From Gammaproteobacteria bacterium (GTDB lineage: Bacteria > Pseudomonadota > Gammaproteobacteria > Ga0077554 > Ga007554): 64,000 nt of DNA. Position 1 is the first letter of the stretch, and every line of letters starts with the position of its first letter. Shown here piece after piece: positions 1 through 64,000 of the stretch. The position numbers and the translations under genes were made by a program. The stretch lies in contig JACPOZ010000006.1 of NCBI GenBank assembly GCA_016191235.1, forward strand, positions 1 through 64,000. The letters run 5' to 3'. The notes beneath the pieces are model-generated. The model searched no databases. It had not been told where the DNA came from and worked only from the letters and a program-made list of their open reading frames with translations.

Positions 1-6
1 CAAGCC

Positions 7-1292
7 TTGTGGCATCAGGCAAAATGCATCCTGAACCTGTTGCAGAAAATGGGAGGTTTTTTCAATGGCTATTTCACGCAAACCCAAACGGATTCTCGAC
101 GCATACCGATTCCCCTGTTTTCGCCCGCTGGAAAAGATACGCGGCATCTTTGGCGACTCCAAAGCACGGATCATCACGCTCGTTCGGCGCTCAAAAAAAC
201 GGCCTGCAACAGTTGCGGAAGAACGCGCTCTGGCTGGTACGACAAGAAGCTTCGGCAAGTTCGCGACCTCTCCTGTGGCGACACACGTATCTATCTGGAA
301 ATCGAAATTCGACGGGTGCTTTGTCGGCACTGCGGGAAAGTGAAACGCGAACGACTCGACTTTCTCGCCGACACCCCACTCTATACCAAGCGGTTTGCTT
401 GGTATGTAGGCAGACGGTGTCGCGCCAGCACGGTGTCGGACATTGCCCGCGAATTGCTTCTGGACTGGCACACCGTCAAGGAACTGGACAAGCAATACAT
501 GACCGCGCAACTGGAACGCGCCGGAACGCCAGCACCCAAGGCCATTGGCATCGACGAAATATCGATTCGCAAAGGACATACCTATCGCATTGTAGTCAGC
601 GACTTGATCCGTGGTCGTCCCATCTGGTTTGGCGGCGCCGACCGTTCGGAGGGCAGCATGCGACAGTTCTATGACTGGCTGTTCGATGCGAAAACCAAAG
701 GCATTCGTCTTGCAGTGATGGATATGTGGAAGCCCTTTCGTAACGTAACCAACGAACGCGCTCCGCAGGCGGCCATCCTGTTCGACAAATTCCACATCAT
801 GAGCCATCTCGGCGATGCCCTGGATAAAGTCAGAAAGATGGAATATGCACGTCTTCAGGGCAAGGATAGGCGCTACATTAAGGGGCAGAAATACGTACTG
901 CTTTCCAATCACGAAAATCTGACGCTGGACGGCAGACGTTCTTTGAAGGCTTTGCTGGCGGCGAACAAACGGCTGAACACGGCGTACCTGCTGAAAGAGT
1001 CGTTTGGCCAGTTGTGGGATTACAGGAGCGAAGCATGGGCGCGGCGTTTCTTCGAGAATTGGAAAGCCAGCCTGAAGTGGCAACGCCTGAAACCTTACGA
1101 GTTGTTGCCGGGATGATTGAGCGCCATTGGGATGGGATCGCAGCCTATTGCAAGCCAGAGAATAAAGTTTCACTCGGCTTTATTGAGGGACTCAACAACA
1201 AGATACGCGTCATCCAACGCCGTGCATATGGTCTGAGAGATGAAGAATATCTGCGACTAAAAATACTCACGTCTATGCTCCCGAGGCTCTAA
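7..1292 (+). pseudogene. ISL3-family transposase, split by a frameshift (ORF 7-1116 continues in another frame as 1014-1292)
   Basis: 369-aa ORF with ISL3-type zinc-finger N-terminus (CNSCGRTRSGWYDKK...CRHCGKVKRERL) and DDE-like core (AIGIDEISIRKGHTYR, AVMDMWKPFRN); the C-terminus (MIERHWDGIAAYCKPENKVSLGFIEGLNNKIRVIQRRAYGLRDEEYLRLKIL) is in another frame. Confidence 0.85.
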
Positions 1293-1308
1293 AAAACATG
1301 AAATTTAC

Positions 1309-1331
1309 CCACACGATCACGCGAAGAGCCC
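1309..1331. repeat. Probable right terminal inverted repeat of the ISL3-like element (left end outside window)
   Basis: Reverse complement begins GGCTCTTCGCGTGATCGTGTGGG, the GGCTCTTC-type end expected for ISL3 elements, ~17 bp after the transposase stop. Confidence 0.5.
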
Positions 1332-1348
1332 ATATTTTATTTGCAGGC

Positions 1349-1735
1349 TTAGAGTGTCACGAAAATATCAGAAAGCATACTCGGGCCATCTGAAGCATTG
1401 ATTGGTTTGAGGACATAACTTGTAATTCCTTGCTTGCTGCATTCCATGATTGAGTCCTTGTCGGCAACTGAAGTAAGCATTATTACTGGAATGGCCTTGT
1501 TAGTTTCCCGAATCTTTTTCAGGGTTGCTTTTCCGTCCATTATTGGCATGACAATGTCCAAGAATATCAAGTCTATCTTCTTGTTGGAGGTATCGAGTAT
1601 TTTTATCGCTTCCCGGCCATTTTCGGCTTGAATAACGTGTTCATATCCCATCGTTACCAGAACGCGCCTGAGCGATTCACGCATTATATGCGTGTCGTCA
1701 ACAATCAGTATCGTTGAATTTTTATCTAACATCAT
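1349..1735 (-). CDS. Response regulator receiver domain protein (CheY-like)
   Basis: TILIVDDTHIMRESLRRVL, LIFLDIVMPIMDG, PVIMLTS, YVLKPI receiver motifs; 128 aa, no output domain. Confidence 0.9.
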   Translation of the reverse strand: MMLDKNSTILIVDDTHIMRESLRRVLVTMGYEHVIQAENGREAIKILDTSNKKIDLIFLDIVMPIMDGKATLKKIRETNKAIPVIMLTSVADKDSIMECSKQGITSYVLKPINASDGPSMLSDIFVTL

Positions 1736-1747
1736 TCACACCGTCAT

Positions 1748-2278
1748 TTAGCTCAAAAGATAGCTGAAATAAAATCGCCCAATATTTTTTATATCGATTG
1801 GAACAGTAAAGATCTGTTTAACATCCGTCAATAAAAACTCGCTATCTTGCTTGTTAAATATATAGAGAGGTGCACTGAAGCTAATTCTGTACTTTGTATT
1901 GTTTATACTACGAGTCGCAAGCCCAATAACCGTGTTCGAGAATTCAGCCAGCGCCTCTCTGATGTCATCATTTAATACTGTAAAATTTTCAATAGTACCC
2001 AACATCTTTGAGCGCACTCGATTTCCAATCGCTATGGATGTGCTCAGATCAAAATTCATAATTATTTTTCCAGAAGCAGCAATATCACCAGAAGTTTTTG
2101 AAGATACACATACTGCAAACTCTTTAAAGACAAACACGTCAAGTGGGTCGCTATAACCTAGAAGGTCACTTGTACCATGTAAGTCAGCCATGCGGTTCAG
2201 GGCAACAATTGTTTCGTTAATTAATGGCAACAATATCGAGTTACGTATATTGTCGGGTAGTTCACCTTGTAGTTCCAT
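1748..2278 (-). CDS. CheX-like chemotaxis phosphatase-type protein
   Basis: 176 aa with CheC/CheX-like layout (LSTSIAIGNRVRSKMLG ... NDDIREALAEFSNTVIGLATRSI); paired with the adjacent receiver gene. Confidence 0.6.
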   Translation of the reverse strand: MELQGELPDNIRNSILLPLINETIVALNRMADLHGTSDLLGYSDPLDVFVFKEFAVCVSSKTSGDIAASGKIIMNFDLSTSIAIGNRVRSKMLGTIENFTVLNDDIREALAEFSNTVIGLATRSINNTKYRISFSAPLYIFNKQDSEFLLTDVKQIFTVPIDIKNIGRFYFSYLLS

Positions 2279-2368
2279 GTATTTAGATGTTCTGCAGTTA
2301 TGGTTTACAGGTATAGGATCGGCATTAATGGGAATATACTTAACCCTACCTCAACATAAAAATCGATC

Positions 2369-3289
2369 ATGACCCTCACCGAACTCCGCTACATCGTCGC
2401 CGTCGCCCGTGAGCGCCATTTTGGGCGCGCGGCGGAGGCGTGTTTTGTCAGCCAGCCTACGTTAAGCGTGGCGGTGCGCAAGCTGGAGGATGAGCTGGGC
2501 GTGGTGCTGTTCGAGCGCGGCCCAAGTGAAGTAACGGTGACGCCGGCAGGAGAACGCGTCATCGCACAGGCGATGCGCGTGCTGGACGAGGCGCGCACGC
2601 TCAAAGAGCTTGCCAGACAGGGGGAGGATCCGCTATCCGTCCCAATGCGCCTGGGCGCGATCTACACCATCGCACCTTATCTATTGCCCCACCTGATTCC
2701 GGTGCTGCATAAACGTGCACCGCACATGCCGCTGCTGATCGAGGAAAATTATACCGGCACACTGACCGGACGCCTGCAGCAGGGCGAACTGGATGTGATC
2801 GTGATCTCGCTGCCCTTTGAGGTGCCCGGCATTATCACCCAGCCGCTGTACGACGAAGATTTTGTGGTGGTGTTGCCCGCTGGGCACCCGCTGGCGAAAA
2901 AAACCGCCGTCAAGCCGGCGGACATCGCCGATGAGACGGTATTACTGCTGGGCGCAGGTCATTGTTTCCGTGACCAGGTGCTGAGTGCTTGTCCGGCCTG
3001 CCATCGCGGCAGCGCCGTACCCGGCAGCCTGCAAAAGACACTGGAGGGCAGCTCGCTGGAGACTATCCGACTGATGGTAGCTTCCGGTGCGGGGATCACG
3101 GTGCTGCCGGGCACTTCGGTAAGCATACGGCACAACAAACTGCTTGCTGTGCGCCCCTTTGTTAAACCCGTCCCCACCCGCAGAGTAGCGCTGGCCTGGC
3201 GTAAGAGCTTCACCCGGCCCGAAGCGATTCAAGCCATCCGGCAGGCTATCCTTTCCTCGGATCTGCCAGGCATACGCCCTATTATATGA
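2369..3289 (+). CDS. oxyR: LysR-family hydrogen peroxide sensor regulator OxyR
   Basis: MTLTELRYIVAVARERHFGRAAEACFVSQPTLSVAVRKLEDELGV; regulatory-cysteine motif GHCFRDQVLSACPACHRG. Confidence 0.88.
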   Translation: MTLTELRYIVAVARERHFGRAAEACFVSQPTLSVAVRKLEDELGVVLFERGPSEVTVTPAGERVIAQAMRVLDEARTLKELARQGEDPLSVPMRLGAIYTIAPYLLPHLIPVLHKRAPHMPLLIEENYTGTLTGRLQQGELDVIVISLPFEVPGIITQPLYDEDFVVVLPAGHPLAKKTAVKPADIADETVLLLGAGHCFRDQVLSACPACHRGSAVPGSLQKTLEGSSLETIRLMVASGAGITVLPGTSVSIRHNKLLAVRPFVKPVPTRRVALAWRKSFTRPEAIQAIRQAILSSDLPGIRPII

Positions 3290-3420
3290 TAGTAATAAAC
3301 TATCAATATAATAATAACGATTAATTAGATTAATTACTCTTGTGCGTCTAATATGCATCTTACGTGGTTACGGCCACATCAATGTGAGATGTCACACCCT
3401 TGGATACACAGGAGAAAATC

Positions 3421-3894
3421 ATGAAACACGACGGTTCGGTAACCATCCAGAATCTTGAAGCGGCCTTCGCCGGCGAGTCGATGGCATATATCAAATATAT
3501 GTACTTCGCCAAAATCTGCCGTGCGCAGGGAGACGAGGAAACCGCCAAGGTCTTTGAAGATACGGCGGCGCAGGAGGTGCAGCATGCCTTCGGCCACCTT
3601 GATTTGCTTTACCCTAAGGACCGGATGGATGCCGCACGCTGCCTGGATATGGCAATTGCCGGGGAAACCTACGAGTACACCGAGTTGTACCCCAAGTTCC
3701 GGCACTTGGCGGTGCAGGAAAACAACGAGGCGGCGGTGCGTGAATTCGACGAACAAATCGCCGAGTCCGTCGAACATGCGCAACGCTTTCAAGCGACGCT
3801 GGAAAAAGCCGCCAAACGGTTTGCCGCCTTGGCCAAGGTTGAGGAGCGTCACGCCAACCACTATCGTGCGACACTCGCCAAAGTGCGCGGTTAA
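3421..3894 (+). CDS. Rubrerythrin (diiron domain only)
   Basis: Ferritin-like EXXY/EXXH motifs (AFAGESMAYIKYMYFAKICRAQGDEETAKVFEDTAAQEVQHAFGHLDLL ... KVEERHANHY); no fused rubredoxin domain. Confidence 0.9.
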   Translation: MKHDGSVTIQNLEAAFAGESMAYIKYMYFAKICRAQGDEETAKVFEDTAAQEVQHAFGHLDLLYPKDRMDAARCLDMAIAGETYEYTELYPKFRHLAVQENNEAAVREFDEQIAESVEHAQRFQATLEKAAKRFAALAKVEERHANHYRATLAKVRG

Positions 3895-3927
3895 GTTGCT
3901 CATTTAAGAATGATTAAGAGGAAAGAG

Positions 3928-4101
3928 ATGATGAAAAAATGGCAATGTGTAGTCTGTGGCCTGATCTATGATGAAAGCGCCGGAATGCCTGCGGAAGGCA
4001 TCGCTCCGGGTACGCGCTGGGCGGACATCCCCGATAACTGGGCCTGCCCGGATTGCGGGGTAGCAAAAAGCGATTTCGAGATGGTCGAAATCGCGGCATA
4101 A
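3928..4101 (+). CDS. Rubredoxin
   Basis: [13 protein letters not shown] ... [30 protein letters not shown]: two CxxC knuckles. Confidence 0.95.
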
Positions 4102-4110
4102 TCCTATAAA

Positions 4111-4195
4111 AAGGCGGTTAGCCACAAAGGACACAGACATAATGCAGGTTCTGCGTGTTTTCCTCTGTGTTCCCTGTGTCTCTGTGGCTTTTTAT
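4111..4195. repeat. Imperfect palindrome of the GCCACA(R)AGGACACAG type
   Basis: AGCCACAAAGGACACAGA ... TCTGTGTTCCCTGTGTCTCTGTGGCT forms a hairpin between rubredoxin and the reductase; related text (ACACGGAGAACACAGAGGAAAA) near 44415. Confidence 0.5.
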
Positions 4196-4229
4196 TCGGT
4201 TTACCTACATCATCACTCCTGGAGATCCC

Positions 4230-5375
4230 ATGAACCCCATCATCATCGTCGGCAGCGGTCTTTCGGGTTACACCCTGGCCCGCGAATTCCGCAAAATCGA
4301 CAAAGAAACGCCATTGCGGATCATCACGGCGGATGACGGGCGCGTTTATTCCAAGCCTATGCTTTCCAATGCCTTGAGCAACGGCCGGACACCGGATCAG
4401 CTGGCCACGGCTGACGCCACACAAATGGCGGCCCAATTGAATGCGGTGATCCAGACACATAGCTGGGTGAACGCCATCGACACGGCGCGTCACATCATTT
4501 CCGTGGATGGCCAGGAGCTGGAATACGCCAAGCTCGTGCTTGCGCTGGGTGCCGAGGTGATCAAACCCGCATTGAAGGGCGATGCCGCTGATGCCGTGAT
4601 GTCGGTGAATGACCTGGGCGACTACACGCGTTTTCGTGCTGTCATTACCGACGCCAAGCATGTCGCTATCATCGGCGCGGGGCTGATCGGCTGTGAGTTC
4701 GCCAACGACCTGCGCAGTGCAGGTATCGCCGTGGATGTCATCAGCACCGGCAACGCACCTCTCAATCGCCTGCTGCCCGAGGCGGCCGGGCATGCATTGC
4801 AGAGGGGTCTGGCGCATATCGGGGTCAACTGGCACATCGACAAGGCTGTTACGGCGGTAGACCACCGTGGTGCTCAGGGCTACCGCCTTACACTCTCTGA
4901 TGGCTCAAGCGTCGAGGCAGATGCGGTGTTGTCCTGCGTGGGCCTGCGTCCGCGTACCGCGCTGGCCAGTGCTGCGGGTATACACACAGCGCGCGGCATC
5001 GCGGTGGACCGCTTTCTTGCCACCAGCGCGCCTGATGTTTATGCCATGGGTGATTGCGCCGAGGTAGAAGGCCTGGTGCTGTTCTACGTCATGCCTCTGA
5101 TGAACGCCGCACGCGCCCTGGCGAAAACCTTGGCAGGCGCGCCTACCCCGGTCGGCTACCCGCCCATGCCGGTGGTTGTGAAAACACCGGCACATCCCGT
5201 AGTCGTTTCCCCGCCGTCACCCGGCGTTATGGGCGCATGGAAGATCGAGGTATTGGAAGCTGGCGTGCGCGCGCTATTTTTCGATGCCGACAACAAACTG
5301 CGCGGCTTTGCCTTGACTGGCACAGCGGTGAGTGAAAAAAATGCGCTGGTCAAGGAGTTGCCAGCGCTGCTTTAA
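4230..5375 (+). CDS. FAD/NAD(P)-dependent oxidoreductase, rubredoxin reductase type
   Basis: IIIVGSGLSGYTLAREFR (FAD GxGxxG), VAIIGAGLIGCEFANDL (NAD), DVYAMGDCAEVEG; directly downstream of rubredoxin. Confidence 0.85.
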   Translation: MNPIIIVGSGLSGYTLAREFRKIDKETPLRIITADDGRVYSKPMLSNALSNGRTPDQLATADATQMAAQLNAVIQTHSWVNAIDTARHIISVDGQELEYAKLVLALGAEVIKPALKGDAADAVMSVNDLGDYTRFRAVITDAKHVAIIGAGLIGCEFANDLRSAGIAVDVISTGNAPLNRLLPEAAGHALQRGLAHIGVNWHIDKAVTAVDHRGAQGYRLTLSDGSSVEADAVLSCVGLRPRTALASAAGIHTARGIAVDRFLATSAPDVYAMGDCAEVEGLVLFYVMPLMNAARALAKTLAGAPTPVGYPPMPVVVKTPAHPVVVSPPSPGVMGAWKIEVLEAGVRALFFDADNKLRGFALTGTAVSEKNALVKELPALL

Positions 5376-5392
5376 AATTGCTTTTTGTAGGA

Positions 5393-7837
<2,445 letters not shown>

Positions 7838-7885
7838 CTATACCTGGAAGCGTATTGTAACATATTGTTACTGTGTAGAATCCTG

Positions 7886-8968
7886 TCAAAAAGTCCGTTC
7901 CGTCACTACGCCGTGTTCCACGTGGAACATCTTCCTCCCGGCTATTTCCGGCACATGGATCAATTCTCTATCCGTGGTCGTTACCATTATCTGTGCGTCA
8001 AGCTCACAGAGTAGATCTATCAATTTTCTTCGGTGTTGTGTATCCAACTCGGCAGGCAGATCATCCACCAAAATAATGCACTGGCGTTGTGCGCGAACTT
8101 TTAGAAGCGCGGCCTGCGCTAGATACATTGCGCATATCAGTAATTTTTGCTGCCCCCCCGAGGTGTATTCCTGCGCAGGCTTGCCGGCAACCTCAATCAT
8201 AACGTCGGCGCGGTGCGGACCCCTGCTGGTATAGCCAAGCGATCGGTCTTTTTCCAGCGAACGCGCCAGCACCTCACGATATTCGGCATCCTGAGCCCAA
8301 CCGCGCAAATAACGCAGCGACACCCCTTCAAGAGGAAGCAGCTTTTCCACAAACCCAACGAACAACGGCAAGTAATCACGCAGGTATTCACGCCTGAGTG
8401 AATCTATTCGGCTTGCGCTTTCCTGCAACTCCATACTCCACACATCTTCCGGCATGGAACGGCCAGAACAGCGCAACGATGCATTCCTTTGTTTAAGGGC
8501 GCGGCAATAGCGCGCCCAGACAGGCATAAAGGCATGTTCCACGTGGAACACACCCCAGTCCATAAAGCGGCGGCGCTGCCGTGGACCCAGGGTTAGTATT
8601 TTGTGGCTGTCGGGGTTAATTAGAAGAAGCGGTAGATGAGTGACGAGATCCGAGGTGCGCTCCAGCGTCTGCCCCGCCGCACGCATGCGCATCTTTTCCG
8701 CCATATATTCAATGCCCAGCGGAATACGCTGCTCAGCACTAATGTTCACCTGACCAACTACAGTAAAACCGTCTGCGCCCTTGCTGATAACATTCTGGAT
8801 ATGAGAGGAACGAAAAGAACGCGCCCGCCCCAGCAGGTAAATAGCCTCCAAAAGACTTGTTTTACCGCTGGCGTTAACGCCATGAATAATATTCAGGCAC
8901 GGGGCAGGTTCGATATGGGTCTCGGCAAGATTCCGGACGTTTTTGATATAAAGGGAGGCCAGGCTCAT
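7886..8968 (-). CDS. recF: DNA replication and repair protein RecF
   Basis: NIIHGVNASGKTSLLEAIYLLGRARSFRS (Walker A); TSGGQQKLLICAMYLAQ; dnaN-recF-gyrB synteny. Confidence 0.96.
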   Translation of the reverse strand: MSLASLYIKNVRNLAETHIEPAPCLNIIHGVNASGKTSLLEAIYLLGRARSFRSSHIQNVISKGADGFTVVGQVNISAEQRIPLGIEYMAEKMRMRAAGQTLERTSDLVTHLPLLLINPDSHKILTLGPRQRRRFMDWGVFHVEHAFMPVWARYCRALKQRNASLRCSGRSMPEDVWSMELQESASRIDSLRREYLRDYLPLFVGFVEKLLPLEGVSLRYLRGWAQDAEYREVLARSLEKDRSLGYTSRGPHRADVMIEVAGKPAQEYTSGGQQKLLICAMYLAQAALLKVRAQRQCIILVDDLPAELDTQHRRKLIDLLCELDAQIMVTTTDRELIHVPEIAGRKMFHVEHGVVTERTF

Positions 8969-9021
8969 TAAAAATAATCTAGCCTGAATGTTCCAAGCTG
9001 AAAATAAGCATTATCCGGGTA

Positions 9022-10122
9022 TTACAGCCGCATCGGCATCACAACGTACTTGCAGTGCTCCATGCCGACACCTTGTATCAAACAACAGCTATTGGCATCC
9101 GAAAGCACCAGCTGCGCCTGCGCTCCGGTAACGGCAGAAAGCGCGTCTATCACGTAACTTACGTTAAAGCCAATTTCCAGGGTATCGCCCTGATAGTCGA
9201 CAGCGACTTCTTCTTCCGCTTCTTCCTGCTCCGGGTTGTGGGCAAAGATGCGCAGGCTACCTTTCGCCAACTGGAAGCGCACGCTACGGTGTTTTTCATT
9301 GGAAAGAATCGAAGCACGCACCAACGCCTGTTTGAGCGTTTCCTTGTCACTGATGACGAGTTTGTCGCCGCCCTGCGGTACAACGCGCTGATAGTCGGGG
9401 AAGCGTCCATCGATCAGTTTGGAGGTAAAGCTTATCTCCGGTGTTGAAAGCTGGATATGGTTGGCGCCAAGTTGGACCTGGATCATCCGATCCGAATCCT
9501 CAAGCAACCGCGACAGTTCTTGTATACCCTTCCTCGGTATAATGATCTGTTGGATTTCTGAGACTTTTATATCGACATCGGCATCACACAGTGCGAGTCG
9601 GTGGCCGTCGGTAGCGACCGTGCGCAACCTGCCATCGGCAATCTCCAACAACAGCCCATTCAGGTAATAGCGAATATCCTGTTGCGCCATCGCAAAGCCT
9701 GTCCGGTCAATGAGATTTTTCAAGACATTTTGTGCAACGGAAAAACTGATCACTTCACTGAATGAACCGATATTCGGAAATTCGGCTGCAGGTAGTGTAG
9801 ACAGGGTAAAACGGCTCTTGCCGGAACGGATCACTGTACGCTCACCTTCTACCGTGAGTTCCACTTGGGCCTGTTCGGGCAAGGCGCGGCAGATATCCAG
9901 GAACTTACGTGCAGGCAAGGTAGTTTCACCAGCCTCGGAACCGTCGAATTGAGTACGTGCCGTCATCTCGATTTCGAGATCTGTCGCCGTAAGAGACAAC
10001 CCCTCCCTATCAGCCTTGAGCAGCACGTTGGACAGAATGGGTAAGGTCTGCCTGCGTTCCACAACACCACAGACCAATTGAAGCGGTTTCAACAAGTTTT
10101 CGCGCTGTATTGTGAGTTTCAT
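9022..10122 (-). CDS. dnaN: DNA polymerase III beta subunit (sliding clamp)
   Basis: MKLTIQRENLLKPLQLVCGVVERRQTLPILSNVLL; C-terminus EHCKYVVMPMRL. Confidence 0.98.
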   Translation of the reverse strand: MKLTIQRENLLKPLQLVCGVVERRQTLPILSNVLLKADREGLSLTATDLEIEMTARTQFDGSEAGETTLPARKFLDICRALPEQAQVELTVEGERTVIRSGKSRFTLSTLPAAEFPNIGSFSEVISFSVAQNVLKNLIDRTGFAMAQQDIRYYLNGLLLEIADGRLRTVATDGHRLALCDADVDIKVSEIQQIIIPRKGIQELSRLLEDSDRMIQVQLGANHIQLSTPEISFTSKLIDGRFPDYQRVVPQGGDKLVISDKETLKQALVRASILSNEKHRSVRFQLAKGSLRIFAHNPEQEEAEEEVAVDYQGDTLEIGFNVSYVIDALSAVTGAQAQLVLSDANSCCLIQGVGMEHCKYVVMPMRL

Positions 10123-10330
10123 AATATTACCTAAATATTTAAAATTATTATTATAGTTATAATGCCCTGTAAAACCCTGTATATCTATAAAAAAACATTT
10201 AAAAATATAGCGTTATATGATTTATAAGGAGGCTCAAAACTGTATCTGAAAGCCCACCTGATCCTGTTGATGTTTTGTGGATAATTTTATTTTTTTAAAA
10301 ATTACTAAAGTTACCCACAGATTATAAACA
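10123..10330. promoter_or_regulatory. AT-rich dnaA-dnaN spacer with DnaA boxes
   Basis: Perfect consensus box TGTGGATAA at 10276-10284 (reverse of TTATCCACA) and one-mismatch TTACCCACA at 10311-10319. Confidence 0.55.
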
Positions 10331-11695
10331 TCAATTAGTCAGGGTTCTCAACAGGTTCGAATAGTCCTGGTTAATGTGGTTATCGCTCTCTTTCAACTCT
10401 ACTACTTTTCTGCACGCATGCAGCACTGTAGTGTGATCCCGTCCACCAAAGGACTTTCCTATTTCCGGCAGGCTGTGCTTGGTCAGCTCTTTGGCAAGAG
10501 CCATGGCAAGCTGGCGCGGACGAGCAACTGAACGTGTGCGCCGCTGGGAAGTAAGATCGGCGACACGGATCTTGTAGTAGTCCGCCACAGTCTTCTGGAT
10601 ATTTTCAATCGTCACCAGACGGTCCTGAACCGCCAGCAGGTCGCGTAGCGCCTCTTTGGTGAACTCAACGGTAATGGGCTTACCGGTGAAGCGTGCATTG
10701 GCAATAACGCGGCGTAGCGCCCCTTCCAGTTCGCGTACATTGGAACGAATGCGCTTTGCAATGAAGAAGGCAACCTCACTGGGTAGCTCACACTGGGTTT
10801 GTTCGGCCTTGTTCATCAGGATGGCGACGCGTGTTTCCAGCTCAGGCGGCTCGATATGTACCGTCAGGCCCCATCCGAAACGCGATTTGAGACGTTCTTC
10901 CAGGCCATTAACCTCTTTCGGATAACGGTCGCAGGTCATGATAATCTGCTTCTGTCCTTCCATCAAGTAATTGAATGTATGGAAAAATTCTTCCTGGGAA
11001 CGTTCCTTGCCGGCAAAGAACTGAATATCGTCGATAAGCAGGCCATCCACCGAGCGGTAATAGCGTTTGAAGTCGTCGATGGTGTTGTGCTGTAACGCTT
11101 TTACCATATCGACAACAAATTGTTCTGAATGCAGGTAGATAACCTTGGCATCTGGTTTGGCCTTTACCATCATGTTGCCGATGGCGTGCATCAAGTGCGT
11201 TTTGCCCAGGCCGACGCCCCCATAGATGAATAAAGGGTTATAAGCCCCGCCAGCGTTTTCCCCTACCTGCAGGGAGGCGGCATGCGCCAACTGGTTGGAC
11301 TTGCCGCTAACAAAGGTATCGAAAGTGAACTCCGGCTTCAGATTGCTGACGTGGTCCATCCCGGACGTATCTTCTTTTGTGTTGGGATGGAACCGTCTTT
11401 TGATTGAAGCGGGTTTGGCTGTCGCGGCGGCGGAAAGGGTGTTTGCCACCTTGGAACTGCCGATTTCGAGAATCAACCGGGGGGACTCGCCATCCCCTGA
11501 TTTTGTAAGTATATCGTTGATCTGGCTTGAGAATCGTTCATTAACCCAATCCAGGACAAACTGATTGGGCGCAAGAAGACGTAGCGAAGACGCATCCTCG
11601 ACCGCATGCAGTGGACGAATCCAGGTATTGAACTGTTGTGGCGTGAGCTGGCTTTCCAGCCGCTCAAGACATCGTTGCCACAAAGAAAGCTCCAC
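10331..11695 (-). CDS. dnaA: Chromosomal replication initiator DnaA
   Basis: [50 protein letters not shown]-terminal [16 protein letters not shown]. Confidence 0.98.
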
Positions 11696-11924
11696 GGATA
11701 CAAGTCTCCAGAAAGGCGGTGATATGGGACACCAAGGACGGAAGTCTATACCTCTTGGGGAAGGTTATCCACAACCTTGCGGCAGCTTTTTTTTAACTTT
11801 TTGAAAGAAAAGAAAATTTTGTTAATTATTTGTTTTAAATAATAATTTTAAAAATTTTCAGGGAGGATTAAAGCAGAAATATTTGGCCTTTGGCTATCAG
11901 AATGTGGGCTAATGCCTGTGAGGT
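11696..11924. promoter_or_regulatory. Candidate oriC / dnaA promoter region
   Basis: Perfect DnaA box TTATCCACA at 11765-11773 next to a very AT-rich tract (~11790-11865). Confidence 0.55.
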
Positions 11925-12749
11925 TCAAAGGGGCAGCGGTATCATCCCCTGCGTCGAGATGGCTACCTTGCCTCCCGGCCCAGGGCTGCCGAAGAAGCGC
12001 AGGGCCTGTTCCAGGTCGGGGCGGCCGGGATCGCGCAGGGAAAGGCTGCCGGTGAATTGATAGGCGCCGTCGGGCTTGAGGCGCAGCAGACCCTCGGCGC
12101 GCAACGGGCTGCCGGGGCTGTCCTTGAGCACGCCTTTAATCTCCTGGCCGCTGGTCTCCAGCGTCATTACGAAATTGCCCAGCGCGGTTTTGGGTGACAT
12201 CAGGCCTGCGTTGCTCCAGGTGAGCGTGCCGTTCACCGCAGACAATTTTTTGTCCAAAAACGCGACCTCCGCCAGGACGATGTTCAGCGTGCCATCCAGG
12301 CCAGTGCCACTGATATTCAGCATATTTTCCAGCGCTGTTGCGGGTAGGCGGGTTTCAACGTCGCGCAGGTAGATGCCGCCACCCAGCGTGCGCCCGGCGA
12401 CAGCTTGGGTGTGGCGGCCCGCCTCGTCAAAGTCCAGGGCAACTTCGGTGTGCCCCAGCAGTAGCGCCCACGGACGAACATGCCAGGCCACCGACTGGAA
12501 TTGTCGCGCCCCCGTTACCGCCAGCGCCGCTTTTCCTGACCATGCCGTACCCTCAATCTCATAAAGCTGGAGTGGGGCAATCCGCTCCTTGAGCAGGGTA
12601 TAGGCACGCGCAGCGGGCATTGTGACCAGCAGAAATGCCAGATACATCAGCAGCGCGAACGCAACATAGCGCCAGCTATGGGCTATAAAAGCGCGCACTG
12701 TGCCCAGTTGAAACCCATTAAAGCGGAAGGATTTCATGTTATCCGCCAC
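11925..12749 (-). CDS. gspN: Type II secretion system protein N
   Basis: Single N-terminal TM, GspN-like body (LYEIEGTAWSGKAALAVTGARQFQSVAWHVRPWALLLGHTEVALDF); follows gspM. Confidence 0.8.
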   Translation of the reverse strand: MADNMKSFRFNGFQLGTVRAFIAHSWRYVAFALLMYLAFLLVTMPAARAYTLLKERIAPLQLYEIEGTAWSGKAALAVTGARQFQSVAWHVRPWALLLGHTEVALDFDEAGRHTQAVAGRTLGGGIYLRDVETRLPATALENMLNISGTGLDGTLNIVLAEVAFLDKKLSAVNGTLTWSNAGLMSPKTALGNFVMTLETSGQEIKGVLKDSPGSPLRAEGLLRLKPDGAYQFTGSLSLRDPGRPDLEQALRFFGSPGPGGKVAISTQGMIPLPL

Positions 12750-13236
12750 CCTCCAGCTCTACGCGGGCATTGACCGAACCGGCGCTGCCGTTTTGATGGT
12801 CGATGCTGATGCTGGTGATGCGCACGCCGTAGGTATTTTGCAGGTCACCCAGCCACAACAGTACATCATCAAATATGGCCTGCTCAAACCAGACACGCAC
12901 GATGCTGGTTCCTTCCGGCTCGATGCGCTTGAGTACCGTGCCCAGCCGGTCTTTGCGGGCCGCCTGATCCACCACTGCGAGCAGGGACTGCCCGCCCATG
13001 CCCGCCCTCATGCTTGCCGGCACCTGGGTCGCGCGCAACCGTTGCACCTCCAGGGCGGCGTTTTGCATCCACAGCTTGAGTGCCCGCTGTTCCTGTACGG
13101 TCTGCTCCAGCCGTGCGGCACGTGTACTAAACGGCTGCCACACCAGGACATAAATCAGAATCATGGTAAGCAGAATACCGCCGAAGATCAGCGCGTTGCG
13201 CTCGCGTGGATCAAGACTTGCGAGCCATGCCTTCAT
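12739..13236 (-). CDS. gspM: Type II secretion system protein M
   Basis: WLASLDPRERNALIFGGILLTMILIYVLVWQP; position between gspL and gspN. Confidence 0.85.
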   Translation of the reverse strand: MKAWLASLDPRERNALIFGGILLTMILIYVLVWQPFSTRAARLEQTVQEQRALKLWMQNAALEVQRLRATQVPASMRAGMGGQSLLAVVDQAARKDRLGTVLKRIEPEGTSIVRVWFEQAIFDDVLLWLGDLQNTYGVRITSISIDHQNGSAGSVNARVELEGGG

Positions 13237-14462
13237 GATGTCTTGCCCTTGATCTGGAGCAGCGCCTCTACCCTGCCGTCGCGGTTGGCGGCAGACTGGA
13301 TGTCGACACTCAAGCCGCGTTGCGTCGTCAGTCGCTGCTTGAGCTTATCCAGGCTTTGCAGATCAGCGATGAGCAGGGCGAGGTCGATTTTTCCTTCGTT
13401 ATAGCTGATGCGCTGCACTTCCACGCTGGGGGTTTCCTTGAGGCCTGGACCGATATCGGCGAGCAGCCCCATGAAACCAGCCTCATCCGCGCCACCGCCG
13501 CGCAATTCCTTCAGGCGTTCCTCCATCTGCACGCGCGCATTGACCACCTTGCGCGCATCGGGGAAGGTTTGCAGATAGACCTGCTCAATCTGTTTTGCCA
13601 GGGTCTGCCTCTCGCTATTGAGGCGCATATAGTCAGCCACCGTCATGCCGCCTTGGATCAGCAGCAATACCGCTGCCAGGGCCGCCACAGGCCGCCAGGG
13701 CCGCCACAGCCTGCCTAGTTGCTCGTGGCGGCTATATGCGCCTTGCAGCAGGTTGATGGCGCCTGGTTCGTCATAACCACGGGAGAGTATGGCCAAGACG
13801 GGTTCGTCAACCGTTTCGGTGTCGATGGTTGTGTCCAGATCGTATGACAGTTCGGGTGGGGCGTTATCACTTTGGTGAATAATGCGGATCCGCTCAGGCC
13901 GTGCGTCACCCGCCTCATTCAACGCCAGCCGCAGCAGCGTGTCGAGGTTATCGCCGTCGGCCACGAAGCCGGTCTGGTGCGCGGTGCGTACCAGCGCCCT
14001 GTCCCCGTCCATCAGCACCGTCCATGTCCCGTTGACCCAAGGCAACGCCAGTATATCCGGCGCGATGGCATCCGGCTCGATACCGGCCTGCCGCAGACAT
14101 TCCAGCCATGCGCCGAGCTGCGTCTTGACCATCACCGCAGTGCTGGTGCGTCCATCGTCGTGGCGCTCGCCCAGCGCAAAGTGCAGGTTATCGACATCGC
14201 TAGCCAGCTGTTCTTCCAGCGCATAAGGCACGGCGCTGGCGATTTTTTGGCGACTACCGCCCGGTACGGTGGCGGTGGTCAACAGCACCTCTGCGCCTGG
14301 CACCAGCAGGATGACGCGGCAGCCTGCCGCGGCGGCGGCGACTTCCGGCAGGGGGGCATGATGCACCGTGAGGTCATGCCTGGCCGGCTCGTCCATGCGT
14401 AGCCAATCCACCTCGTCCGGGCTGGATGGATTAAAGCGTATAAATAATTTCACGCGCATCAA
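13233..14462 (-). CDS. gspL: Type II secretion system protein L
   Basis: VILLVPGAEVLLTTATVPGGSRQKIASAVPYALEEQLASDVDNLHFALG typical of GspL. Confidence 0.9.
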   Translation of the reverse strand: MMRVKLFIRFNPSSPDEVDWLRMDEPARHDLTVHHAPLPEVAAAAAGCRVILLVPGAEVLLTTATVPGGSRQKIASAVPYALEEQLASDVDNLHFALGERHDDGRTSTAVMVKTQLGAWLECLRQAGIEPDAIAPDILALPWVNGTWTVLMDGDRALVRTAHQTGFVADGDNLDTLLRLALNEAGDARPERIRIIHQSDNAPPELSYDLDTTIDTETVDEPVLAILSRGYDEPGAINLLQGAYSRHEQLGRLWRPWRPVAALAAVLLLIQGGMTVADYMRLNSERQTLAKQIEQVYLQTFPDARKVVNARVQMEERLKELRGGGADEAGFMGLLADIGPGLKETPSVEVQRISYNEGKIDLALLIADLQSLDKLKQRLTTQRGLSVDIQSAANRDGRVEALLQIKGKTS

Positions 14463-15394
14463 TACGCCCCTTGCCCGCGCATGACCACTTGCGCCTTGCC
14501 GTCCGTCGTGCGTGAGACCAGGCTGAACAGCCGCGCCTGGCCGCGCCCGTATTGAGCGGCGGCGTCGATCAGGAAATAATTGCTTGCCACCGCAAAACCT
14601 TCCTGCTTAATGTCACGGCTTTTCACCATCGGGCTGTTCAAAAATTTTTGTATGTCAGGATAGCCTTTCAGGCCACGATCTTGCACCATGCCATCGGCAT
14701 CGGCCTTGGATATGTTGTCCCCCAGTGTCATCAGTACCTCAGACTTTGCGGTATTAATATTGATCTCAGTGCGCATCGGCAAGGCGCAGACAAACGGTGC
14801 CAGGCGCGCCACGGTCTCGGCAGTAAACCCCTTGACCAGCCGTAGTTCGCTGACGCTGGACAGCGGCGCATTGGCAGCCCGGTAGGGCGGGGTGCGCAGC
14901 AGGTATTCGTTGTCCTCGGCGCCGTCCAGCGATACCTTTTCGCTGTCGGGATCGATCCAGTCCACGATGGGCTGTGCCAGCGCCGGATCGAGCTGCAACG
15001 CCCGCAACAGGCGCTGGAAACGCGCTATATCCGGTGCGCTTGGCTTGCCGTCGGCACTGACCAGATTGTTGAGATTGAAGCGCCCCTGCATATCCTCGAT
15101 CCGTCCCGCGATCTTGCCGCCCTCCACCTCCAGCGGCGGCAGCACCGTAGCCCAGGCTTCGCCCAGATTGTCCGATGTGTTGTCACGCCGGTCTTGCGCC
15201 AGTATGCCCAGCGCCCAGCTTTCCACCCCCAGCGCGAACAGATAAGCCTGGTCGCCCTCCAGCACATTTGCGCTGCGGCGAATGTCGAGCTGCTGGCGCG
15301 TTGCCATGCTCACCGCAATCACCACTACGATGGCGGTCACCAGCATCGCCGTGATCAGGGCAACGCCCGACTGGGATCTTATGCTGCGCCTCAC
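14459..15394 (-). CDS. gspK: Type II secretion minor pseudopilin K
   Basis: SGVALITAMLVTAIVVVIAVSMATRQQ; GspK-like ININTAKSEVLMTL. GTG start at 15394 overlaps the gspJ stop (GTGA). Confidence 0.9.
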   Translation of the reverse strand: MRRSIRSQSGVALITAMLVTAIVVVIAVSMATRQQLDIRRSANVLEGDQAYLFALGVESWALGILAQDRRDNTSDNLGEAWATVLPPLEVEGGKIAGRIEDMQGRFNLNNLVSADGKPSAPDIARFQRLLRALQLDPALAQPIVDWIDPDSEKVSLDGAEDNEYLLRTPPYRAANAPLSSVSELRLVKGFTAETVARLAPFVCALPMRTEININTAKSEVLMTLGDNISKADADGMVQDRGLKGYPDIQKFLNSPMVKSRDIKQEGFAVASNYFLIDAAAQYGRGQARLFSLVSRTTDGKAQVVMRGQGAY

Positions 15395-16041
15395 CGCACC
15401 ACACCCTCTGGTGCGGCCGGTGTCGCTGCAATAGCGCCCGGCACGCGGAACATGCGTGGAATGCGCCCCCAACCCTCGACATCAATACTGACCTCCATGG
15501 CGCGCGGCAGCATCACTTGCGAGCTGTTGTCGGTGGTGGCGGGCGGCCATTGCAGCTGCCATTTCATTTGCGGGTCGAGGAAGCGCATCTCGAAACCCTT
15601 CACCTTGTCGAGCAACACCGTTTCCTGCGGACGGTCTCCCGGCGCGCGGTCGAGCATCGCCCATGTCAGGCGCAGCAGCTTTCCATCGCGCACCGAATAG
15701 GCGACGCGTTGCAGGGTGCTGCGCGCCCGTCCTGCTGGATTATTCCAGCCTGCACGGGTAAATTCCAGCGCACTGTTGCCGCCGCTTGTGGCGCCTCTCA
15801 TGGCCGGCTGGAGGCCGCCCGCGTCGTCGCGGATGCGCCGCGCGGCAGCCTGCTCGGCGTCTCTTGCCATCAGCACAAAGGCTGTTTGCAGCGCGGCCAG
15901 GCGCGTCGCCTGTTCTTCAGTACGGTTGCGCGTATCGAGCACACTGCGCAGCCCGCCGTAGACCAGCGCCGACACCACCGCGAAGATTGCCAACGCTACT
16001 ACCAGCTCGATCAGCGTAAAGCCTTGCCGTGCGCTTCTCAC
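15391..16041 (-). CDS. gspJ: Type II secretion minor pseudopilin J
   Basis: RSARQGFTLIELVVALAIFAVVSALVYGG prepilin motif; GTG start at 16041 overlaps the gspI stop (GTGA). Confidence 0.9.
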   Translation of the reverse strand: MRSARQGFTLIELVVALAIFAVVSALVYGGLRSVLDTRNRTEEQATRLAALQTAFVLMARDAEQAAARRIRDDAGGLQPAMRGATSGGNSALEFTRAGWNNPAGRARSTLQRVAYSVRDGKLLRLTWAMLDRAPGDRPQETVLLDKVKGFEMRFLDPQMKWQLQWPPATTDNSSQVMLPRAMEVSIDVEGWGRIPRMFRVPGAIAATPAAPEGVVR

Positions 16042-16421
16042 TGCGGACGCCCGGCATAGGCCACCAGGCGGGCCAGGGATTGGCCGCCATCCTGGCGGGT
16101 GCGCACCTCCACATCGAGGCGCCGCACATTGGCGTCGGCAGTGCCCGCCACCGTCATGCTCCAATACCAGGCGCGCTCGGCGAGCAGCGCCTCGCCCTTG
16201 GTAACGCCGGTGTCCGGGAATATCGCGCCCGTTTGCACTTCCGCCACCTTGTTCATCGCCACCCAGTGCGCCAAGGTGCGGTCACGCAAATGGGCGGCAT
16301 TGCTGACATTAGAACTGATGCCGTTAATGACGGCTGCCAGGCTGATCGCCAGCACCGCAAGGGCCACCAGCACTTCGATCAGGGTGAAGCCGCGCTGGAC
16401 GCGGCTACCTCTTGGCAGCAT
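16038..16421 (-). CDS. gspI: Type II secretion minor pseudopilin I
   Basis: VQRGFTLIEVLVALAVLAISLAAVINGISSNVSNAAHLRDRTLAHWVAMNKVAEVQ. Confidence 0.92.
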   Translation of the reverse strand: MLPRGSRVQRGFTLIEVLVALAVLAISLAAVINGISSNVSNAAHLRDRTLAHWVAMNKVAEVQTGAIFPDTGVTKGEALLAERAWYWSMTVAGTADANVRRLDVEVRTRQDGGQSLARLVAYAGRPQ

Positions 16422-16980
16422 TTCCCGTTTCGCTCATTTCAACTCTACCGCCAACATCACCTTTAAGCTGATAGCTGCTGCCGTTGGCCTTGCTCTGCAA
16501 GGTGATCTGAAAAGGCGTTACTTCACCACTCGACAGGAGATAGATACGAGGCTGGGATGCGGGTTTTTCCGCATCGGCTTTGCCTAGTGCCACCGCTTCG
16601 CCTTCGACGTTTATATCGAGGCGCACCCCTTCCGGCAGCCGTCGTTCACGCAACGTATCGTCACCGCTAATACGGCGCCATTGATCCTTGTCGAAAACCA
16701 CAAACTCATAGCCGCCCGGTGTAAATTGCAGAGCCATCTCCCGCGATTGCAGCACTGCCTCCTGCGCCGCCAGGGTAATCAGCCCCGCTAGCCGCTGGCT
16801 CTCTTCCTGGACAACACGGTCCGTGCTCCGTCCAATGGACAGGCTGGCGAAACTCAGGATGATGCCGATGATCACGATCACCACCAGGATTTCCAGCAAA
16901 GTGAAGCCTGCGTTTCGAGCCTTTAATAATTTACAGGCATCACACCGAGGCACTCCATCAAAGCCAACATCAAGTTTCAT
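16405..16980 (-). CDS. gspH: Type II secretion minor pseudopilin H
   Basis: NAGFTLLEILVVIVIIGIILSFASLSIG; GspH-like LITLAAQEAVLQSREMALQFTPGGYEFVVFD. Confidence 0.9.
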   Translation of the reverse strand: MKLDVGFDGVPRCDACKLLKARNAGFTLLEILVVIVIIGIILSFASLSIGRSTDRVVQEESQRLAGLITLAAQEAVLQSREMALQFTPGGYEFVVFDKDQWRRISGDDTLRERRLPEGVRLDINVEGEAVALGKADAEKPASQPRIYLLSSGEVTPFQITLQSKANGSSYQLKGDVGGRVEMSETGNAAKR

Positions 16981-17185
16981 CTAAATGAGACGGTGGCTAA
17001 AACTTAAAAAATCGCTGTAGAAAAACCCGATTCCGAACACCCTGTTCAGCCTGAAGGGATATTTTTTGAGATAGGCATCTATCACGGTATCGCTCTATTT
17101 TTGAATTCAGATCGTTTGTTGGCGCGTAAATGCCGTCCTTTGACGCTTAGATCCATTTTGGGCCAGGATACCGGTTCATCATGCC

Positions 17186-17253
17186 TTTACGCAGCATAAC
17201 CATGATGCGCCAGTTTCTCAATATTGTGCATCAGCCCAACGCAGTCCGACAGG
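17186..17253 (-). pseudogene. Possible C-terminal remnant of an IS transposase
   Basis: Minus strand reads ...DSLSDCVGLMHNIEKLAHHGYAA*, resembling the VxLMHNxxKL tails of IS1182/IS5-type transposases; very short. Confidence 0.3.
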
Positions 17254-17263
17254 CTGTCAGGGC

Positions 17264-17415
17264 TGTTGACGTTTGTCCAGCCGTTGCATTGTGCCCCAAA
17301 AGGCGTGAGGAGAGAAGTTTGGTTATTCCAAATGAACGACGAGCAACACCGCATGGCGCATTTTGGGGCGTAACCCGGAGGGAGACGGCTCGCAACGGCT
17401 GGACAAACGTCAACA
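17264..17415. repeat. Palindrome-bounded intergenic element (24-bp perfect terminal inverted repeat, nested hairpins)
   Basis: TGTTGACGTTTGTCCAGCCGTTGC (17264-17287) vs exact reverse complement (17392-17415); inner GCCCCAAAA/TTTTGGGGC (17293-17301/17361-17369); inner TTTGG-TTATT-CCAAA (17318-17332). Confidence 0.85.
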
Positions 17416-17432
17416 GAGCCTACCCCAAGAAA

Positions 17433-17786
17433 TCACACAGAAAACGACGATCCGCACCCGCATGTAGTGGTGGCGTTGGGATTGCGGATGACAAAATGCG
17501 CGCCTTCCAGTCCTTCGGTATAGTCGATCTCGGCGCCCATGAGGTATTGGTAGCTCATAGGGTCAACCAGCAAGGTGACGCCACCTTTTTCAACAAGGGT
17601 GTCGCTCTCGTCAACGCTTTCTTCAAAGGTAAAACCATACTGGAAGCCCGAGCAGCCGCCGCCCGAGACAAAGACGCGGAGCTTCAGGCTGTCGTTGCCT
17701 TCCTCGACGATCAATTCCCTGACCTTGTTGACCGCGTTATCGGTGAAATTCAGCAGGGCGGGTGTTTCAATGGCAACTGCGTTCAT
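17433..17786 (-). CDS. erpA: Iron-sulfur cluster insertion protein ErpA
   Basis: A-type carrier: [21 protein letters not shown] ... CGCGSSFSV. Confidence 0.92.
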
Positions 17787-17913
17787 GATGATCTCCGGTA
17801 AAACATAGGATTACTTGCGGTTTTTGACAATCAACCGGCAGGAATGGTTCGATTCTGCTGCTTGGCTTGCTGTATGTCAATAATCAGTCTAAGGCAACGG
17901 TATGGCAGCGGAT

Positions 17914-20097
17914 TTACCCCCGCCGCTTTGCCGCCGTGGCTGGCCTTCCCGACCCGCCGCGCTTGGCTGCGTGGTCTGCGCGCATAGGGCGTTTGGCCAT
18001 GGGCCTGTCAGTTTTTATTTTTCCCGTCCGCCGCACACCTTCCGGTGCTGCACCCGTCCCCGCAGGTTGCCAGGCGGGGATGAGGTGGTGTTTGCCGTTG
18101 CCGATCAGGTCGGCGCGCCCCATGTTTTTTAACGCCTCGCGCAACAACGGCCAGTTTTCGGCGTCGTGGTAGCGCAAGAAGGCCTTGTGCAGACGGCGCT
18201 GGCGGCCGCCACGCGGTATGACCACGTCTTCACTGGCATGCGTTACTTTGCGTAGCGGGTTTTTGCCGGAGTGATACATGGCGGTGGCGGTGGCCATGGG
18301 CGAAGGCAGGAAGTTTTGCACCTGGTCGAGGCGGAAGTTGTTCTGCTTGAGCCACAGCGCCAGTTGCAGCATGTCCTCGTCCGTCGCGCCGGGATGGGCG
18401 GCGATGAAGTAGGGAATGAGGTACTGCTCCTTGCCGGCCTCTTTGGAGTATTTCTCGAACAGCTCCTTGAAGCGGTAATACGAACCCATGCCCGGTTTCA
18501 TCATCTTGCTCAGCGGGCCTTCCTCGCTGTGCTCGGGGGCGATCTTGAGGTAGCCGCCCACGTGATGCGTTACCAGTTCCTTGACGTATTCCGGCGACTC
18601 CACCGCCAGATCGTAGCGCAGCCCCGATGCCACCAACACCTTCTTGATCCCAGGCAGCGCGCGCGCCTTGCGGTAGAGCTGGATCAGCGAGCTATGGTCG
18701 GTGTTGAGATTGGAGCAAATATCGGGGTAGACGCACGAGGGTTTGCGGCAGGCGGCCTCGATTTCGGGGCTTTTACAGCCGATGCGGTACATGTTGGCAG
18801 TGGGGCCACCGACATCGGAGATCACGCCGGTAAAGCCTGGTGTGTTGTCGCGGATGCTCTCGATCTCGCGCAAGACGGAACCTTCGGAACGGCTCTGGAT
18901 GATGCGCCCCTCGTGCTCGGTAATCGAGCAGAAGGTGCAGCCGCCGAAGCAGCCGCGCATGATGTTCACCGAGAAGCGGATCATTTCGTAGGCTGGGATG
19001 CGCGCGCCGCCATAGGCGGGATGTGGCAGGCGGCTATAGTTCAGGTCGAATACCCCGTCGAGCTCTGGCGTGGTGAGCGGGATCGGCGGCGGATTCAGCC
19101 ACACGTCGCGGTCGCCGTGGCGCTGCACCAGGGCACGGGCGTTGCCGGGGTTGGACTCGATGTGCAGGATGCGTGAGGCATGGGCATAGAACACCGGGTC
19201 ACGGCTGACCTGCTCATAAGAAGGCAGACGGATCATGCTCCGATTGGGGTCGGTTTTGACCACGCGGCGCTGGAAACGCACCACGTGCGTCCCTTCCGGC
19301 GGTGTGTTGCTCTGCGCGGCTTGGGCAGGCTCCATTTCGTAAGGGTCGCGGTGCGGCTCGACGCGCCCTGGGGTATCTACCTCAGTCGAGTCAATTTCCG
19401 TCCAGCCTTCAGGCAGGTGCTTGCGCATGAAGGCCGTGCCGCGCACATCGGTAATGTTGGCGATGGGTTCCCCCGCCGCCAGGCGGTGGGCAATCTCCGC
19501 GATCTGGCGCTCACCGTTGCCGAACACCAGCAGGTCGGCACGCGAATCGGGCAGAATGGAGCGGCGTACCTTGTCGGACCAATAATCGTAATGCGCGATG
19601 CGCCGCAGGCTGGCCTCGATGCCGCCGATGACGATAGGCGCATCCTCAAATGCCTCGCGCAGGCGCTGACAATAGACGACTACGGAGCGGTCCGGGCGCT
19701 TGCCTGCCTCGCCGTGCGGGGTGTAGGCGTCGTCGGAGCGGATGCGCCGTTCCGATGTGTAGCGGTTGATCATCGAGTCCATGTTGCCGCCGGTCACGCC
19801 AAAGAACAGGTTCGGCCTGCCCAAGGCAGTGAACGCCTCGGCGGAGGTCCAGTCTGGTTGGGCGATGATGCCGACGCGGAAACCCTGCGCCTCCAGCAGC
19901 CGCCCGACCACCGCCATGCCGAAGCTGGGATGATCTACATAAGCGTCGCCAGTGACGATGATGATGTCGCACGAATCCCAGCCCAGCTCCTCCATCTCGG
20001 CGCGCGACATCGGGAGCACGGGCGCCACGCCGAAGCGTTTGGCCCAGAATTTACGGTAGGAAAAGATGTTGGGAGCGGCGTTCATAATTGTTGACAT
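17914..20097 (-). CDS. ygiQ: YgiQ-family radical SAM protein
   Basis: [24 protein letters not shown]-terminal [32 protein letters not shown]. Confidence 0.95.
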
Positions 20098-20110
20098 TAT
20101 AACTCAGTCT

Positions 20111-20923
20111 TTATTCGCTTGCGCTGAAATCCTCCAGCATCGCCATCTCTGCCTCGCTGAACCCTGCCGCCAGCCGGGCGTTACGATGAAATGGCGGGCG
20201 GAACTGAGGGGCATTGTATTCGCGCAGCAACTGGCGGAACGTGGCGATGGGATCAAGCGCGCGCCGGGCGCAGAACCAGGCGTACCAGCGATTGCCGGTG
20301 CGGACATGGCCGATCTCGTCACGCAGGATGATTTCGAGAATCTCCACCGCCCTTTTGTCGCCGCAGGAGGCCAGCTTGTGCATGATGGCGGGGGTGACAT
20401 CCAGACCGCGCGCCTCCAGCACGCGCGGCACCAGCGCCATGCGTACCAGAGGATCATGGGCGGTCTTCATGGCCATGTCCCACAGGCCATTGTGCGCAGT
20501 GAAATCCCCGTAATCGAACCCGAGTGCGCGCAAATGATCGCACAGCAGGGTGAAGTGGTAGGCCTCTTCTGCCGCGACCTTTAACCAGCCGTCATAATAA
20601 TCTTTGGGCAGGTCCCGGAAGCGGTACACCGCATCCAGTGCCAGATTGATGGCATTGAACTCAATGTGGGCAAGGGAGTGGATCAATGCTGCTCGGCCTT
20701 CCAGCGTGGAGACCTTGCGCTGCTCTACCGCGCGCGCGGATACCAGCACCGGCTTATCCGGACGGCCGGGTTCGCTGATGGGTTCGGGCGGTGTGCGACT
20801 GTTCTCTAAAGTCAGTCGGCCTTGCCGCCAGTCCGCCTCCAGCGCGGAAACCAGCGCGAGCTTGGCGTCAACCTCGCGGGCGAGGAGGCAAGTTAATGCG
20901 CGGCGGAATAGATCTTCTGGCAT
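20111..20923 (-). CDS. Ferritin-like DUF455 family protein
   Basis: LIHSLAHIEFNAINLALDAVYRF ... WLKVAAEEAYHFTLLCDHL ... LRDEIGHVRTGNRWY. Confidence 0.88.
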   Translation of the reverse strand: MPEDLFRRALTCLLAREVDAKLALVSALEADWRQGRLTLENSRTPPEPISEPGRPDKPVLVSARAVEQRKVSTLEGRAALIHSLAHIEFNAINLALDAVYRFRDLPKDYYDGWLKVAAEEAYHFTLLCDHLRALGFDYGDFTAHNGLWDMAMKTAHDPLVRMALVPRVLEARGLDVTPAIMHKLASCGDKRAVEILEIILRDEIGHVRTGNRWYAWFCARRALDPIATFRQLLREYNAPQFRPPFHRNARLAAGFSEAEMAMLEDFSASE

Positions 20924-21026
20924 GGCGTGTTCGATATTCGGCGGACTTCTTTGATTTTACCTCCAAAAGCAAGGATAATAGGAAATAATTCTCTCCCTCT
21001 GTTAGCCTAAGATTAAGGAAACCACC

Positions 21027-22034
21027 ATGCAAAACGGCACTACCCTTAACCAGTTTCTTATCGAAGAACGGCGCCGCCTGGGTGGCACGGACAGCGATCT
21101 CCCAGCGCTGATCAACGACATTGCCGTCGCGTGCAAGCGCTTGTCCTATGTGATCAGCCAGGGCGCATTGGTTGGCGTGCTGGGCAGCGCGGGCAGCGAG
21201 AACGTGCAGGGCGAGACACAGAAGAAACTGGATGTGCTCTCCAACGACATCATGATCGAGGCCGCTCAGCGTGGCGGCTATCTTGCAGGCATGGCCTCGG
21301 AAGAGATGGATGACCTATACCCCATCCCCGCCGAGTACCCAAAAGGCAAGTACCTGTTGATGTTCGATCCGTTGGACGGCTCCTCCAACATCGACGTCAA
21401 TATCTCCGTCGGCACCATCTTCTCCGTTCTGCGCTGCCCGGAAGGCGTAACCAATCCCGCCGTCGCTGATTTCATGCAGCCCGGCACCCAGCAGGTATGC
21501 GCTGGTTATGCGCTCTATGGCCCCTCCACCCTGCTGGTGCTGACCACCGGCCATGGCGTCAACTGCTTCACATTGGACCACAACGTCGGCGAGTTCGTGC
21601 TGACCCAGCCGAACATGCGCATTCCCGAGGATACCCGTGAATTCGCTATCAACGCCTCGAACGCACGCTTCTGGGAAAAGCCTGTAAAGCGTTATGTCGA
21701 CGAATGCGTGGCAGGCAAAGAAGGGCCGCGCAAGGAAAACTTCAACATGCGCTGGGTCGCCTCCATGGTCGCCGAAGTTCACCGCATCCTCACCCGCGGC
21801 GGTATCTTCATGTATCCGCGCGACACCAAGGACCCCTCCAAGGCTGGCAAGCTGCGCCTGATGTATGAGGCCAACCCCATGTCCTTCATCGTCGAGCAGG
21901 CGGGCGGAGCGAGCTCCACAGGCCGCGAACGTATCCAGGAAGTGCCGCCCACCGGACTGCACCAGCGCGTTGCCGTGATTCTTGGCTCCAAGAACGAAGT
22001 CGAGCGCGTTGTGGCGTACCACAAAGAAGGTTGA
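21027..22034 (+). CDS. fbp: Class I fructose-1,6-bisphosphatase
   Basis: [71 protein letters not shown]. Confidence 0.97.
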
Positions 22035-22116
22035 TGTGACCTCATTAGAAGGGGCGGAGTGCATTCGCCCCTTCCCCTGTTTTTAGGTTTAATCCCAGCA
22101 CTGTTCACTTAACGTA

Positions 22117-22143
22117 GGTTGGGTCAAGCGAAGCGGACCCAAC
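22117..22143. repeat. GTTGGGTC-[AAGCGAAGCG]-GACCCAAC hairpin
   Basis: 8-bp stem with AAGCGAAGCG loop downstream of fbp; resembles a repeat class seen widely in proteobacterial intergenic DNA. Confidence 0.6.
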
Positions 22144-22234
22144 AGTGTACCCGTGAAGCCCAGTTTGGGAATTTAAGAGAAATCGCCTTGACAGGCACCT
22201 TCCATAGACGGTAAAGTGCGCGTCTAATTTTTGA

Positions 22235-22310
<76 letters not shown>

Positions 22311-22355
22311 AGTTTCAAAGGTTGGTCTAACCGCCTTTTTGTTGAAGCCGTTTAC

Positions 22356-22432
22356 GTCCCCATCGTCTAGCCGGCCTAGGACATCGCCCTTTCACGGCGG
22401 TAACAGGGGTTCGAATCCCCTTGGGGACGCCA
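22356..22432 (+). tRNA. tRNA-Glu (TTC anticodon), CCA encoded
   Basis: GTCCCCATCGTCTAGCCGGCCTAGGACATCGCCCTTTCACGGCGGTAACAGGGGTTCGAATCCCCTTGGGGACGCCA. Confidence 0.97.
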
Positions 22433-22435
22433 TAT
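22389..22435. repeat. att repeat overlapping 3' end of tRNA-Glu
   Basis: See mobile element; intact tRNA on this side. Confidence 0.9.
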
Positions 22436-22456
22436 AAATCAAAGGGTTAGGAAGAC

Positions 22457-22615
22457 TTAGCCCTTCTTCTTTCGCCGGTGCCAAACTGCTGCCAAACGAG
22501 CGTTGTTGGCGGCGCTGTCCAGTCGTTCGGCCAGCAGGTTCACGGTTTCCCGTGCAGCACTGTCAGGATAACGATCCACTTCTTTCCAGTCGGGTGAAAT
22601 GTCGGGGCATACCAT
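22457..22615 (-). pseudogene. Short ORF next to the left att; possible tail remnant of a related element
   Basis: MVCPDISPDWKEVDRYPDSAARETVNLLAERLDSAANNARLAAVWHRRKKKG*; its 3' DNA (CAACGCTCGTTTGGCAGCAGTTTGGCACC) is echoed beyond the right att (CAACGCTTGTTTGGCACCGTTTGACACT). Confidence 0.3.
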
Positions 22616-22774
22616 TAGCCAATGTTCCCCCCTAAAAACTTCAGTATGATAATTTAATAATTATTCATGCCGAGTTCCAAAACCTGGCTGTGCAAAAATC
22701 TGTCTATACGCACGCTTTTGGTGAATAAGCTGTAGAGTTTAATACCCCCGGGGGGTAGCCCCATTCTAAATTCT

Positions 22775-23428
22775 CTACAACTCGATTTTGCGAAACAGAT
22801 TCAATTCATCGCCGATACCCCCCAACGCACCTTCAATCATCGACATTCGCTGTCGAATTCTGTCCAGCGATATGTCGACATGTGCATCATGTACGATTGT
22901 CAGCCGCTTATAGGTGCGTATGTGCATTCCCTTCGGCTTGATGCCATGCCCGTTCAAGATGCCCGGTTCCCACTTAAGCCGATCCCGAATTTTGTCTGCC
23001 CGCCGCGTTGCGCGGTCATCCAGGTTTTCCCGCTGACAGTGATAGGCCAGCCGGTAGCAGTGCCGACAGGCGAATATAGTGCCACCGTAGAGAATAGCCA
23101 CCCGACGCCCACAGCCGTCGGCAGGACAGCGGAACCATGCCCGCATCCCGCCGTAATTGCAGGCTGTCCATTCGACCCGAACGGGGTAGTTCTCACTCTT
23201 CCATTCATCGTCGCCGCGCTGGTGCCTGTAGTCGAGAATCACCCGGTCAGCCTCCATCCTAACGTTAATAGATGCCACCTTTTCGCCATTGCGCGTCCAG
23301 CTCCAGCCGAATGATCGCCCCGCTGACAACAGGCCGTCTCGTTGCAAGCGCCGCACATCCAGTGCGCGGTAATCACCCGTTGTGTTCTTCCCGCCTTGAT
23401 CCCGCCGTCCGCTACCCATTCCGCCCAT
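22775..23428 (-). CDS. Hypothetical zinc-ribbon protein of integrative element
   Basis: 217 aa, N-terminal MGGMGSGRR; CPADGCGRRVAILYGGTIFACRHCYRLAY potential Cys4 site. Confidence 0.7.
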   Translation of the reverse strand: MGGMGSGRRDQGGKNTTGDYRALDVRRLQRDGLLSAGRSFGWSWTRNGEKVASINVRMEADRVILDYRHQRGDDEWKSENYPVRVEWTACNYGGMRAWFRCPADGCGRRVAILYGGTIFACRHCYRLAYHCQRENLDDRATRRADKIRDRLKWEPGILNGHGIKPKGMHIRTYKRLTIVHDAHVDISLDRIRQRMSMIEGALGGIGDELNLFRKIEL

Positions 23429-23573
23429 TTTTTCACTCTCCGATTTTGCCTAAATCATTAGGCAAGTTTAGCCAAATGCACATTTACATTGCTGCCGAAA
23501 ACCTACCAAACCTATGAGCCGCCTACGTTTCAGGCGTGTGGCATGATGCAATTATTTCGCTGATTTGTTGATA

Positions 23574-24392
23574 TTAACGCCCATTGCGTAGCTCTTTCAG
23601 CTTCAAAAGCATGGCTAAAGTGCGTTCAAACTTGCGGTCAAGATGCGTTTCATAGCGATTGAGCTTCTCCAGCTTGTATGCCTGTAAGCCTTCGCCCAGC
23701 GTTTGTGCCTTGATCGCCTCATGGTGGCGAGCTTCCTTTTCCATGCCCATGCACAGCGGTTCCAGATGCTCGTGTATGAAATCCACCAGACCTTCGGCTG
23801 TTGCGGTGTATTCCTCTTCCTCGACATACTGTAGCCACCAGTCGCGGGAATCCGGCAGCAGTGCGCGCAAGGCTTTGTCATAGGCATTCGCGCCGCCACG
23901 CCGCAAGATTGCCGATGCCTTCTGCGTCGCCTCCAGATCGTGCCGCGTATTCCGCTGGCGCTCGGCGATTTCTTCCGTAGTCATGTCCATCAGATCGCGC
24001 AGGTCGGTGCTCTTGCCGGATAGCCCGAACTCGAACGGTGCCGCCGCCGGGATCACGCCCTCGGCATTCCGTGCTGAACCTTTCAACCCCTGATTGATAT
24101 TCGCGCCTTCGGCCAACAGCACCCGCCGCTTGCGCCAAATGATTGAGGCAAGCTCTTCGATCAGATGCCGTTCGGTCATGCCTGCCGGTCGGTGTTCCTC
24201 GATCAGCGCCGCCAGCAGGTCAGTAAATTCGCCATGATCTTCATGAGCCAGCACCACCAGCCGGGAAAGGATGCCGTGCTTCATGGCGTTGAAGCGCACG
24301 GCCTCATAGCTGGCCTTCGGTGCTTCGGTGTCAGTCGTCGAACAGGATGTCACGGCGGAATCGCTCAGTAGTTCAGCTTCAAGTATTTGCAT
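23574..24392 (-). CDS. Hypothetical protein of integrative element
   Basis: 272-aa ORF (YEAVRFNAMKHGILSRLVVLAHEDHGEFTDLLAALIEEHRP...); no function recognised. Confidence 0.65.
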   Translation of the reverse strand: MQILEAELLSDSAVTSCSTTDTEAPKASYEAVRFNAMKHGILSRLVVLAHEDHGEFTDLLAALIEEHRPAGMTERHLIEELASIIWRKRRVLLAEGANINQGLKGSARNAEGVIPAAAPFEFGLSGKSTDLRDLMDMTTEEIAERQRNTRHDLEATQKASAILRRGGANAYDKALRALLPDSRDWWLQYVEEEEYTATAEGLVDFIHEHLEPLCMGMEKEARHHEAIKAQTLGEGLQAYKLEKLNRYETHLDRKFERTLAMLLKLKELRNGR

Positions 24393-24407
24393 GATTTCCC
24401 CCTTCCT

Positions 24408-24773
24408 CTAGTGCGTCGCCTGCCCGTGGATTAACGCCAGCAAGCGCCACGGGTCATACTTCGCCTTGTCTATCAGCATTTCCAAGGTCGCCACATGGCG
24501 GATAGCAATCGCCAGAATGACGTTATGCGGGTCGCTGTCCGTGTCGGCGTAGAATGCCCGTTGTATATCGGGAGTCTCTTCCAGCAGGGTAATGACTTTT
24601 TGCCGCCGGGTTTCCCGTTGTAGCTCGGCCAGTATTTCCGTCTTGCTTTGCTTGAGTTGCTGCACCATCTCGGGTGACAGGTTGTCAGCGGGTGAAATAT
24701 CCAGATAGCCGCCATCCGCAACAATCGAACATCCCTTGCGCCGTAGTTCAAGAATCAACTCAAGTGCGCCCAT
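24408..24773 (-). CDS. Small protein with TubC N-terminal docking-like region
   Basis: ELILELRRKGCSIVADGGYLDISPADNLSPEMVQQLKQSKTEILAEL. Confidence 0.55.
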   Translation of the reverse strand: MGALELILELRRKGCSIVADGGYLDISPADNLSPEMVQQLKQSKTEILAELQRETRRQKVITLLEETPDIQRAFYADTDSDPHNVILAIAIRHVATLEMLIDKAKYDPWRLLALIHGQATH

Positions 24774-24775
24774 GA

Positions 24776-26937
24776 TTAAACCCTCAAGTGAGAAAGGTTA
24801 GGTACGGTGGTTGCGGTGGAATCCTCCCGAAGGGGTTCAAATTTCCCGAAGGGGTTCACACTATTTTGTTGAACCTCTTCGGCCCCTTCGTGAACCCCTT
24901 CGTATTTTCCACCGGGCAAGCTCCAAAACCAAACGCCTTTCATGCCATCTTTTTTCGATACTACGCCCAGCCGTTTCTTTGCCCTCTTGATAGTGGAAAG
25001 CGAAAAACCTGCGCCTTTGCATTCCTGCTCAAGTTCTTTTTGTGCCACCGCTCCATCGGCTAGCGCATCACGCAGAAATGCTTCTACACTTGCTCCATCG
25101 CTTTCATCTTCTCCGGTGTTTTCAGCCAGCAATTCAGCCGCTGTTCCGTCCACCGCTTGACCCCAAGCGCATAACTGGAGAAAACGCCCTTGTGGTCGTC
25201 AAGTTCTTTCTGGTGCAGGTCATATTCAAAGCCGCCGCTGTCCAGGCCGATATTGCTTTTCGCCCGGCAAAATATCCGTTTAACCTTGCCGCCTTCATTG
25301 ATCTTGCCTGTTGCCAATACCACCCGCGCCAATGCAGCGAAGGCCAGGGAGCCGGTTACCCTCTCCATCGGGTCTTTGCCGCCCGTCCCTTTGGAAAAGT
25401 GAGAAATACCTAACACGGCACAATCCAGCTTTTCACCAAAATCAACCAGGGGTTGCAATGCCCGCCGCACCTCGCCGTTTTTGTGGCTGTCACCCGCAAC
25501 CGCGTTGACAACAGGATCAACCAATAACAAAACAACATCGCCAATCCTTTCGGCAGCATCCATCATGGCCTTAATGTCCGTCGCCGGATCAAAGCTGCGT
25601 ACCTCACCCCGGTGTTGAACATCGCCGATAAAATGCACCTTTGCCATATCCGCGCCAGCGGCAAGCAATCTCGGCACCAGCGTATCTTTCGCGCTATCTT
25701 CTCCTGACCATATCAGCACGTTACCCACGGGTGCGCGCGTACCGTCTGGAAAGCGCCCGCCGATGCTTACCGTTGCGGCGAGGGCTATTGCAATTGTGGT
25801 TTTACCAGTACCAGCTTGTCCTGCGAAAATATGGAATTTTCCACGCGCTAACCACCCATCCCATAACCAGCGGATTGGTTCGGGCTTGATGTTGGCAGCA
25901 CACGTTATCTGCACCTGTGGGATGTTTGCCTTGTGCGCTCCTACAGCGTCGCCCGTTGTGTTTGTTTGTTCCGGCAGGGTCATTGCATCGCCCGAAGTTA
26001 AAGCGCCCGTTATGGCGTGCTTGACGGCTTCCAGCCCTTGAGCTTGATGCAGGTCGTTAAAGTCGGTCGCGCCATCCGGTCGGTTAGTGCCAAAGTCTGG
26101 GATAGCCAGCAGTCCGCCCACAGATCGCGCCGCCTCAGTGGCCTTGGTCAATCCGGGGTTACCCTCGGTTTGGTAATCATCATCGGCGCACAGTATCACG
26201 GGCGGGGCGGGGAATTTCTCGCGCATGGTCTTTGCCACCGCCAGCAGGTTACCAGCATTGAAGGCCACCGCTACCGGGTAGCCCGTGGCTTCGTGGATGG
26301 TCGCGCCCGTTGCAAAGCCTTCGGCAATACACAGCGCCGCCGCACCTTTCGTGGTGCCGATACTGAAATAACAGCCCGCCACGCGCCCGCCGGTTAAAAA
26401 CTTCTTGTCGCCATTGGCTTCGATGAATTGCAGGGAATACAGATCACCATCGGCACGTAGGGGGATCACCAGCGCCCCGTTGTACAGGCGTGCCCCGTTG
26501 GCCTTGATACGCTTGCGCACAAGGTAGGGATGATCGTCTGGGGCGGGTCGTGCAGCTCTCCATGTGGTAGCCGCTCTTGTCGCCGCCCCAGCGCGTGCTT
26601 GTTCGCGTTCGGCCTCGGCTTCCAGTGCCTTGCGTTCCCGCTCGGCGACTTCCTCCGGTGTCTGCTTCTGGTGCGTTCCATCATCGCGCCAGCCGTTCGC
26701 CTTGGCTTCATGGAACAGCGTCCCGATCGTCACCCTGCCATCGGCCCGGATGCCCTTCCACACGGCGCGGGCGTCTTGGTCGTTGTAGCTTTCGTCTTGC
26801 TGGCTCCATTCGCTCCACAGGTCAAAGCCGGTATCGCCAAGATCGGACTTGATCGCCATGCCCATCTTCACCCAGGTATCGCGGTCACTGGTTGGAATGA
26901 AATGCAGGGCTTCCCTGGTGCGGTTAAGGCCATTCAT
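24776..26937 (-). pseudogene. PriCT-2/Toprim/RepA-like AAA helicase-primase, apparently frameshifted near 25.1 kb
   Basis: ORF 25084-26937: HFIPTSDRDTWVKMGMAIKSDLGDTGFDLWSEWSQ (PriCT-2), LCIAEGFATGATIHEATGYPVAVAFNAGNL (Toprim), FHIFAGQAGTGKTTIAIALAATV (Walker A). ORF 24776-25153 supplies a winged-helix-like tail in another frame; the two overlap. Confidence 0.75.
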
Positions 26938-26979
26938 GCCGCACCCACTTTGCCAGTCATCAAAACATACAGCCCTGGC

Positions 26980-27019
26980 GCCAGCCATGGAAGCGACGCG
27001 TAAGCGAGCGATGGCTGGC
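26980..27019. repeat. Hairpin GCCAGCCAT ... ATGGCTGGC
   Basis: 9-bp perfect stem, purine-rich GGAAGCGACGCGTAAGCGAGCG loop. Confidence 0.7.
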
Positions 27020-27046
27020 AACCCCCGGATAGCCTAGGGCGTCCTG

Positions 27047-27086
27047 TTTTGTCGGAGTCTGCGCGAGAGCGCAGGCGTAGACAAAA
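27047..27086. repeat. Nested hairpin TTTTGTC ... CTGCGC-GAGA-GCGCAG ... GACAAAA
   Basis: Outer 7-bp stem 27047-27053/27080-27086; inner 6-bp stem 27059-27064/27069-27074 with GAGA (GNRA) loop. Confidence 0.7.
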
Positions 27087-27188
27087 TGGGATGCCAACGA
27101 AAGGCGTAGAGTCATTGTGGTAGCTGTGGTGCGCTGCGTAGTCGCGCGCCGCTGCGGACGCAGGACGGTCCGGGCTGCCGAAGGCATG

Positions 27189-27255
27189 GTTGCCGCCGAG
27201 CGCAGGCGTTTTGGGACAGGGTTGTCCCAAAATGTATACCGAGCACGGCGGCAAC
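27189..27255. repeat. Nested palindrome GTTGCCGCCG ... TTTTGGGACA-GGGT-TGTCCCAAAA ... CGGCGGCAAC
   Basis: Outer 10-bp stem 27189-27198/27246-27255; inner 10-bp perfect stem 27209-27218/27223-27232. Confidence 0.8.
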
Positions 27256-27301
27256 GGGATTGTTTGCGGTAGAATTGTGCGTGTCAGCTACACAACTTCC
27301 G

Positions 27302-27328
27302 CGCCCCTTCATTGGGGCGTTTTCTTTT
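27302..27328 (+). terminator. Rho-independent terminator-like hairpin
   Basis: CGCCCC-TTCATT-GGGGCG followed by TTTTCTTTT. Confidence 0.65.
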
Positions 27329-27345
27329 CTGGTCATGGCGCCCCC

Positions 27346-27537
27346 TTAAACTTGCGGGTTACGAACGCGCGAATCTACCCAGCCAGCAACATCAGCAGCG
27401 CGCCAAGCAACAGCTCGCACGCCTAGATTTATCGGGGCAGGGAATTCACCAGCTTTAATTTTTGCGTAGATGGTAGAGCGCCCAAGGCCAGTTATTTCAC
27501 GGACTTGAGGCAGGCGGAACAGCTTGTTATCTGACAT
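27346..27537 (-). CDS. AlpA-family regulator/excisionase
   Basis: LFRLPQVREITGLGRSTIYAKIKAGEFPAPINLGVRAVAWRAADVAGWVDSR. Confidence 0.92.
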   Translation of the reverse strand: MSDNKLFRLPQVREITGLGRSTIYAKIKAGEFPAPINLGVRAVAWRAADVAGWVDSRVRNPQV

Positions 27538-27605
27538 TTTGTTATCCTAAATTAATAGTTTTCAAAATGCCGAAGGCTGGGGTGTATTGGGGGCATGAAA
27601 ATGTA

Positions 27606-27634
27606 TTGACATTTTACCAATATCAAGCTATATT
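27606..27634 (+). promoter_or_regulatory. Strong sigma-70-like promoter
   Basis: TTGACA (27606-27611), 17-bp spacer, TATATT (27629-27634). Confidence 0.6.
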
Positions 27635-27640
27635 GTACAC

Positions 27641-27766
27641 ACAGTGTTCGTTAAATGAATTTAACCTCACTGTTTGGGAATCCGTCATAAGAAACCCCCC
27701 TGTCCTTCGGCTGCTTAGCTAAGGTCAACAAAACCCCGCGCCCTAGTGAAGCACGGGGTTTTGTCT
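27641..27766 (+). ncRNA. Candidate small RNA of the integrative element
   Basis: Lies between the TTGACA-N17-TATATT promoter and an 11-bp-stem terminator; no ORF in the supplied track on this strand. Confidence 0.45.
27728..27764. terminator. Terminator hairpin ACAAAACCCCG ... CGGGGTTTTGT
   Basis: 11-bp perfect stem, T-rich on both strands (possibly bidirectional). Confidence 0.65.
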
Positions 27767-27986
27767 TTCTGTCCTCAGCGTCTCGTATCAAATGGCTGTG
27801 ACCACAGTCTTGTGGTTTCCCAGCGCATCCAATAGAACATAGTGTACCATACTTGCGTCCTATATGGATTGGTTTCAGCGCGCCATCATAAATCTGATTA
27901 TTATTAGATAGTTAATGCGGTCTTGCGAGTTTTTTGCGGATCATATTTCCCGGTGTTCGCCCCGTCGGGCTAGGCGCGGCAAACCA

Positions 27987-28313
27987 TCAAGCCGCGTTCC
28001 GCTCCGTGCTCACCCCAATCGAAATGCCTTCCGATGCTTGCAACACCTTTAACACCTCAACGAAATGGCCGATGCTGGGATTGCCGCGTTGACCCAGCAT
28101 GCGGTGTAGACTCTTTGCGGGTATGCCGGTGCGTTCTGCCAGCGCTTCAAAGCCGACGGTGGCGTTGATGTAATCACGCAACATGGCCTTGCCTGCATCC
28201 AGGTCACCCTCTAAGAAATGAGTGATGGCCTCGGAGAGCATGGCTTCCCGAAAGGTGCGGTCGCGTTGTGCGCGGGCCATTACGGTGTCTCGAAATGCTT
28301 TGGTCAGTGCCAT
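27987..28313 (-). CDS. HTH antitoxin-like regulator (HigA-type/addiction module)
   Basis: VGFEALAERTGIPAKSLHRMLGQRGNPSIGHFVEVLKVLQASEGI; immediately downstream of a RelE-like gene. Confidence 0.75.
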   Translation of the reverse strand: MALTKAFRDTVMARAQRDRTFREAMLSEAITHFLEGDLDAGKAMLRDYINATVGFEALAERTGIPAKSLHRMLGQRGNPSIGHFVEVLKVLQASEGISIGVSTERNAA

Positions 28314-28315
28314 GG

Positions 28316-28645
28316 TTACCTCGTTTCGCGTTTGCGGTGCTTGTAGTCTTGCCAGCGGGCTTGCGCCTCGGCAATGTCTTTGTCTTGGCGCTGCTTGGTT
28401 CCGCCAGCCAGGAGCAGGATGAACCGGTCGGCCTCGCGCCCGAAATAGAGGCGATACCCTGGCCCAAAGTGAATGCGGCGCTCGAACACGCCGCCGCCCA
28501 CGCCTTTCACCTCGGACTGGTTTCCCTGTTCCAGTTGATAAAGGGCGGAGACCACTTTGGCGGCCGCGCGGGCATCCAGGTCATCAAACCAGCGGCCAAA
28601 GGGAGAGCAGCCGTGTTTGTCCAGGTATTCTTGAACTATGGTCAT
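28316..28645 (-). CDS. RelE/HigB-type toxin
   Basis: SPFGRWFDDLDARAAAKVVSALYQLEQGNQSEVKGVGGGVFERRIHFGPGYRLYFGREADRFILLLAGGTKQRQDKDIAEAQARW. Confidence 0.85.
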   Translation of the reverse strand: MTIVQEYLDKHGCSPFGRWFDDLDARAAAKVVSALYQLEQGNQSEVKGVGGGVFERRIHFGPGYRLYFGREADRFILLLAGGTKQRQDKDIAEAQARWQDYKHRKRETR

Positions 28646-28651
28646 CTTATG

Positions 28652-28675
28652 GTAACTTATCGGTTACTAAGTAAC
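28652..28675. promoter_or_regulatory. Palindromic operator candidate upstream of toxin-antitoxin pair
   Basis: GTAACTTATCGGTTACTAAGTAAC contains GTTACT-A-AGTAAC and GTAAC/GTTAC. Confidence 0.45.
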
Positions 28676-28794
28676 AAGCTGAAGGGTGGGCGTGTTTTCT
28701 TCGGCGCGTCCTTTGTCTTGGGCGGCGCCATCATGCAGCCGTATAACCTCCGCACCAGCTTTCAGCTTGTCCAGATAGTCCGCCCATTGCTGCA

Positions 28795-30060
28795 TCATCG
28801 TATCGCTTGCACTTTACTTGCTGATTTGTGTCCAAAACTCGGCAAGAGTGTCTGGACGGCATTCTTCAAGGTCTGGTCGCACAAGTGGGCGTAATGCCTT
28901 GACGTAATGCGAGTGTCAGAGTGTCCCAGCAGTTTTGAGATAGTCAGCAAGTCAGCTCCCGCCTGGGCAAGCAATGAAGCATAAGTATGGCGCAGTTCGT
29001 GAAACCCTATCTCAGGTTCGATCTTCGCAATGGCGCAAGACTGTTTCAGCAAGCGTGAGTAGTGATTCTTTCCCCAGGGTGTACCGTCTTCGCGGGTGAA
29101 GACCGGCTCCTTGCCCGATCTGCCAGCGATTTGAGACTTGAAGAAGTCCAGCCCTTCGGCAGACAGCGGGACATGACGACCCCGGCCTGATTTGGCCTCT
29201 GGTGAAACATAGATCATGCCGGTATCTGTGTTTACGTCAGCAACACACAAGCGGGCAAGTTCGCTGTAACGTGCGCCGGTGAACAGCGCTGATTTCACCA
29301 GTTGGCGAAAATCGGGACGGCAGGTATTTATCAGGCGTGTGCATTCTGCTTCTGTGAGAAAGCGGGTAATGGGTTCGTCGGCATTGGCAAACGGTTTTAC
29401 GCGCCGCCACGCGGCATTGTCGGGAATAAGTTCGTCTTGAAAGGCTTTGTTAAGAATCGCCTTGAGAACGGTCAATATGCGGTTGGCTGTCGATTTGCGT
29501 GAGCGCTTTTGTCCCTCGGTAACCGGCTTGTCTTTGTAGGCGGGTTTTGCGCCGGTACGGACGCGAACGCGGGCGGGTTGAGCCGCCAGGGTGTTGTGCC
29601 AGTGTCGTATCTCGTGGGTGCTGATCTCGGTGATTAGCCGGTTGTTGAAGTGGGGGAGAATATGGGCCTTGATGGTGGTTTCAGTTTCTTTATAGGCTCG
29701 GCGGTGTTCCCGATACCATTTCAAATAACGCTCGACGGCCTCGGCTACGGTGACAGGCCTTAGGGTGACCTTGGGGTTTGTGATTTCTTCAATAAACGCC
29801 CTTGCCAAGTCTTGGGCTTGAATGAAGCTCAATACGTCCACGCCGTTGGTGTCACGGTGGTCGTCAGCCACCCCCAGCTTCCGGTAGTGGTATTGGGTGC
29901 CGTCCCAGATGCGGGCCTGCCATGTACCGAAGCCCTCCCCGGTTCGCCGGTAGCCAAGCGCCACCCCTTCGCAAATGGTCACAAAATTGCGGCTACCGAT
30001 GGGGAGCTTGAGCCGCGCCGTCCGGGTTTCCAGCTTTACTGATCGCTGTGATCTTGCCAT
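28795..30060 (-). CDS. Tyrosine site-specific integrase
   Basis: SALFTGARYSELARLCVADV ... GFHELRHTYASLLAQAGADLLTISKLLGHSDTRITSRHYAHL catalytic motifs; adjacent to att. Confidence 0.95.
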   Translation of the reverse strand: MARSQRSVKLETRTARLKLPIGSRNFVTICEGVALGYRRTGEGFGTWQARIWDGTQYHYRKLGVADDHRDTNGVDVLSFIQAQDLARAFIEEITNPKVTLRPVTVAEAVERYLKWYREHRRAYKETETTIKAHILPHFNNRLITEISTHEIRHWHNTLAAQPARVRVRTGAKPAYKDKPVTEGQKRSRKSTANRILTVLKAILNKAFQDELIPDNAAWRRVKPFANADEPITRFLTEAECTRLINTCRPDFRQLVKSALFTGARYSELARLCVADVNTDTGMIYVSPEAKSGRGRHVPLSAEGLDFFKSQIAGRSGKEPVFTREDGTPWGKNHYSRLLKQSCAIAKIEPEIGFHELRHTYASLLAQAGADLLTISKLLGHSDTRITSRHYAHLCDQTLKNAVQTLLPSFGHKSASKVQAIR

Positions 30061-30201
30061 GGTGGGTCTCCGTGCCAAACTGGTGCCAAACTGATGGCGC
30101 TGGATTAGCTTAGACCTTGTTGGACGACAAATCAAGCAACTATTTGATAAATAAATGATTGGTGTTGTCCGGCGAAGTCCAGGATAGTCCATGAGGCGGC
30201 T

Positions 30202-30248
30202 CTTTCACAGCGGTAACAGGGGTTCGAATCCCCTTGGGGACGCCATAT
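30202..30248. repeat. att repeat at distal end of integrative element
   Basis: Matches tRNA-Glu 3' end at 22389-22435 with one mismatch. Confidence 0.9.
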
Positions 30249-30521
30249 TAAATCAAAGGGTTAGGCGAGCCTAACCCTTTTTCTTTTGCCAGTGTCAAAC
30301 GGTGCCAAACAAGCGTTGTCGGCATATGTGTCAGGCGTCGCTATCTGCCTCGCCTGTCACATCGGTCACGCCAACATCATCAGGCTCATCGTAAGCGTAG
30401 CCTGTCGCGTCCCAGACAGCGAGGCGCACCAGGAACGCATCAAAGCTCTTTACTGGCACCTCCGCCATATGATCCCACCAGCTCGCGTGATATGCGAGCC
30501 GGTTCGTTGCCGTCACTTTCG

Positions 30522-31973
30522 TTACTTTGACTCCTGTTTGCGGCGGACCACGAAGCTCACCACGCCAAGGCCCGCCAGCATCATCGCGTAGGTGTTCGCC
30601 TCCGGAACGGCCGCGATATTTTGAGCCGTATAGATAGTGGCAGCGCCCGTACCCAGGGCGGAGGTACCCATATCCGCATTGCTTACGGCGAAGACATAGA
30701 AGTTGTTCGGACCGGAGGTGGCGGGGTCAAAGTCATTGTCGTTGGTCATGTACAGCGTATGCCTGCCGTCTGCCAAATCCTGGCCGAATGCGAAACCCTC
30801 GATCTTGGATGGAATTTGCGTGTCGGCGATGCCTTTAGCATTGAGCGCGGCTCTCACGTCCAAAAACAAGGTCTTGCTCACTGCGGGGGTTGACGTGGTG
30901 AGACTGGCCACGCCGCTCACATCCGTAGCACCGGCAATGTCGATCTTGAACAGTTGTTTGACGGAGGCGGCAGAGCCGTCGCCCAGGCCCTTGCCGTCAC
31001 GTTCGTCGACCAGGAACTCATGATCGTTGATGGCAACGATTTCGCTCACGCCTGTACCGTTCGTCAATCTATAGCCGTATTCTTTCGTGGCCCCTGTCGC
31101 GATATCAATCGTGACGAGCCGGAGTTGTTTGCCGGCATCCTGAAGCAAGGGCGCCTGCATGACACCCACCAAGGTCTTTCCGTCCGGCGTGATCGCCAGA
31201 CCTTCCATGCCCTTGTTGGCTACCCGGCCTGACGTGTTAGTGGGAGAAACCTCTGAAGCGGTCGTGGGTCCCTGGATTGCCACGGCGAGATTGCCAGGGA
31301 GCGCAAAAGACTTGATGCGCTGGCCGGTGGCACGATCAAACTGATAAACGTAAGGGCCATATTCGTCGGAAACAAAAATGCTCTTGCCGTCGTTGGAGAC
31401 GCGCACGCCCTCGGGATCAAGCCGGGCATTGTTGGGATTGCTTGAAGGTAGGGTGGGGTTGAAGCCATCCGAGCGGCCGGTGAAGTAATTGGTGCCGTTG
31501 ATGGCGTTCAAAGCCGGCACGCCGCTGCCCAGCGTATGAGTAGCATCGGTCCCTAAGGCGCCTGTACCGTAGGTAAGCGGGGTCGCGCTCGACAGCAAGG
31601 TGGTCTTGGTCAGCGTCGGCGTGAGGTTATACGCTAGGCCAGGGCCTGCATTCACCGTCAGGTTCATGCTGATCGTTTGGAAGCGGTCGATGTAGGAGGT
31701 GGTATCACCCACCAGTGGATTATATGCAAGGGCATTGGGACCACGGTCTGGCAGGGCTAGGAAAGTGTTGCCCCCTGCCCATGCAAAGCCGGAACCCAAG
31801 CCGCCGAGCAGATTGCCGGCGACACCGTTCTCAAGCAAGCCGGCCGTCTCCGTTGACATGTCCTGAACGCTGCCGCTCAGGCTGCCAATTGCGATCAGAT
31901 CGATACTTGCATGGGCCGCAGTCGTGGAACAAATCGAGGCTATGAGAACAGGTAGTAGCGATTTTCTTTTCAT
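30522..31973 (-). CDS. Esterase-like/phytase-family secreted protein with PEP-CTERM anchor
   Basis: Signal peptide; LDPEGVRVSNDGKSIFVSDEYGPYVYQFDRATGQRIKSFALP; C-terminal VPEANTYAMMLAGLGVVSFVVRRKQ. Confidence 0.88.
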   Translation of the reverse strand: MKRKSLLPVLIASICSTTAAHASIDLIAIGSLSGSVQDMSTETAGLLENGVAGNLLGGLGSGFAWAGGNTFLALPDRGPNALAYNPLVGDTTSYIDRFQTISMNLTVNAGPGLAYNLTPTLTKTTLLSSATPLTYGTGALGTDATHTLGSGVPALNAINGTNYFTGRSDGFNPTLPSSNPNNARLDPEGVRVSNDGKSIFVSDEYGPYVYQFDRATGQRIKSFALPGNLAVAIQGPTTASEVSPTNTSGRVANKGMEGLAITPDGKTLVGVMQAPLLQDAGKQLRLVTIDIATGATKEYGYRLTNGTGVSEIVAINDHEFLVDERDGKGLGDGSAASVKQLFKIDIAGATDVSGVASLTTSTPAVSKTLFLDVRAALNAKGIADTQIPSKIEGFAFGQDLADGRHTLYMTNDNDFDPATSGPNNFYVFAVSNADMGTSALGTGAATIYTAQNIAAVPEANTYAMMLAGLGVVSFVVRRKQESK

Positions 31974-32193
31974 TAGGTAGCTCCTTTTATATATTTAGTT
32001 TATTTGTCTGATGAGTTTTTGTGCGTTGTTAGCGAATAGTTAACACCTACTCCCCCAATTCTCGTGGGAGATTATTGCTGGCATGTGACACCGGCATGGT
32101 TCTTTTGGACTATGGACGGAAGATTTCTGGATCAGAGTTGCACCACATCCAAAAAAACCGGGTGGGGTAACCTGAGAGCAACGGACACTCATG

Positions 32194-32254
32194 ATCCTAG
32201 AAACGGCAGTTGACCGCTTCCTTTGGCAGTGGGCAATATGTTTTAAGTGGACTT
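32194..32254. repeat. Dispersed repeat copy 1 (ATCCTAGAAACGGCAGTTGACCGCTT...)
   Basis: Clearly similar to 62168-62228. Confidence 0.7.
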
Positions 32255-32323
32255 TTTCACGTCCTGCGGGTTCACCTGCTTGGTGAGTCCGCTACGGGAT
32301 GGATTGCACAGAAAGGAGGAGAA

Positions 32324-32575
32324 CATGAAAGAGAAGCAGCGCTACTCGCCGGAGTTCCGGGCAGAAGGGTGCCGCCAACATGCGGTTCGGTTATGAAGAC
32401 GGTAGGGGCTACGGCCATGAGCAAACCGGCGCATCCCTATTTTGGCCATTGCTGCCCGGCGGAGATCATCGGTCACACTGCGTGGCTATAATTACCGTTT
32501 CACCCTGAGCTTTCGTGACGTGGATGAATTACTCGCCGCCCGGGGCATATTAGTGACCTGCGAGGCGAGGCCTAC
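32324..32575 (+). pseudogene. Degraded IS fragments (IS3-type OrfA start plus IS6-like N-terminal region)
   Basis: MKEKQRYSPEFRAEGCRQHAVR; then PAEIIGHTAWL and, in another frame, YRFTLSFRDVDELLAARGILVTCEA typical of IS6-like transposases. Confidence 0.6.
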
Positions 32576-32580
32576 AGACA

Positions 32581-34473
32581 TCACAACGCCACCTGCGCCC
32601 CCAGTTCGATCACGCGGTTAGTGGGAATTTTGAAAAAGGTCATGGCGCTGGAGGCGTTGCGCGCCATGCCGATGAACAGCTTTTCCCGCCACAGCGACAT
32701 TCCCGGTATGCGTGTAGCGATGAGGGTTTCACGGCTCAGGAAAAAAGAGGTTTCGAGCATATTGAATTGCGGGCCGAGTGGTTCGCATCGGGCAAGGGCT
32801 TTGGGTACGTCGGGGTCATCCTTGAAGCCGAAATGCATGATGATGCGGGAGAAGCCGTTGCCCAGCGGCTCCACTTCAAAACGGTCTTGCACGGGCACGT
32901 AGGGGATGTCTTCGGTGACGATGGTAAGGAATATCACTTTCTCGTGCAGCACCTTGTTGTGGGCAAGGTTATGCAGCAGGGCGTGGGGCACGCCCTCGCA
33001 GCTCGTGGTAAGAAAGACCGCGGTACCGGGGACGCGCATCGGTGGATGGGCCGCGATCGTCGCCAGAAAGGGAGCCAGCGCCATCGCCTCGGCGCTCAGG
33101 CGGGCTATAAGAATTTCGCGGCCTTTTTTCCATGTCGCCAGGATGGTGAAGACGATGGCGGCGATGACCAGGGGAAACCAGCCGCCGTGAGCAATTTTCA
33201 GGGCAGTAGCGCCGAAGAATGCAAGGTCGATCACAAGAAACAACAACATGACCGCCGCCGCGGCAGCCCAGTTCCAGCCCCACAACGTGCTCACCACAAC
33301 GAAGGCGAGGATAGTGTCGATCGCCATGGTTCCGGTTACAGCGACACCGTAAGCGGCGGCCAGGTTGCTCGAAGATTCAAAACCGATCACTAATGCCACA
33401 ATGCCAATCAGCAAGCCCCAGTTGATGAGGGGCAGATAAATCTGCCCTGCTGCCTTGTCGGAGGTGTGCAGCATCTCCATGCGCGGCGCGTAACCGAGCT
33501 GAATGGCTTGACGCGTCACAGAGAAGGCACCGGAGATCACTGCCTGGGAGGCGATAACCGTAGCCGCCGTCGCCAGCGCGATCAGGGGATACAGGGCCCA
33601 GGAGGGGGCCATCATGAAAAAGGGATTGCGCGCGGTGGACGGGTCGTGGATAAGCAGCGCACCCTGGCCGAAATAGTTGAGCAGCAGGGCGGGCAGAACC
33701 AGGAAGAACCATGCGACCTGGATGGGCTTTTTGCCAAAATGCCCCATGTCAGCGTACAGCGCCTCGGCGCCAGTCACTGCTAGCACCACCGTGCCCAGTG
33801 CGAGGAATCCTTGCCACTTGTTATGAAGAAAGAACTCGACGGCGTAGGCGGGGTTAACAGCCGCCAAGATCTGGGGGAAATTAACAATGTTGACAATGCC
33901 GAGCACAGCGAGTGTTGTGAACCAGAGACCCATGACCGGCCCGAAGAGCGCTCCGACCCCTGCGGTACCCCTGCGCTGAAACAGGAACAATATCACCAGG
34001 ACTGCCAGCGCCACGGGAATTATGTAGGGTTCCAGTGCAGGGGCGGCGATTTGCAGACCTTCCACGGCACTAAGCACCGAAATCGCAGGCGTGATCATGC
34101 CATCGCCATAGAATAAGGCCGCGCCAAACAGGCCCAGCGATGCCAGCAACCAGCGCGCGCGGAAACTGGTTGAGGTGGCCCGCTGCGTCAAGGCAATGAG
34201 CGCCATGATCCCACCCTCGCCCTTGTTGTCGGCCCGCATGATGAACGCCACATACTTGAGAGAGACAACAATTACCAGCGCCCAAAAGATCAGGGAAAGT
34301 ATGCCGAACACATGGTCCAACTCAGGAGCGACCGCATGGATGCCGCCGAAGGTCTCCTTCATGGCGTAAAGCGGACTCGTTCCGATATCGCCATAGACGA
34401 CGCCCATCGCACCCACCATGAGAGGGAGCATGTCGCGCTGGCGGGAGGCTTGAGGATTATTGGGTGATATCAT
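32581..34473 (-). CDS. kup: KUP-family potassium transporter
   Basis: VGAMGVVYGDIGTSPLYAMKETFGG; GEGGIMALIALTQRA; ALYADMGHFGKKPIQVAWF. Confidence 0.95.
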   Translation of the reverse strand: MISPNNPQASRQRDMLPLMVGAMGVVYGDIGTSPLYAMKETFGGIHAVAPELDHVFGILSLIFWALVIVVSLKYVAFIMRADNKGEGGIMALIALTQRATSTSFRARWLLASLGLFGAALFYGDGMITPAISVLSAVEGLQIAAPALEPYIIPVALAVLVILFLFQRRGTAGVGALFGPVMGLWFTTLAVLGIVNIVNFPQILAAVNPAYAVEFFLHNKWQGFLALGTVVLAVTGAEALYADMGHFGKKPIQVAWFFLVLPALLLNYFGQGALLIHDPSTARNPFFMMAPSWALYPLIALATAATVIASQAVISGAFSVTRQAIQLGYAPRMEMLHTSDKAAGQIYLPLINWGLLIGIVALVIGFESSSNLAAAYGVAVTGTMAIDTILAFVVVSTLWGWNWAAAAAVMLLFLVIDLAFFGATALKIAHGGWFPLVIAAIVFTILATWKKGREILIARLSAEAMALAPFLATIAAHPPMRVPGTAVFLTTSCEGVPHALLHNLAHNKVLHEKVIFLTIVTEDIPYVPVQDRFEVEPLGNGFSRIIMHFGFKDDPDVPKALARCEPLGPQFNMLETSFFLSRETLIATRIPGMSLWREKLFIGMARNASSAMTFFKIPTNRVIELGAQVAL

Positions 34474-34678
34474 AAATCCATGGGGCTACGGTAGGTGGGC
34501 TGGGCGCTTGTTTAGAGTAAACGCGCATTGTATCGCTTTGGCAGGAGCGTAGCGCAAGGACTTTTGATCGGAGGCTTTCGAGATGCCTGCTTTCCTTGCC
34601 GGTTATAACTGGATGGTTATTTAATAGGGAATGCGTGGATCTGCGATGGGTTCATTCCTTTTGCCTTACAATAGCCCC

Positions 34679-35713
34679 ATGACAAACTCACCCACCCTGA
34701 CCATACTCGCTCCCGGCCTGTTCGGCCCGCCGGGCTTGCGCGCTGCCGATTTCGCCAATCTCAACTGCGCGGCGGTGGAGACCTTGCTTGCCCGCGCTGT
34801 CGTGGAAGATATCCCGGCCAAGAGCCTGGAAGCGACGCTGTTTCATCTGTTCGACGTGGAGCGCGACCCGGCGCAGGATATGCCGGTGGCGGCGGTGACG
34901 CGGGCGGCGGACGTTGGGGAGCGGTCCGATGCCTTCTGGCTGCGTGCCGATCCGGTGCATCTGCGCGCCGATCAAGCCCATTTGATACTGTTTGACAGCC
35001 AAACATTGAAGATTACCCAAGCCGAGGCAGACAGCCTGGTGGCGGAGTTAAACGCGCTGTTTTCCCCGGATGGCTGGCATCTCGAAGCGCCACACCCTGA
35101 ACGGTGGTATCTGTGCCTGCCGGAAGACCCGCACATCCGCACCTATGATCTGCGCGAGGTGTTAGGCCGCAGTATTGATGGCTTCCTGCCCTCCGGCGCA
35201 CGGGGCAGGCGCTGGCATACCGTGCTCAACGAAGTGCAGATGCTGTTCCATGCCAGCCCGGTGAATCAGGCCCGCATGGCGCGCGGCGCACCCCCCATCA
35301 ACAGCGTGTGGTTCTGGGGCGGTGGGTATACGCCTAGCACTATACCGGCACGGTGGAGTCATATGTGGAGCAACAATCCGGTAGCAATGGGGCTGGCGCA
35401 TCTCGCGGGCATCCCTCATGCCGCCGTCCCTGATTCCGCAAGTCACTGGCTGGAGTACAACCCTGCACCCGGCGCGCACCTGATGGTGCTGGATGCGGCA
35501 TACAGCGCGGCCCTTTACGGCGATGTCGGCGCGTGGGGTGCGGCGCTGGAGCAGCTCGTCGACAACTGGTTTTCACCCTTGCTGGATACCTTGAAACGGC
35601 GCGATATAAATGTGCTGGATATTCTCCCCGCCGATGGCAGGATGTATCGTATCACCCCGTCATCATTGCGCCGCTTCTGGAAGCGGCGGCGTTCTTTGGA
35701 AACCTATTTGTGA
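34679..35713 (+). CDS. RpfE-type conserved protein adjacent to recJ
   Basis: PTLTILAPGLFGPP ... WHTVLNEVQMLFHASPVNQARMARGAPPINSVWFWGGGYTP; recJ synteny. Confidence 0.65.
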   Translation: MTNSPTLTILAPGLFGPPGLRAADFANLNCAAVETLLARAVVEDIPAKSLEATLFHLFDVERDPAQDMPVAAVTRAADVGERSDAFWLRADPVHLRADQAHLILFDSQTLKITQAEADSLVAELNALFSPDGWHLEAPHPERWYLCLPEDPHIRTYDLREVLGRSIDGFLPSGARGRRWHTVLNEVQMLFHASPVNQARMARGAPPINSVWFWGGGYTPSTIPARWSHMWSNNPVAMGLAHLAGIPHAAVPDSASHWLEYNPAPGAHLMVLDAAYSAALYGDVGAWGAALEQLVDNWFSPLLDTLKRRDINVLDILPADGRMYRITPSSLRRFWKRRRSLETYL

Positions 35714-35725
35714 AAAAGGCAGCAC

Positions 35726-37504
35726 GTGAAAAATAGCAAGAAGCACCCTGAAGGGCATAAACAAGAAAAGATCATCGTCAGGCGCGCTGCCGCTGACGGC
35801 GCCGCATTGCCTGCGGAAATACACCCGGCACTCAGGCGCATTTATGCCGCACGCCACGTGTCTTGCGCGCAAGAACTGGAAAAAACGCTGGAACGGCTAC
35901 CGCCTGCCGCACGGCTACGCGGCATCGAGCCTGCCGTCGATTTATTGTGCGCGGCGTTGCGTGGCAACAAGCGCATCCTGATCGTGGCGGATTTCGATGC
36001 CGACGGCGCGACCAGTTGCGCGGTGGCGGTGCGTGCCCTGCGCCTGCTGGGGGCAAACGATGTGCGTTTTGTGGTGCCCAACCGCTTCGAGTTTGGTTAT
36101 GGCCTCACGCCGGAGATCGTTGCGGTGGCGGCACAGCAGGAGCCCGATCTGCTTATCACGGTGGACAATGGTATATCCAGTATCGACGGCGTGGCTGCGG
36201 CACGCCGGCATGGCATGCAGGTGTTGATCACCGACCATCACTTGCCCGGTGCGGTGCTGCCCGAGGCGGATGCCATCGTCAACCCCAACCAGCCGGGCGA
36301 CAGCTTCCCCAGCAAAAACCTGGCGGGTGTGGGTGTGATTTTCTATGTGATGCTGGCGTTGCGTGCGCGGTTGCGCGAGTCGGGCTGGTTCGAGAGCCGA
36401 GGCATCCCCGCGCCGAACCTTGCGCAACTGCTCGACCTGGTGGCGCTGGGCACAGTTGCCGATGTCGTACCGCTCGATCATGTCAACCGCATCCTCGTGT
36501 CACAGGGGTTGGCGCGCATCCGTGCGGGCGCGTGCTGCCCCGGCATCCGCGCACTGCTCGAAGTGGCGGGCAGGCCGCGCGAACGCATCAGCGCGGGCGA
36601 CCTGGGGTTCGCCGTCGGACCCAGGCTCAACGCTGCGGGCCGCCTCGATGACATGGCCCTGGGTATCTCGTGCCTGCTGACGGACAGCGACCTTGAGGCG
36701 CAGGCCATGGCCAGGCAACTTGATCAGCTCAACCGCGAGCGCCGCAGCATCGAAACACAGATGCAGGACCAGGCGCTTGCAGCCCTTGCCGATTTGCCTA
36801 TGGACGACGGTGCAACGCTTCCTGCCGGTTTGTGTCTGTTTGACGAAACCTGGCACCAGGGTGTGATCGGTATCCTCGCCTCACGCATCAAGGACCGCTG
36901 GCACCGCCCGGTGATCGCCTTCGCCCTCGCCTCCATTAATAAAACTGGCGAGATCAAAGGCTCGGCGCGCTCCATTCCCGGCATCCACATCCGCGACGTG
37001 CTCGACACCGTTGCGGCCACCCACCCCGGCCTGCTCAGCAAATTCGGCGGCCACGCCATGGCGGCAGGCCTGACCCTCAAGCGCGAACATTATGACGCCT
37101 TCAGCAAGGCCTTCGATGAAGAGGTGCGTCGCCAGCTGGGTGAGAATGCGCTGCAAGGCATCGTCCTCAGCGACGGCGAGCTGTCCCCTGGCGATATCAG
37201 CCTGGATCTGGCCGAAACCCTGCGCAATGGCGGCCCGTGGGGTCAGGGCTTCCCCGAGCCGATCTTCGATGGCCAGTTCCAGGTCGTGAACCAGCGCATC
37301 GTCGGCGAAAAACACCTCAAAATGGTGCTAAAAATAGCGGGTGACTCACGGATATTCGATGCAATAGCCTTTAACGCAAGCGACGCGGCAGCGTTTCTGG
37401 AGGGATCACAGCAATCGCATATTGCGTATAAGCTGGATGTCAACGAGTATCAGGGACGCCGCAGCGTGCAGTTGATTGTGGAGCACATTGTGGGGCCGGA
37501 GTAG
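35726..37504 (+). CDS. recJ: Single-stranded-DNA-specific exonuclease RecJ
   Basis: ILIVADFDADGATSCAVAV; LITVDNGISS; VLITDHHLPG; KFGGHAMAAGLTL. Confidence 0.97.
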   Translation: MKNSKKHPEGHKQEKIIVRRAAADGAALPAEIHPALRRIYAARHVSCAQELEKTLERLPPAARLRGIEPAVDLLCAALRGNKRILIVADFDADGATSCAVAVRALRLLGANDVRFVVPNRFEFGYGLTPEIVAVAAQQEPDLLITVDNGISSIDGVAAARRHGMQVLITDHHLPGAVLPEADAIVNPNQPGDSFPSKNLAGVGVIFYVMLALRARLRESGWFESRGIPAPNLAQLLDLVALGTVADVVPLDHVNRILVSQGLARIRAGACCPGIRALLEVAGRPRERISAGDLGFAVGPRLNAAGRLDDMALGISCLLTDSDLEAQAMARQLDQLNRERRSIETQMQDQALAALADLPMDDGATLPAGLCLFDETWHQGVIGILASRIKDRWHRPVIAFALASINKTGEIKGSARSIPGIHIRDVLDTVAATHPGLLSKFGGHAMAAGLTLKREHYDAFSKAFDEEVRRQLGENALQGIVLSDGELSPGDISLDLAETLRNGGPWGQGFPEPIFDGQFQVVNQRIVGEKHLKMVLKIAGDSRIFDAIAFNASDAAAFLEGSQQSHIAYKLDVNEYQGRRSVQLIVEHIVGPE

Positions 37505-37517
37505 TGCCCCACCGTCA

Positions 37518-37898
37518 CTAATGCAATAATTCATGGGTAAACCTGTCGCGCCCTTTCCAGAAATTACACTGCGGGCATGACTCGCCCTCTGGATAATCAA
37601 TACCCTCCTCATGAGGGCAGCCTATAATTTCCTCGACCATAGCAACAGACCCGGCCTCGTTTTGCTCGATAAAGGCAAGCACTTCCCCCAATATTTTTTC
37701 CGATTTCCTTATGTCGCTCTCCGAAAACCATTTTTTCATTGGCTCTGCTTCAGCACCTTCGGTTTTCACAATCCCACAAACCAGTTTAGTGGCGGCTTTG
37801 TTGGTTGGGCCATAAAACGCTATCGTCGCAACGGGATAGCCCATGTGACTCTTGCTGGCTTTCTTGGAAATGAGTTTTTTGTATTTACCTTGTGGCAT
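37518..37898 (-). CDS. Hypothetical protein with C-terminal cysteine pair
   Basis: 126 aa; GCPHEEGIDYPEGESCPQCNFWKGRDRFTHE suggests a metal site. Confidence 0.6.
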   Translation of the reverse strand: MPQGKYKKLISKKASKSHMGYPVATIAFYGPTNKAATKLVCGIVKTEGAEAEPMKKWFSESDIRKSEKILGEVLAFIEQNEAGSVAMVEEIIGCPHEEGIDYPEGESCPQCNFWKGRDRFTHELLH

Positions 37899-38021
37899 GT
37901 TTGTTTCCGTGGTTTGTTGATGCTTGAGCTAACCAGCATGCGGAAAGCGCGGTTTTTTGCACCCTGGTTGAGCAAATTGTTGACGCTCAGGCATCAAATT
38001 GAACCCTATCATGGAATTTGC

Positions 38022-38867
38022 CTAATTATCCGCAATATCCAGCAATCCCAGCACCCCCTCCAACCCGCAATGATTAAGTACCGCCCCCGCCTGTGCCTGC
38101 ACAGCGGGTTTGGCGTGATAGGCAATGCTGAATCCAGCGGTTTTCATCATTTCCAGGTCGTTGGCGCCGTCACCCATCGCAACGGCCTGGGCGGGCGAGA
38201 TGCCGAGCTGCTTGCATAAATCCAGCAGGAATTCGGCCTTACCCTTCGCGCCAGTGATGTCGCCAAGGATGCGGCCAGTGAGGTGGCCGTCGACGATTTC
38301 CAGCACATTGGCGCGGGCATAGTCGAGATTGAAGCGCTCCTTGAGGCGTTCGGTGAAGAAGGTGAAGCCGCCGGACACCAAGCCAATCTTGATGCCCTGG
38401 GCGCGCAGACCGGCGATCATCTGTTAGGCGCCGGGATTCGGTCTCAGGCGTTCGTTGTAGACGTGCTCCAGCGCATCCGCGTGCAGGCCTGCCAGCAGGG
38501 CGACACGCTGCGTGAGCGAGGTCTCGAAATTGATCTCGCCACGCATCGCCGCGGACGTGATGGCGGAGACTTGGGGTTTGACGCCGATGAAGTCCGCGAT
38601 CTCGTCGATGCACTCGATGTTGATCAGCGTGGAGTCCATATCGGTGACCAGCAGACGCACCTGATCGGGGCGGAAGTCCTGTGGCAGCAAGTTGATATCG
38701 ATGCTGGCCGTGGCGCGCAGTGCCGCCACTGCTTCGGCGGCAATAGGCGCTTCTGAACGCAGCCTGTAATAGCCGCTACCATGGTCAATGTCGCAATGTA
38801 GCTGAGCGGCAATGGCACGGGCGGTGTCTTTGGTGAGATTGGAACCTTGAAGTATGACGGTAGGCAT
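38022..38867 (-). pseudogene. serB: Phosphoserine phosphatase interrupted by an in-frame TAA at 38424-38426
   Basis: LLVTDMDSTLINIECIDEIADFIGVK (N part) and GIKIGLVSGGFTFFTERLKERFNLDYARANVLEI ... AVAMGDGANDLEMMKTAGFSIAYHAKPAV (C part) are in the same frame; junction NERLRPNPGA*QMIAGLRAQG. Confidence 0.9.
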
Positions 38868-38916
38868 GGTTTGTTGTGTTTGGAGGTTGGTAGGGGTGTC
38901 ATTGTACAACAGGCTG

Positions 38917-40077
38917 TTACTCCCCCAAAAACAGACCCAACAAATCATTCAGAAAGCGCCTGCCCAGCTCAGTGGGACGAATGGTGTGGATGTCCCATTC
39001 GATCAGTCCTTTTTTTTCCGCCTGCTGCAAGCCTTGTTTCACGATGGAGATCGGTTGACCGGTATGCTCAGCAAATAACGCTACCGGAAAGCCATCGGTG
39101 AGGCGCAGGGCGTTCATCATGAATTCCAGGCCGACATCGTTGCGCTTCAGTGGTTGTGTTCCGCCGATGCGCGCAGGGGTAGCCGCCTTGGCCAGGTAAT
39201 CTCGCGGGTTTTTGACTTTCCAGCTGCGGGTGATGCGTTGGTGCTGCGCATCGCTGATCTTGCCATGCGCCCCCGCGCCGATGCCCAGATAATCGCCGAA
39301 GCGCCAGTAATTCAGGTTGTGGCGGCATTCATGGCCAGGTTGAGCGTAGGCGGATACCTCGTATTGCCGGTAACCGTGAGTCGCGAGCTGATGCTGGCAC
39401 TGTTCCTGCATCTCCCATAGTGCGTCATCCTCCGGCAATGCGGGGGGGTTAACGTAAAAGGCGGTATTCGGCTCAAGGGTGAGCTGGTACAGGGAAATAT
39501 GCGCGGGTTGAAGGGCGATGGCGTGCCCGATGTCGGTCAGCGCCTGGGCAACGGACTGTCCAGGCAGGCCAAACATCAGATCAAGGTTGAAGTTATCAAA
39601 GCCGGCGGCATGTGCGGTTTCTGCGGCAGTGAACGCCTCGCGCGCACCATGAATGCGTCCTAACTTTTGCAGCATTCCGGTGTCGAAACTTTGTATGCCG
39701 AGCGACAAACGATTGACGCCGACGGCGCGGAACTCGCGGAATTTACCGTATTCCCAGGTGCCGGGATTGGCCTCCATGGTGATCTCGATTCCAGGCTTGC
39801 AGGGTAGCCGCGCGCGAATTTCAGAAAATAGCTGGTCGAAGGCGGCGGGCGAAAACAGGCTGGGCGTTCCGCCGCCGATGAAGATGCTTTCAATAGAGCG
39901 CCCCCACACCGACGGCAGCTCCTGTTCGAGGTCGGCGATCAATGCCGCAATGTATTCGGCCTCAGGCAGGGCGTCCTTTGCCTCGTGCGAATTGAAATCG
40001 CAATACGGGCACTTGCGCACGCACCAGGGCATGTGTACGTACAGGGAGAGCGGCGGCAGGGTGGTGAAATTGAACAT
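38917..40077 (-). CDS. hemW: Radical SAM heme chaperone HemW
   Basis: LYVHMPWCVRKCPYCDFNSHEAK; IESIFIGGGTPSLF; VNRLSLGIQSF. Confidence 0.93.
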   Translation of the reverse strand: MFNFTTLPPLSLYVHMPWCVRKCPYCDFNSHEAKDALPEAEYIAALIADLEQELPSVWGRSIESIFIGGGTPSLFSPAAFDQLFSEIRARLPCKPGIEITMEANPGTWEYGKFREFRAVGVNRLSLGIQSFDTGMLQKLGRIHGAREAFTAAETAHAAGFDNFNLDLMFGLPGQSVAQALTDIGHAIALQPAHISLYQLTLEPNTAFYVNPPALPEDDALWEMQEQCQHQLATHGYRQYEVSAYAQPGHECRHNLNYWRFGDYLGIGAGAHGKISDAQHQRITRSWKVKNPRDYLAKAATPARIGGTQPLKRNDVGLEFMMNALRLTDGFPVALFAEHTGQPISIVKQGLQQAEKKGLIEWDIHTIRPTELGRRFLNDLLGLFLGE

Positions 40078-40291
40078 GGCAATCCAGGGTATTAACTCAA
40101 GAGATTGTAGCAAGCCAGGGAAATGGACGGGAATGTTGTTTTGATTTTATCAGGCGCGTATATTGCGCGACTTGCAAGGTAAGACTAAGATTAATTTAAT
40201 GTTCGATTTTTAATGTGCTTAGGCGCGAGTTGCAAAGTATTTTCGCAGGTTCCGGCACGGGCGCGCCAGCGGATTCAAGGGGTATCAGGTT

Positions 40292-41338
40292 ATGTTTACT
40301 AAAGGGTTGGTTGCCGTCGCGTTGATCTGCGCATCCGCGTTCTCCATGGCGGGCGAGGCTGTCGCACATAAACATGCCCATGGAAAGAAATCCACCGTTA
40401 TTGCAACGGCTCATAAATCCGTCGTCAAAAAGGTGGCGGTCAAAGTTGTAAAACGCAAGCACGTCCGTCACGCTAAGTCTGACATCAGGCATGTCGCGCG
40501 GGTCAAGCATGCGCGGAAGGCGAGCTCGCACAGATATGCGGTTGCGCGCAGTGATGACGGGAGTTTGGTGCTGATGTCATCCATGGCACTGGTGGTCAGC
40601 CAGGAGGACGAGAAAACAATTTACGCCAAGCATTCTGACGTAAGAAGCCCAATCGCCTCGCTCACCAAACTGATGACGGCGATGGTTGTTCTTGACGCGA
40701 ATCTACCCATGAATGAGCCACTGATGGTCACCGGGGATGATGTCGACATGCTGCGGGGATCGAGCTCCAGATTGCCGGTTGACTCCGTGCTCAGCCGTGA
40801 AGACATGTTGCATCTGGCGCTGATGGCCTCGGAAAACCGCGCCGCATCCGCGCTTTCACGTGCCTACCCCGGTGGCCGCCACGCATTCGTCGAGGCCATG
40901 AACCGTAAGGCGCGCGAGATCGGGATGACGCAAAGCCGCTTTATCGACTCCACCGGTTTACATGCCGAGAACAGTGCCACCGCGCAGGATCTGGTCAAAA
41001 TGGTCAAGGCCTCTTACCAGTATCCGCTAATCCGCCGCTTCAGCACCTCCGAATCCTACGACGTGGCGCTCAACGAGCGCTCTCTTCCCGTGCATTTCAG
41101 AAACACCAATGCCCTGATAAAGAACGTCGGCTGGGATATTGGCCTGAGCAAGACGGGATATATCAACGAAGCGGGGCGCTGCCTGGTAATGCAGGCGCGG
41201 ATAGCGCAGCAACCGGTGATTATCGTGCTGCTCGATTCACAAGGTGCCTATACGCGTATTGGTGATGCCAATCGCGTGAAGAAATGGATAGAAACCAAGG
41301 CGCTGCGCGCATCGAGCAGGACGGCGAAGTTTGGCTGA
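40292..41338 (+). CDS. D-alanyl-D-alanine endopeptidase (PBP7-like)
   Basis: RSPIASLTKLMTAMVVLD (SxxK), SENRAAS (SxN), LSKTGYINEAGRCLVM (KTG). Confidence 0.92.
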   Translation: MFTKGLVAVALICASAFSMAGEAVAHKHAHGKKSTVIATAHKSVVKKVAVKVVKRKHVRHAKSDIRHVARVKHARKASSHRYAVARSDDGSLVLMSSMALVVSQEDEKTIYAKHSDVRSPIASLTKLMTAMVVLDANLPMNEPLMVTGDDVDMLRGSSSRLPVDSVLSREDMLHLALMASENRAASALSRAYPGGRHAFVEAMNRKAREIGMTQSRFIDSTGLHAENSATAQDLVKMVKASYQYPLIRRFSTSESYDVALNERSLPVHFRNTNALIKNVGWDIGLSKTGYINEAGRCLVMQARIAQQPVIIVLLDSQGAYTRIGDANRVKKWIETKALRASSRTAKFG

Positions 41339-41345
41339 CCGCATG

Positions 41346-41617
41346 CTAGTGCCGTGTCACAGGGGTTTTGACGCCTGCTGAGCCTCTGAGCGGGCCGGGG
41401 GTTAGGCGCGCCGACGAAGGCATAGCCTGACGCTATGTCGAGGAGGCGCAACAACGCTCCCGGCCCGCTCAGAGGCTCCCTCCGGGCGGCGCTGGAAAAC
41501 GCTGTGGCGGTGTTGCCGCCCCTTGACGTGGGACCCGCCACGCCAGCGGGGCGGCGCCTTGCCACAGCGTTTTGCAGCGCCGCAGCAGGCGTCAAAACCC
41601 CTGTGACACGGCACTAG
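41346..41617. repeat. 272-bp cloverleaf-forming palindromic element between convergent genes
   Basis: Perfect 35-bp outer inverted repeat 41346-41380/41583-41617; arm 1 perfect 20-bp stem 41380-41399/41459-41478; arm 2 20/21-bp stem 41488-41508/41561-41581; further hairpins within both arms. Confidence 0.93.
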
Positions 41618-41632
41618 GCCCTTACGCCATTT

Positions 41633-42220
41633 TCAGGTTAATGCGCTGAGCAGTTGACGCAGGGCTTGCCCGCGATGGCTCAAGCGGTTTTTCACCTCTG
41701 GCGCAAGTTCCGCGCCGGAGCAATTCCGCCGCGGCACGAGGAACACTGGATCGTAACCAAAGCCATGGGTGCCGCGCGGCGTGAACAGAATGCTTCCTTC
41801 CCAGGTGCCCTGGCAAATGATCGGGGTGGGGTCGAGGGCGTGCCGCATGTAAACCATAAAGCATTGGAAGCGTGCCGAACGTTGAGGCTCTGGGACATCG
41901 GCAAGATCGGCAAGCAGCTTTTCCAGATTGGCGCGGTCATCGGCACCCGGCCCTGCATATCGCGCCGAATAGATGCCGGGTGCGCCATTGAGGGCGTCCA
42001 CCTCAAGCCCGGAATCATCGGCGATGGCAGGCAGGCCGGTGTGCTGTGCTGCGTTACGCGCCTTGAGGATGGCGTTCTCCACGAAGGTCAGGCCCGTCTC
42101 TTCTATTTCCGGGACGCCGAACGCCGACTGGGGCAGCACTTCGATATAATGCCCCGCCAGCATTTCGCTGATTTCACGGGCCTTGCCTGCGTTGTTGCTG
42201 GCCAGCACAATGCGCTTCAT
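41633..42220 (-). CDS. rdgB: XTP/dITP diphosphatase
   Basis: IVLASNNAGKAREISEML; TGLPAIADDSGLEVDALNGAPGIYSARYAG; GTHGFGYDPVFLVP. Confidence 0.96.
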   Translation of the reverse strand: MKRIVLASNNAGKAREISEMLAGHYIEVLPQSAFGVPEIEETGLTFVENAILKARNAAQHTGLPAIADDSGLEVDALNGAPGIYSARYAGPGADDRANLEKLLADLADVPEPQRSARFQCFMVYMRHALDPTPIICQGTWEGSILFTPRGTHGFGYDPVFLVPRRNCSGAELAPEVKNRLSHRGQALRQLLSALT

Positions 42221-42233
42221 GTGTACGCTCCGG

Positions 42234-42950
42234 TTAGCCCTGTAACGCTGCCTGTTGTTTCTTGATCAGGTCGCTAATGCCAGTTTTGGCGAGCTCGATC
42301 ATGGTCAGCAGTTCGTCCATACGGAAGGCGTGGCCCTCGGCGGTACCCTGGATTTCAACAAAAGCACCCGCCTCGTTCATGATGACATTCATGTCGGTCT
42401 CAGCCTCGGAATCCTCCTTGTAATCGAGATCCAGCACCGGGAGTCCCTGGTAAATGCCCACCGACACGGAGGCGATAAAGCCGTGGATAGGGTTACCTTT
42501 GATGAGGTTGCGCTTGCGCAAATGGGCAATGGCGTCAACCAGTGCGACGTAGCCGCCGGTGATCGAGGCGGTACGCGTGCCGCCGTCCGCCTGGATAACG
42601 TCGCAATCTACGGTAATGGTGCGCTCGCCCAGCGCTTCCATATTCACCACGGCACGCAACGAGCGCCCGATGAGGCGCTGGATTTCCATGGTGCGCCCGC
42701 CCTGTTTGCCTTGTGCCGCCTCGCGGCCCATGCGCTGACCGGTGGAGCGCGGCAACATGCCGTATTCCGCCGTTACCCAGCCCTTGCCGGTACCTTTCAG
42801 GAAGCGCGGGGTCTTCTCTTCCACAGTGGCGTTACATATGACCTTCGTATCGCCGAACTCCACCAGTACCGAACCTTCGGCGTGCTTGGTATAGCGGCGG
42901 GTTAGTGTAATAGGACGCAATTCGTCTTGAGCTCGACCGCTGGGGCGCAT
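42234..42950 (-). CDS. rph: Ribonuclease PH
   Basis: [74 protein letters not shown]. Confidence 0.97.
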
Positions 42951-43118
42951 GGGTTCAACCTTCTTAATGGAATGGAAAAATAACGGCGGATTATACCCTG
43001 AATTCCAATCGCCGTTTTTAACCCGAATGTTTCATAAATTCGGGTTAAGATCATAAGAGCGTTACGCTTCAGACCTGAAACCGCCAGTCCTACCTGCTTT
43101 TTATAGGTTAAAACGCTG

Positions 43119-44231
43119 CTACAACGCGAGCGCGGTCTCTGCCTCTGTGTACGGCATCCCCAGGTCCTCCGCCACGCCACGGCAAGTTAGTGCGCCACGA
43201 TGGGTATTGAGTCCCGCACGCAAGGTTGCGTCGCCGCGTAAGGCGTTCAAACCGTTGTCTGCCAGCGCAATGATGTAGGGCAAGGTCTGATTGACCAGCG
43301 CAAGCGTGCTGGTGCGCGGCACTGCCCCCGGCATGTTGGCAACGCAGTAATGCACCACGCCGCCGACGATGTACGTGGGATCATGATGGGTGGTGGGGTG
43401 GGTGGTCTCCACGCAGCCACCCTGATCGACCGAGACATCCACAATCACGCTGCCGGGGCGCATGCCCTGTAGCATGTCACGCGTTATCAGCCAGGGTGCG
43501 CGGTGACCGGCGATCAGCACCGCGCCGACCACCAGGTCGGCATGGAACACGGCATCTTCGATATTTGTCTCGTTGCTGGTGCGGGTCTGAAGCCGTCCCA
43601 TGAAGATGTCATCCAGATATTGCAGGCGCTCGTGGCGCGTATCGAGGATGGTCACCTGCGCGCCCATGCCCACGGCGATTCTGGCCGCATTGAGGCCCAC
43701 TACGCCACCGCCCAAAATCGCCACCTGCCCCGGCGATACCCCCGGCACTCCACCCAGCAGCACACCGCGCCCACCCATATGTTTCTCAAGGCAGGTTGCA
43801 CCCACCTGGGTAGCCATGCGCCCAGCCACTTCGCTCATCGGCGCAAGCAGGGGAAGATGACCGTTGGAAGTCGTCACGGTTTCATAGGCAATGCCGGTGA
43901 CGCCCGATGCCAGCATGCGCTCGGCCAGCGCGCGGTTGGCAGCCAGGTGCAGGTAGGTGAGGAGCGTGAGATCCTGGCGCAAAAAGGCGTATTCGGATGC
44001 AATAGGCTCCTTCACCTTCACCACCATCTGTGCGGACCACGCCGCTGCGGCGTCGGGCACAATTTCGCCGCCTGCGGCGTGATATTCGCCATCCATGATG
44101 CCGCTCCCCAAGCCCGCGCCCCTTTGCACTAAAACACGGTGGCCGCGGCGGGAGAGTGTTTGCACCACGTCGGGCGTCATCCCAACCCGGTTTTCATCGT
44201 CTTTGATTTCTTTGGGAAGGCCAATAAGCAT
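43119..44231 (-). CDS. ald: Alanine dehydrogenase
   Basis: [65 protein letters not shown]. Confidence 0.95.
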
Positions 44232-44525
44232 GGGAGGTTCCTTTCAAAATGCATGTAAATATCTGATAAACTCAAGTGAGATCACGCCAGCCGGGTCGCC
44301 CGATATTTCAGGACTTCCGGCTTCATGATACTGCTGTAAACCCCGGGTGCAAAGCAAAGTCCAGGCAGATTTTTTCGTTAACATATCAACCTAAAAACGG
44401 CATTTCACCCCAGAGCACACGGAGAACACAGAGGAAAAACAAGACCTTGGCACGGTATACTGCATCACCTGCCGGGTGGCTGTACTGTTACGCTAACCTT
44501 ATGAATTTCTTTGTGTCCTCTGCTA

Positions 44526-44612
44526 GCAGCCTGTCTGACTTAGGGGATCGTAGCGAGAAAGCGGTCCATTTTCCGCTTTCGCAGTAGATTCGACCTAAGT
44601 CAGGCAGGCTGC
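44526..44612. repeat. Palindromic element (19-bp outer stem, inner hairpin)
   Basis: GCAGCCTGTCTGACTTAGG (44526-44544) vs CCTAAGTCAGGCAGGCTGC (44594-44612), 18/19 pairs; inner GAAAGCGG/CCGCTTTC 44557-44564/44573-44580. Confidence 0.8.
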
Positions 44613-44657
44613 CAGGGTTCAATAGCTTTTTTTAGGATCGGTTCTGGAGGGTAGAGA

Positions 44658-45158
44658 GTGGATGTTTCGACGACGGCGTTCGTCCTGCGACTGGCATTGG
44701 CGGTGCTGCTCATCCCTGTTGTGTTACTCGCACTGGGACTGGCGTGGAACCGCTCTCCCTTTGGCGAGCCGCCGGGTTTTGCCGTCCGGCTCAAGACATA
44801 TCTTACGACGCATGTGGCGGAAGTGCGTGATGACGCGATTTTTCCCGAGCTGCGTCCGCGCCATTATGATCTTGCAATGCAGCCTCTGTTCGAGGCGCTA
44901 AGCCGTGCGGCGCACGATTTGGGGTGGGAAATTGCCGGAATTGACGCTGAGCACAAGATTTTGCGCGCAGTGGTGGCCACGCCGGTATGGCGCTTCAAGG
45001 ACGATGTAACTGTCTGGCTGCAGCCTTCGCCGCAAGGAGGAAGCGCTGTCTATGTGCGTTCGGAATCGCGCATTGGAAAGGGTGATTTGGGGGCGAACAC
45101 CCGGCATGTCCTGGATTTTATCCAGGCAACAGAGAAAATCATGGACGCGAAAAAATAA
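44658..45158 (+). CDS. DUF1499-family protein (GTG start)
   Basis: HYDLAMQPLFEALSRAAHDLGWEIAGIDAEHKILRAVVATPVWRFKDDVTVWLQP. Confidence 0.75.
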   Translation: MDVSTTAFVLRLALAVLLIPVVLLALGLAWNRSPFGEPPGFAVRLKTYLTTHVAEVRDDAIFPELRPRHYDLAMQPLFEALSRAAHDLGWEIAGIDAEHKILRAVVATPVWRFKDDVTVWLQPSPQGGSAVYVRSESRIGKGDLGANTRHVLDFIQATEKIMDAKK

Positions 45159-45185
45159 AAGCCGGCACTAAGGCCGGCTTTCAAG
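45158..45185 (+). terminator. Rho-independent terminator-like hairpin
   Basis: AAAGCCGGC-ACTAAG-GCCGGCTTT at the stop codon of the preceding gene. Confidence 0.75.
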
Positions 45186-45212
45186 AACAGCAATGCTATA
45201 AGTTACAAACTT

Positions 45213-45440
45213 TTACTGACCAGCGGCAGGAGCAGCAGGAGCAGCAGCGCCTTCGGCAGGAGCAGCAGCGCCGCCTTCGGCAGGAGCAGCAGGAGCAGCT
45301 TCAGCAGGAGCGGCAGGAGCAGCTTCGGCAGGAGCAGCAGCTTCGGGAGCGGGAGCAGGAGCTTCGGCTGTTTCTTCCTTTTTGCCGCAAGCAGCCAGGG
45401 ACAACGCCAACAAAGAAGCAAGGAGAATTGGGTGTTTCAT
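45213..45440 (-). CDS. Small Ala/Pro/Glu-repeat lipoprotein
   Basis: MKHPILLASLLALSLAACGKKEE (lipobox LAAC) followed by AAPAE repeats. Confidence 0.7.
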   Translation of the reverse strand: MKHPILLASLLALSLAACGKKEETAEAPAPAPEAAAPAEAAPAAPAEAAPAAPAEGGAAAPAEGAAAPAAPAAGQ

Positions 45441-45665
45441 GTCAGTTCCTATAATCCTAATGAAAAAAATAAACGCGAATATCCACCATTTCCCGATACT
45501 GAAAACAGTTAAGTATCGAGCAAGCGCCATATTCTAGTGCTATTTGAGAAATTTTCCAATAGTTTAGCAATATTTTTTGGAGTGTCTCCAGAATTTGCGG
45601 GCCATGGACCGCCCTCATACGGTTAATCCTGCACGCCAATGATATAATTTGATTGTTGGTTATGT

Positions 45666-46418
45666 GTGATTTTGTCTTCCAGCGTTATGTGGAAATATTC
45701 GGAGGTTGTCTTGCCGCTGAGTCTGGATGGCCATCTTTATGATGGAGAAACCGATGTCCCTTGCGTCAGCGCGCCCTTGACCATAGCGGGTCCTGCGGGC
45801 AATTTGGAGGCTATTACCTCGTTGCCGCTTGAGGTGGAGGCGATGCGTGCCGTAGCGGTGATCTGCCATCCGCATCCACTTTTTGGCGGCACCATGGCCA
45901 ATAAGGTAGTGCATTACATGTCCCGCACCTTTAATGAGCTGGGCGTGGGGACGCTACGCTTTAACTTCCGGGGTGTGGGGGCGAGCGCGGGCAGCTATGC
46001 GCACGGCGTTGGCGAAACGGAAGACCTGCTGGCGGTGCTGGATTGGGTTGAAGAGCAGTACCCAGAACATGCTGTCTGGCTGGCGGGCTTTTCTTTCGGG
46101 GCCTACGTTGCGCTATGCGGTGCTGGCCGCAGGCCGGTGGCACGCCTTATTACGGTGGCGCCGCCAGCGAATCTTTTTGATCTTGACGCTGTACCTTTGC
46201 CGTCATGTCCGTGGCTGTTGATTCAAGGGGATCAGGATGAGATCGTTCCCTGCGACGAGGTACTGGATTGGGTGGATGGCCTGGCGCGCCCACCGAGGGT
46301 TATCTGCATGAAGGGGGTTGACCATTTTTTTCACGGTCATCTCAACGATTTGCGCGACAGGCTCAAGCAGGCGCTTGCGCCTCGTGGCACTAAAGCTGGG
46401 GATGCGAAGGTGGCATGA
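45666..46418 (+). CDS. Alpha/beta hydrolase
   Basis: AVICHPHPLFGGTMANKVVHYMSRTFNELGVGTLRFNFRGVGAS; GFSFGAYVAL; GDQDEIVP; catalytic VDHFFHGH. Confidence 0.9.
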   Translation: MILSSSVMWKYSEVVLPLSLDGHLYDGETDVPCVSAPLTIAGPAGNLEAITSLPLEVEAMRAVAVICHPHPLFGGTMANKVVHYMSRTFNELGVGTLRFNFRGVGASAGSYAHGVGETEDLLAVLDWVEEQYPEHAVWLAGFSFGAYVALCGAGRRPVARLITVAPPANLFDLDAVPLPSCPWLLIQGDQDEIVPCDEVLDWVDGLARPPRVICMKGVDHFFHGHLNDLRDRLKQALAPRGTKAGDAKVA

Positions 46419-46425
46419 CTGGTGG

Positions 46426-47820
46426 TCAGACCGCCATTTGCTGTGCCATTGCATCAAGCCCTTCGCAGCCTTCCAGCACACGGTTCATTACCATGACTAT
46501 CTGTACCTCATCCAGTTGCAGCGCTTGCAAGATAGCGGGCGGCAGGTCATGGCCTTCGCCCTCGCCTATGCCGTGGGTTTTGAGCATACGGTCGGCGATT
46601 AATGCCAGGTTGGCATAGGTCGCGTGCGGGCCGACATAGGCTTCGTTATGGTGTTCACGCACCGTAACGGTGATTTCTTCGGGCAGGCGCCAGGCCCCGG
46701 TTAGCCAGGCCCCCATCTGCCCGTGATTTATGCCCAAGGTCTCGGTTTCCAGTGCGGCGATGGATTTTTCGGGGTTTTTACCCACCTGATCGTTTAATTG
46801 TAAAAACTCCTGCTTGAACAGCCCCCCCATCAGAAGGTGCCCGATGTTGTGCAGCAAGCCCGCGAGGTAGCTTAACCCGGCACGCGGCCGGATGGGTTCG
46901 GGCATGGCCTTGCCCAATGCCTGCATCAGCGCGGCACTGTAGGTGGCGTGGCGCCAGAAGGCGCTTAAACCGAGGGGGCCGTGTTGAGGGATCTTGAATG
47001 GCTTTGCCGTGGCCAGTCCCAAGGCGAGGTTGATGACCATTTCATAGCCCAGCACCCGGGCTATGGCGACTCGCACCGAATCGACGCGGCCCTGATAGCC
47101 AAAAAATGACGAGCTGGCATAGCGCATGACCTGGGCGGCCAGCGCGGGATCCATTTCGACAAGCCTGGCGAGATCCTCCGCACGTGCATTTGGGTTGGCG
47201 CTCAGTTGAATGATCTTCTGCGCCATCTCCGGCAGCGCGGGAAGTGCCCCCATGCGCTCAATGCGGTGCTTGATGTCCTGTGCACGGTCACTTTCATTCT
47301 GTGCGGCCCCTTGAGTGTCGCCGGACGCCGGAAGGCCGTCCTCACGGACTATGGGGCGCGCGAAACTGCCGCCCAGCCAGGCATTGCGCTGCATGATATG
47401 AAAGCTTTTGCTGGTCACTTTGACAAGATGCGCGAGGCTGCCCGAGGTGAAACAGATATCTCCTGACTGAATCAGACTGTCGTCAATGATAGCCCGCACA
47501 CCGTAAGCCTCTCCCAACGGGGGGATGAAGCCGGGCTTGCAGTCCCGGAAAATGGCGGTGATTTGCATGTCCTGGGCAGGCTCCAGCTTGCGGTGCAGCA
47601 TCTTGCAAAGGGCATCGAGATCCAGTTCATGCGTGATCGGCATGACGGCCATCACCAGTCCGATCTGGTCTTTCAGGAGCACGGTTTGCGCCAGGGAGCG
47701 CGGGGGTATTCCGGCAGCGGTGGCGGCCTCCGCAAGAGAAGTGATCGCGGGCAGGTCCAGCACGGTGTATACAATCCGGTTGTTGTCCAGGTATTGCTTT
47801 ATCGTGTACGCGATAGCCAT
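46426..47820 (-). CDS. YbaK-like aminoacyl-tRNA deacylase domain fused to HDOD domain
   Basis: N-term YTVLDLPAITSLAEAATAAGIPPRSLAQTVLLKDQIGLVMAVMPI (YbaK); C-term LPALPEMAQKIIQLSANPNARAEDLARLVEMDPALAAQVMRYASSSFFG (HDOD). Confidence 0.85.
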   Translation of the reverse strand: MAIAYTIKQYLDNNRIVYTVLDLPAITSLAEAATAAGIPPRSLAQTVLLKDQIGLVMAVMPITHELDLDALCKMLHRKLEPAQDMQITAIFRDCKPGFIPPLGEAYGVRAIIDDSLIQSGDICFTSGSLAHLVKVTSKSFHIMQRNAWLGGSFARPIVREDGLPASGDTQGAAQNESDRAQDIKHRIERMGALPALPEMAQKIIQLSANPNARAEDLARLVEMDPALAAQVMRYASSSFFGYQGRVDSVRVAIARVLGYEMVINLALGLATAKPFKIPQHGPLGLSAFWRHATYSAALMQALGKAMPEPIRPRAGLSYLAGLLHNIGHLLMGGLFKQEFLQLNDQVGKNPEKSIAALETETLGINHGQMGAWLTGAWRLPEEITVTVREHHNEAYVGPHATYANLALIADRMLKTHGIGEGEGHDLPPAILQALQLDEVQIVMVMNRVLEGCEGLDAMAQQMAV

Positions 47821-47846
47821 GCGGGTGCCTTCTCTTGCGTGGGGAA

Positions 47847-49019
47847 TCAGGATGCCGTGGCGCAGACCTGGGCGTAGTCGGTGTAACCGCTGGCGTTTGC
47901 CTCGTCGCCGCAATGGCGGCAGTCCGGGTCGCGTTTGACCTTGAATTCGTTGAAGCGTGCACCCAATGCGTCGTAATAGAGCATCCTGCCCACCAGCGGC
48001 TCGCCGATGTTGAGCAGAATTTTGAGTGCCTCGACTGCCTGCAGCACGCCGATCACGCCCGGCATGACGCCCAGCACGCCAATCTCGGAGCAGGACGGCG
48101 CCATTTCGGCGGGCGGCGGTTCGGGAAACATGCAGCGGTAACATCCGCCGCGCTGTTTTTCATAGCCCGGCCAGAACACCGTTACTTGGCCCTCGAAGCG
48201 ATACACCGCGCCATGCACATTGGGGATGCCAAGCTTGACGCAGGCATCGTTGATCAGGTAGCGGGTGGGCAGATTGTCCGTGCCGTCCACCACTACGTCG
48301 TATCCAGCGAGGATTTCTTCCACGTTGTGGCTGCTCAGGTGGGCCTGATAACCAACGACCTTGATCTTGGGGTTGAGGGCTTCGAGCGATTCGCGTGCCG
48401 ACTCGACCTTGGGGGTGTCAACGCGGGCTTCGGTGTGCAGGATCTGCCGCTGCAAATTGCTGCGGTCTACCACGTCATGGTCGACGATACCCAGCGTGCC
48501 GACCCCCGCCGCCGCCAGATACAGCGCAGCGGGCGAACCCAGTCCGCCGGCACCGATCAGCAGTACCTTGCTGTCCATCAGCTTGAGCTGGCCTGTCTCG
48601 CCCACTTCGGGGAGCAACAGGTGGCGCGAATAGCGTTCGCGTGCATCCGCATCCAGCGTACGGGGTGTCTCGAAGGGCAGGCCGCTATTCTTCCAGCGGT
48701 TGAAGCCGCCAGCCACCGAGCGCACGTCATTGTAGCCCAGGCGTTGCAAGGTCTCGGCAGCAAACAGCGAGCGCACGCCGCCGGCACACATCGTCAGGAC
48801 GGTATGGGAGGTATCGGGCACGGCCTCTTCCACGCGCAGTTCCAGGAAACCTCGCCCCAGGCGCAACGCCCCCTTGGGGCTGCCCTGCGCGATTTCGTCC
48901 GCCTCGCGCACGTCGACCAAGACCGCGCCCTTGCTTTGCAGGGCCAGCGCCTCTTCAGGCGTGATCTCGGGAATGGTGGCTTTCAGCTCGGCCAGGCGAC
49001 GGTCTTTGGCTTTCATCAT
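47847..49019 (-). CDS. moeB: Molybdopterin-synthase/ThiF-type adenylyltransferase with N-terminal rhodanese domain
   Basis: Rhodanese VLVDVREADEIAQG ... VLTMCAGGVRSLFAAETL; ThiF RYSRHLLLPEVGETGQLKLMDSKVLLIGAGGLGSPAALYLAAAGVGTLGIVD. Confidence 0.88.
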   Translation of the reverse strand: MMKAKDRRLAELKATIPEITPEEALALQSKGAVLVDVREADEIAQGSPKGALRLGRGFLELRVEEAVPDTSHTVLTMCAGGVRSLFAAETLQRLGYNDVRSVAGGFNRWKNSGLPFETPRTLDADARERYSRHLLLPEVGETGQLKLMDSKVLLIGAGGLGSPAALYLAAAGVGTLGIVDHDVVDRSNLQRQILHTEARVDTPKVESARESLEALNPKIKVVGYQAHLSSHNVEEILAGYDVVVDGTDNLPTRYLINDACVKLGIPNVHGAVYRFEGQVTVFWPGYEKQRGGCYRCMFPEPPPAEMAPSCSEIGVLGVMPGVIGVLQAVEALKILLNIGEPLVGRMLYYDALGARFNEFKVKRDPDCRHCGDEANASGYTDYAQVCATAS

Positions 49020-49083
49020 AATTCTCCTAACTGGTCGGACGCATTCGGGTATATAACACGGTTGCCATATACTACCAAACTAC

Positions 49084-49185
49084 GACGCACATGGATGTGC
49101 TAGTGCCGCAAGAGGCAGGATGCCGGGAGCGGCCGACGCACATGGATGTGCTAGTGCCGCAGGAGGCAGGATGCCGGGCGCGGCC
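49084..49185. repeat. Two tandem 51-bp direct repeats
   Basis: GACGCACATGGATGTGCTAGTGCCGCA(A/G)GAGGCAGGATGCCGGG(A/C)GCGGCC at 49084-49134 and 49135-49185. Confidence 0.9.
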
Positions 49186-49208
49186 ACGGACACTCTCCGC
49201 AACGGTTG

Positions 49209-50015
49209 TTATCCTCCGCCTGAAAACATCGTATACAGCGTCAACAGTATTTCCACTACGATCAGAATGACAATGTACCATTCCACGCGCAGGCTGCGGT
49301 TATGCTGCAACAGATCCAGCAGCGTCTCCACCGTGCGCGAGATCAGCTCCAGTTTGCGTTCCAGCGCCAGGTGGCGTTCGCGCAGTTCGTATTCATCCAC
49401 CAGCCGCAGATATAACCGGTCGAGATCAGGCCGGTCCCACAGTATCTCCGGTTTCTCTCCCATCTCGACTCGCCCCACCATCTTGTGCTGGATCAGCAAT
49501 GTACCGCCGATATGGCGCAACAACTCCTTGCTCTGGTGTCCGCCGCTGCCATCGCGCTGCAAACTGGCCGCCAAAGGTTCAATGCGGTCGAAAACACCGG
49601 CGATACTGGCCTCGTAGTGGGCAAGCACTACGCTTTTGGCGAGGATGTCCGCCACTGTTTGCAGGCGCTCGATACTGAACGCGTGGAGTGAAACCACGCC
49701 ACCTTCCACGCGTTCATCCCGCTGCGGATTGATGCTTATTTCGGCTTCTTCCGTCTCCGGCCTGACGAAAGGCTCGTTGATCAGCGGCTTCAAAAGAGAC
49801 AAAAACGAGGCCTCTTCCATGGCGTCGAGGTCAAACAAGACCACCACGCCGTAACGGAACAGCACCGCGCAACCTTGCGCGCCCGCGATCACTACCAGTG
49901 GCGCGACCGCCAGGCGCTGCGCAGCCTCTAGTGCGCGCAGATCGATACGCTCGCCTACACACAAGGCGCGCACCCTGACAGTGATTTTGCCTGCAAAGAG
50001 TGTCGGCTGCTGCAT
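49209..50015 (-). CDS. RMD1/DUF155-family membrane protein
   Basis: GCAVLFRYGVVVLFDLDAMEE; VLAHYEASIAGVFDRIEPLA; DRLYLRLVDEYELRERHLALERKLELISRTVETLLDLLQ; C-terminal TM. Confidence 0.8.
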   Translation of the reverse strand: MQQPTLFAGKITVRVRALCVGERIDLRALEAAQRLAVAPLVVIAGAQGCAVLFRYGVVVLFDLDAMEEASFLSLLKPLINEPFVRPETEEAEISINPQRDERVEGGVVSLHAFSIERLQTVADILAKSVVLAHYEASIAGVFDRIEPLAASLQRDGSGGHQSKELLRHIGGTLLIQHKMVGRVEMGEKPEILWDRPDLDRLYLRLVDEYELRERHLALERKLELISRTVETLLDLLQHNRSLRVEWYIVILIVVEILLTLYTMFSGGG

Positions 50016-51017
50016 TTAACGCACATCCTTGGCGCAACGAAAGCCCAGATCGGCGAATGCCGAATGCGGCGCCAAATAAAATCTGTACGCCCCCCGGTAA
50101 AAATGGCTGACGACGTAGTGGCCAACACCTCCCCAGCCGCCGCCCCTGACGACCTTGTTCTTGCTGCCGAACTCGGCGCTTTCATGGCGTGAGCCAGGAT
50201 AGGGTAGATACCAGTCATCCACCCATTCCATTACATTGCCTGCCATATCATGGACGCCGTATACCGATTTTCCCGATGGGTACGACCCCACGGGAGCGAC
50301 CCCCGTTTCCCAGTTATCGGCGCTCCCGGCATTAAGTTTAGAGGGTTCCCACTGGTTTCCCCAGGGATATTCCCGTCCGTCCACGCCACGCGCTGCCTTT
50401 TCCCATTCGGCCTCGGTGGGCAGCCGTTTGCCCGCCCATCTGCAGTAGTCGCGTGCATTGGGCCAGGTCACGCCGGTGACAGGCAGGTTGTCGAGGGTCT
50501 TTTGATGTTTTTCGATGGCAGTCAGCAGCGCCTCCTTGGACATCGTCCGCGTATCTATATCCAGCCGCAGTGTCTCCGCCACAAATTTTCTCAGTTTGTT
50601 CACGTCCGCACTGTCCAGGATCTCGCGGGTCAGCAGATAACCGTTTTTTTCCCACTGTGCCGGCAGCCAATAATTATTCTGAATGACAAACTCGCGGTAT
50701 TGCGTATTGGTGACTTCGAGTTTGTCGATCAGAAAGGCGGGGAGCCGTAGCTTGCGCTGTGGATGTTCGTCGAGATACCAGGGCTTTGCCGAGCCAAATT
50801 CCTTGGATTTGCCGCTGGCGTCGGTTTTGTCGCTGCCCATGATGAACTCACCGGCAGGAATGAGCGCCATATCGTGAGTGGAGGGTTGCGCCGTCCATGC
50901 TATGGCCGGGTGAACAATCAAGAATGTTAGAAGCGCCATGCCGCGTATGGAGGGCAGCAACTTCGGGCAGAATAACACGCTTGCGCAATACCGATCATGG
51001 ATGGGTTTTCTAGGCAT
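50016..51017 (-). CDS. Formylglycine-generating-enzyme/SUMF1-family protein
   Basis: ALIPAGEFIMGSDKTD; PVTGVTWPNARDYCRWAGKRLPTEAEWEKAARGVDGREYPWGNQW; VRGGGWGG; LGFRCAKDV. Confidence 0.9.
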   Translation of the reverse strand: MPRKPIHDRYCASVLFCPKLLPSIRGMALLTFLIVHPAIAWTAQPSTHDMALIPAGEFIMGSDKTDASGKSKEFGSAKPWYLDEHPQRKLRLPAFLIDKLEVTNTQYREFVIQNNYWLPAQWEKNGYLLTREILDSADVNKLRKFVAETLRLDIDTRTMSKEALLTAIEKHQKTLDNLPVTGVTWPNARDYCRWAGKRLPTEAEWEKAARGVDGREYPWGNQWEPSKLNAGSADNWETGVAPVGSYPSGKSVYGVHDMAGNVMEWVDDWYLPYPGSRHESAEFGSKNKVVRGGGWGGVGHYVVSHFYRGAYRFYLAPHSAFADLGFRCAKDVR

Positions 51018-51101
51018 TTTGCTCTATCTGGTTGACAATAAATCATTTTTTTTTTGATAAAATATTACCATATGCTTCCTCCAGCAAGGGGAAGCCCGCT
51101 T

Positions 51102-51273
51102 AGAACCTGTTTACAATCTCGCTGAAGGGCGCATCGCGGCGTTACCCTGTATATCGTGGCCCCCTCAATTGCTCACATACTCCGTGTATGCTGCGCTTTT
51201 TCGGGGGATTTTGCCTTGCGCTGGGAACCCTTCGCTTGCGCTCTTCCCTTGATCGAGATTGTAAACAGGTTCT
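51102..51273 (-). repeat. Structured palindromic element, family I copy A
   Basis: 20-bp perfect terminal inverted repeat AGAACCTGTTTACAATCTCG (51102-51121/51254-51273); minus-strand core GAAGAGCGCAAGCGAAGGGTTCCC...GAAAAAGCGCAGCATACACGGAGTATGTGAGCAATTGAG...TAACGCCGCGATGCGCC shared with copies B and C. Confidence 0.88.
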
Positions 51274-52193
51274 TAAATCCACTCTTCCCCGAGGAATCTG
51301 GCCAGCAATGCCGGATCTTCCATCCGATCCAGAAACCATATCAAGGCATTCCCCTCTCGCGCATTGCGCCAGGCGATAAACAGCCGTGGCTCGGGCACTG
51401 GGCAGGCTACTTCCTTGATGATCAGGCGCCCCGCCGCGAGATCGTCCTTGATCATCGTGCGTGGCACAAAGCCGACGCCCAGGCCCATGCGGTGCGCCTC
51501 CAGTTTGGCGCGCATGTCCGGCACGGTGAGGACATCCTGGCCGGAGAGCAGGTACGAGGTGCGCGGGGGGATGTTACGCGAGCTGTCGGCGGCGGCGATG
51601 GCGCGATAGCGCAGGATCTCGTCGCTGGTCAGCGGTGCGGAACTGCCGGCCAGCGGATGGTCGGGCGTGACGACAAACACGAACGCCATCTCGCCCAGCG
51701 CGCGCGTGGCATATCCGCCGCCCGCCGGACCTTCGCCGCTCACCCCAATGGCAAGGTCGGCGCGCCCTGCCGCCAGCGCGTCCCAGGTGCCTCCGAAGAC
51801 CTCCGTGATAATGCGCAGCCGGGTGCCGTGGTTCTCCGCGTAAAATGCGGCGACCAGAGGGTAAATTCTGGTGAGCGGTATCAGGTCGTCGACGGCGATG
51901 GCCAACTCGACTTCCCAGCCCGTCGCCACACGCTTGACGCTGTGCTCAAGCTCGGCGGCGGCACGCAGCAAATGGCGGCCATCCTGCAGCAGCTTTTCTC
52001 CCGCCGAGGTCAATTTGGCGCGGTGGCCGCTACGGTCAAACAGCGCAATATCGAGGTCCTGCTCCAGCTTTTGCACGGTATAGGTGATTGCCGAAGGTAC
52101 GCGGTGCAGTTCTTCGGAGGCGGCGGCAAAGCTGCCCTTGCGCGCGATGGCATCCAGCACGTAAAGGGAATCGAGAGTCAGGCGCATATTCAA
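51273..52193 (-). CDS. LysR-family transcriptional regulator
   Basis: LTLDSLYVLDAIARKGSFAAASEELHRVPSAITYTVQKLEQDLDIALFDRSG. Confidence 0.93.
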   Translation of the reverse strand: MNMRLTLDSLYVLDAIARKGSFAAASEELHRVPSAITYTVQKLEQDLDIALFDRSGHRAKLTSAGEKLLQDGRHLLRAAAELEHSVKRVATGWEVELAIAVDDLIPLTRIYPLVAAFYAENHGTRLRIITEVFGGTWDALAAGRADLAIGVSGEGPAGGGYATRALGEMAFVFVVTPDHPLAGSSAPLTSDEILRYRAIAAADSSRNIPPRTSYLLSGQDVLTVPDMRAKLEAHRMGLGVGFVPRTMIKDDLAAGRLIIKEVACPVPEPRLFIAWRNAREGNALIWFLDRMEDPALLARFLGEEWI

Positions 52194-52363
52194 TGTTTAC
52201 TAAGGGATGATAAGATGGATGTAGTCTAATACCAATCTTGCCAGTGTAATATAGCGGCGTTTTTTTCCGTAGAGCCTGTTTAAGGTTTCGCGAAAGCAGG
52301 ACTAGCCGCTGAATAACTTTTTTCCGAGAGTATTCGGAGGTTCTTAACCGCGAGGATTTAGGG

Positions 52364-53584
52364 ATGACCCTGCCAAAGAAGCCCAGCGTGAAATTTTTTC
52401 CAGTGTTGACGACTACGCGCAGCAGGCGCTGGGCCAGCGCATTACTTATTCTGCCGATGGCCCTGCTTGCGTCGGCGTGCCGTAATCCTGAAACCCAGGC
52501 GCCACCGCCTCCTCCGCCGCCACAAGTCAGCGTTGCCAGTGTGATCGAGCGGCAAGTGGCCGACTCGGATGAATTTTCTGGCCGGCTGGAGGCAGTGGAA
52601 AGCGTGCAGGTGCGTTCGCGGGTGACGGGTTACATCGAAAGCATTAGTTTTCAGCAGGGCAAGGATGTGAAAAGGGGCGAGGTGCTGTTCGTTATCGACC
52701 CCGGCCCCTATCGCGCAGACTTGAACCGCGCCGAAGCGGAGCTGGCGCGCTCCCTTGCCCAAGCGGAGCTTGATAAAAGCCAGCTTGCGCGCGCGGAGAA
52801 ACTGCTTCAGGCGCGGATGATAGCGCAGCAGGAATATGATGACCGCGCCAGCGCCCAGCACCAATCGGAAGCGAGCGTGCGTGCGGCAAAGGCCGCAGTT
52901 GATCTGGCGCGCCTGAATCTCGCGTATACCCGTGTCACGTCACCTATCAGCGGCCGCACCGGGCGTGCCGAAGTGACCACCGGCAACCTTGTCACGGGTG
53001 GTGATGCAGGCGCGACAGTGCTGACCACGGTGGTGTCGCATGATCCCATTTATGCCTACTTTGAAGGCGATGAACATGCCTACCTCAAATATGCCGCAGC
53101 AACGAAAAAGACGGCACGCAACCCGGTATCCATGGGGCTGAGCAACGAGCAAGGCTACCCGCACCAAGGGTACCTGGACTTCATCGACAACCGGCTTGAT
53201 CCTGCAACAGGCACGATTCGTATCAGAGCGGTTTTTGACAACAAGCAGGGACTGTTCACGCCAGGACTGTTTGCCCGCCTTAAACTGGGCGGCGGCCGCT
53301 ATAACGCGGTATTGATTGATGACCGCGCGGTGGGTACGGATCAAAGCAAAAAGTTTGTGATGGTGCTCGGGTCGGATAACAAGGCGAACTATCGCCCGGT
53401 GACGCTGGGGCCGGTGGCCGATGGCCTGAGAGTAGTCAGAGAGGGACTCAAGGCGGGCGAAGTGATCGTCGTGGATGGGTTGCAGAGGGTGCGTCCCGGG
53501 GCCGTCGTAACGCCACAGAAGGTGCCGATGGAGAAACCGCCCGCGAACAGCCAGGCGAGTTCCGCGCAGCCACAGCATAACTAG
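52364..53584 (+). CDS. RND efflux periplasmic adaptor (lipoprotein)
   Basis: LLASAC lipobox; VQVRSRVTGYIESISFQQGKDVKRGEVLFVIDPGPY; LAYTRVTSPISGRTGRAEVTTGNLV. Confidence 0.94.
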   Translation: MTLPKKPSVKFFPVLTTTRSRRWASALLILPMALLASACRNPETQAPPPPPPPQVSVASVIERQVADSDEFSGRLEAVESVQVRSRVTGYIESISFQQGKDVKRGEVLFVIDPGPYRADLNRAEAELARSLAQAELDKSQLARAEKLLQARMIAQQEYDDRASAQHQSEASVRAAKAAVDLARLNLAYTRVTSPISGRTGRAEVTTGNLVTGGDAGATVLTTVVSHDPIYAYFEGDEHAYLKYAAATKKTARNPVSMGLSNEQGYPHQGYLDFIDNRLDPATGTIRIRAVFDNKQGLFTPGLFARLKLGGGRYNAVLIDDRAVGTDQSKKFVMVLGSDNKANYRPVTLGPVADGLRVVREGLKAGEVIVVDGLQRVRPGAVVTPQKVPMEKPPANSQASSAQPQHN

Positions 53585-53599
53585 CGCGAGGCTACGACC

Positions 53600-56425
53600 A
53601 TGAATTTCTCCCGATTCTTTATCGACCGCCCGATTTTTGCGGCGGTGCTGTCCATCATGGTTTTCATGGCGGGTGCTCTGGCGATTCCGCAGCTGCCATT
53701 GAGCGAATATCCCGAGGTTGTTCCGCCCTCGGTGGTGGTGCGTGCCACCTACCCCGGCGCGAATCCCAAGGTGATCGCCGAGACCGTCGCTTCGCCGCTG
53801 GAGGAGCAGATCAACGGCGTGGAAAATATGCTGTACATGTCCTCTCAGGCCAACGCCGATGGCGTGATGATGCTGACAGTAACGTTCAAGCTCGGCACAG
53901 ACATCGATACCGCGCAGGTGCAGGTGCAAAACCGTGTTTCACAGGCGCTCCCCAGGCTACCTGCGGAGGTGCGGCAGTTTGGCGTGACGACCGTCAAGAG
54001 TTCACCCGATCTCACCATGGTGGTACATCTGCTCTCGCCGGATGAGCGCTATGACGCGGTCTACTTGCGCAATTATGCGCTGCTCAACGTGAAGGACGCG
54101 CTGGCACGGGTATCGGGTGTGGGCCAAGTGCTTATATTTGGCGCGGGCGATTATTCGATGCGGGTATGGCTCGACCCACAAAAAGTGGCGGCGCGTAATC
54201 TCACCGCCAGCGATGTGGTAGCCGCAATCCGTGAGCAAAACCTGCAAGTGGCTGCCGGTGTAATCGGCGCCCCGCCCACCCCTCCGGGCGTGGATTTTCA
54301 GCTAAGCATCAACGCCGCAGGCAGACTCGTTACCGAGGAACAGTTCGGCGACATCATCATCAAGGCAACGCCTGATGGCGCCACCACCCGCTTGCGTGAT
54401 GTGGCACGCATCGAGCTGGGCGCCAGCGGCTATGCCTTGCGCAGCCTGCTCAACAATAAATCCGCCGTGGCGATTCCCATTTTCCAGGCGCCGGGATCGA
54501 ATGCGCTGGAGTTGTCCGATAATGTGCGAAAAACGATGGCGGAGCTAAAGCGCGGATTTCCGCAGGGCGTCGATTACAAAATTGTTTACGACCCCACCGT
54601 GTTCGTGCGCGACTCGATCAAGGCGGTGGTGAAAACACTGCTGGAAGCCGTGGCGCTGGTGGTGCTGGTGGTGATCCTGTTTTTGCAGACGTGGCGCGCC
54701 TCGGTGATCCCGCTGATCGCCGTGCCGGTATCGATTATCGGCACGTTTGCGCTGCTGTGGGTGTTTGGCTTTTCGATCAACACCCTGACCCTGTTTGGCC
54801 TGGTGCTTGCCATCGGCATCGTGGTGGATGACGCCATCGTGGTGGTGGAGAACGTCGAGCGCAATATCGGGCTGGGATTGAACCCGCGCGATGCAACCTA
54901 CAAGGCCATGCAGGAGGTCAGCGGCCCGATCATCGCCATCTCGCTGACCTTGTGTGCCGTGTTTGTTCCGCTGGCCTTTGTCAGCGGGTTGACGGGGCAG
55001 TTCTACAAACAGTTTTCCCTGACTATAGCGATTGCAACGGTTATTTCCGCCTTTAACTCGCTCACCCTCAGCCCGGCATTGTGCGCGCTCTTGCTGAAAT
55101 CGCACAAGGCGCCCAAGGATCGCCCGTCACGGCTGCTTGATTTTTTGTTCGGCTGGCTGTTCAGACTGTTCAACCGGACTTTCTCCAGCGCATCGAACGG
55201 CTACGTGCGCACCGTGGGCGGCGTCCTCCAGCACAAGACCATCGCCATGCTGGTGTACCTGATTCTGATCGGCGCAGCCTATGTGGTTTTTAACAAGGTG
55301 CCCGCAGGTTTTGTGCCCAGCCAGGACAAACAATATCTGGTGGGATTCGCGCAACTTCCCGATGGGGCTTCGCTGGAGCGTACCGAAGAAGTGATTCGCA
55401 AAATGTCGGACATAGGCCTTGCGCAACCCGGAGTGCGAGACTCTGTTGCCTTTCCGGGATTGTCGATCATTGGTTTTACCAACAGCCCCAGCGCGGGGGT
55501 GGTGTTTTTCGGGTTAAAGGATTTTAGCGAGCGCCAGACACCCGACCTGTCAGGGTTCGCCATTGCCGGCGCCTTGAACCAGAAGCTCTCCAGCATCCAG
55601 GGCGCCTTCATTGCAGCGTTTCCACCCCCACCGGTGATGGGCCTGGGTTCGATCGGCGGCTTCAAGATGCAAATCGAAGATCGCGCCAACCTGGGTTATG
55701 AGGAGCTGTATGGCGCCACGCAGGGATTGCTGATGAAAGCCTATCAAACGCCAAGTCTGGCGGGCCTTTTTTCAAGTTTCCAGATCAACGTGCCGCAGAT
55801 CGACGCGGACATCGATCGTATCAAAGCCAAGCGCCAGGGCGTGGCGGTCACCGATGTTTTTGACACCATGCAGATTTACCTTGGATCGTTGTATGTGAAC
55901 GATTTCAACCGCTTTGGCCGCACCTATCAGGTTATCGCCCAGGCGGACGGGCCATTCCGCTCGCACGCCGAAGATATCGCCCAACTAAAGACGCGCGGCC
56001 TGTTGTCGGCTATCGTGGGTGTTTGGCTCATGGGTAAGGACAACAACATCTTTACGCAAATGGGCTTTGTGGTGCTGGTAGGCCTGGCGTGCAAAAACGC
56101 CATCCTCATTGTCGAGTTCGCCAAGGTGCTCGAAGACCAGGGCAGAGATGCAATGACCGCCGCCCGTGAAGCCTGCCGTCTGCGTCTGCGCCCCATCCTG
56201 ATGACCTCGCTGGCCTTCATCATGGGCGTGTTTCCACTGGTGATCTCAAGCGGAGCGGGTGCGGAAATTCGCCAGGCGATGGGTATTGCGGTATTCGCCG
56301 GCATGCTGGGCGTGACCTTCTTCGGCCTGTTGTTGACGCCGGTGTTCTATGTGCTGCTAAGAGGTTGGGGTAAACAGCGTGCCGTCACTGATGCGGCGGC
56401 TGCATCCACGGACTACCCCGGATAG
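53600..56425 (+). CDS. RND efflux permease (HAE1 type), apparently internally deleted
   Basis: MNFSRFFIDRPIFAAVLSIMVFMAGALAIPQLPLSEYPEVVPPSVVV; VVDDAIVVVENVERN; 941 aa vs the expected ~1040-1060; junction HAEDIAQLKTR|GLLSAIVGVWLMGKDNN. Confidence 0.93.
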   Translation: MNFSRFFIDRPIFAAVLSIMVFMAGALAIPQLPLSEYPEVVPPSVVVRATYPGANPKVIAETVASPLEEQINGVENMLYMSSQANADGVMMLTVTFKLGTDIDTAQVQVQNRVSQALPRLPAEVRQFGVTTVKSSPDLTMVVHLLSPDERYDAVYLRNYALLNVKDALARVSGVGQVLIFGAGDYSMRVWLDPQKVAARNLTASDVVAAIREQNLQVAAGVIGAPPTPPGVDFQLSINAAGRLVTEEQFGDIIIKATPDGATTRLRDVARIELGASGYALRSLLNNKSAVAIPIFQAPGSNALELSDNVRKTMAELKRGFPQGVDYKIVYDPTVFVRDSIKAVVKTLLEAVALVVLVVILFLQTWRASVIPLIAVPVSIIGTFALLWVFGFSINTLTLFGLVLAIGIVVDDAIVVVENVERNIGLGLNPRDATYKAMQEVSGPIIAISLTLCAVFVPLAFVSGLTGQFYKQFSLTIAIATVISAFNSLTLSPALCALLLKSHKAPKDRPSRLLDFLFGWLFRLFNRTFSSASNGYVRTVGGVLQHKTIAMLVYLILIGAAYVVFNKVPAGFVPSQDKQYLVGFAQLPDGASLERTEEVIRKMSDIGLAQPGVRDSVAFPGLSIIGFTNSPSAGVVFFGLKDFSERQTPDLSGFAIAGALNQKLSSIQGAFIAAFPPPPVMGLGSIGGFKMQIEDRANLGYEELYGATQGLLMKAYQTPSLAGLFSSFQINVPQIDADIDRIKAKRQGVAVTDVFDTMQIYLGSLYVNDFNRFGRTYQVIAQADGPFRSHAEDIAQLKTRGLLSAIVGVWLMGKDNNIFTQMGFVVLVGLACKNAILIVEFAKVLEDQGRDAMTAAREACRLRLRPILMTSLAFIMGVFPLVISSGAGAEIRQAMGIAVFAGMLGVTFFGLLLTPVFYVLLRGWGKQRAVTDAAAASTDYPG

Positions 56426-56541
56426 TCATGCTATTCCTGCTGGCCATTCATAAAAACTGAACAAGTAGCACAAAGTTATTTGCTATCAACCGCGAAGAGA
56501 CTGGCTTACGATGGCTTTCTGCAACACTGGAGAAACTGTAC

Positions 56542-57240
56542 ATGATCATATTGCGTAAAAGCCAGGCGCGCGGCCATGCCAACCACGGCTGGCTGGACAG
56601 CTACCACACATTTTCCTTTGCCGGCTATTACGATCCCGCGCATATGGGGTTTTCCAGCCTGCGCGTGATTAACGACGACCGCATCGCGCCCGGTGCGGGT
56701 TTCGGCACGCACGGACACAACGACATGGAGATCATTACCTATGTGCTGGACGGCGCATTGGAACACAAGGACAGTATGGGCAATGGCTCAGTGATCTTTC
56801 CCGGCGACGTGCAGCGCATGAGTGCCGGTACCGGCATCACCCACAGCGAATATAATGCATCGAAAACAGAGCCGGCGCATTTACTGCAAATCTGGATTCT
56901 CCCGAATCAGACCGGCGTTACACCCAGTTACGAACAGACGCATTTTAGCGAGGCCGACAAACGCGGGCGGTTACGCCTGATTGCATCGCCGGACGGGCGC
57001 GATGGCTCAGTCAAGATATATCAGGACGCCTCTGTTTACGCGACCGTGCTCTCTGCTGGCGAATCCGTCAGTCATGCCTTGATGGCGGGCCGAAAGGCGT
57101 ATGTGCATGTTGCACGTGGTGAGGCGCAGTTCAACGGCCAGCCGCTGGCCGCTGGCGATGGCGCACGCGTGATTGATGAGCACAGCATAAGCTTCACCAC
57201 CGGCAGCAAGGCAGAGATATTGCTGTTTGATCTTGATTGA
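56542..57240 (+). CDS. Pirin-family protein
   Basis: [68 protein letters not shown]. Confidence 0.95.
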
Positions 57241-57269
57241 TAACCCAACACACTAAGGGAGTATTGGAC

Positions 57270-57899
57270 ATGGCCAAGTTGTTGTATATCGAAGCATCAC
57301 CCAGGAAAGAACGTTCCGCCTCCATCGAAGTGAGCAAGGTATTTCTGGATGCTTACACGAAATCGCACCCCAACGACCAGATAGAGAAGCTTGATCTGTG
57401 GAATATTGCATTGCCGGAGTTCAACGGCGCGGTGCTCGATGCAAAATACGCCGTGCTGCATGGCGAATCGCACACGCCAGAGCAGGCCAAGGCTTGGAGT
57501 GACGTGGTCAATATGTTTGAGCAATTTAAATCTGCCGACAAATATCTGATCAGCCTGCCGATGTGGAACTTTGGCATCCCCTATAAGCTCAAACACTACA
57601 TCGACGTAATTAGCCAGCCGGGGCTGGCCTTTAGTTTTTCGCCTACGGAAGGGTACAAGGGGTTGGTGACAGGCAAGCCAATAGCGGTAATTTATGCGCG
57701 AGGCGGCGAATATCATGATGGTTCCGGCGCGGCCGCCTACGACCTGCAAAAGCGTTATATGGAGCTGTGGCTGGCGTTTATCGGCTTTACCAGCATCCGC
57801 TCGATTCTCGTGGAGCCGATGCTCTACGCGCCCGAGGTGGTGGCGAGCGCCAAGACCATCGCCAAAGAAATGGCCACGACCATAGCAACACATTTTTGA
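57270..57899 (+). CDS. azoR: FMN-dependent NADH-azoreductase
   Basis: LLYIEASPRKERSASIEVSKVFLDAY; LISLPMWNFGIPYKLKHYIDVISQPGLAFSF. Confidence 0.9.
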   Translation: MAKLLYIEASPRKERSASIEVSKVFLDAYTKSHPNDQIEKLDLWNIALPEFNGAVLDAKYAVLHGESHTPEQAKAWSDVVNMFEQFKSADKYLISLPMWNFGIPYKLKHYIDVISQPGLAFSFSPTEGYKGLVTGKPIAVIYARGGEYHDGSGAAAYDLQKRYMELWLAFIGFTSIRSILVEPMLYAPEVVASAKTIAKEMATTIATHF

Positions 57900-57909
57900 A
57901 AGAGTAATC

Positions 57910-58515
57910 ATGCACAACAAAATCGCAAAAACCCAGGTACCCATCCACGAGCTTATCGCCATGCGCTGGAGCGGGCGCGCCTTTGACGCCAGCAAGCCAG
58001 TAACTCGCGAGGGTATTGTCGCCCTGGTCGAAGCCGCGCGCTGGGCGCCTTCCTGCTATGGCGATGAGCCATGGCGCTTTATCGTCTGGGATAAAAACAC
58101 CGATGCCGCCGCATGGCAGAAGGCATTTGATTGCCTGGGCGAGTTCAACCAGCAGTGGGTGAAAAACGCCCCCGTACTGCTGCTGGCTACCGCCAACAGT
58201 GTATTCCACAAAAACGGAAAACCAAACCGCTGGGGTCAGTACGACACTGGTGCGGCCAGTGAAAACCTGTGCCTGCAAGCAGCAGCGTCAGGTCTGATGG
58301 CGCACCAGATGGGTGGCTTTGATGCCGACAAGGTGCGAAAAGCATTCGGTATTCCGTTACAATATGAATGCATGGCAATGATTGCGGTGGGCCATCCGTC
58401 TACGGTTGACGTATTGGACGGCGAGCTTAAAGAGCGCGAACTCGCCGAACGGGTGCGCAGCCCATTGGGCGAACGTTTTTTTGATGGTGGCTGGGGAATC
58501 CCCATCAAGGCATAA
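57910..58515 (+). CDS. Nitroreductase-family protein
   Basis: ELIAMRWSGRAFDASKPVTREGIVALVEAARWAPSCYGDEPWRFIV; AVGHPS. Confidence 0.92.
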   Translation: MHNKIAKTQVPIHELIAMRWSGRAFDASKPVTREGIVALVEAARWAPSCYGDEPWRFIVWDKNTDAAAWQKAFDCLGEFNQQWVKNAPVLLLATANSVFHKNGKPNRWGQYDTGAASENLCLQAAASGLMAHQMGGFDADKVRKAFGIPLQYECMAMIAVGHPSTVDVLDGELKERELAERVRSPLGERFFDGGWGIPIKA

Positions 58516-58529
58516 CTAAGGTATTTTAT

Positions 58530-59186
58530 ATGATGAAGTGGCGTTGCACGGTGGCGCTTGGTGTGTTGTCTACCTCTGTTGCGGCAGGCGCAGCACCGCT
58601 GACGGTGATGGTAGGTAATTTTGCGTCGGGCGACAAATCCGGCTGGGAGGAGCAGGAATTCAAGGGAAAGGTGAATTATTCGGTTGTAAAGGTAGGCAAT
58701 GGCGCGCACGCGCTGGAAGCGCGCAGCTCTGGAACAGCCTCCGGCCTGCACAAGAAAGTCTCTGTGGACCTGGAGAAAACACCCTATATCAACTGGACAT
58801 GGCGTGTTACCAATACCCTCAAGGGTGTCGACGAAACCACCAAAAAAGGCGACGACTATCCGGCGCGGATTTATGTGATTCTCTCCGGCGGCCTGCTTTT
58901 CTGGAAGACCCAGGCATTGAATTACGTCTGGTCCAGCACCGAGCGGCCTGCGGACGCCTCTTGGCCGAACGCCTACACATCAAGCGTGGTCATGCTTGCT
59001 GTTGATTCAGGAAACAGCAAAGCCGGCACCTGGGTAACCCATAAGCGCAACCTGCGCGAAGACCTGAAACGCCAGCTCGGGAAGGACGTTAAACATGTCG
59101 ACGCCATAGCCGTAATGTCTGACACCGACAACTCCGGCCAAAGCACCACCGCCTACTATGGCAATATATTCATGTCGAGCGAGTAA
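58530..59186 (+). CDS. DUF3047-family secreted protein
   Basis: INWTWRVTNTLKGVDETTKKGDDYPARIYVILSGG; VDAIAVMSDTDNSGQSTTAYYGNIFM. Confidence 0.85.
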   Translation: MMKWRCTVALGVLSTSVAAGAAPLTVMVGNFASGDKSGWEEQEFKGKVNYSVVKVGNGAHALEARSSGTASGLHKKVSVDLEKTPYINWTWRVTNTLKGVDETTKKGDDYPARIYVILSGGLLFWKTQALNYVWSSTERPADASWPNAYTSSVVMLAVDSGNSKAGTWVTHKRNLREDLKRQLGKDVKHVDAIAVMSDTDNSGQSTTAYYGNIFMSSE

Positions 59187-59362
59187 TTGTACTGTGTCAC
59201 AAAGCGAGCAAGGGAAGAGCGCAAGCGAAGGGTTCCCGGTGCAAGGCCCCATGTATATAAGGGGCGGGCGAAAGAGCGGAGCATATATGAAGTATGTGAG
59301 CATTTTGAGCCAGATTTTAACGCCGCAATGCGCCTGTAGTGCTTTGTGACACAGTACAATTA
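59184..59362 (+). repeat. Structured palindromic element, family I copy B
   Basis: 22-bp perfect terminal inverted repeat TAATTGTACTGTGTCACAAAGC (59184-59205/59341-59362); core GAAGAGCGCAAGCGAAGGGTTCCCGGTGCAAGGC...GCGGAGCATATATGAAGTATGTGAGCATTTTGAG...TAACGCCGCAATGCGCC. Confidence 0.88.
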
Positions 59363-59389
59363 AGAGCCTACCTGTGAATGGATAGGCCG

Positions 59390-60460
59390 ATGAAGGTTCA
59401 TTTCATATTCCCCCTGGCGAAAGCCAACTGGCCTCTTGTTCAGTTATTGCAGAAAGCAATTCCCGGCGCCTCATTTGATTGTGGTGGCCTGTCTGGGCTA
59501 CGATATCAAAACCGTATTCAGTTGGCCCTTAAACTGCCCAAGTTAATATGGTTTGCATTCCGGAGCGGACTAAGAGTTGCCCGGAGTGATGTACGGCCTG
59601 ACCTTATTTGTGTCAGCTCCGATATGGAGCTGATCGGGCTTGTCATGGCCCGGCTCATATCCCGAAAACGGTTTCCTATAGCCTTAATGGGATTTATATA
59701 CACCACACGTGAGTCAGCCGTTATAAATGCGCTACGACGGAGCTATTTTCGGGCGGTGTTATCGCAAACTTTGGGGGTGATATGCTTTTCGAAATTCGAG
59801 CAGCAGTACTATTCTGAGCTTTTTGGTTTAGCGAACACCACGTTTATCTCGACGCTGTTTGGTGGTGTCTTTAACAAGCCGGATGATCTGGAACCAGGCA
59901 ATTCCGGATACGTGTTATCGGCAGGCCGTTCAGGGCGAGATTACAAGCGGCTTTGTGAAGCGGTCTCGCAGCTTCCGGTGCAAGCACACATCATATGCGA
60001 TTCCGCCTTCGCACTTCAGGATGCACAGCATTCTGCAAATGTAACGATACTCCGGCAATGCTATGGGCGTGAATACATTAAGCAACTCGCTGGCGCGGAC
60101 ATTGTGGTGTTGCCACTTAAAAATGAAAAGATATCTTCCGGCCAGATGGTGCTTCTCGATGCAATGGCATTAGGCAAGCCAGTCATTATTACGAAAACGG
60201 CTACAAGTGTGGAGTATGGCGAACACATGAAGACCCTGTACTTTATAGAGCCTGATTCGGTTGATGAATTGCGTTCCGCTATCAATTTCCTTATGGACGA
60301 TCCAGGCCTGCGATCAAGCATAGGGAGTGCGGCCAAAGCACATTATGAGGCGCATCACTCGATCCGGCCTTTCGTTAACGGCCTGGTTAACGTAATTGAA
60401 CAGATTGTGGTTAAGAATCAAAAAGCGGCGCCGGGACTCGGGTCAGCCCATGGCTCGTAG
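59390..60460 (+). CDS. Glycosyltransferase (group 1-like)
   Basis: GYVLSAGRSGRDYKRLCEAV; ADIVVLPLKNEKISSGQMVLLDAMALGKPVIITKTATSVEYGEH; C-terminal GT-B features. Confidence 0.8.
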   Translation: MKVHFIFPLAKANWPLVQLLQKAIPGASFDCGGLSGLRYQNRIQLALKLPKLIWFAFRSGLRVARSDVRPDLICVSSDMELIGLVMARLISRKRFPIALMGFIYTTRESAVINALRRSYFRAVLSQTLGVICFSKFEQQYYSELFGLANTTFISTLFGGVFNKPDDLEPGNSGYVLSAGRSGRDYKRLCEAVSQLPVQAHIICDSAFALQDAQHSANVTILRQCYGREYIKQLAGADIVVLPLKNEKISSGQMVLLDAMALGKPVIITKTATSVEYGEHMKTLYFIEPDSVDELRSAINFLMDDPGLRSSIGSAAKAHYEAHHSIRPFVNGLVNVIEQIVVKNQKAAPGLGSAHGS

Positions 60461-60523
60461 CGTGCAGGTAGAATGACGTGGTTGTAAAAGATATGGCAAA
60501 CTTCTGACAAAGCAGGGCGCCTT

Positions 60524-60710
60524 AGAACCTGTTCACGATCTCGGCAAGGGAAGAGCGGAGCGAAGGGTTCAGCGAAGCGAAGGGTTCCCGGTACAAGGCA
60601 AAATCGAACGAAAAAGCGGAGCATACATGAAATAGTGAGCATTTTGAGTTCGCCCCACCCTATCAGGGTAACGCCGCAATGCGCCCTTCAGCGAGATATT
60701 GACAGGTTCT
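60524..60710 (+). repeat. Structured palindromic element, family I copy C
   Basis: Imperfect terminal inverted repeat AGAACCTGTTCACGATCTCG (60524-60543) vs CGAGATATTGACAGGTTCT (60692-60710); core shared with A and B. Confidence 0.85.
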
Positions 60711-60790
60711 TAATAAATTCGTGTGCTGGCCGATAGAAATAAGGCCATATCATCCTGTATTCTAAACCCTCAAACCAAGGAGAACCGTTC

Positions 60791-61195
60791 ATGGAAAAAC
60801 TTCGCCGCATCGCTCGACCCATTAGCCACTTTGTAATTCTCGCCTTTCTCTGGCTTGGCGTTCAGCTTCCCGCTGCCCATGCGGGCATCGTGGGCACCGA
60901 GACCCTGGTCAGCTCGGAACAGGCACAGCAGGATCGTGCGCATATTCTGAAGCTGCTGGAAAGAAAGGACGTTCAGGAGCAGTTGGTGGCTTATGGTGTT
61001 GATGCTGAACAGGCCAAGGCCCGCGTGAATAGCCTCACCGATGCCGAGATGCGCAGCCTGGCGGGCCAGATGGATCAATTGCCCGCAGGTGGCGATAGCG
61101 TGGTGGGAATACTTTTCGCTATCTTCATCATTCTGCTGATCACAGACATTTTGGGCCTGACCAACATCTTCCCGTTTGTTAAACACAGACGTTAA
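60791..61195 (+). CDS. PA2779-family membrane protein
   Basis: AHAGIVGTETLVSSEQAQQDRAHILKLLERKDVQEQLVAYGVDAEQAKARVNSLTDAEMRSLAGQMDQLPAGGD. Confidence 0.85.
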   Translation: MEKLRRIARPISHFVILAFLWLGVQLPAAHAGIVGTETLVSSEQAQQDRAHILKLLERKDVQEQLVAYGVDAEQAKARVNSLTDAEMRSLAGQMDQLPAGGDSVVGILFAIFIILLITDILGLTNIFPFVKHRR

Positions 61196-61208
61196 ACCCA
61201 CTCTCGCC

Positions 61209-62168
61209 ATGCCGATCAAACGGCCGCCCGGTGCGATCCGGGCGGCTTTTTGGCTGATGGTTGTGCTGCTCGTTACGGGCTGCGGCGCGCCCCTGCAAAT
61301 CGACCACCTGCTGAAATCGCCCGATGCCATCGGGCCGCCGGTGGAGCTGACTGCCGTCCCCTTTTTTCCACAGGAAGATTTTCAGTGTGGCCCGGCTGCG
61401 TTGGCCACGGTGCTGAACTGGTCGGGCACCGTCGTCACCCCCGAGGCGCTGGCGCCCCAGGTGTACCTGCCGGAGCGGCAGGGCAGCCTGCAAATGGAGC
61501 TGCTCGCCGCTACCCGTCGCGCCGGGCGTATTCCGTATCTCATCCAGCCCAGGCTTGAGACGCTGCTCGCCGAAGTCCGGGCGGGCAATCCGGTGCTGGT
61601 TTTACAGAATCTGGGATTAAGCTGGTATGCCAAATGGCATTACGCAGTGGTGGTGGGGTTTGACCTCCGCCAGGACTTGGTGATCCTGCGCTCGGGCCGC
61701 GAACGGCGGCATGTCGTGCCGTTCAAGCTGTTCGAGCGCACCTGGAGGCGCAGCGATTATTGGGCAATGGTTGCCTTGCCCCCAGATCGCCTGCCTGCAA
61801 GCGCGGAGGAGATGCCTTATCTGCGGGTTGTTGCCGGGCTGGAGCGGCTACAACGCTGGCAAGAGGCCAAGACCGCCTATGCCAGCGCATTGACGCGCTG
61901 GCCAGGCAGCACGGCGGCACGCATGGGATTGGGCAACAGCCTGTATGCGATGAAAGACCTGTCCGGCGCGGAACAGGCCTACCGTCAAGTTACTCTGGAC
62001 GCCCCCACCCTGGCGCCCGCCTTCAATAATCTGGCGCAGGTGCTCGCCGAACAGGGCCGTCTGCAGGAAGCCGAACAAGCCGCACGGCGCGCCGTGAACC
62101 TGGGCGGTCCGCTTCTGGCAAGTTATGAGGAAACGCTGCAACAGATACTCGCCAGGCGGCTTCATTAA
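61209..62168 (+). CDS. PA2778-family C39-like cysteine peptidase with TPR tail
   Basis: VTGCGAP lipobox; VPFFPQEDFQCGPAALATVLNWSG; WHYAVVVGFDL; TPR repeats at C-terminus. Confidence 0.87.
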   Translation: MPIKRPPGAIRAAFWLMVVLLVTGCGAPLQIDHLLKSPDAIGPPVELTAVPFFPQEDFQCGPAALATVLNWSGTVVTPEALAPQVYLPERQGSLQMELLAATRRAGRIPYLIQPRLETLLAEVRAGNPVLVLQNLGLSWYAKWHYAVVVGFDLRQDLVILRSGRERRHVVPFKLFERTWRRSDYWAMVALPPDRLPASAEEMPYLRVVAGLERLQRWQEAKTAYASALTRWPGSTAARMGLGNSLYAMKDLSGAEQAYRQVTLDAPTLAPAFNNLAQVLAEQGRLQEAEQAARRAVNLGGPLLASYEETLQQILARRLH

Positions 62169-62228
62169 TCCTAAAAACGGTAGTTGACCGCTTTTTTGAG
62201 CGGTTAGCGATAGGTTTTAAATGGACCT
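62168..62228. repeat. Dispersed repeat copy 2 (ATCCTAAAAACGGTAGTTGACCGCTT...)
   Basis: Similar to 32194-32254. Confidence 0.7.
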
Positions 62229-62260
62229 TATTATGTTTTGCAAACTCACCTTGTGAAAAT

Positions 62261-62860
62261 ATGAGCCTGCGCCATAGCTATACCCTGTTCGCTCCGTTTT
62301 ACGATCTTATGATCAGCGCCGCAACGCGCCCGGCGCGTGTAGCCAGCTTACGCGCCCTGGGCGATGTCACCGGGCAGACCATCCTCGTCGACGGCATCGG
62401 CACTGGCCTGGATATCCCTTTGCTGCCATCGGGGGCCGAATATCTTGGGTTGGACTACACGCCTGCCATGCTACGCCGCGCTCGTAAACAGTGTGCCGGC
62501 AAAAATGTCGCGCTGCATGCAGGTAATGCCATGGCGTTGCCTTATGCCGATAACACCTGCGACGCTGTCATCATGCACCTTATCCTGGCCGTAGTGCCAA
62601 AACCACAGCGCGCATTGGCGGAGGCGGCGCGTGTGCTCAAGCCGGGCGGCATTATACTCATCCTCGACAAGTTCCTGCGTCCCGGCCAGGCCGCGCCGCT
62701 GCGGCGCTTGATCAGCCCCCTGCTGGGCCAGCTCGCCACGCGCACCGATGTGGTATTTGAAGACCTGCTGGCGGGGTGCCCCCAATTGGCGGTGGTCAGC
62801 GACACGCCGGCGATGGCGCAGGGCTGGTTCAGGTGCATTCTTTTGCGAAAAACCGAATGA
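62261..62860 (+). CDS. Class I SAM-dependent methyltransferase
   Basis: ILVDGIGTGLDIPLLPSGAEYLGLDYTPAMLRRAR; DAVIMHLILAVVPKPQRALAEAARVLKPGGIILILDKF. Confidence 0.9.
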   Translation: MSLRHSYTLFAPFYDLMISAATRPARVASLRALGDVTGQTILVDGIGTGLDIPLLPSGAEYLGLDYTPAMLRRARKQCAGKNVALHAGNAMALPYADNTCDAVIMHLILAVVPKPQRALAEAARVLKPGGIILILDKFLRPGQAAPLRRLISPLLGQLATRTDVVFEDLLAGCPQLAVVSDTPAMAQGWFRCILLRKTE

Positions 62861-62896
62861 AGCCCAATTAACTGAGTTCTTACGCCCATGACGCCA

Positions 62897-64000
62897 CTAC
62901 ATGTGAATAAACTCAGACTGCAACGTCGCAATACTCCGTCCCAGCTCAATCGCATCATGGGGTACCAGCAGGTAATGCCACTTTTTAGTGCCGGTTTTTT
63001 CTGCGCTCTCATTGGCAAAACCGCACCAGCGCACCGCCGCTTTGGTTTTCTGTTGAACCTCTTCCAGCGGAATTTGATCCGAGCGCTTTGGCTCGATCAG
63101 CAAACAGCAGTTTCTGGTTTCCACCACAAAGTCGGGTTCGTAATTTTTGCCATTGAGGTATTCGATACGGAACTGTCCGGGCGCCGGTTTCATCCAGCGC
63201 AGCACATCGTCATCGCTTTCCAATAATTGCGCCAAGCGCCACTCACCGTCAACGGAACCAAATTTTTGGTAGGGATAACAGCAACGTTGAAAGCCCTTGA
63301 ACACCATCTGCTTGATTTGTGATTTATTAGTGATGGGGGCGCGGAAATCCCGTGGCTGTTCCCCGGCGGCCAGCATGTAGGTGGTGGGGTGGAGAATATC
63401 AAAGCCCTGTGTCACCCGACCGATGTAGTCCGTGGGGGTGGACCAGCTGTTGGCCTTCATCTGCGCCCAGACAAAGTCGCACAACTGCTTTTGCCAGTAG
63501 ATCAGCACGTTTTCGATTTTGGCCCGCTCACTGCCCAGATAACTGCCAAGCCGCGCAATCACCTGACCGGCCAGTTTGTAGAGCAGTTCCGCATGTTCAT
63601 CGTAGTCGATGGCATCTATTGCCATCAGATTACGCACGATGTAGTTCTCCAGAATCTCCTCTCTGGCTTCGTCCGCGCCCCACTTGATGCGGGTGATGCG
63701 ATTATCCTCCAGGTGTTGCAGCAAAATCTCCTGACCGACCGGCTGGAAGTTGATCTTCTCCAGCCCCGCCAGATCAAAATCCTTAAAACCATAATTGACT
63801 TCACGGGTAGGCAGCACCGTAATCTGGGGGATGTCGATAGTCAGCTCCGCCAGCCGCTCGGTGACGTTGTGAACAATCTCCGATACCTTTTCATCGGTGA
63901 GGGCATCTTCCAGCTCCATGCCGGGCAAAGCATTCTGAGTGGGGATGTTCTCGCGCACCACTCGCTGTACCCGCTCGATCACCTTCTGCCGTACTGTTTC
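62897..64000 (-). CDS. C-terminal part of a type III restriction Res-like/DEAD-box protein; continues past window end
   Basis: FRIEYLNGKNYEPDFVVETRNCCLLIEPKRSDQIPLEEVQQKTKAAVRWC (PD-(D/E)xK-like); reading frame stays open to position 64000. Confidence 0.65.
   Translation of the reverse strand, partial: ETVRQKVIERVQRVVRENIPTQNALPGMELEDALTDEKVSEIVHNVTERLAELTIDIPQITVLPTREVNYGFKDFDLAGLEKINFQPVGQEILLQHLEDNRITRIKWGADEAREEILENYIVRNLMAIDAIDYDEHAELLYKLAGQVIARLGSYLGSERAKIENVLIYWQKQLCDFVWAQMKANSWSTPTDYIGRVTQGFDILHPTTYMLAAGEQPRDFRAPITNKSQIKQMVFKGFQRCCYPYQKFGSVDGEWRLAQLLESDDDVLRWMKPAPGQFRIEYLNGKNYEPDFVVETRNCCLLIEPKRSDQIPLEEVQQKTKAAVRWCGFANESAEKTGTKKWHYLLVPHDAIELGRSIATLQSEFIHM

Follow-up and report, generated by a model that had tools for sequence, protein, structure and literature searches.

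The element described here lies in a 64,000-nucleotide stretch of a gammaproteobacterial contig, the whole of which we refer to as the window. The initial annotation had placed a palindrome between two convergent genes, and the ORF coordinates agree with this position. The features of the locus are as follows:

40292–41338, + strand: flanking gene, an ORF putatively encoding a D-Ala-D-Ala endopeptidase-like protein (dac; name taken from the initial annotation), which also adjoins rdgB in congeners; outside the element
41346–41617, no strand: whole element, 272 bp counting one CTAG per end, supported by a profile search of relatives and by the equally long homologue in congener G001
41346–41349, no strand: left CTAG, the target site, of which TA (or all four bases) is duplicated on insertion, as judged from empty sites, a filled/empty pair and a tally of flanks
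41346–41380, + strand: left terminal inverted repeat, forming the outer stem (35 bp)
41380–41478, no strand: left hairpin arm, with a perfect 20-bp base and an inner hairpin (alignment helices 2–5)
41479–41485, no strand: junction linker CCTCCGG, inside the conserved GGCTCCCTNCGGGCG
41486–41582, no strand: right hairpin arm, inverse homologue of the left arm (alignment helices 7–10)
41583–41617, − strand: right terminal inverted repeat, forming the outer stem (35 bp)
41614–41617, no strand: right CTAG, the other copy of the target, on the same basis as the left one
41633–42220, − strand: flanking gene, a putative rdgB-like ORF (name likewise from the initial annotation) whose orthologues occur in all 8 family genomes; outside the element

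A palindrome with a perfect outer stem, two independent arms and a three-way junction had been proposed for this site, and we confirmed this architecture from the inverted repeats and by folding. Reading of the sequence showed that the outer stem (41346–41380 with 41583–41617) is complementary at 35 of 35 positions and the base of the left arm (41380–41399 with 41459–41478) at 20 of 20. At the base of the right arm, GGCGCTGGAAAACGCTGTGGC and GCCACAGCGTTTTGCAGCGCC, within 41486–41531 and 41538–41583, pair at 20 of 21. Folded as DNA, the 272-bp element reached −135 kcal/mol, compared with −64.3 ± 3.8 for shuffled sequences (z = −18.5; 0 of 200 shuffles), and RNA folding of the − strand gave −220 kcal/mol (z = −18.6). 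The predicted fold is a three-way junction, or a four-way one if the 2-bp CC/GG mini-hairpin of the linker is counted. The element is 66% identical to its own reverse complement: its right arm is related to the left one as a diverged inverse copy, which makes the whole roughly two-fold symmetric. Coding capacity is absent, as the only ORF listed over the element (115 aa, − strand) extends out into dac.

The element is mobile and inserts at TA

The assembly to which the window belongs has 2.1 Mb and is 79% complete, and it contains a single copy of the element. The initial annotation had treated a single copy, held at the same locus in relatives, as the pattern speaking against mobility; the first half of that pattern applies to the home assembly, and the second does not apply to the relatives. 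In the congeners G001, G002 and G003, the gap between dac and rdgB is short and lacks the element, and the simplest reading is therefore that it came to this site after the congeners split. The intergenic sequence of G003 after GGCTGAC aligns, without a difference in length, with that of the window minus the element and one CTAG, with a single CTGG standing where the window has CTAG-element-CTAG. G001 carries one homologue of exactly 272 bp at an unrelated locus, with a perfect 35-bp outer stem whose sequence is unlike that of the window copy. In the family member G005 we found solo ends and short remnants, the ends resembling those of the window copy.

Recent amplification was seen in G281, a Ca. 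Thiodiazotropha symbiont, where the terminal repeat had 132 matches genome-wide and the reversed control none. Stretches fetched from this genome contained 37 complete copies with different flanks, of which 27 measured exactly 268 bp and differed on average at 3.6 positions. Several copies sit in the CTAG that ends another copy of the family. Chimeras, in which the left half belongs to one subfamily and the right half to another (L289, L290, L297 and L302), were observed, and one-arm deletions and solo ends also occur. A 295-bp variant (the first copy of L267, L287, L295 and others) has a 27-nt hairpin, CACCCCAAGGGCACTTCCTTCGGGGCG, inserted into its right arm. This insert defines a second amplified form, and decayed copies show similar short inserts at other places.

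G281 also provided a filled/empty pair of two IS200-like copies (C38 and C23), which read ACATTCCTAG[element]CTAGCACC and ACATTCCTAGCACC, respectively, and are 100% identical over 237 bp across the joined site. This was the one perfect empty site seen, in addition to the less exact one in G003 at the window locus. At L314/L362 and L363/L365 in this genome, family elements adjoin or interrupt IS200-like copies, and one of these pairs is the perfect empty site. Taken together, the empty congener sites, the G001 homologue at another locus, the dozens of near-identical copies in G281 and its perfect empty site bear out the mobility that the perfect arms had been thought to suggest.

To define the target, we tallied the flanks of 94 informative elements, after excluding 29 of 123 rows that were anchored on a TA within the element's own end (GTAC, GTAG etc.). 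CTAG stood on both sides in 68 of the 94, which fits duplication of either TA or four bases. Another 21 varied in the outer base alone, fitting duplication of TA only, and four had matching tetranucleotides other than CTAG (CTAA, TTAG and CTAT), fitting a 4-bp, YTAR-like duplication; three of these four are young G281 copies. Insertion is thus precise at TA in a preferred CTAG, with at least TA, and perhaps all four bases, possibly YTAR, being duplicated.

The family is patchily distributed across Proteobacteria

A class-wide scan for the junction GGCTCCCTNCGGGCG revealed genomes with 36, 24 and 9 matches, compared with 0–4 for the reversed control. When the genome collection was scanned for CAGAGCC...GGCTCCCTNCGGGCG, at least 116 loci were found in Gamma-, Beta- and Zetaproteobacteria, and the carriers among the matches listed included Thioalkalivibrio, Thiodiazotropha, Thiohalobacter, Thiosymbion, Thiococcus, Microbulbifer, Giesbergeria, Sulfurimicrobium, a zetaproteobacterium and others. 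The strict CAGAGCC...GGCTCCCTNCGGGCG pattern matched 2 of 399 genomes sampled across the phylum (control, 0), and the family is therefore patchy. Copies are dispersed and multiple at the level of the family as well as within G090, G279 and G281. Length is nearly constant, since 95 of 103 extracted elements measure 263–275 bp. At L030 (G220:C251, 12–379) the palindrome reaches far past the family boundary (about 368–390 bp), as if a copy were nested in another inverted repeat.

No match to the element was found in plasmid and phage collections. Viral contigs gave a single match (L206, 1196–1306, in the IMG/VR contig IMGVR_UViG_3300045141_000138), which could reflect either a host-derived contig or a virus with the element. 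An Rfam search returned no match above the gathering score, the sub-threshold ones being mostly eukaryotic miRNA models, and the junction and end sequences were absent from the open papers covered by a text search, with subscription literature and ISfinder beyond its reach. The family has no counterpart in Rfam or in the open literature searched.

Fold and junction are conserved while the ends turn over

An alignment of 40 divergent copies (283 columns) contained 27 invariant positions, the junction accounting for about half of these, and GCTCCCT-N-CGGGCG was invariant in 40 of 40. RNAalifold predicted 101 pairs on this alignment, with double-sided change in 86, and in left-arm helices 2–5 double-sided change affected 30 of 36 pairs. 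In a count test on the same alignment, 95.1% of cells were paired, compared with 68.4% after shuffling and 34–42% after sliding. Double-sided cells numbered 1018, compared with 275 ± 14 in shuffled and about 200 (at most 212) in slid controls; as the structure was derived from the same alignment, the slid control is somewhat flattering, and the margin far exceeds that effect. Fold, length and junction thus persist from class to class, and turnover is seen in the terminal repeats.

In the 55 divergent copies compared for the outer stem, Watson-Crick pairing reached 89–100% at the outermost ~23 pairs, with the first pair, which belongs to the target site, at 82%; five pairs inside these outermost ~23 were weaker (73–84%), and the pairs at the junction were stronger again. 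Mismatches in the outer stem were G.T in 41 cases and A.C in 41. This equality points to selection on matched DNA ends rather than on the helix of one RNA strand. The left arm showed an excess of G.T and the right arm none after one invariant column was set aside, so that the arms carry no consistent strand signal.

Search for a mobilising enzyme

Pattern searches for paired ends at IS spacing identified no autonomous element sharing the family's ends in G279, G281 or G090, and the solo ends that were read adjoin host genes or decayed copies, with no autonomous IS. Likewise, a class-wide scan of 369 genomes for the TAGTGTCCTGTCACACGTCTAATG end type, which several families have in common, yielded no autonomous IS; all pairs were spaced as in this family or in its deletion products. 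The IS630-type DDE_3 domain (Pfam) was absent from the carriers G031, G090, G213, G279, G280 and G283, two of which (G090 and G279) are high-copy genomes, and with the domain missing from six carriers we rejected an IS630 partner acting through DDE_3. The DDE_3 source may have been lost from carriers.

Y1_Tnp proteins were present in 12 of 12 genomes searched, including carriers without IS630 domains, and also in 5 of 14 control genomes and in G003, where no element was found. An nhmmer search around about 40 Y1 loci detected full elements near Y1 genes only in the copy-rich G281. A Y1_Tnp/RAYT partner was rejected as well, since its genes occur in all carriers searched and yet no elements adjoin them outside G281. 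Possible movers include an enzyme lost after the burst, a family beyond DDE_3 and Y1_Tnp (e.g. rve or DDE_Tnp_1) and a reader of folded DNA.

Interpretation and alternative explanations

We consider it very probable that the palindrome is a MITE-like, non-autonomous DNA transposon and that it belongs to an undescribed family whose members measure about 270 bp. The element belongs with bacterial MITEs by anatomy and behaviour: it is short and non-coding, has terminal inverted repeats and dispersed copies, and shows a target-site duplication together with an empty site. Another general feature of MITEs, ends in common with an autonomous IS, was not found in G279, G281 or G090. To our knowledge, many described MITEs lack a known parent, and the loose definition of a MITE therefore still applies. 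Counting against the transposon explanation are internal structural conservation of a strength not expected for ordinary MITEs, the failure to find an autonomous element with these ends in G279, G281 or G090 or, for one end type, in 369 genomes, the absence from six carriers of the IS630-type domain that TA/CTAG targets would predict, and the fact that a single perfect empty site was seen.

In the mechanism that we propose, a transposase provided in trans would bind both ~25-bp terminal repeats, cut there and join the ends to CTAG. The two ends would change together because both must suit one enzyme, and their joint change would leave outer stems that are perfect and yet lineage-specific in sequence. 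The paired bulged hairpins and the fixed junction would be needed for transposition, either as folded DNA or by bending and pairing the two ends, because nothing else would keep a gene-less core constant across classes. We infer that the element is mobilised in trans, and the window copy has probably inserted selfishly into an intergenic gap that tolerates it. A stronger version, which we regard as doubtful, is that selection acts on the element as a folded DNA object and that its mover reads the three-way junction and the bulged hairpins, in a cruciform or single strand, and not the sequence of the ends; terminal sequences would then be free to drift, with fold, length and junction bases staying fixed across classes.

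Movement could also depend on structure if an HUH/Y1 enzyme (REP-associated, TnpA-like) or a similar one read the folded single strand in the way suggested for REPINs (PMC3116915, PMC3733652), with CTAG as the foot tetranucleotide. Such a route would agree with the presence of Y1_Tnp in all 12 genomes searched, carriers without IS630 domains included, with the strong covariation of hairpin arms that have conserved bulges, and with a CTAG at each end and a single one in the empty site, as for insertion beside a tetranucleotide. However, Y1 genes are common, being found in controls and in G003 too, and the loci read had nearby elements only in the copy-rich genome; moreover, TA is constant while the outer bases of CTAG vary, and the outer stem has no strand preference, which together make this route rather unlikely. 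A structured non-coding or regulatory RNA would account for the deep covariation, the invariant junction nucleotides and the very stable RNA fold, but the duplicated target site at the ends, the copies at unrelated loci, the lack of a credible Rfam family and of any promoter-like site, and the equal G.T and A.C counts in the outer stem, with inconsistent arms favouring no single RNA strand, render it very improbable.

The initial annotation had further suggested active homogenisation, and perfect stems might indeed be kept by mutation if template-switching between the arms during replication corrected them, a process that could operate in addition to transposition. Stems are perfect though their sequence differs among lineages, and the young copies fall into two groups, distinguished by a single linked change that is two-sided (positions 73 and 92). 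Most differences among young copies are, by contrast, one-sided and uncorrected, the weaker stretch inside the outermost 23 pairs suits end recognition better than uniform correction, and invariant unpaired bases are left unexplained; homogenisation is thus possible and unproven, and as the cause of the perfect stems we judge it quite unlikely. The terminator activity envisaged for the palindrome found no support. Although the window copy lies between convergent genes, as a bidirectional terminator for dac and rdgB would, there is no terminator-like site, congeners do without it at dac-rdgB, and by crude ORF calling the neighbours of related copies are convergent in 14 cases, tandem in 26 and divergent in 15, with no preference for convergent genes, so that this explanation is extremely improbable.

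Comparison with known repeats

Among short, gene-less, hairpin-forming and TA-flanked repeats, ERIC, Correia/NEMIS and RUP are the closest in kind; most have no proven mover, and for most such elements no IS parent was found or none was looked for (PMC2229807). The element resembles ERIC/IRU in being gene-less, hairpin-forming, intergenic and TA-ended (PMC2229807). By description, ERIC/RU-1 differs in having about 127 bp and 7-bp repeats and in being enterobacterial (PMC2229807), compared with about 270 bp and ~35-bp repeats here, and in the three-way junction and fixed junction motif of our element. Correia/NEMIS and RUP share with it non-coding sequence, terminal inverted repeats and a TA target, but RUP has ends in common with IS630-Spn1 (PMC2229807), whereas for our element no same-ended IS was found and six carriers lack DDE_3. 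IS630 inserts at TA with a preference for 5′-CTAG-3′ and duplicates TA (Tenzen et al 1990, 1991, cited in PMC2170065). Our element likewise enters at TA, mostly within CTAG, and duplicates at least TA; unlike IS630, it has no transposase gene, and four copies suggest a 4-bp duplication (CTAA, TTAG and CTAT on both sides) instead of TA alone.

REP/REPIN sequences with their RAYT (PMC3116915, PMC3733652) are likewise palindromic and dispersed, lack an autonomous element with matching ends and occur, as here, in carriers with Y1_Tnp. Our element differs in lacking the GTAG/CGTC tag at the hairpin foot, its ends being CTAG with variable outer bases, in being far longer, in duplicating TA, and in showing no association with Y1 genes and, over about 40 Y1 loci, no repeat-flanked RAYT. 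Hairpin MITEs without an identified parent IS are also known from a large sulfur bacterium, Thiomargarita; their direct repeats are reported to be TATAG or 10 bp long, a description that sets our element apart (PMC4853749). The element differs from known bacterial MITEs in its internal three-way junction shared between classes, in the turnover of its ends and in its near-constant length.

The family indicates that parts of a MITE besides the ends can be under strong constraint, here in a gene-less element with one fold of about 100 base pairs. This constraint spans Gamma-, Beta- and Zetaproteobacteria, with 27 invariant bases, a near-constant length and recent bursts of copies. It raises a testable question, namely which enzyme moves the element and whether that enzyme reads shape or sequence, for which the natural subfamilies, chimeras and one-arm deletions offer test material. 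As a caution, such elements break short-read assemblies, and covariation screens could mistake them for non-coding RNAs.

Other repeats in the symbiont genome

The flanks of several G281 copies (L267, L268, L277 and L305) are themselves repeated (GGCCTGTTAACACTAA..., GTGACATCACCCCTAAGTCAGG...), which suggests that further, unnamed repeat families exist in this genome. At L292 (G281:C8), near position 1992 on the − strand, a truncated copy adjoins another structured repeat, which starts GAGACATCACCTACGAATTTTCGTAG.
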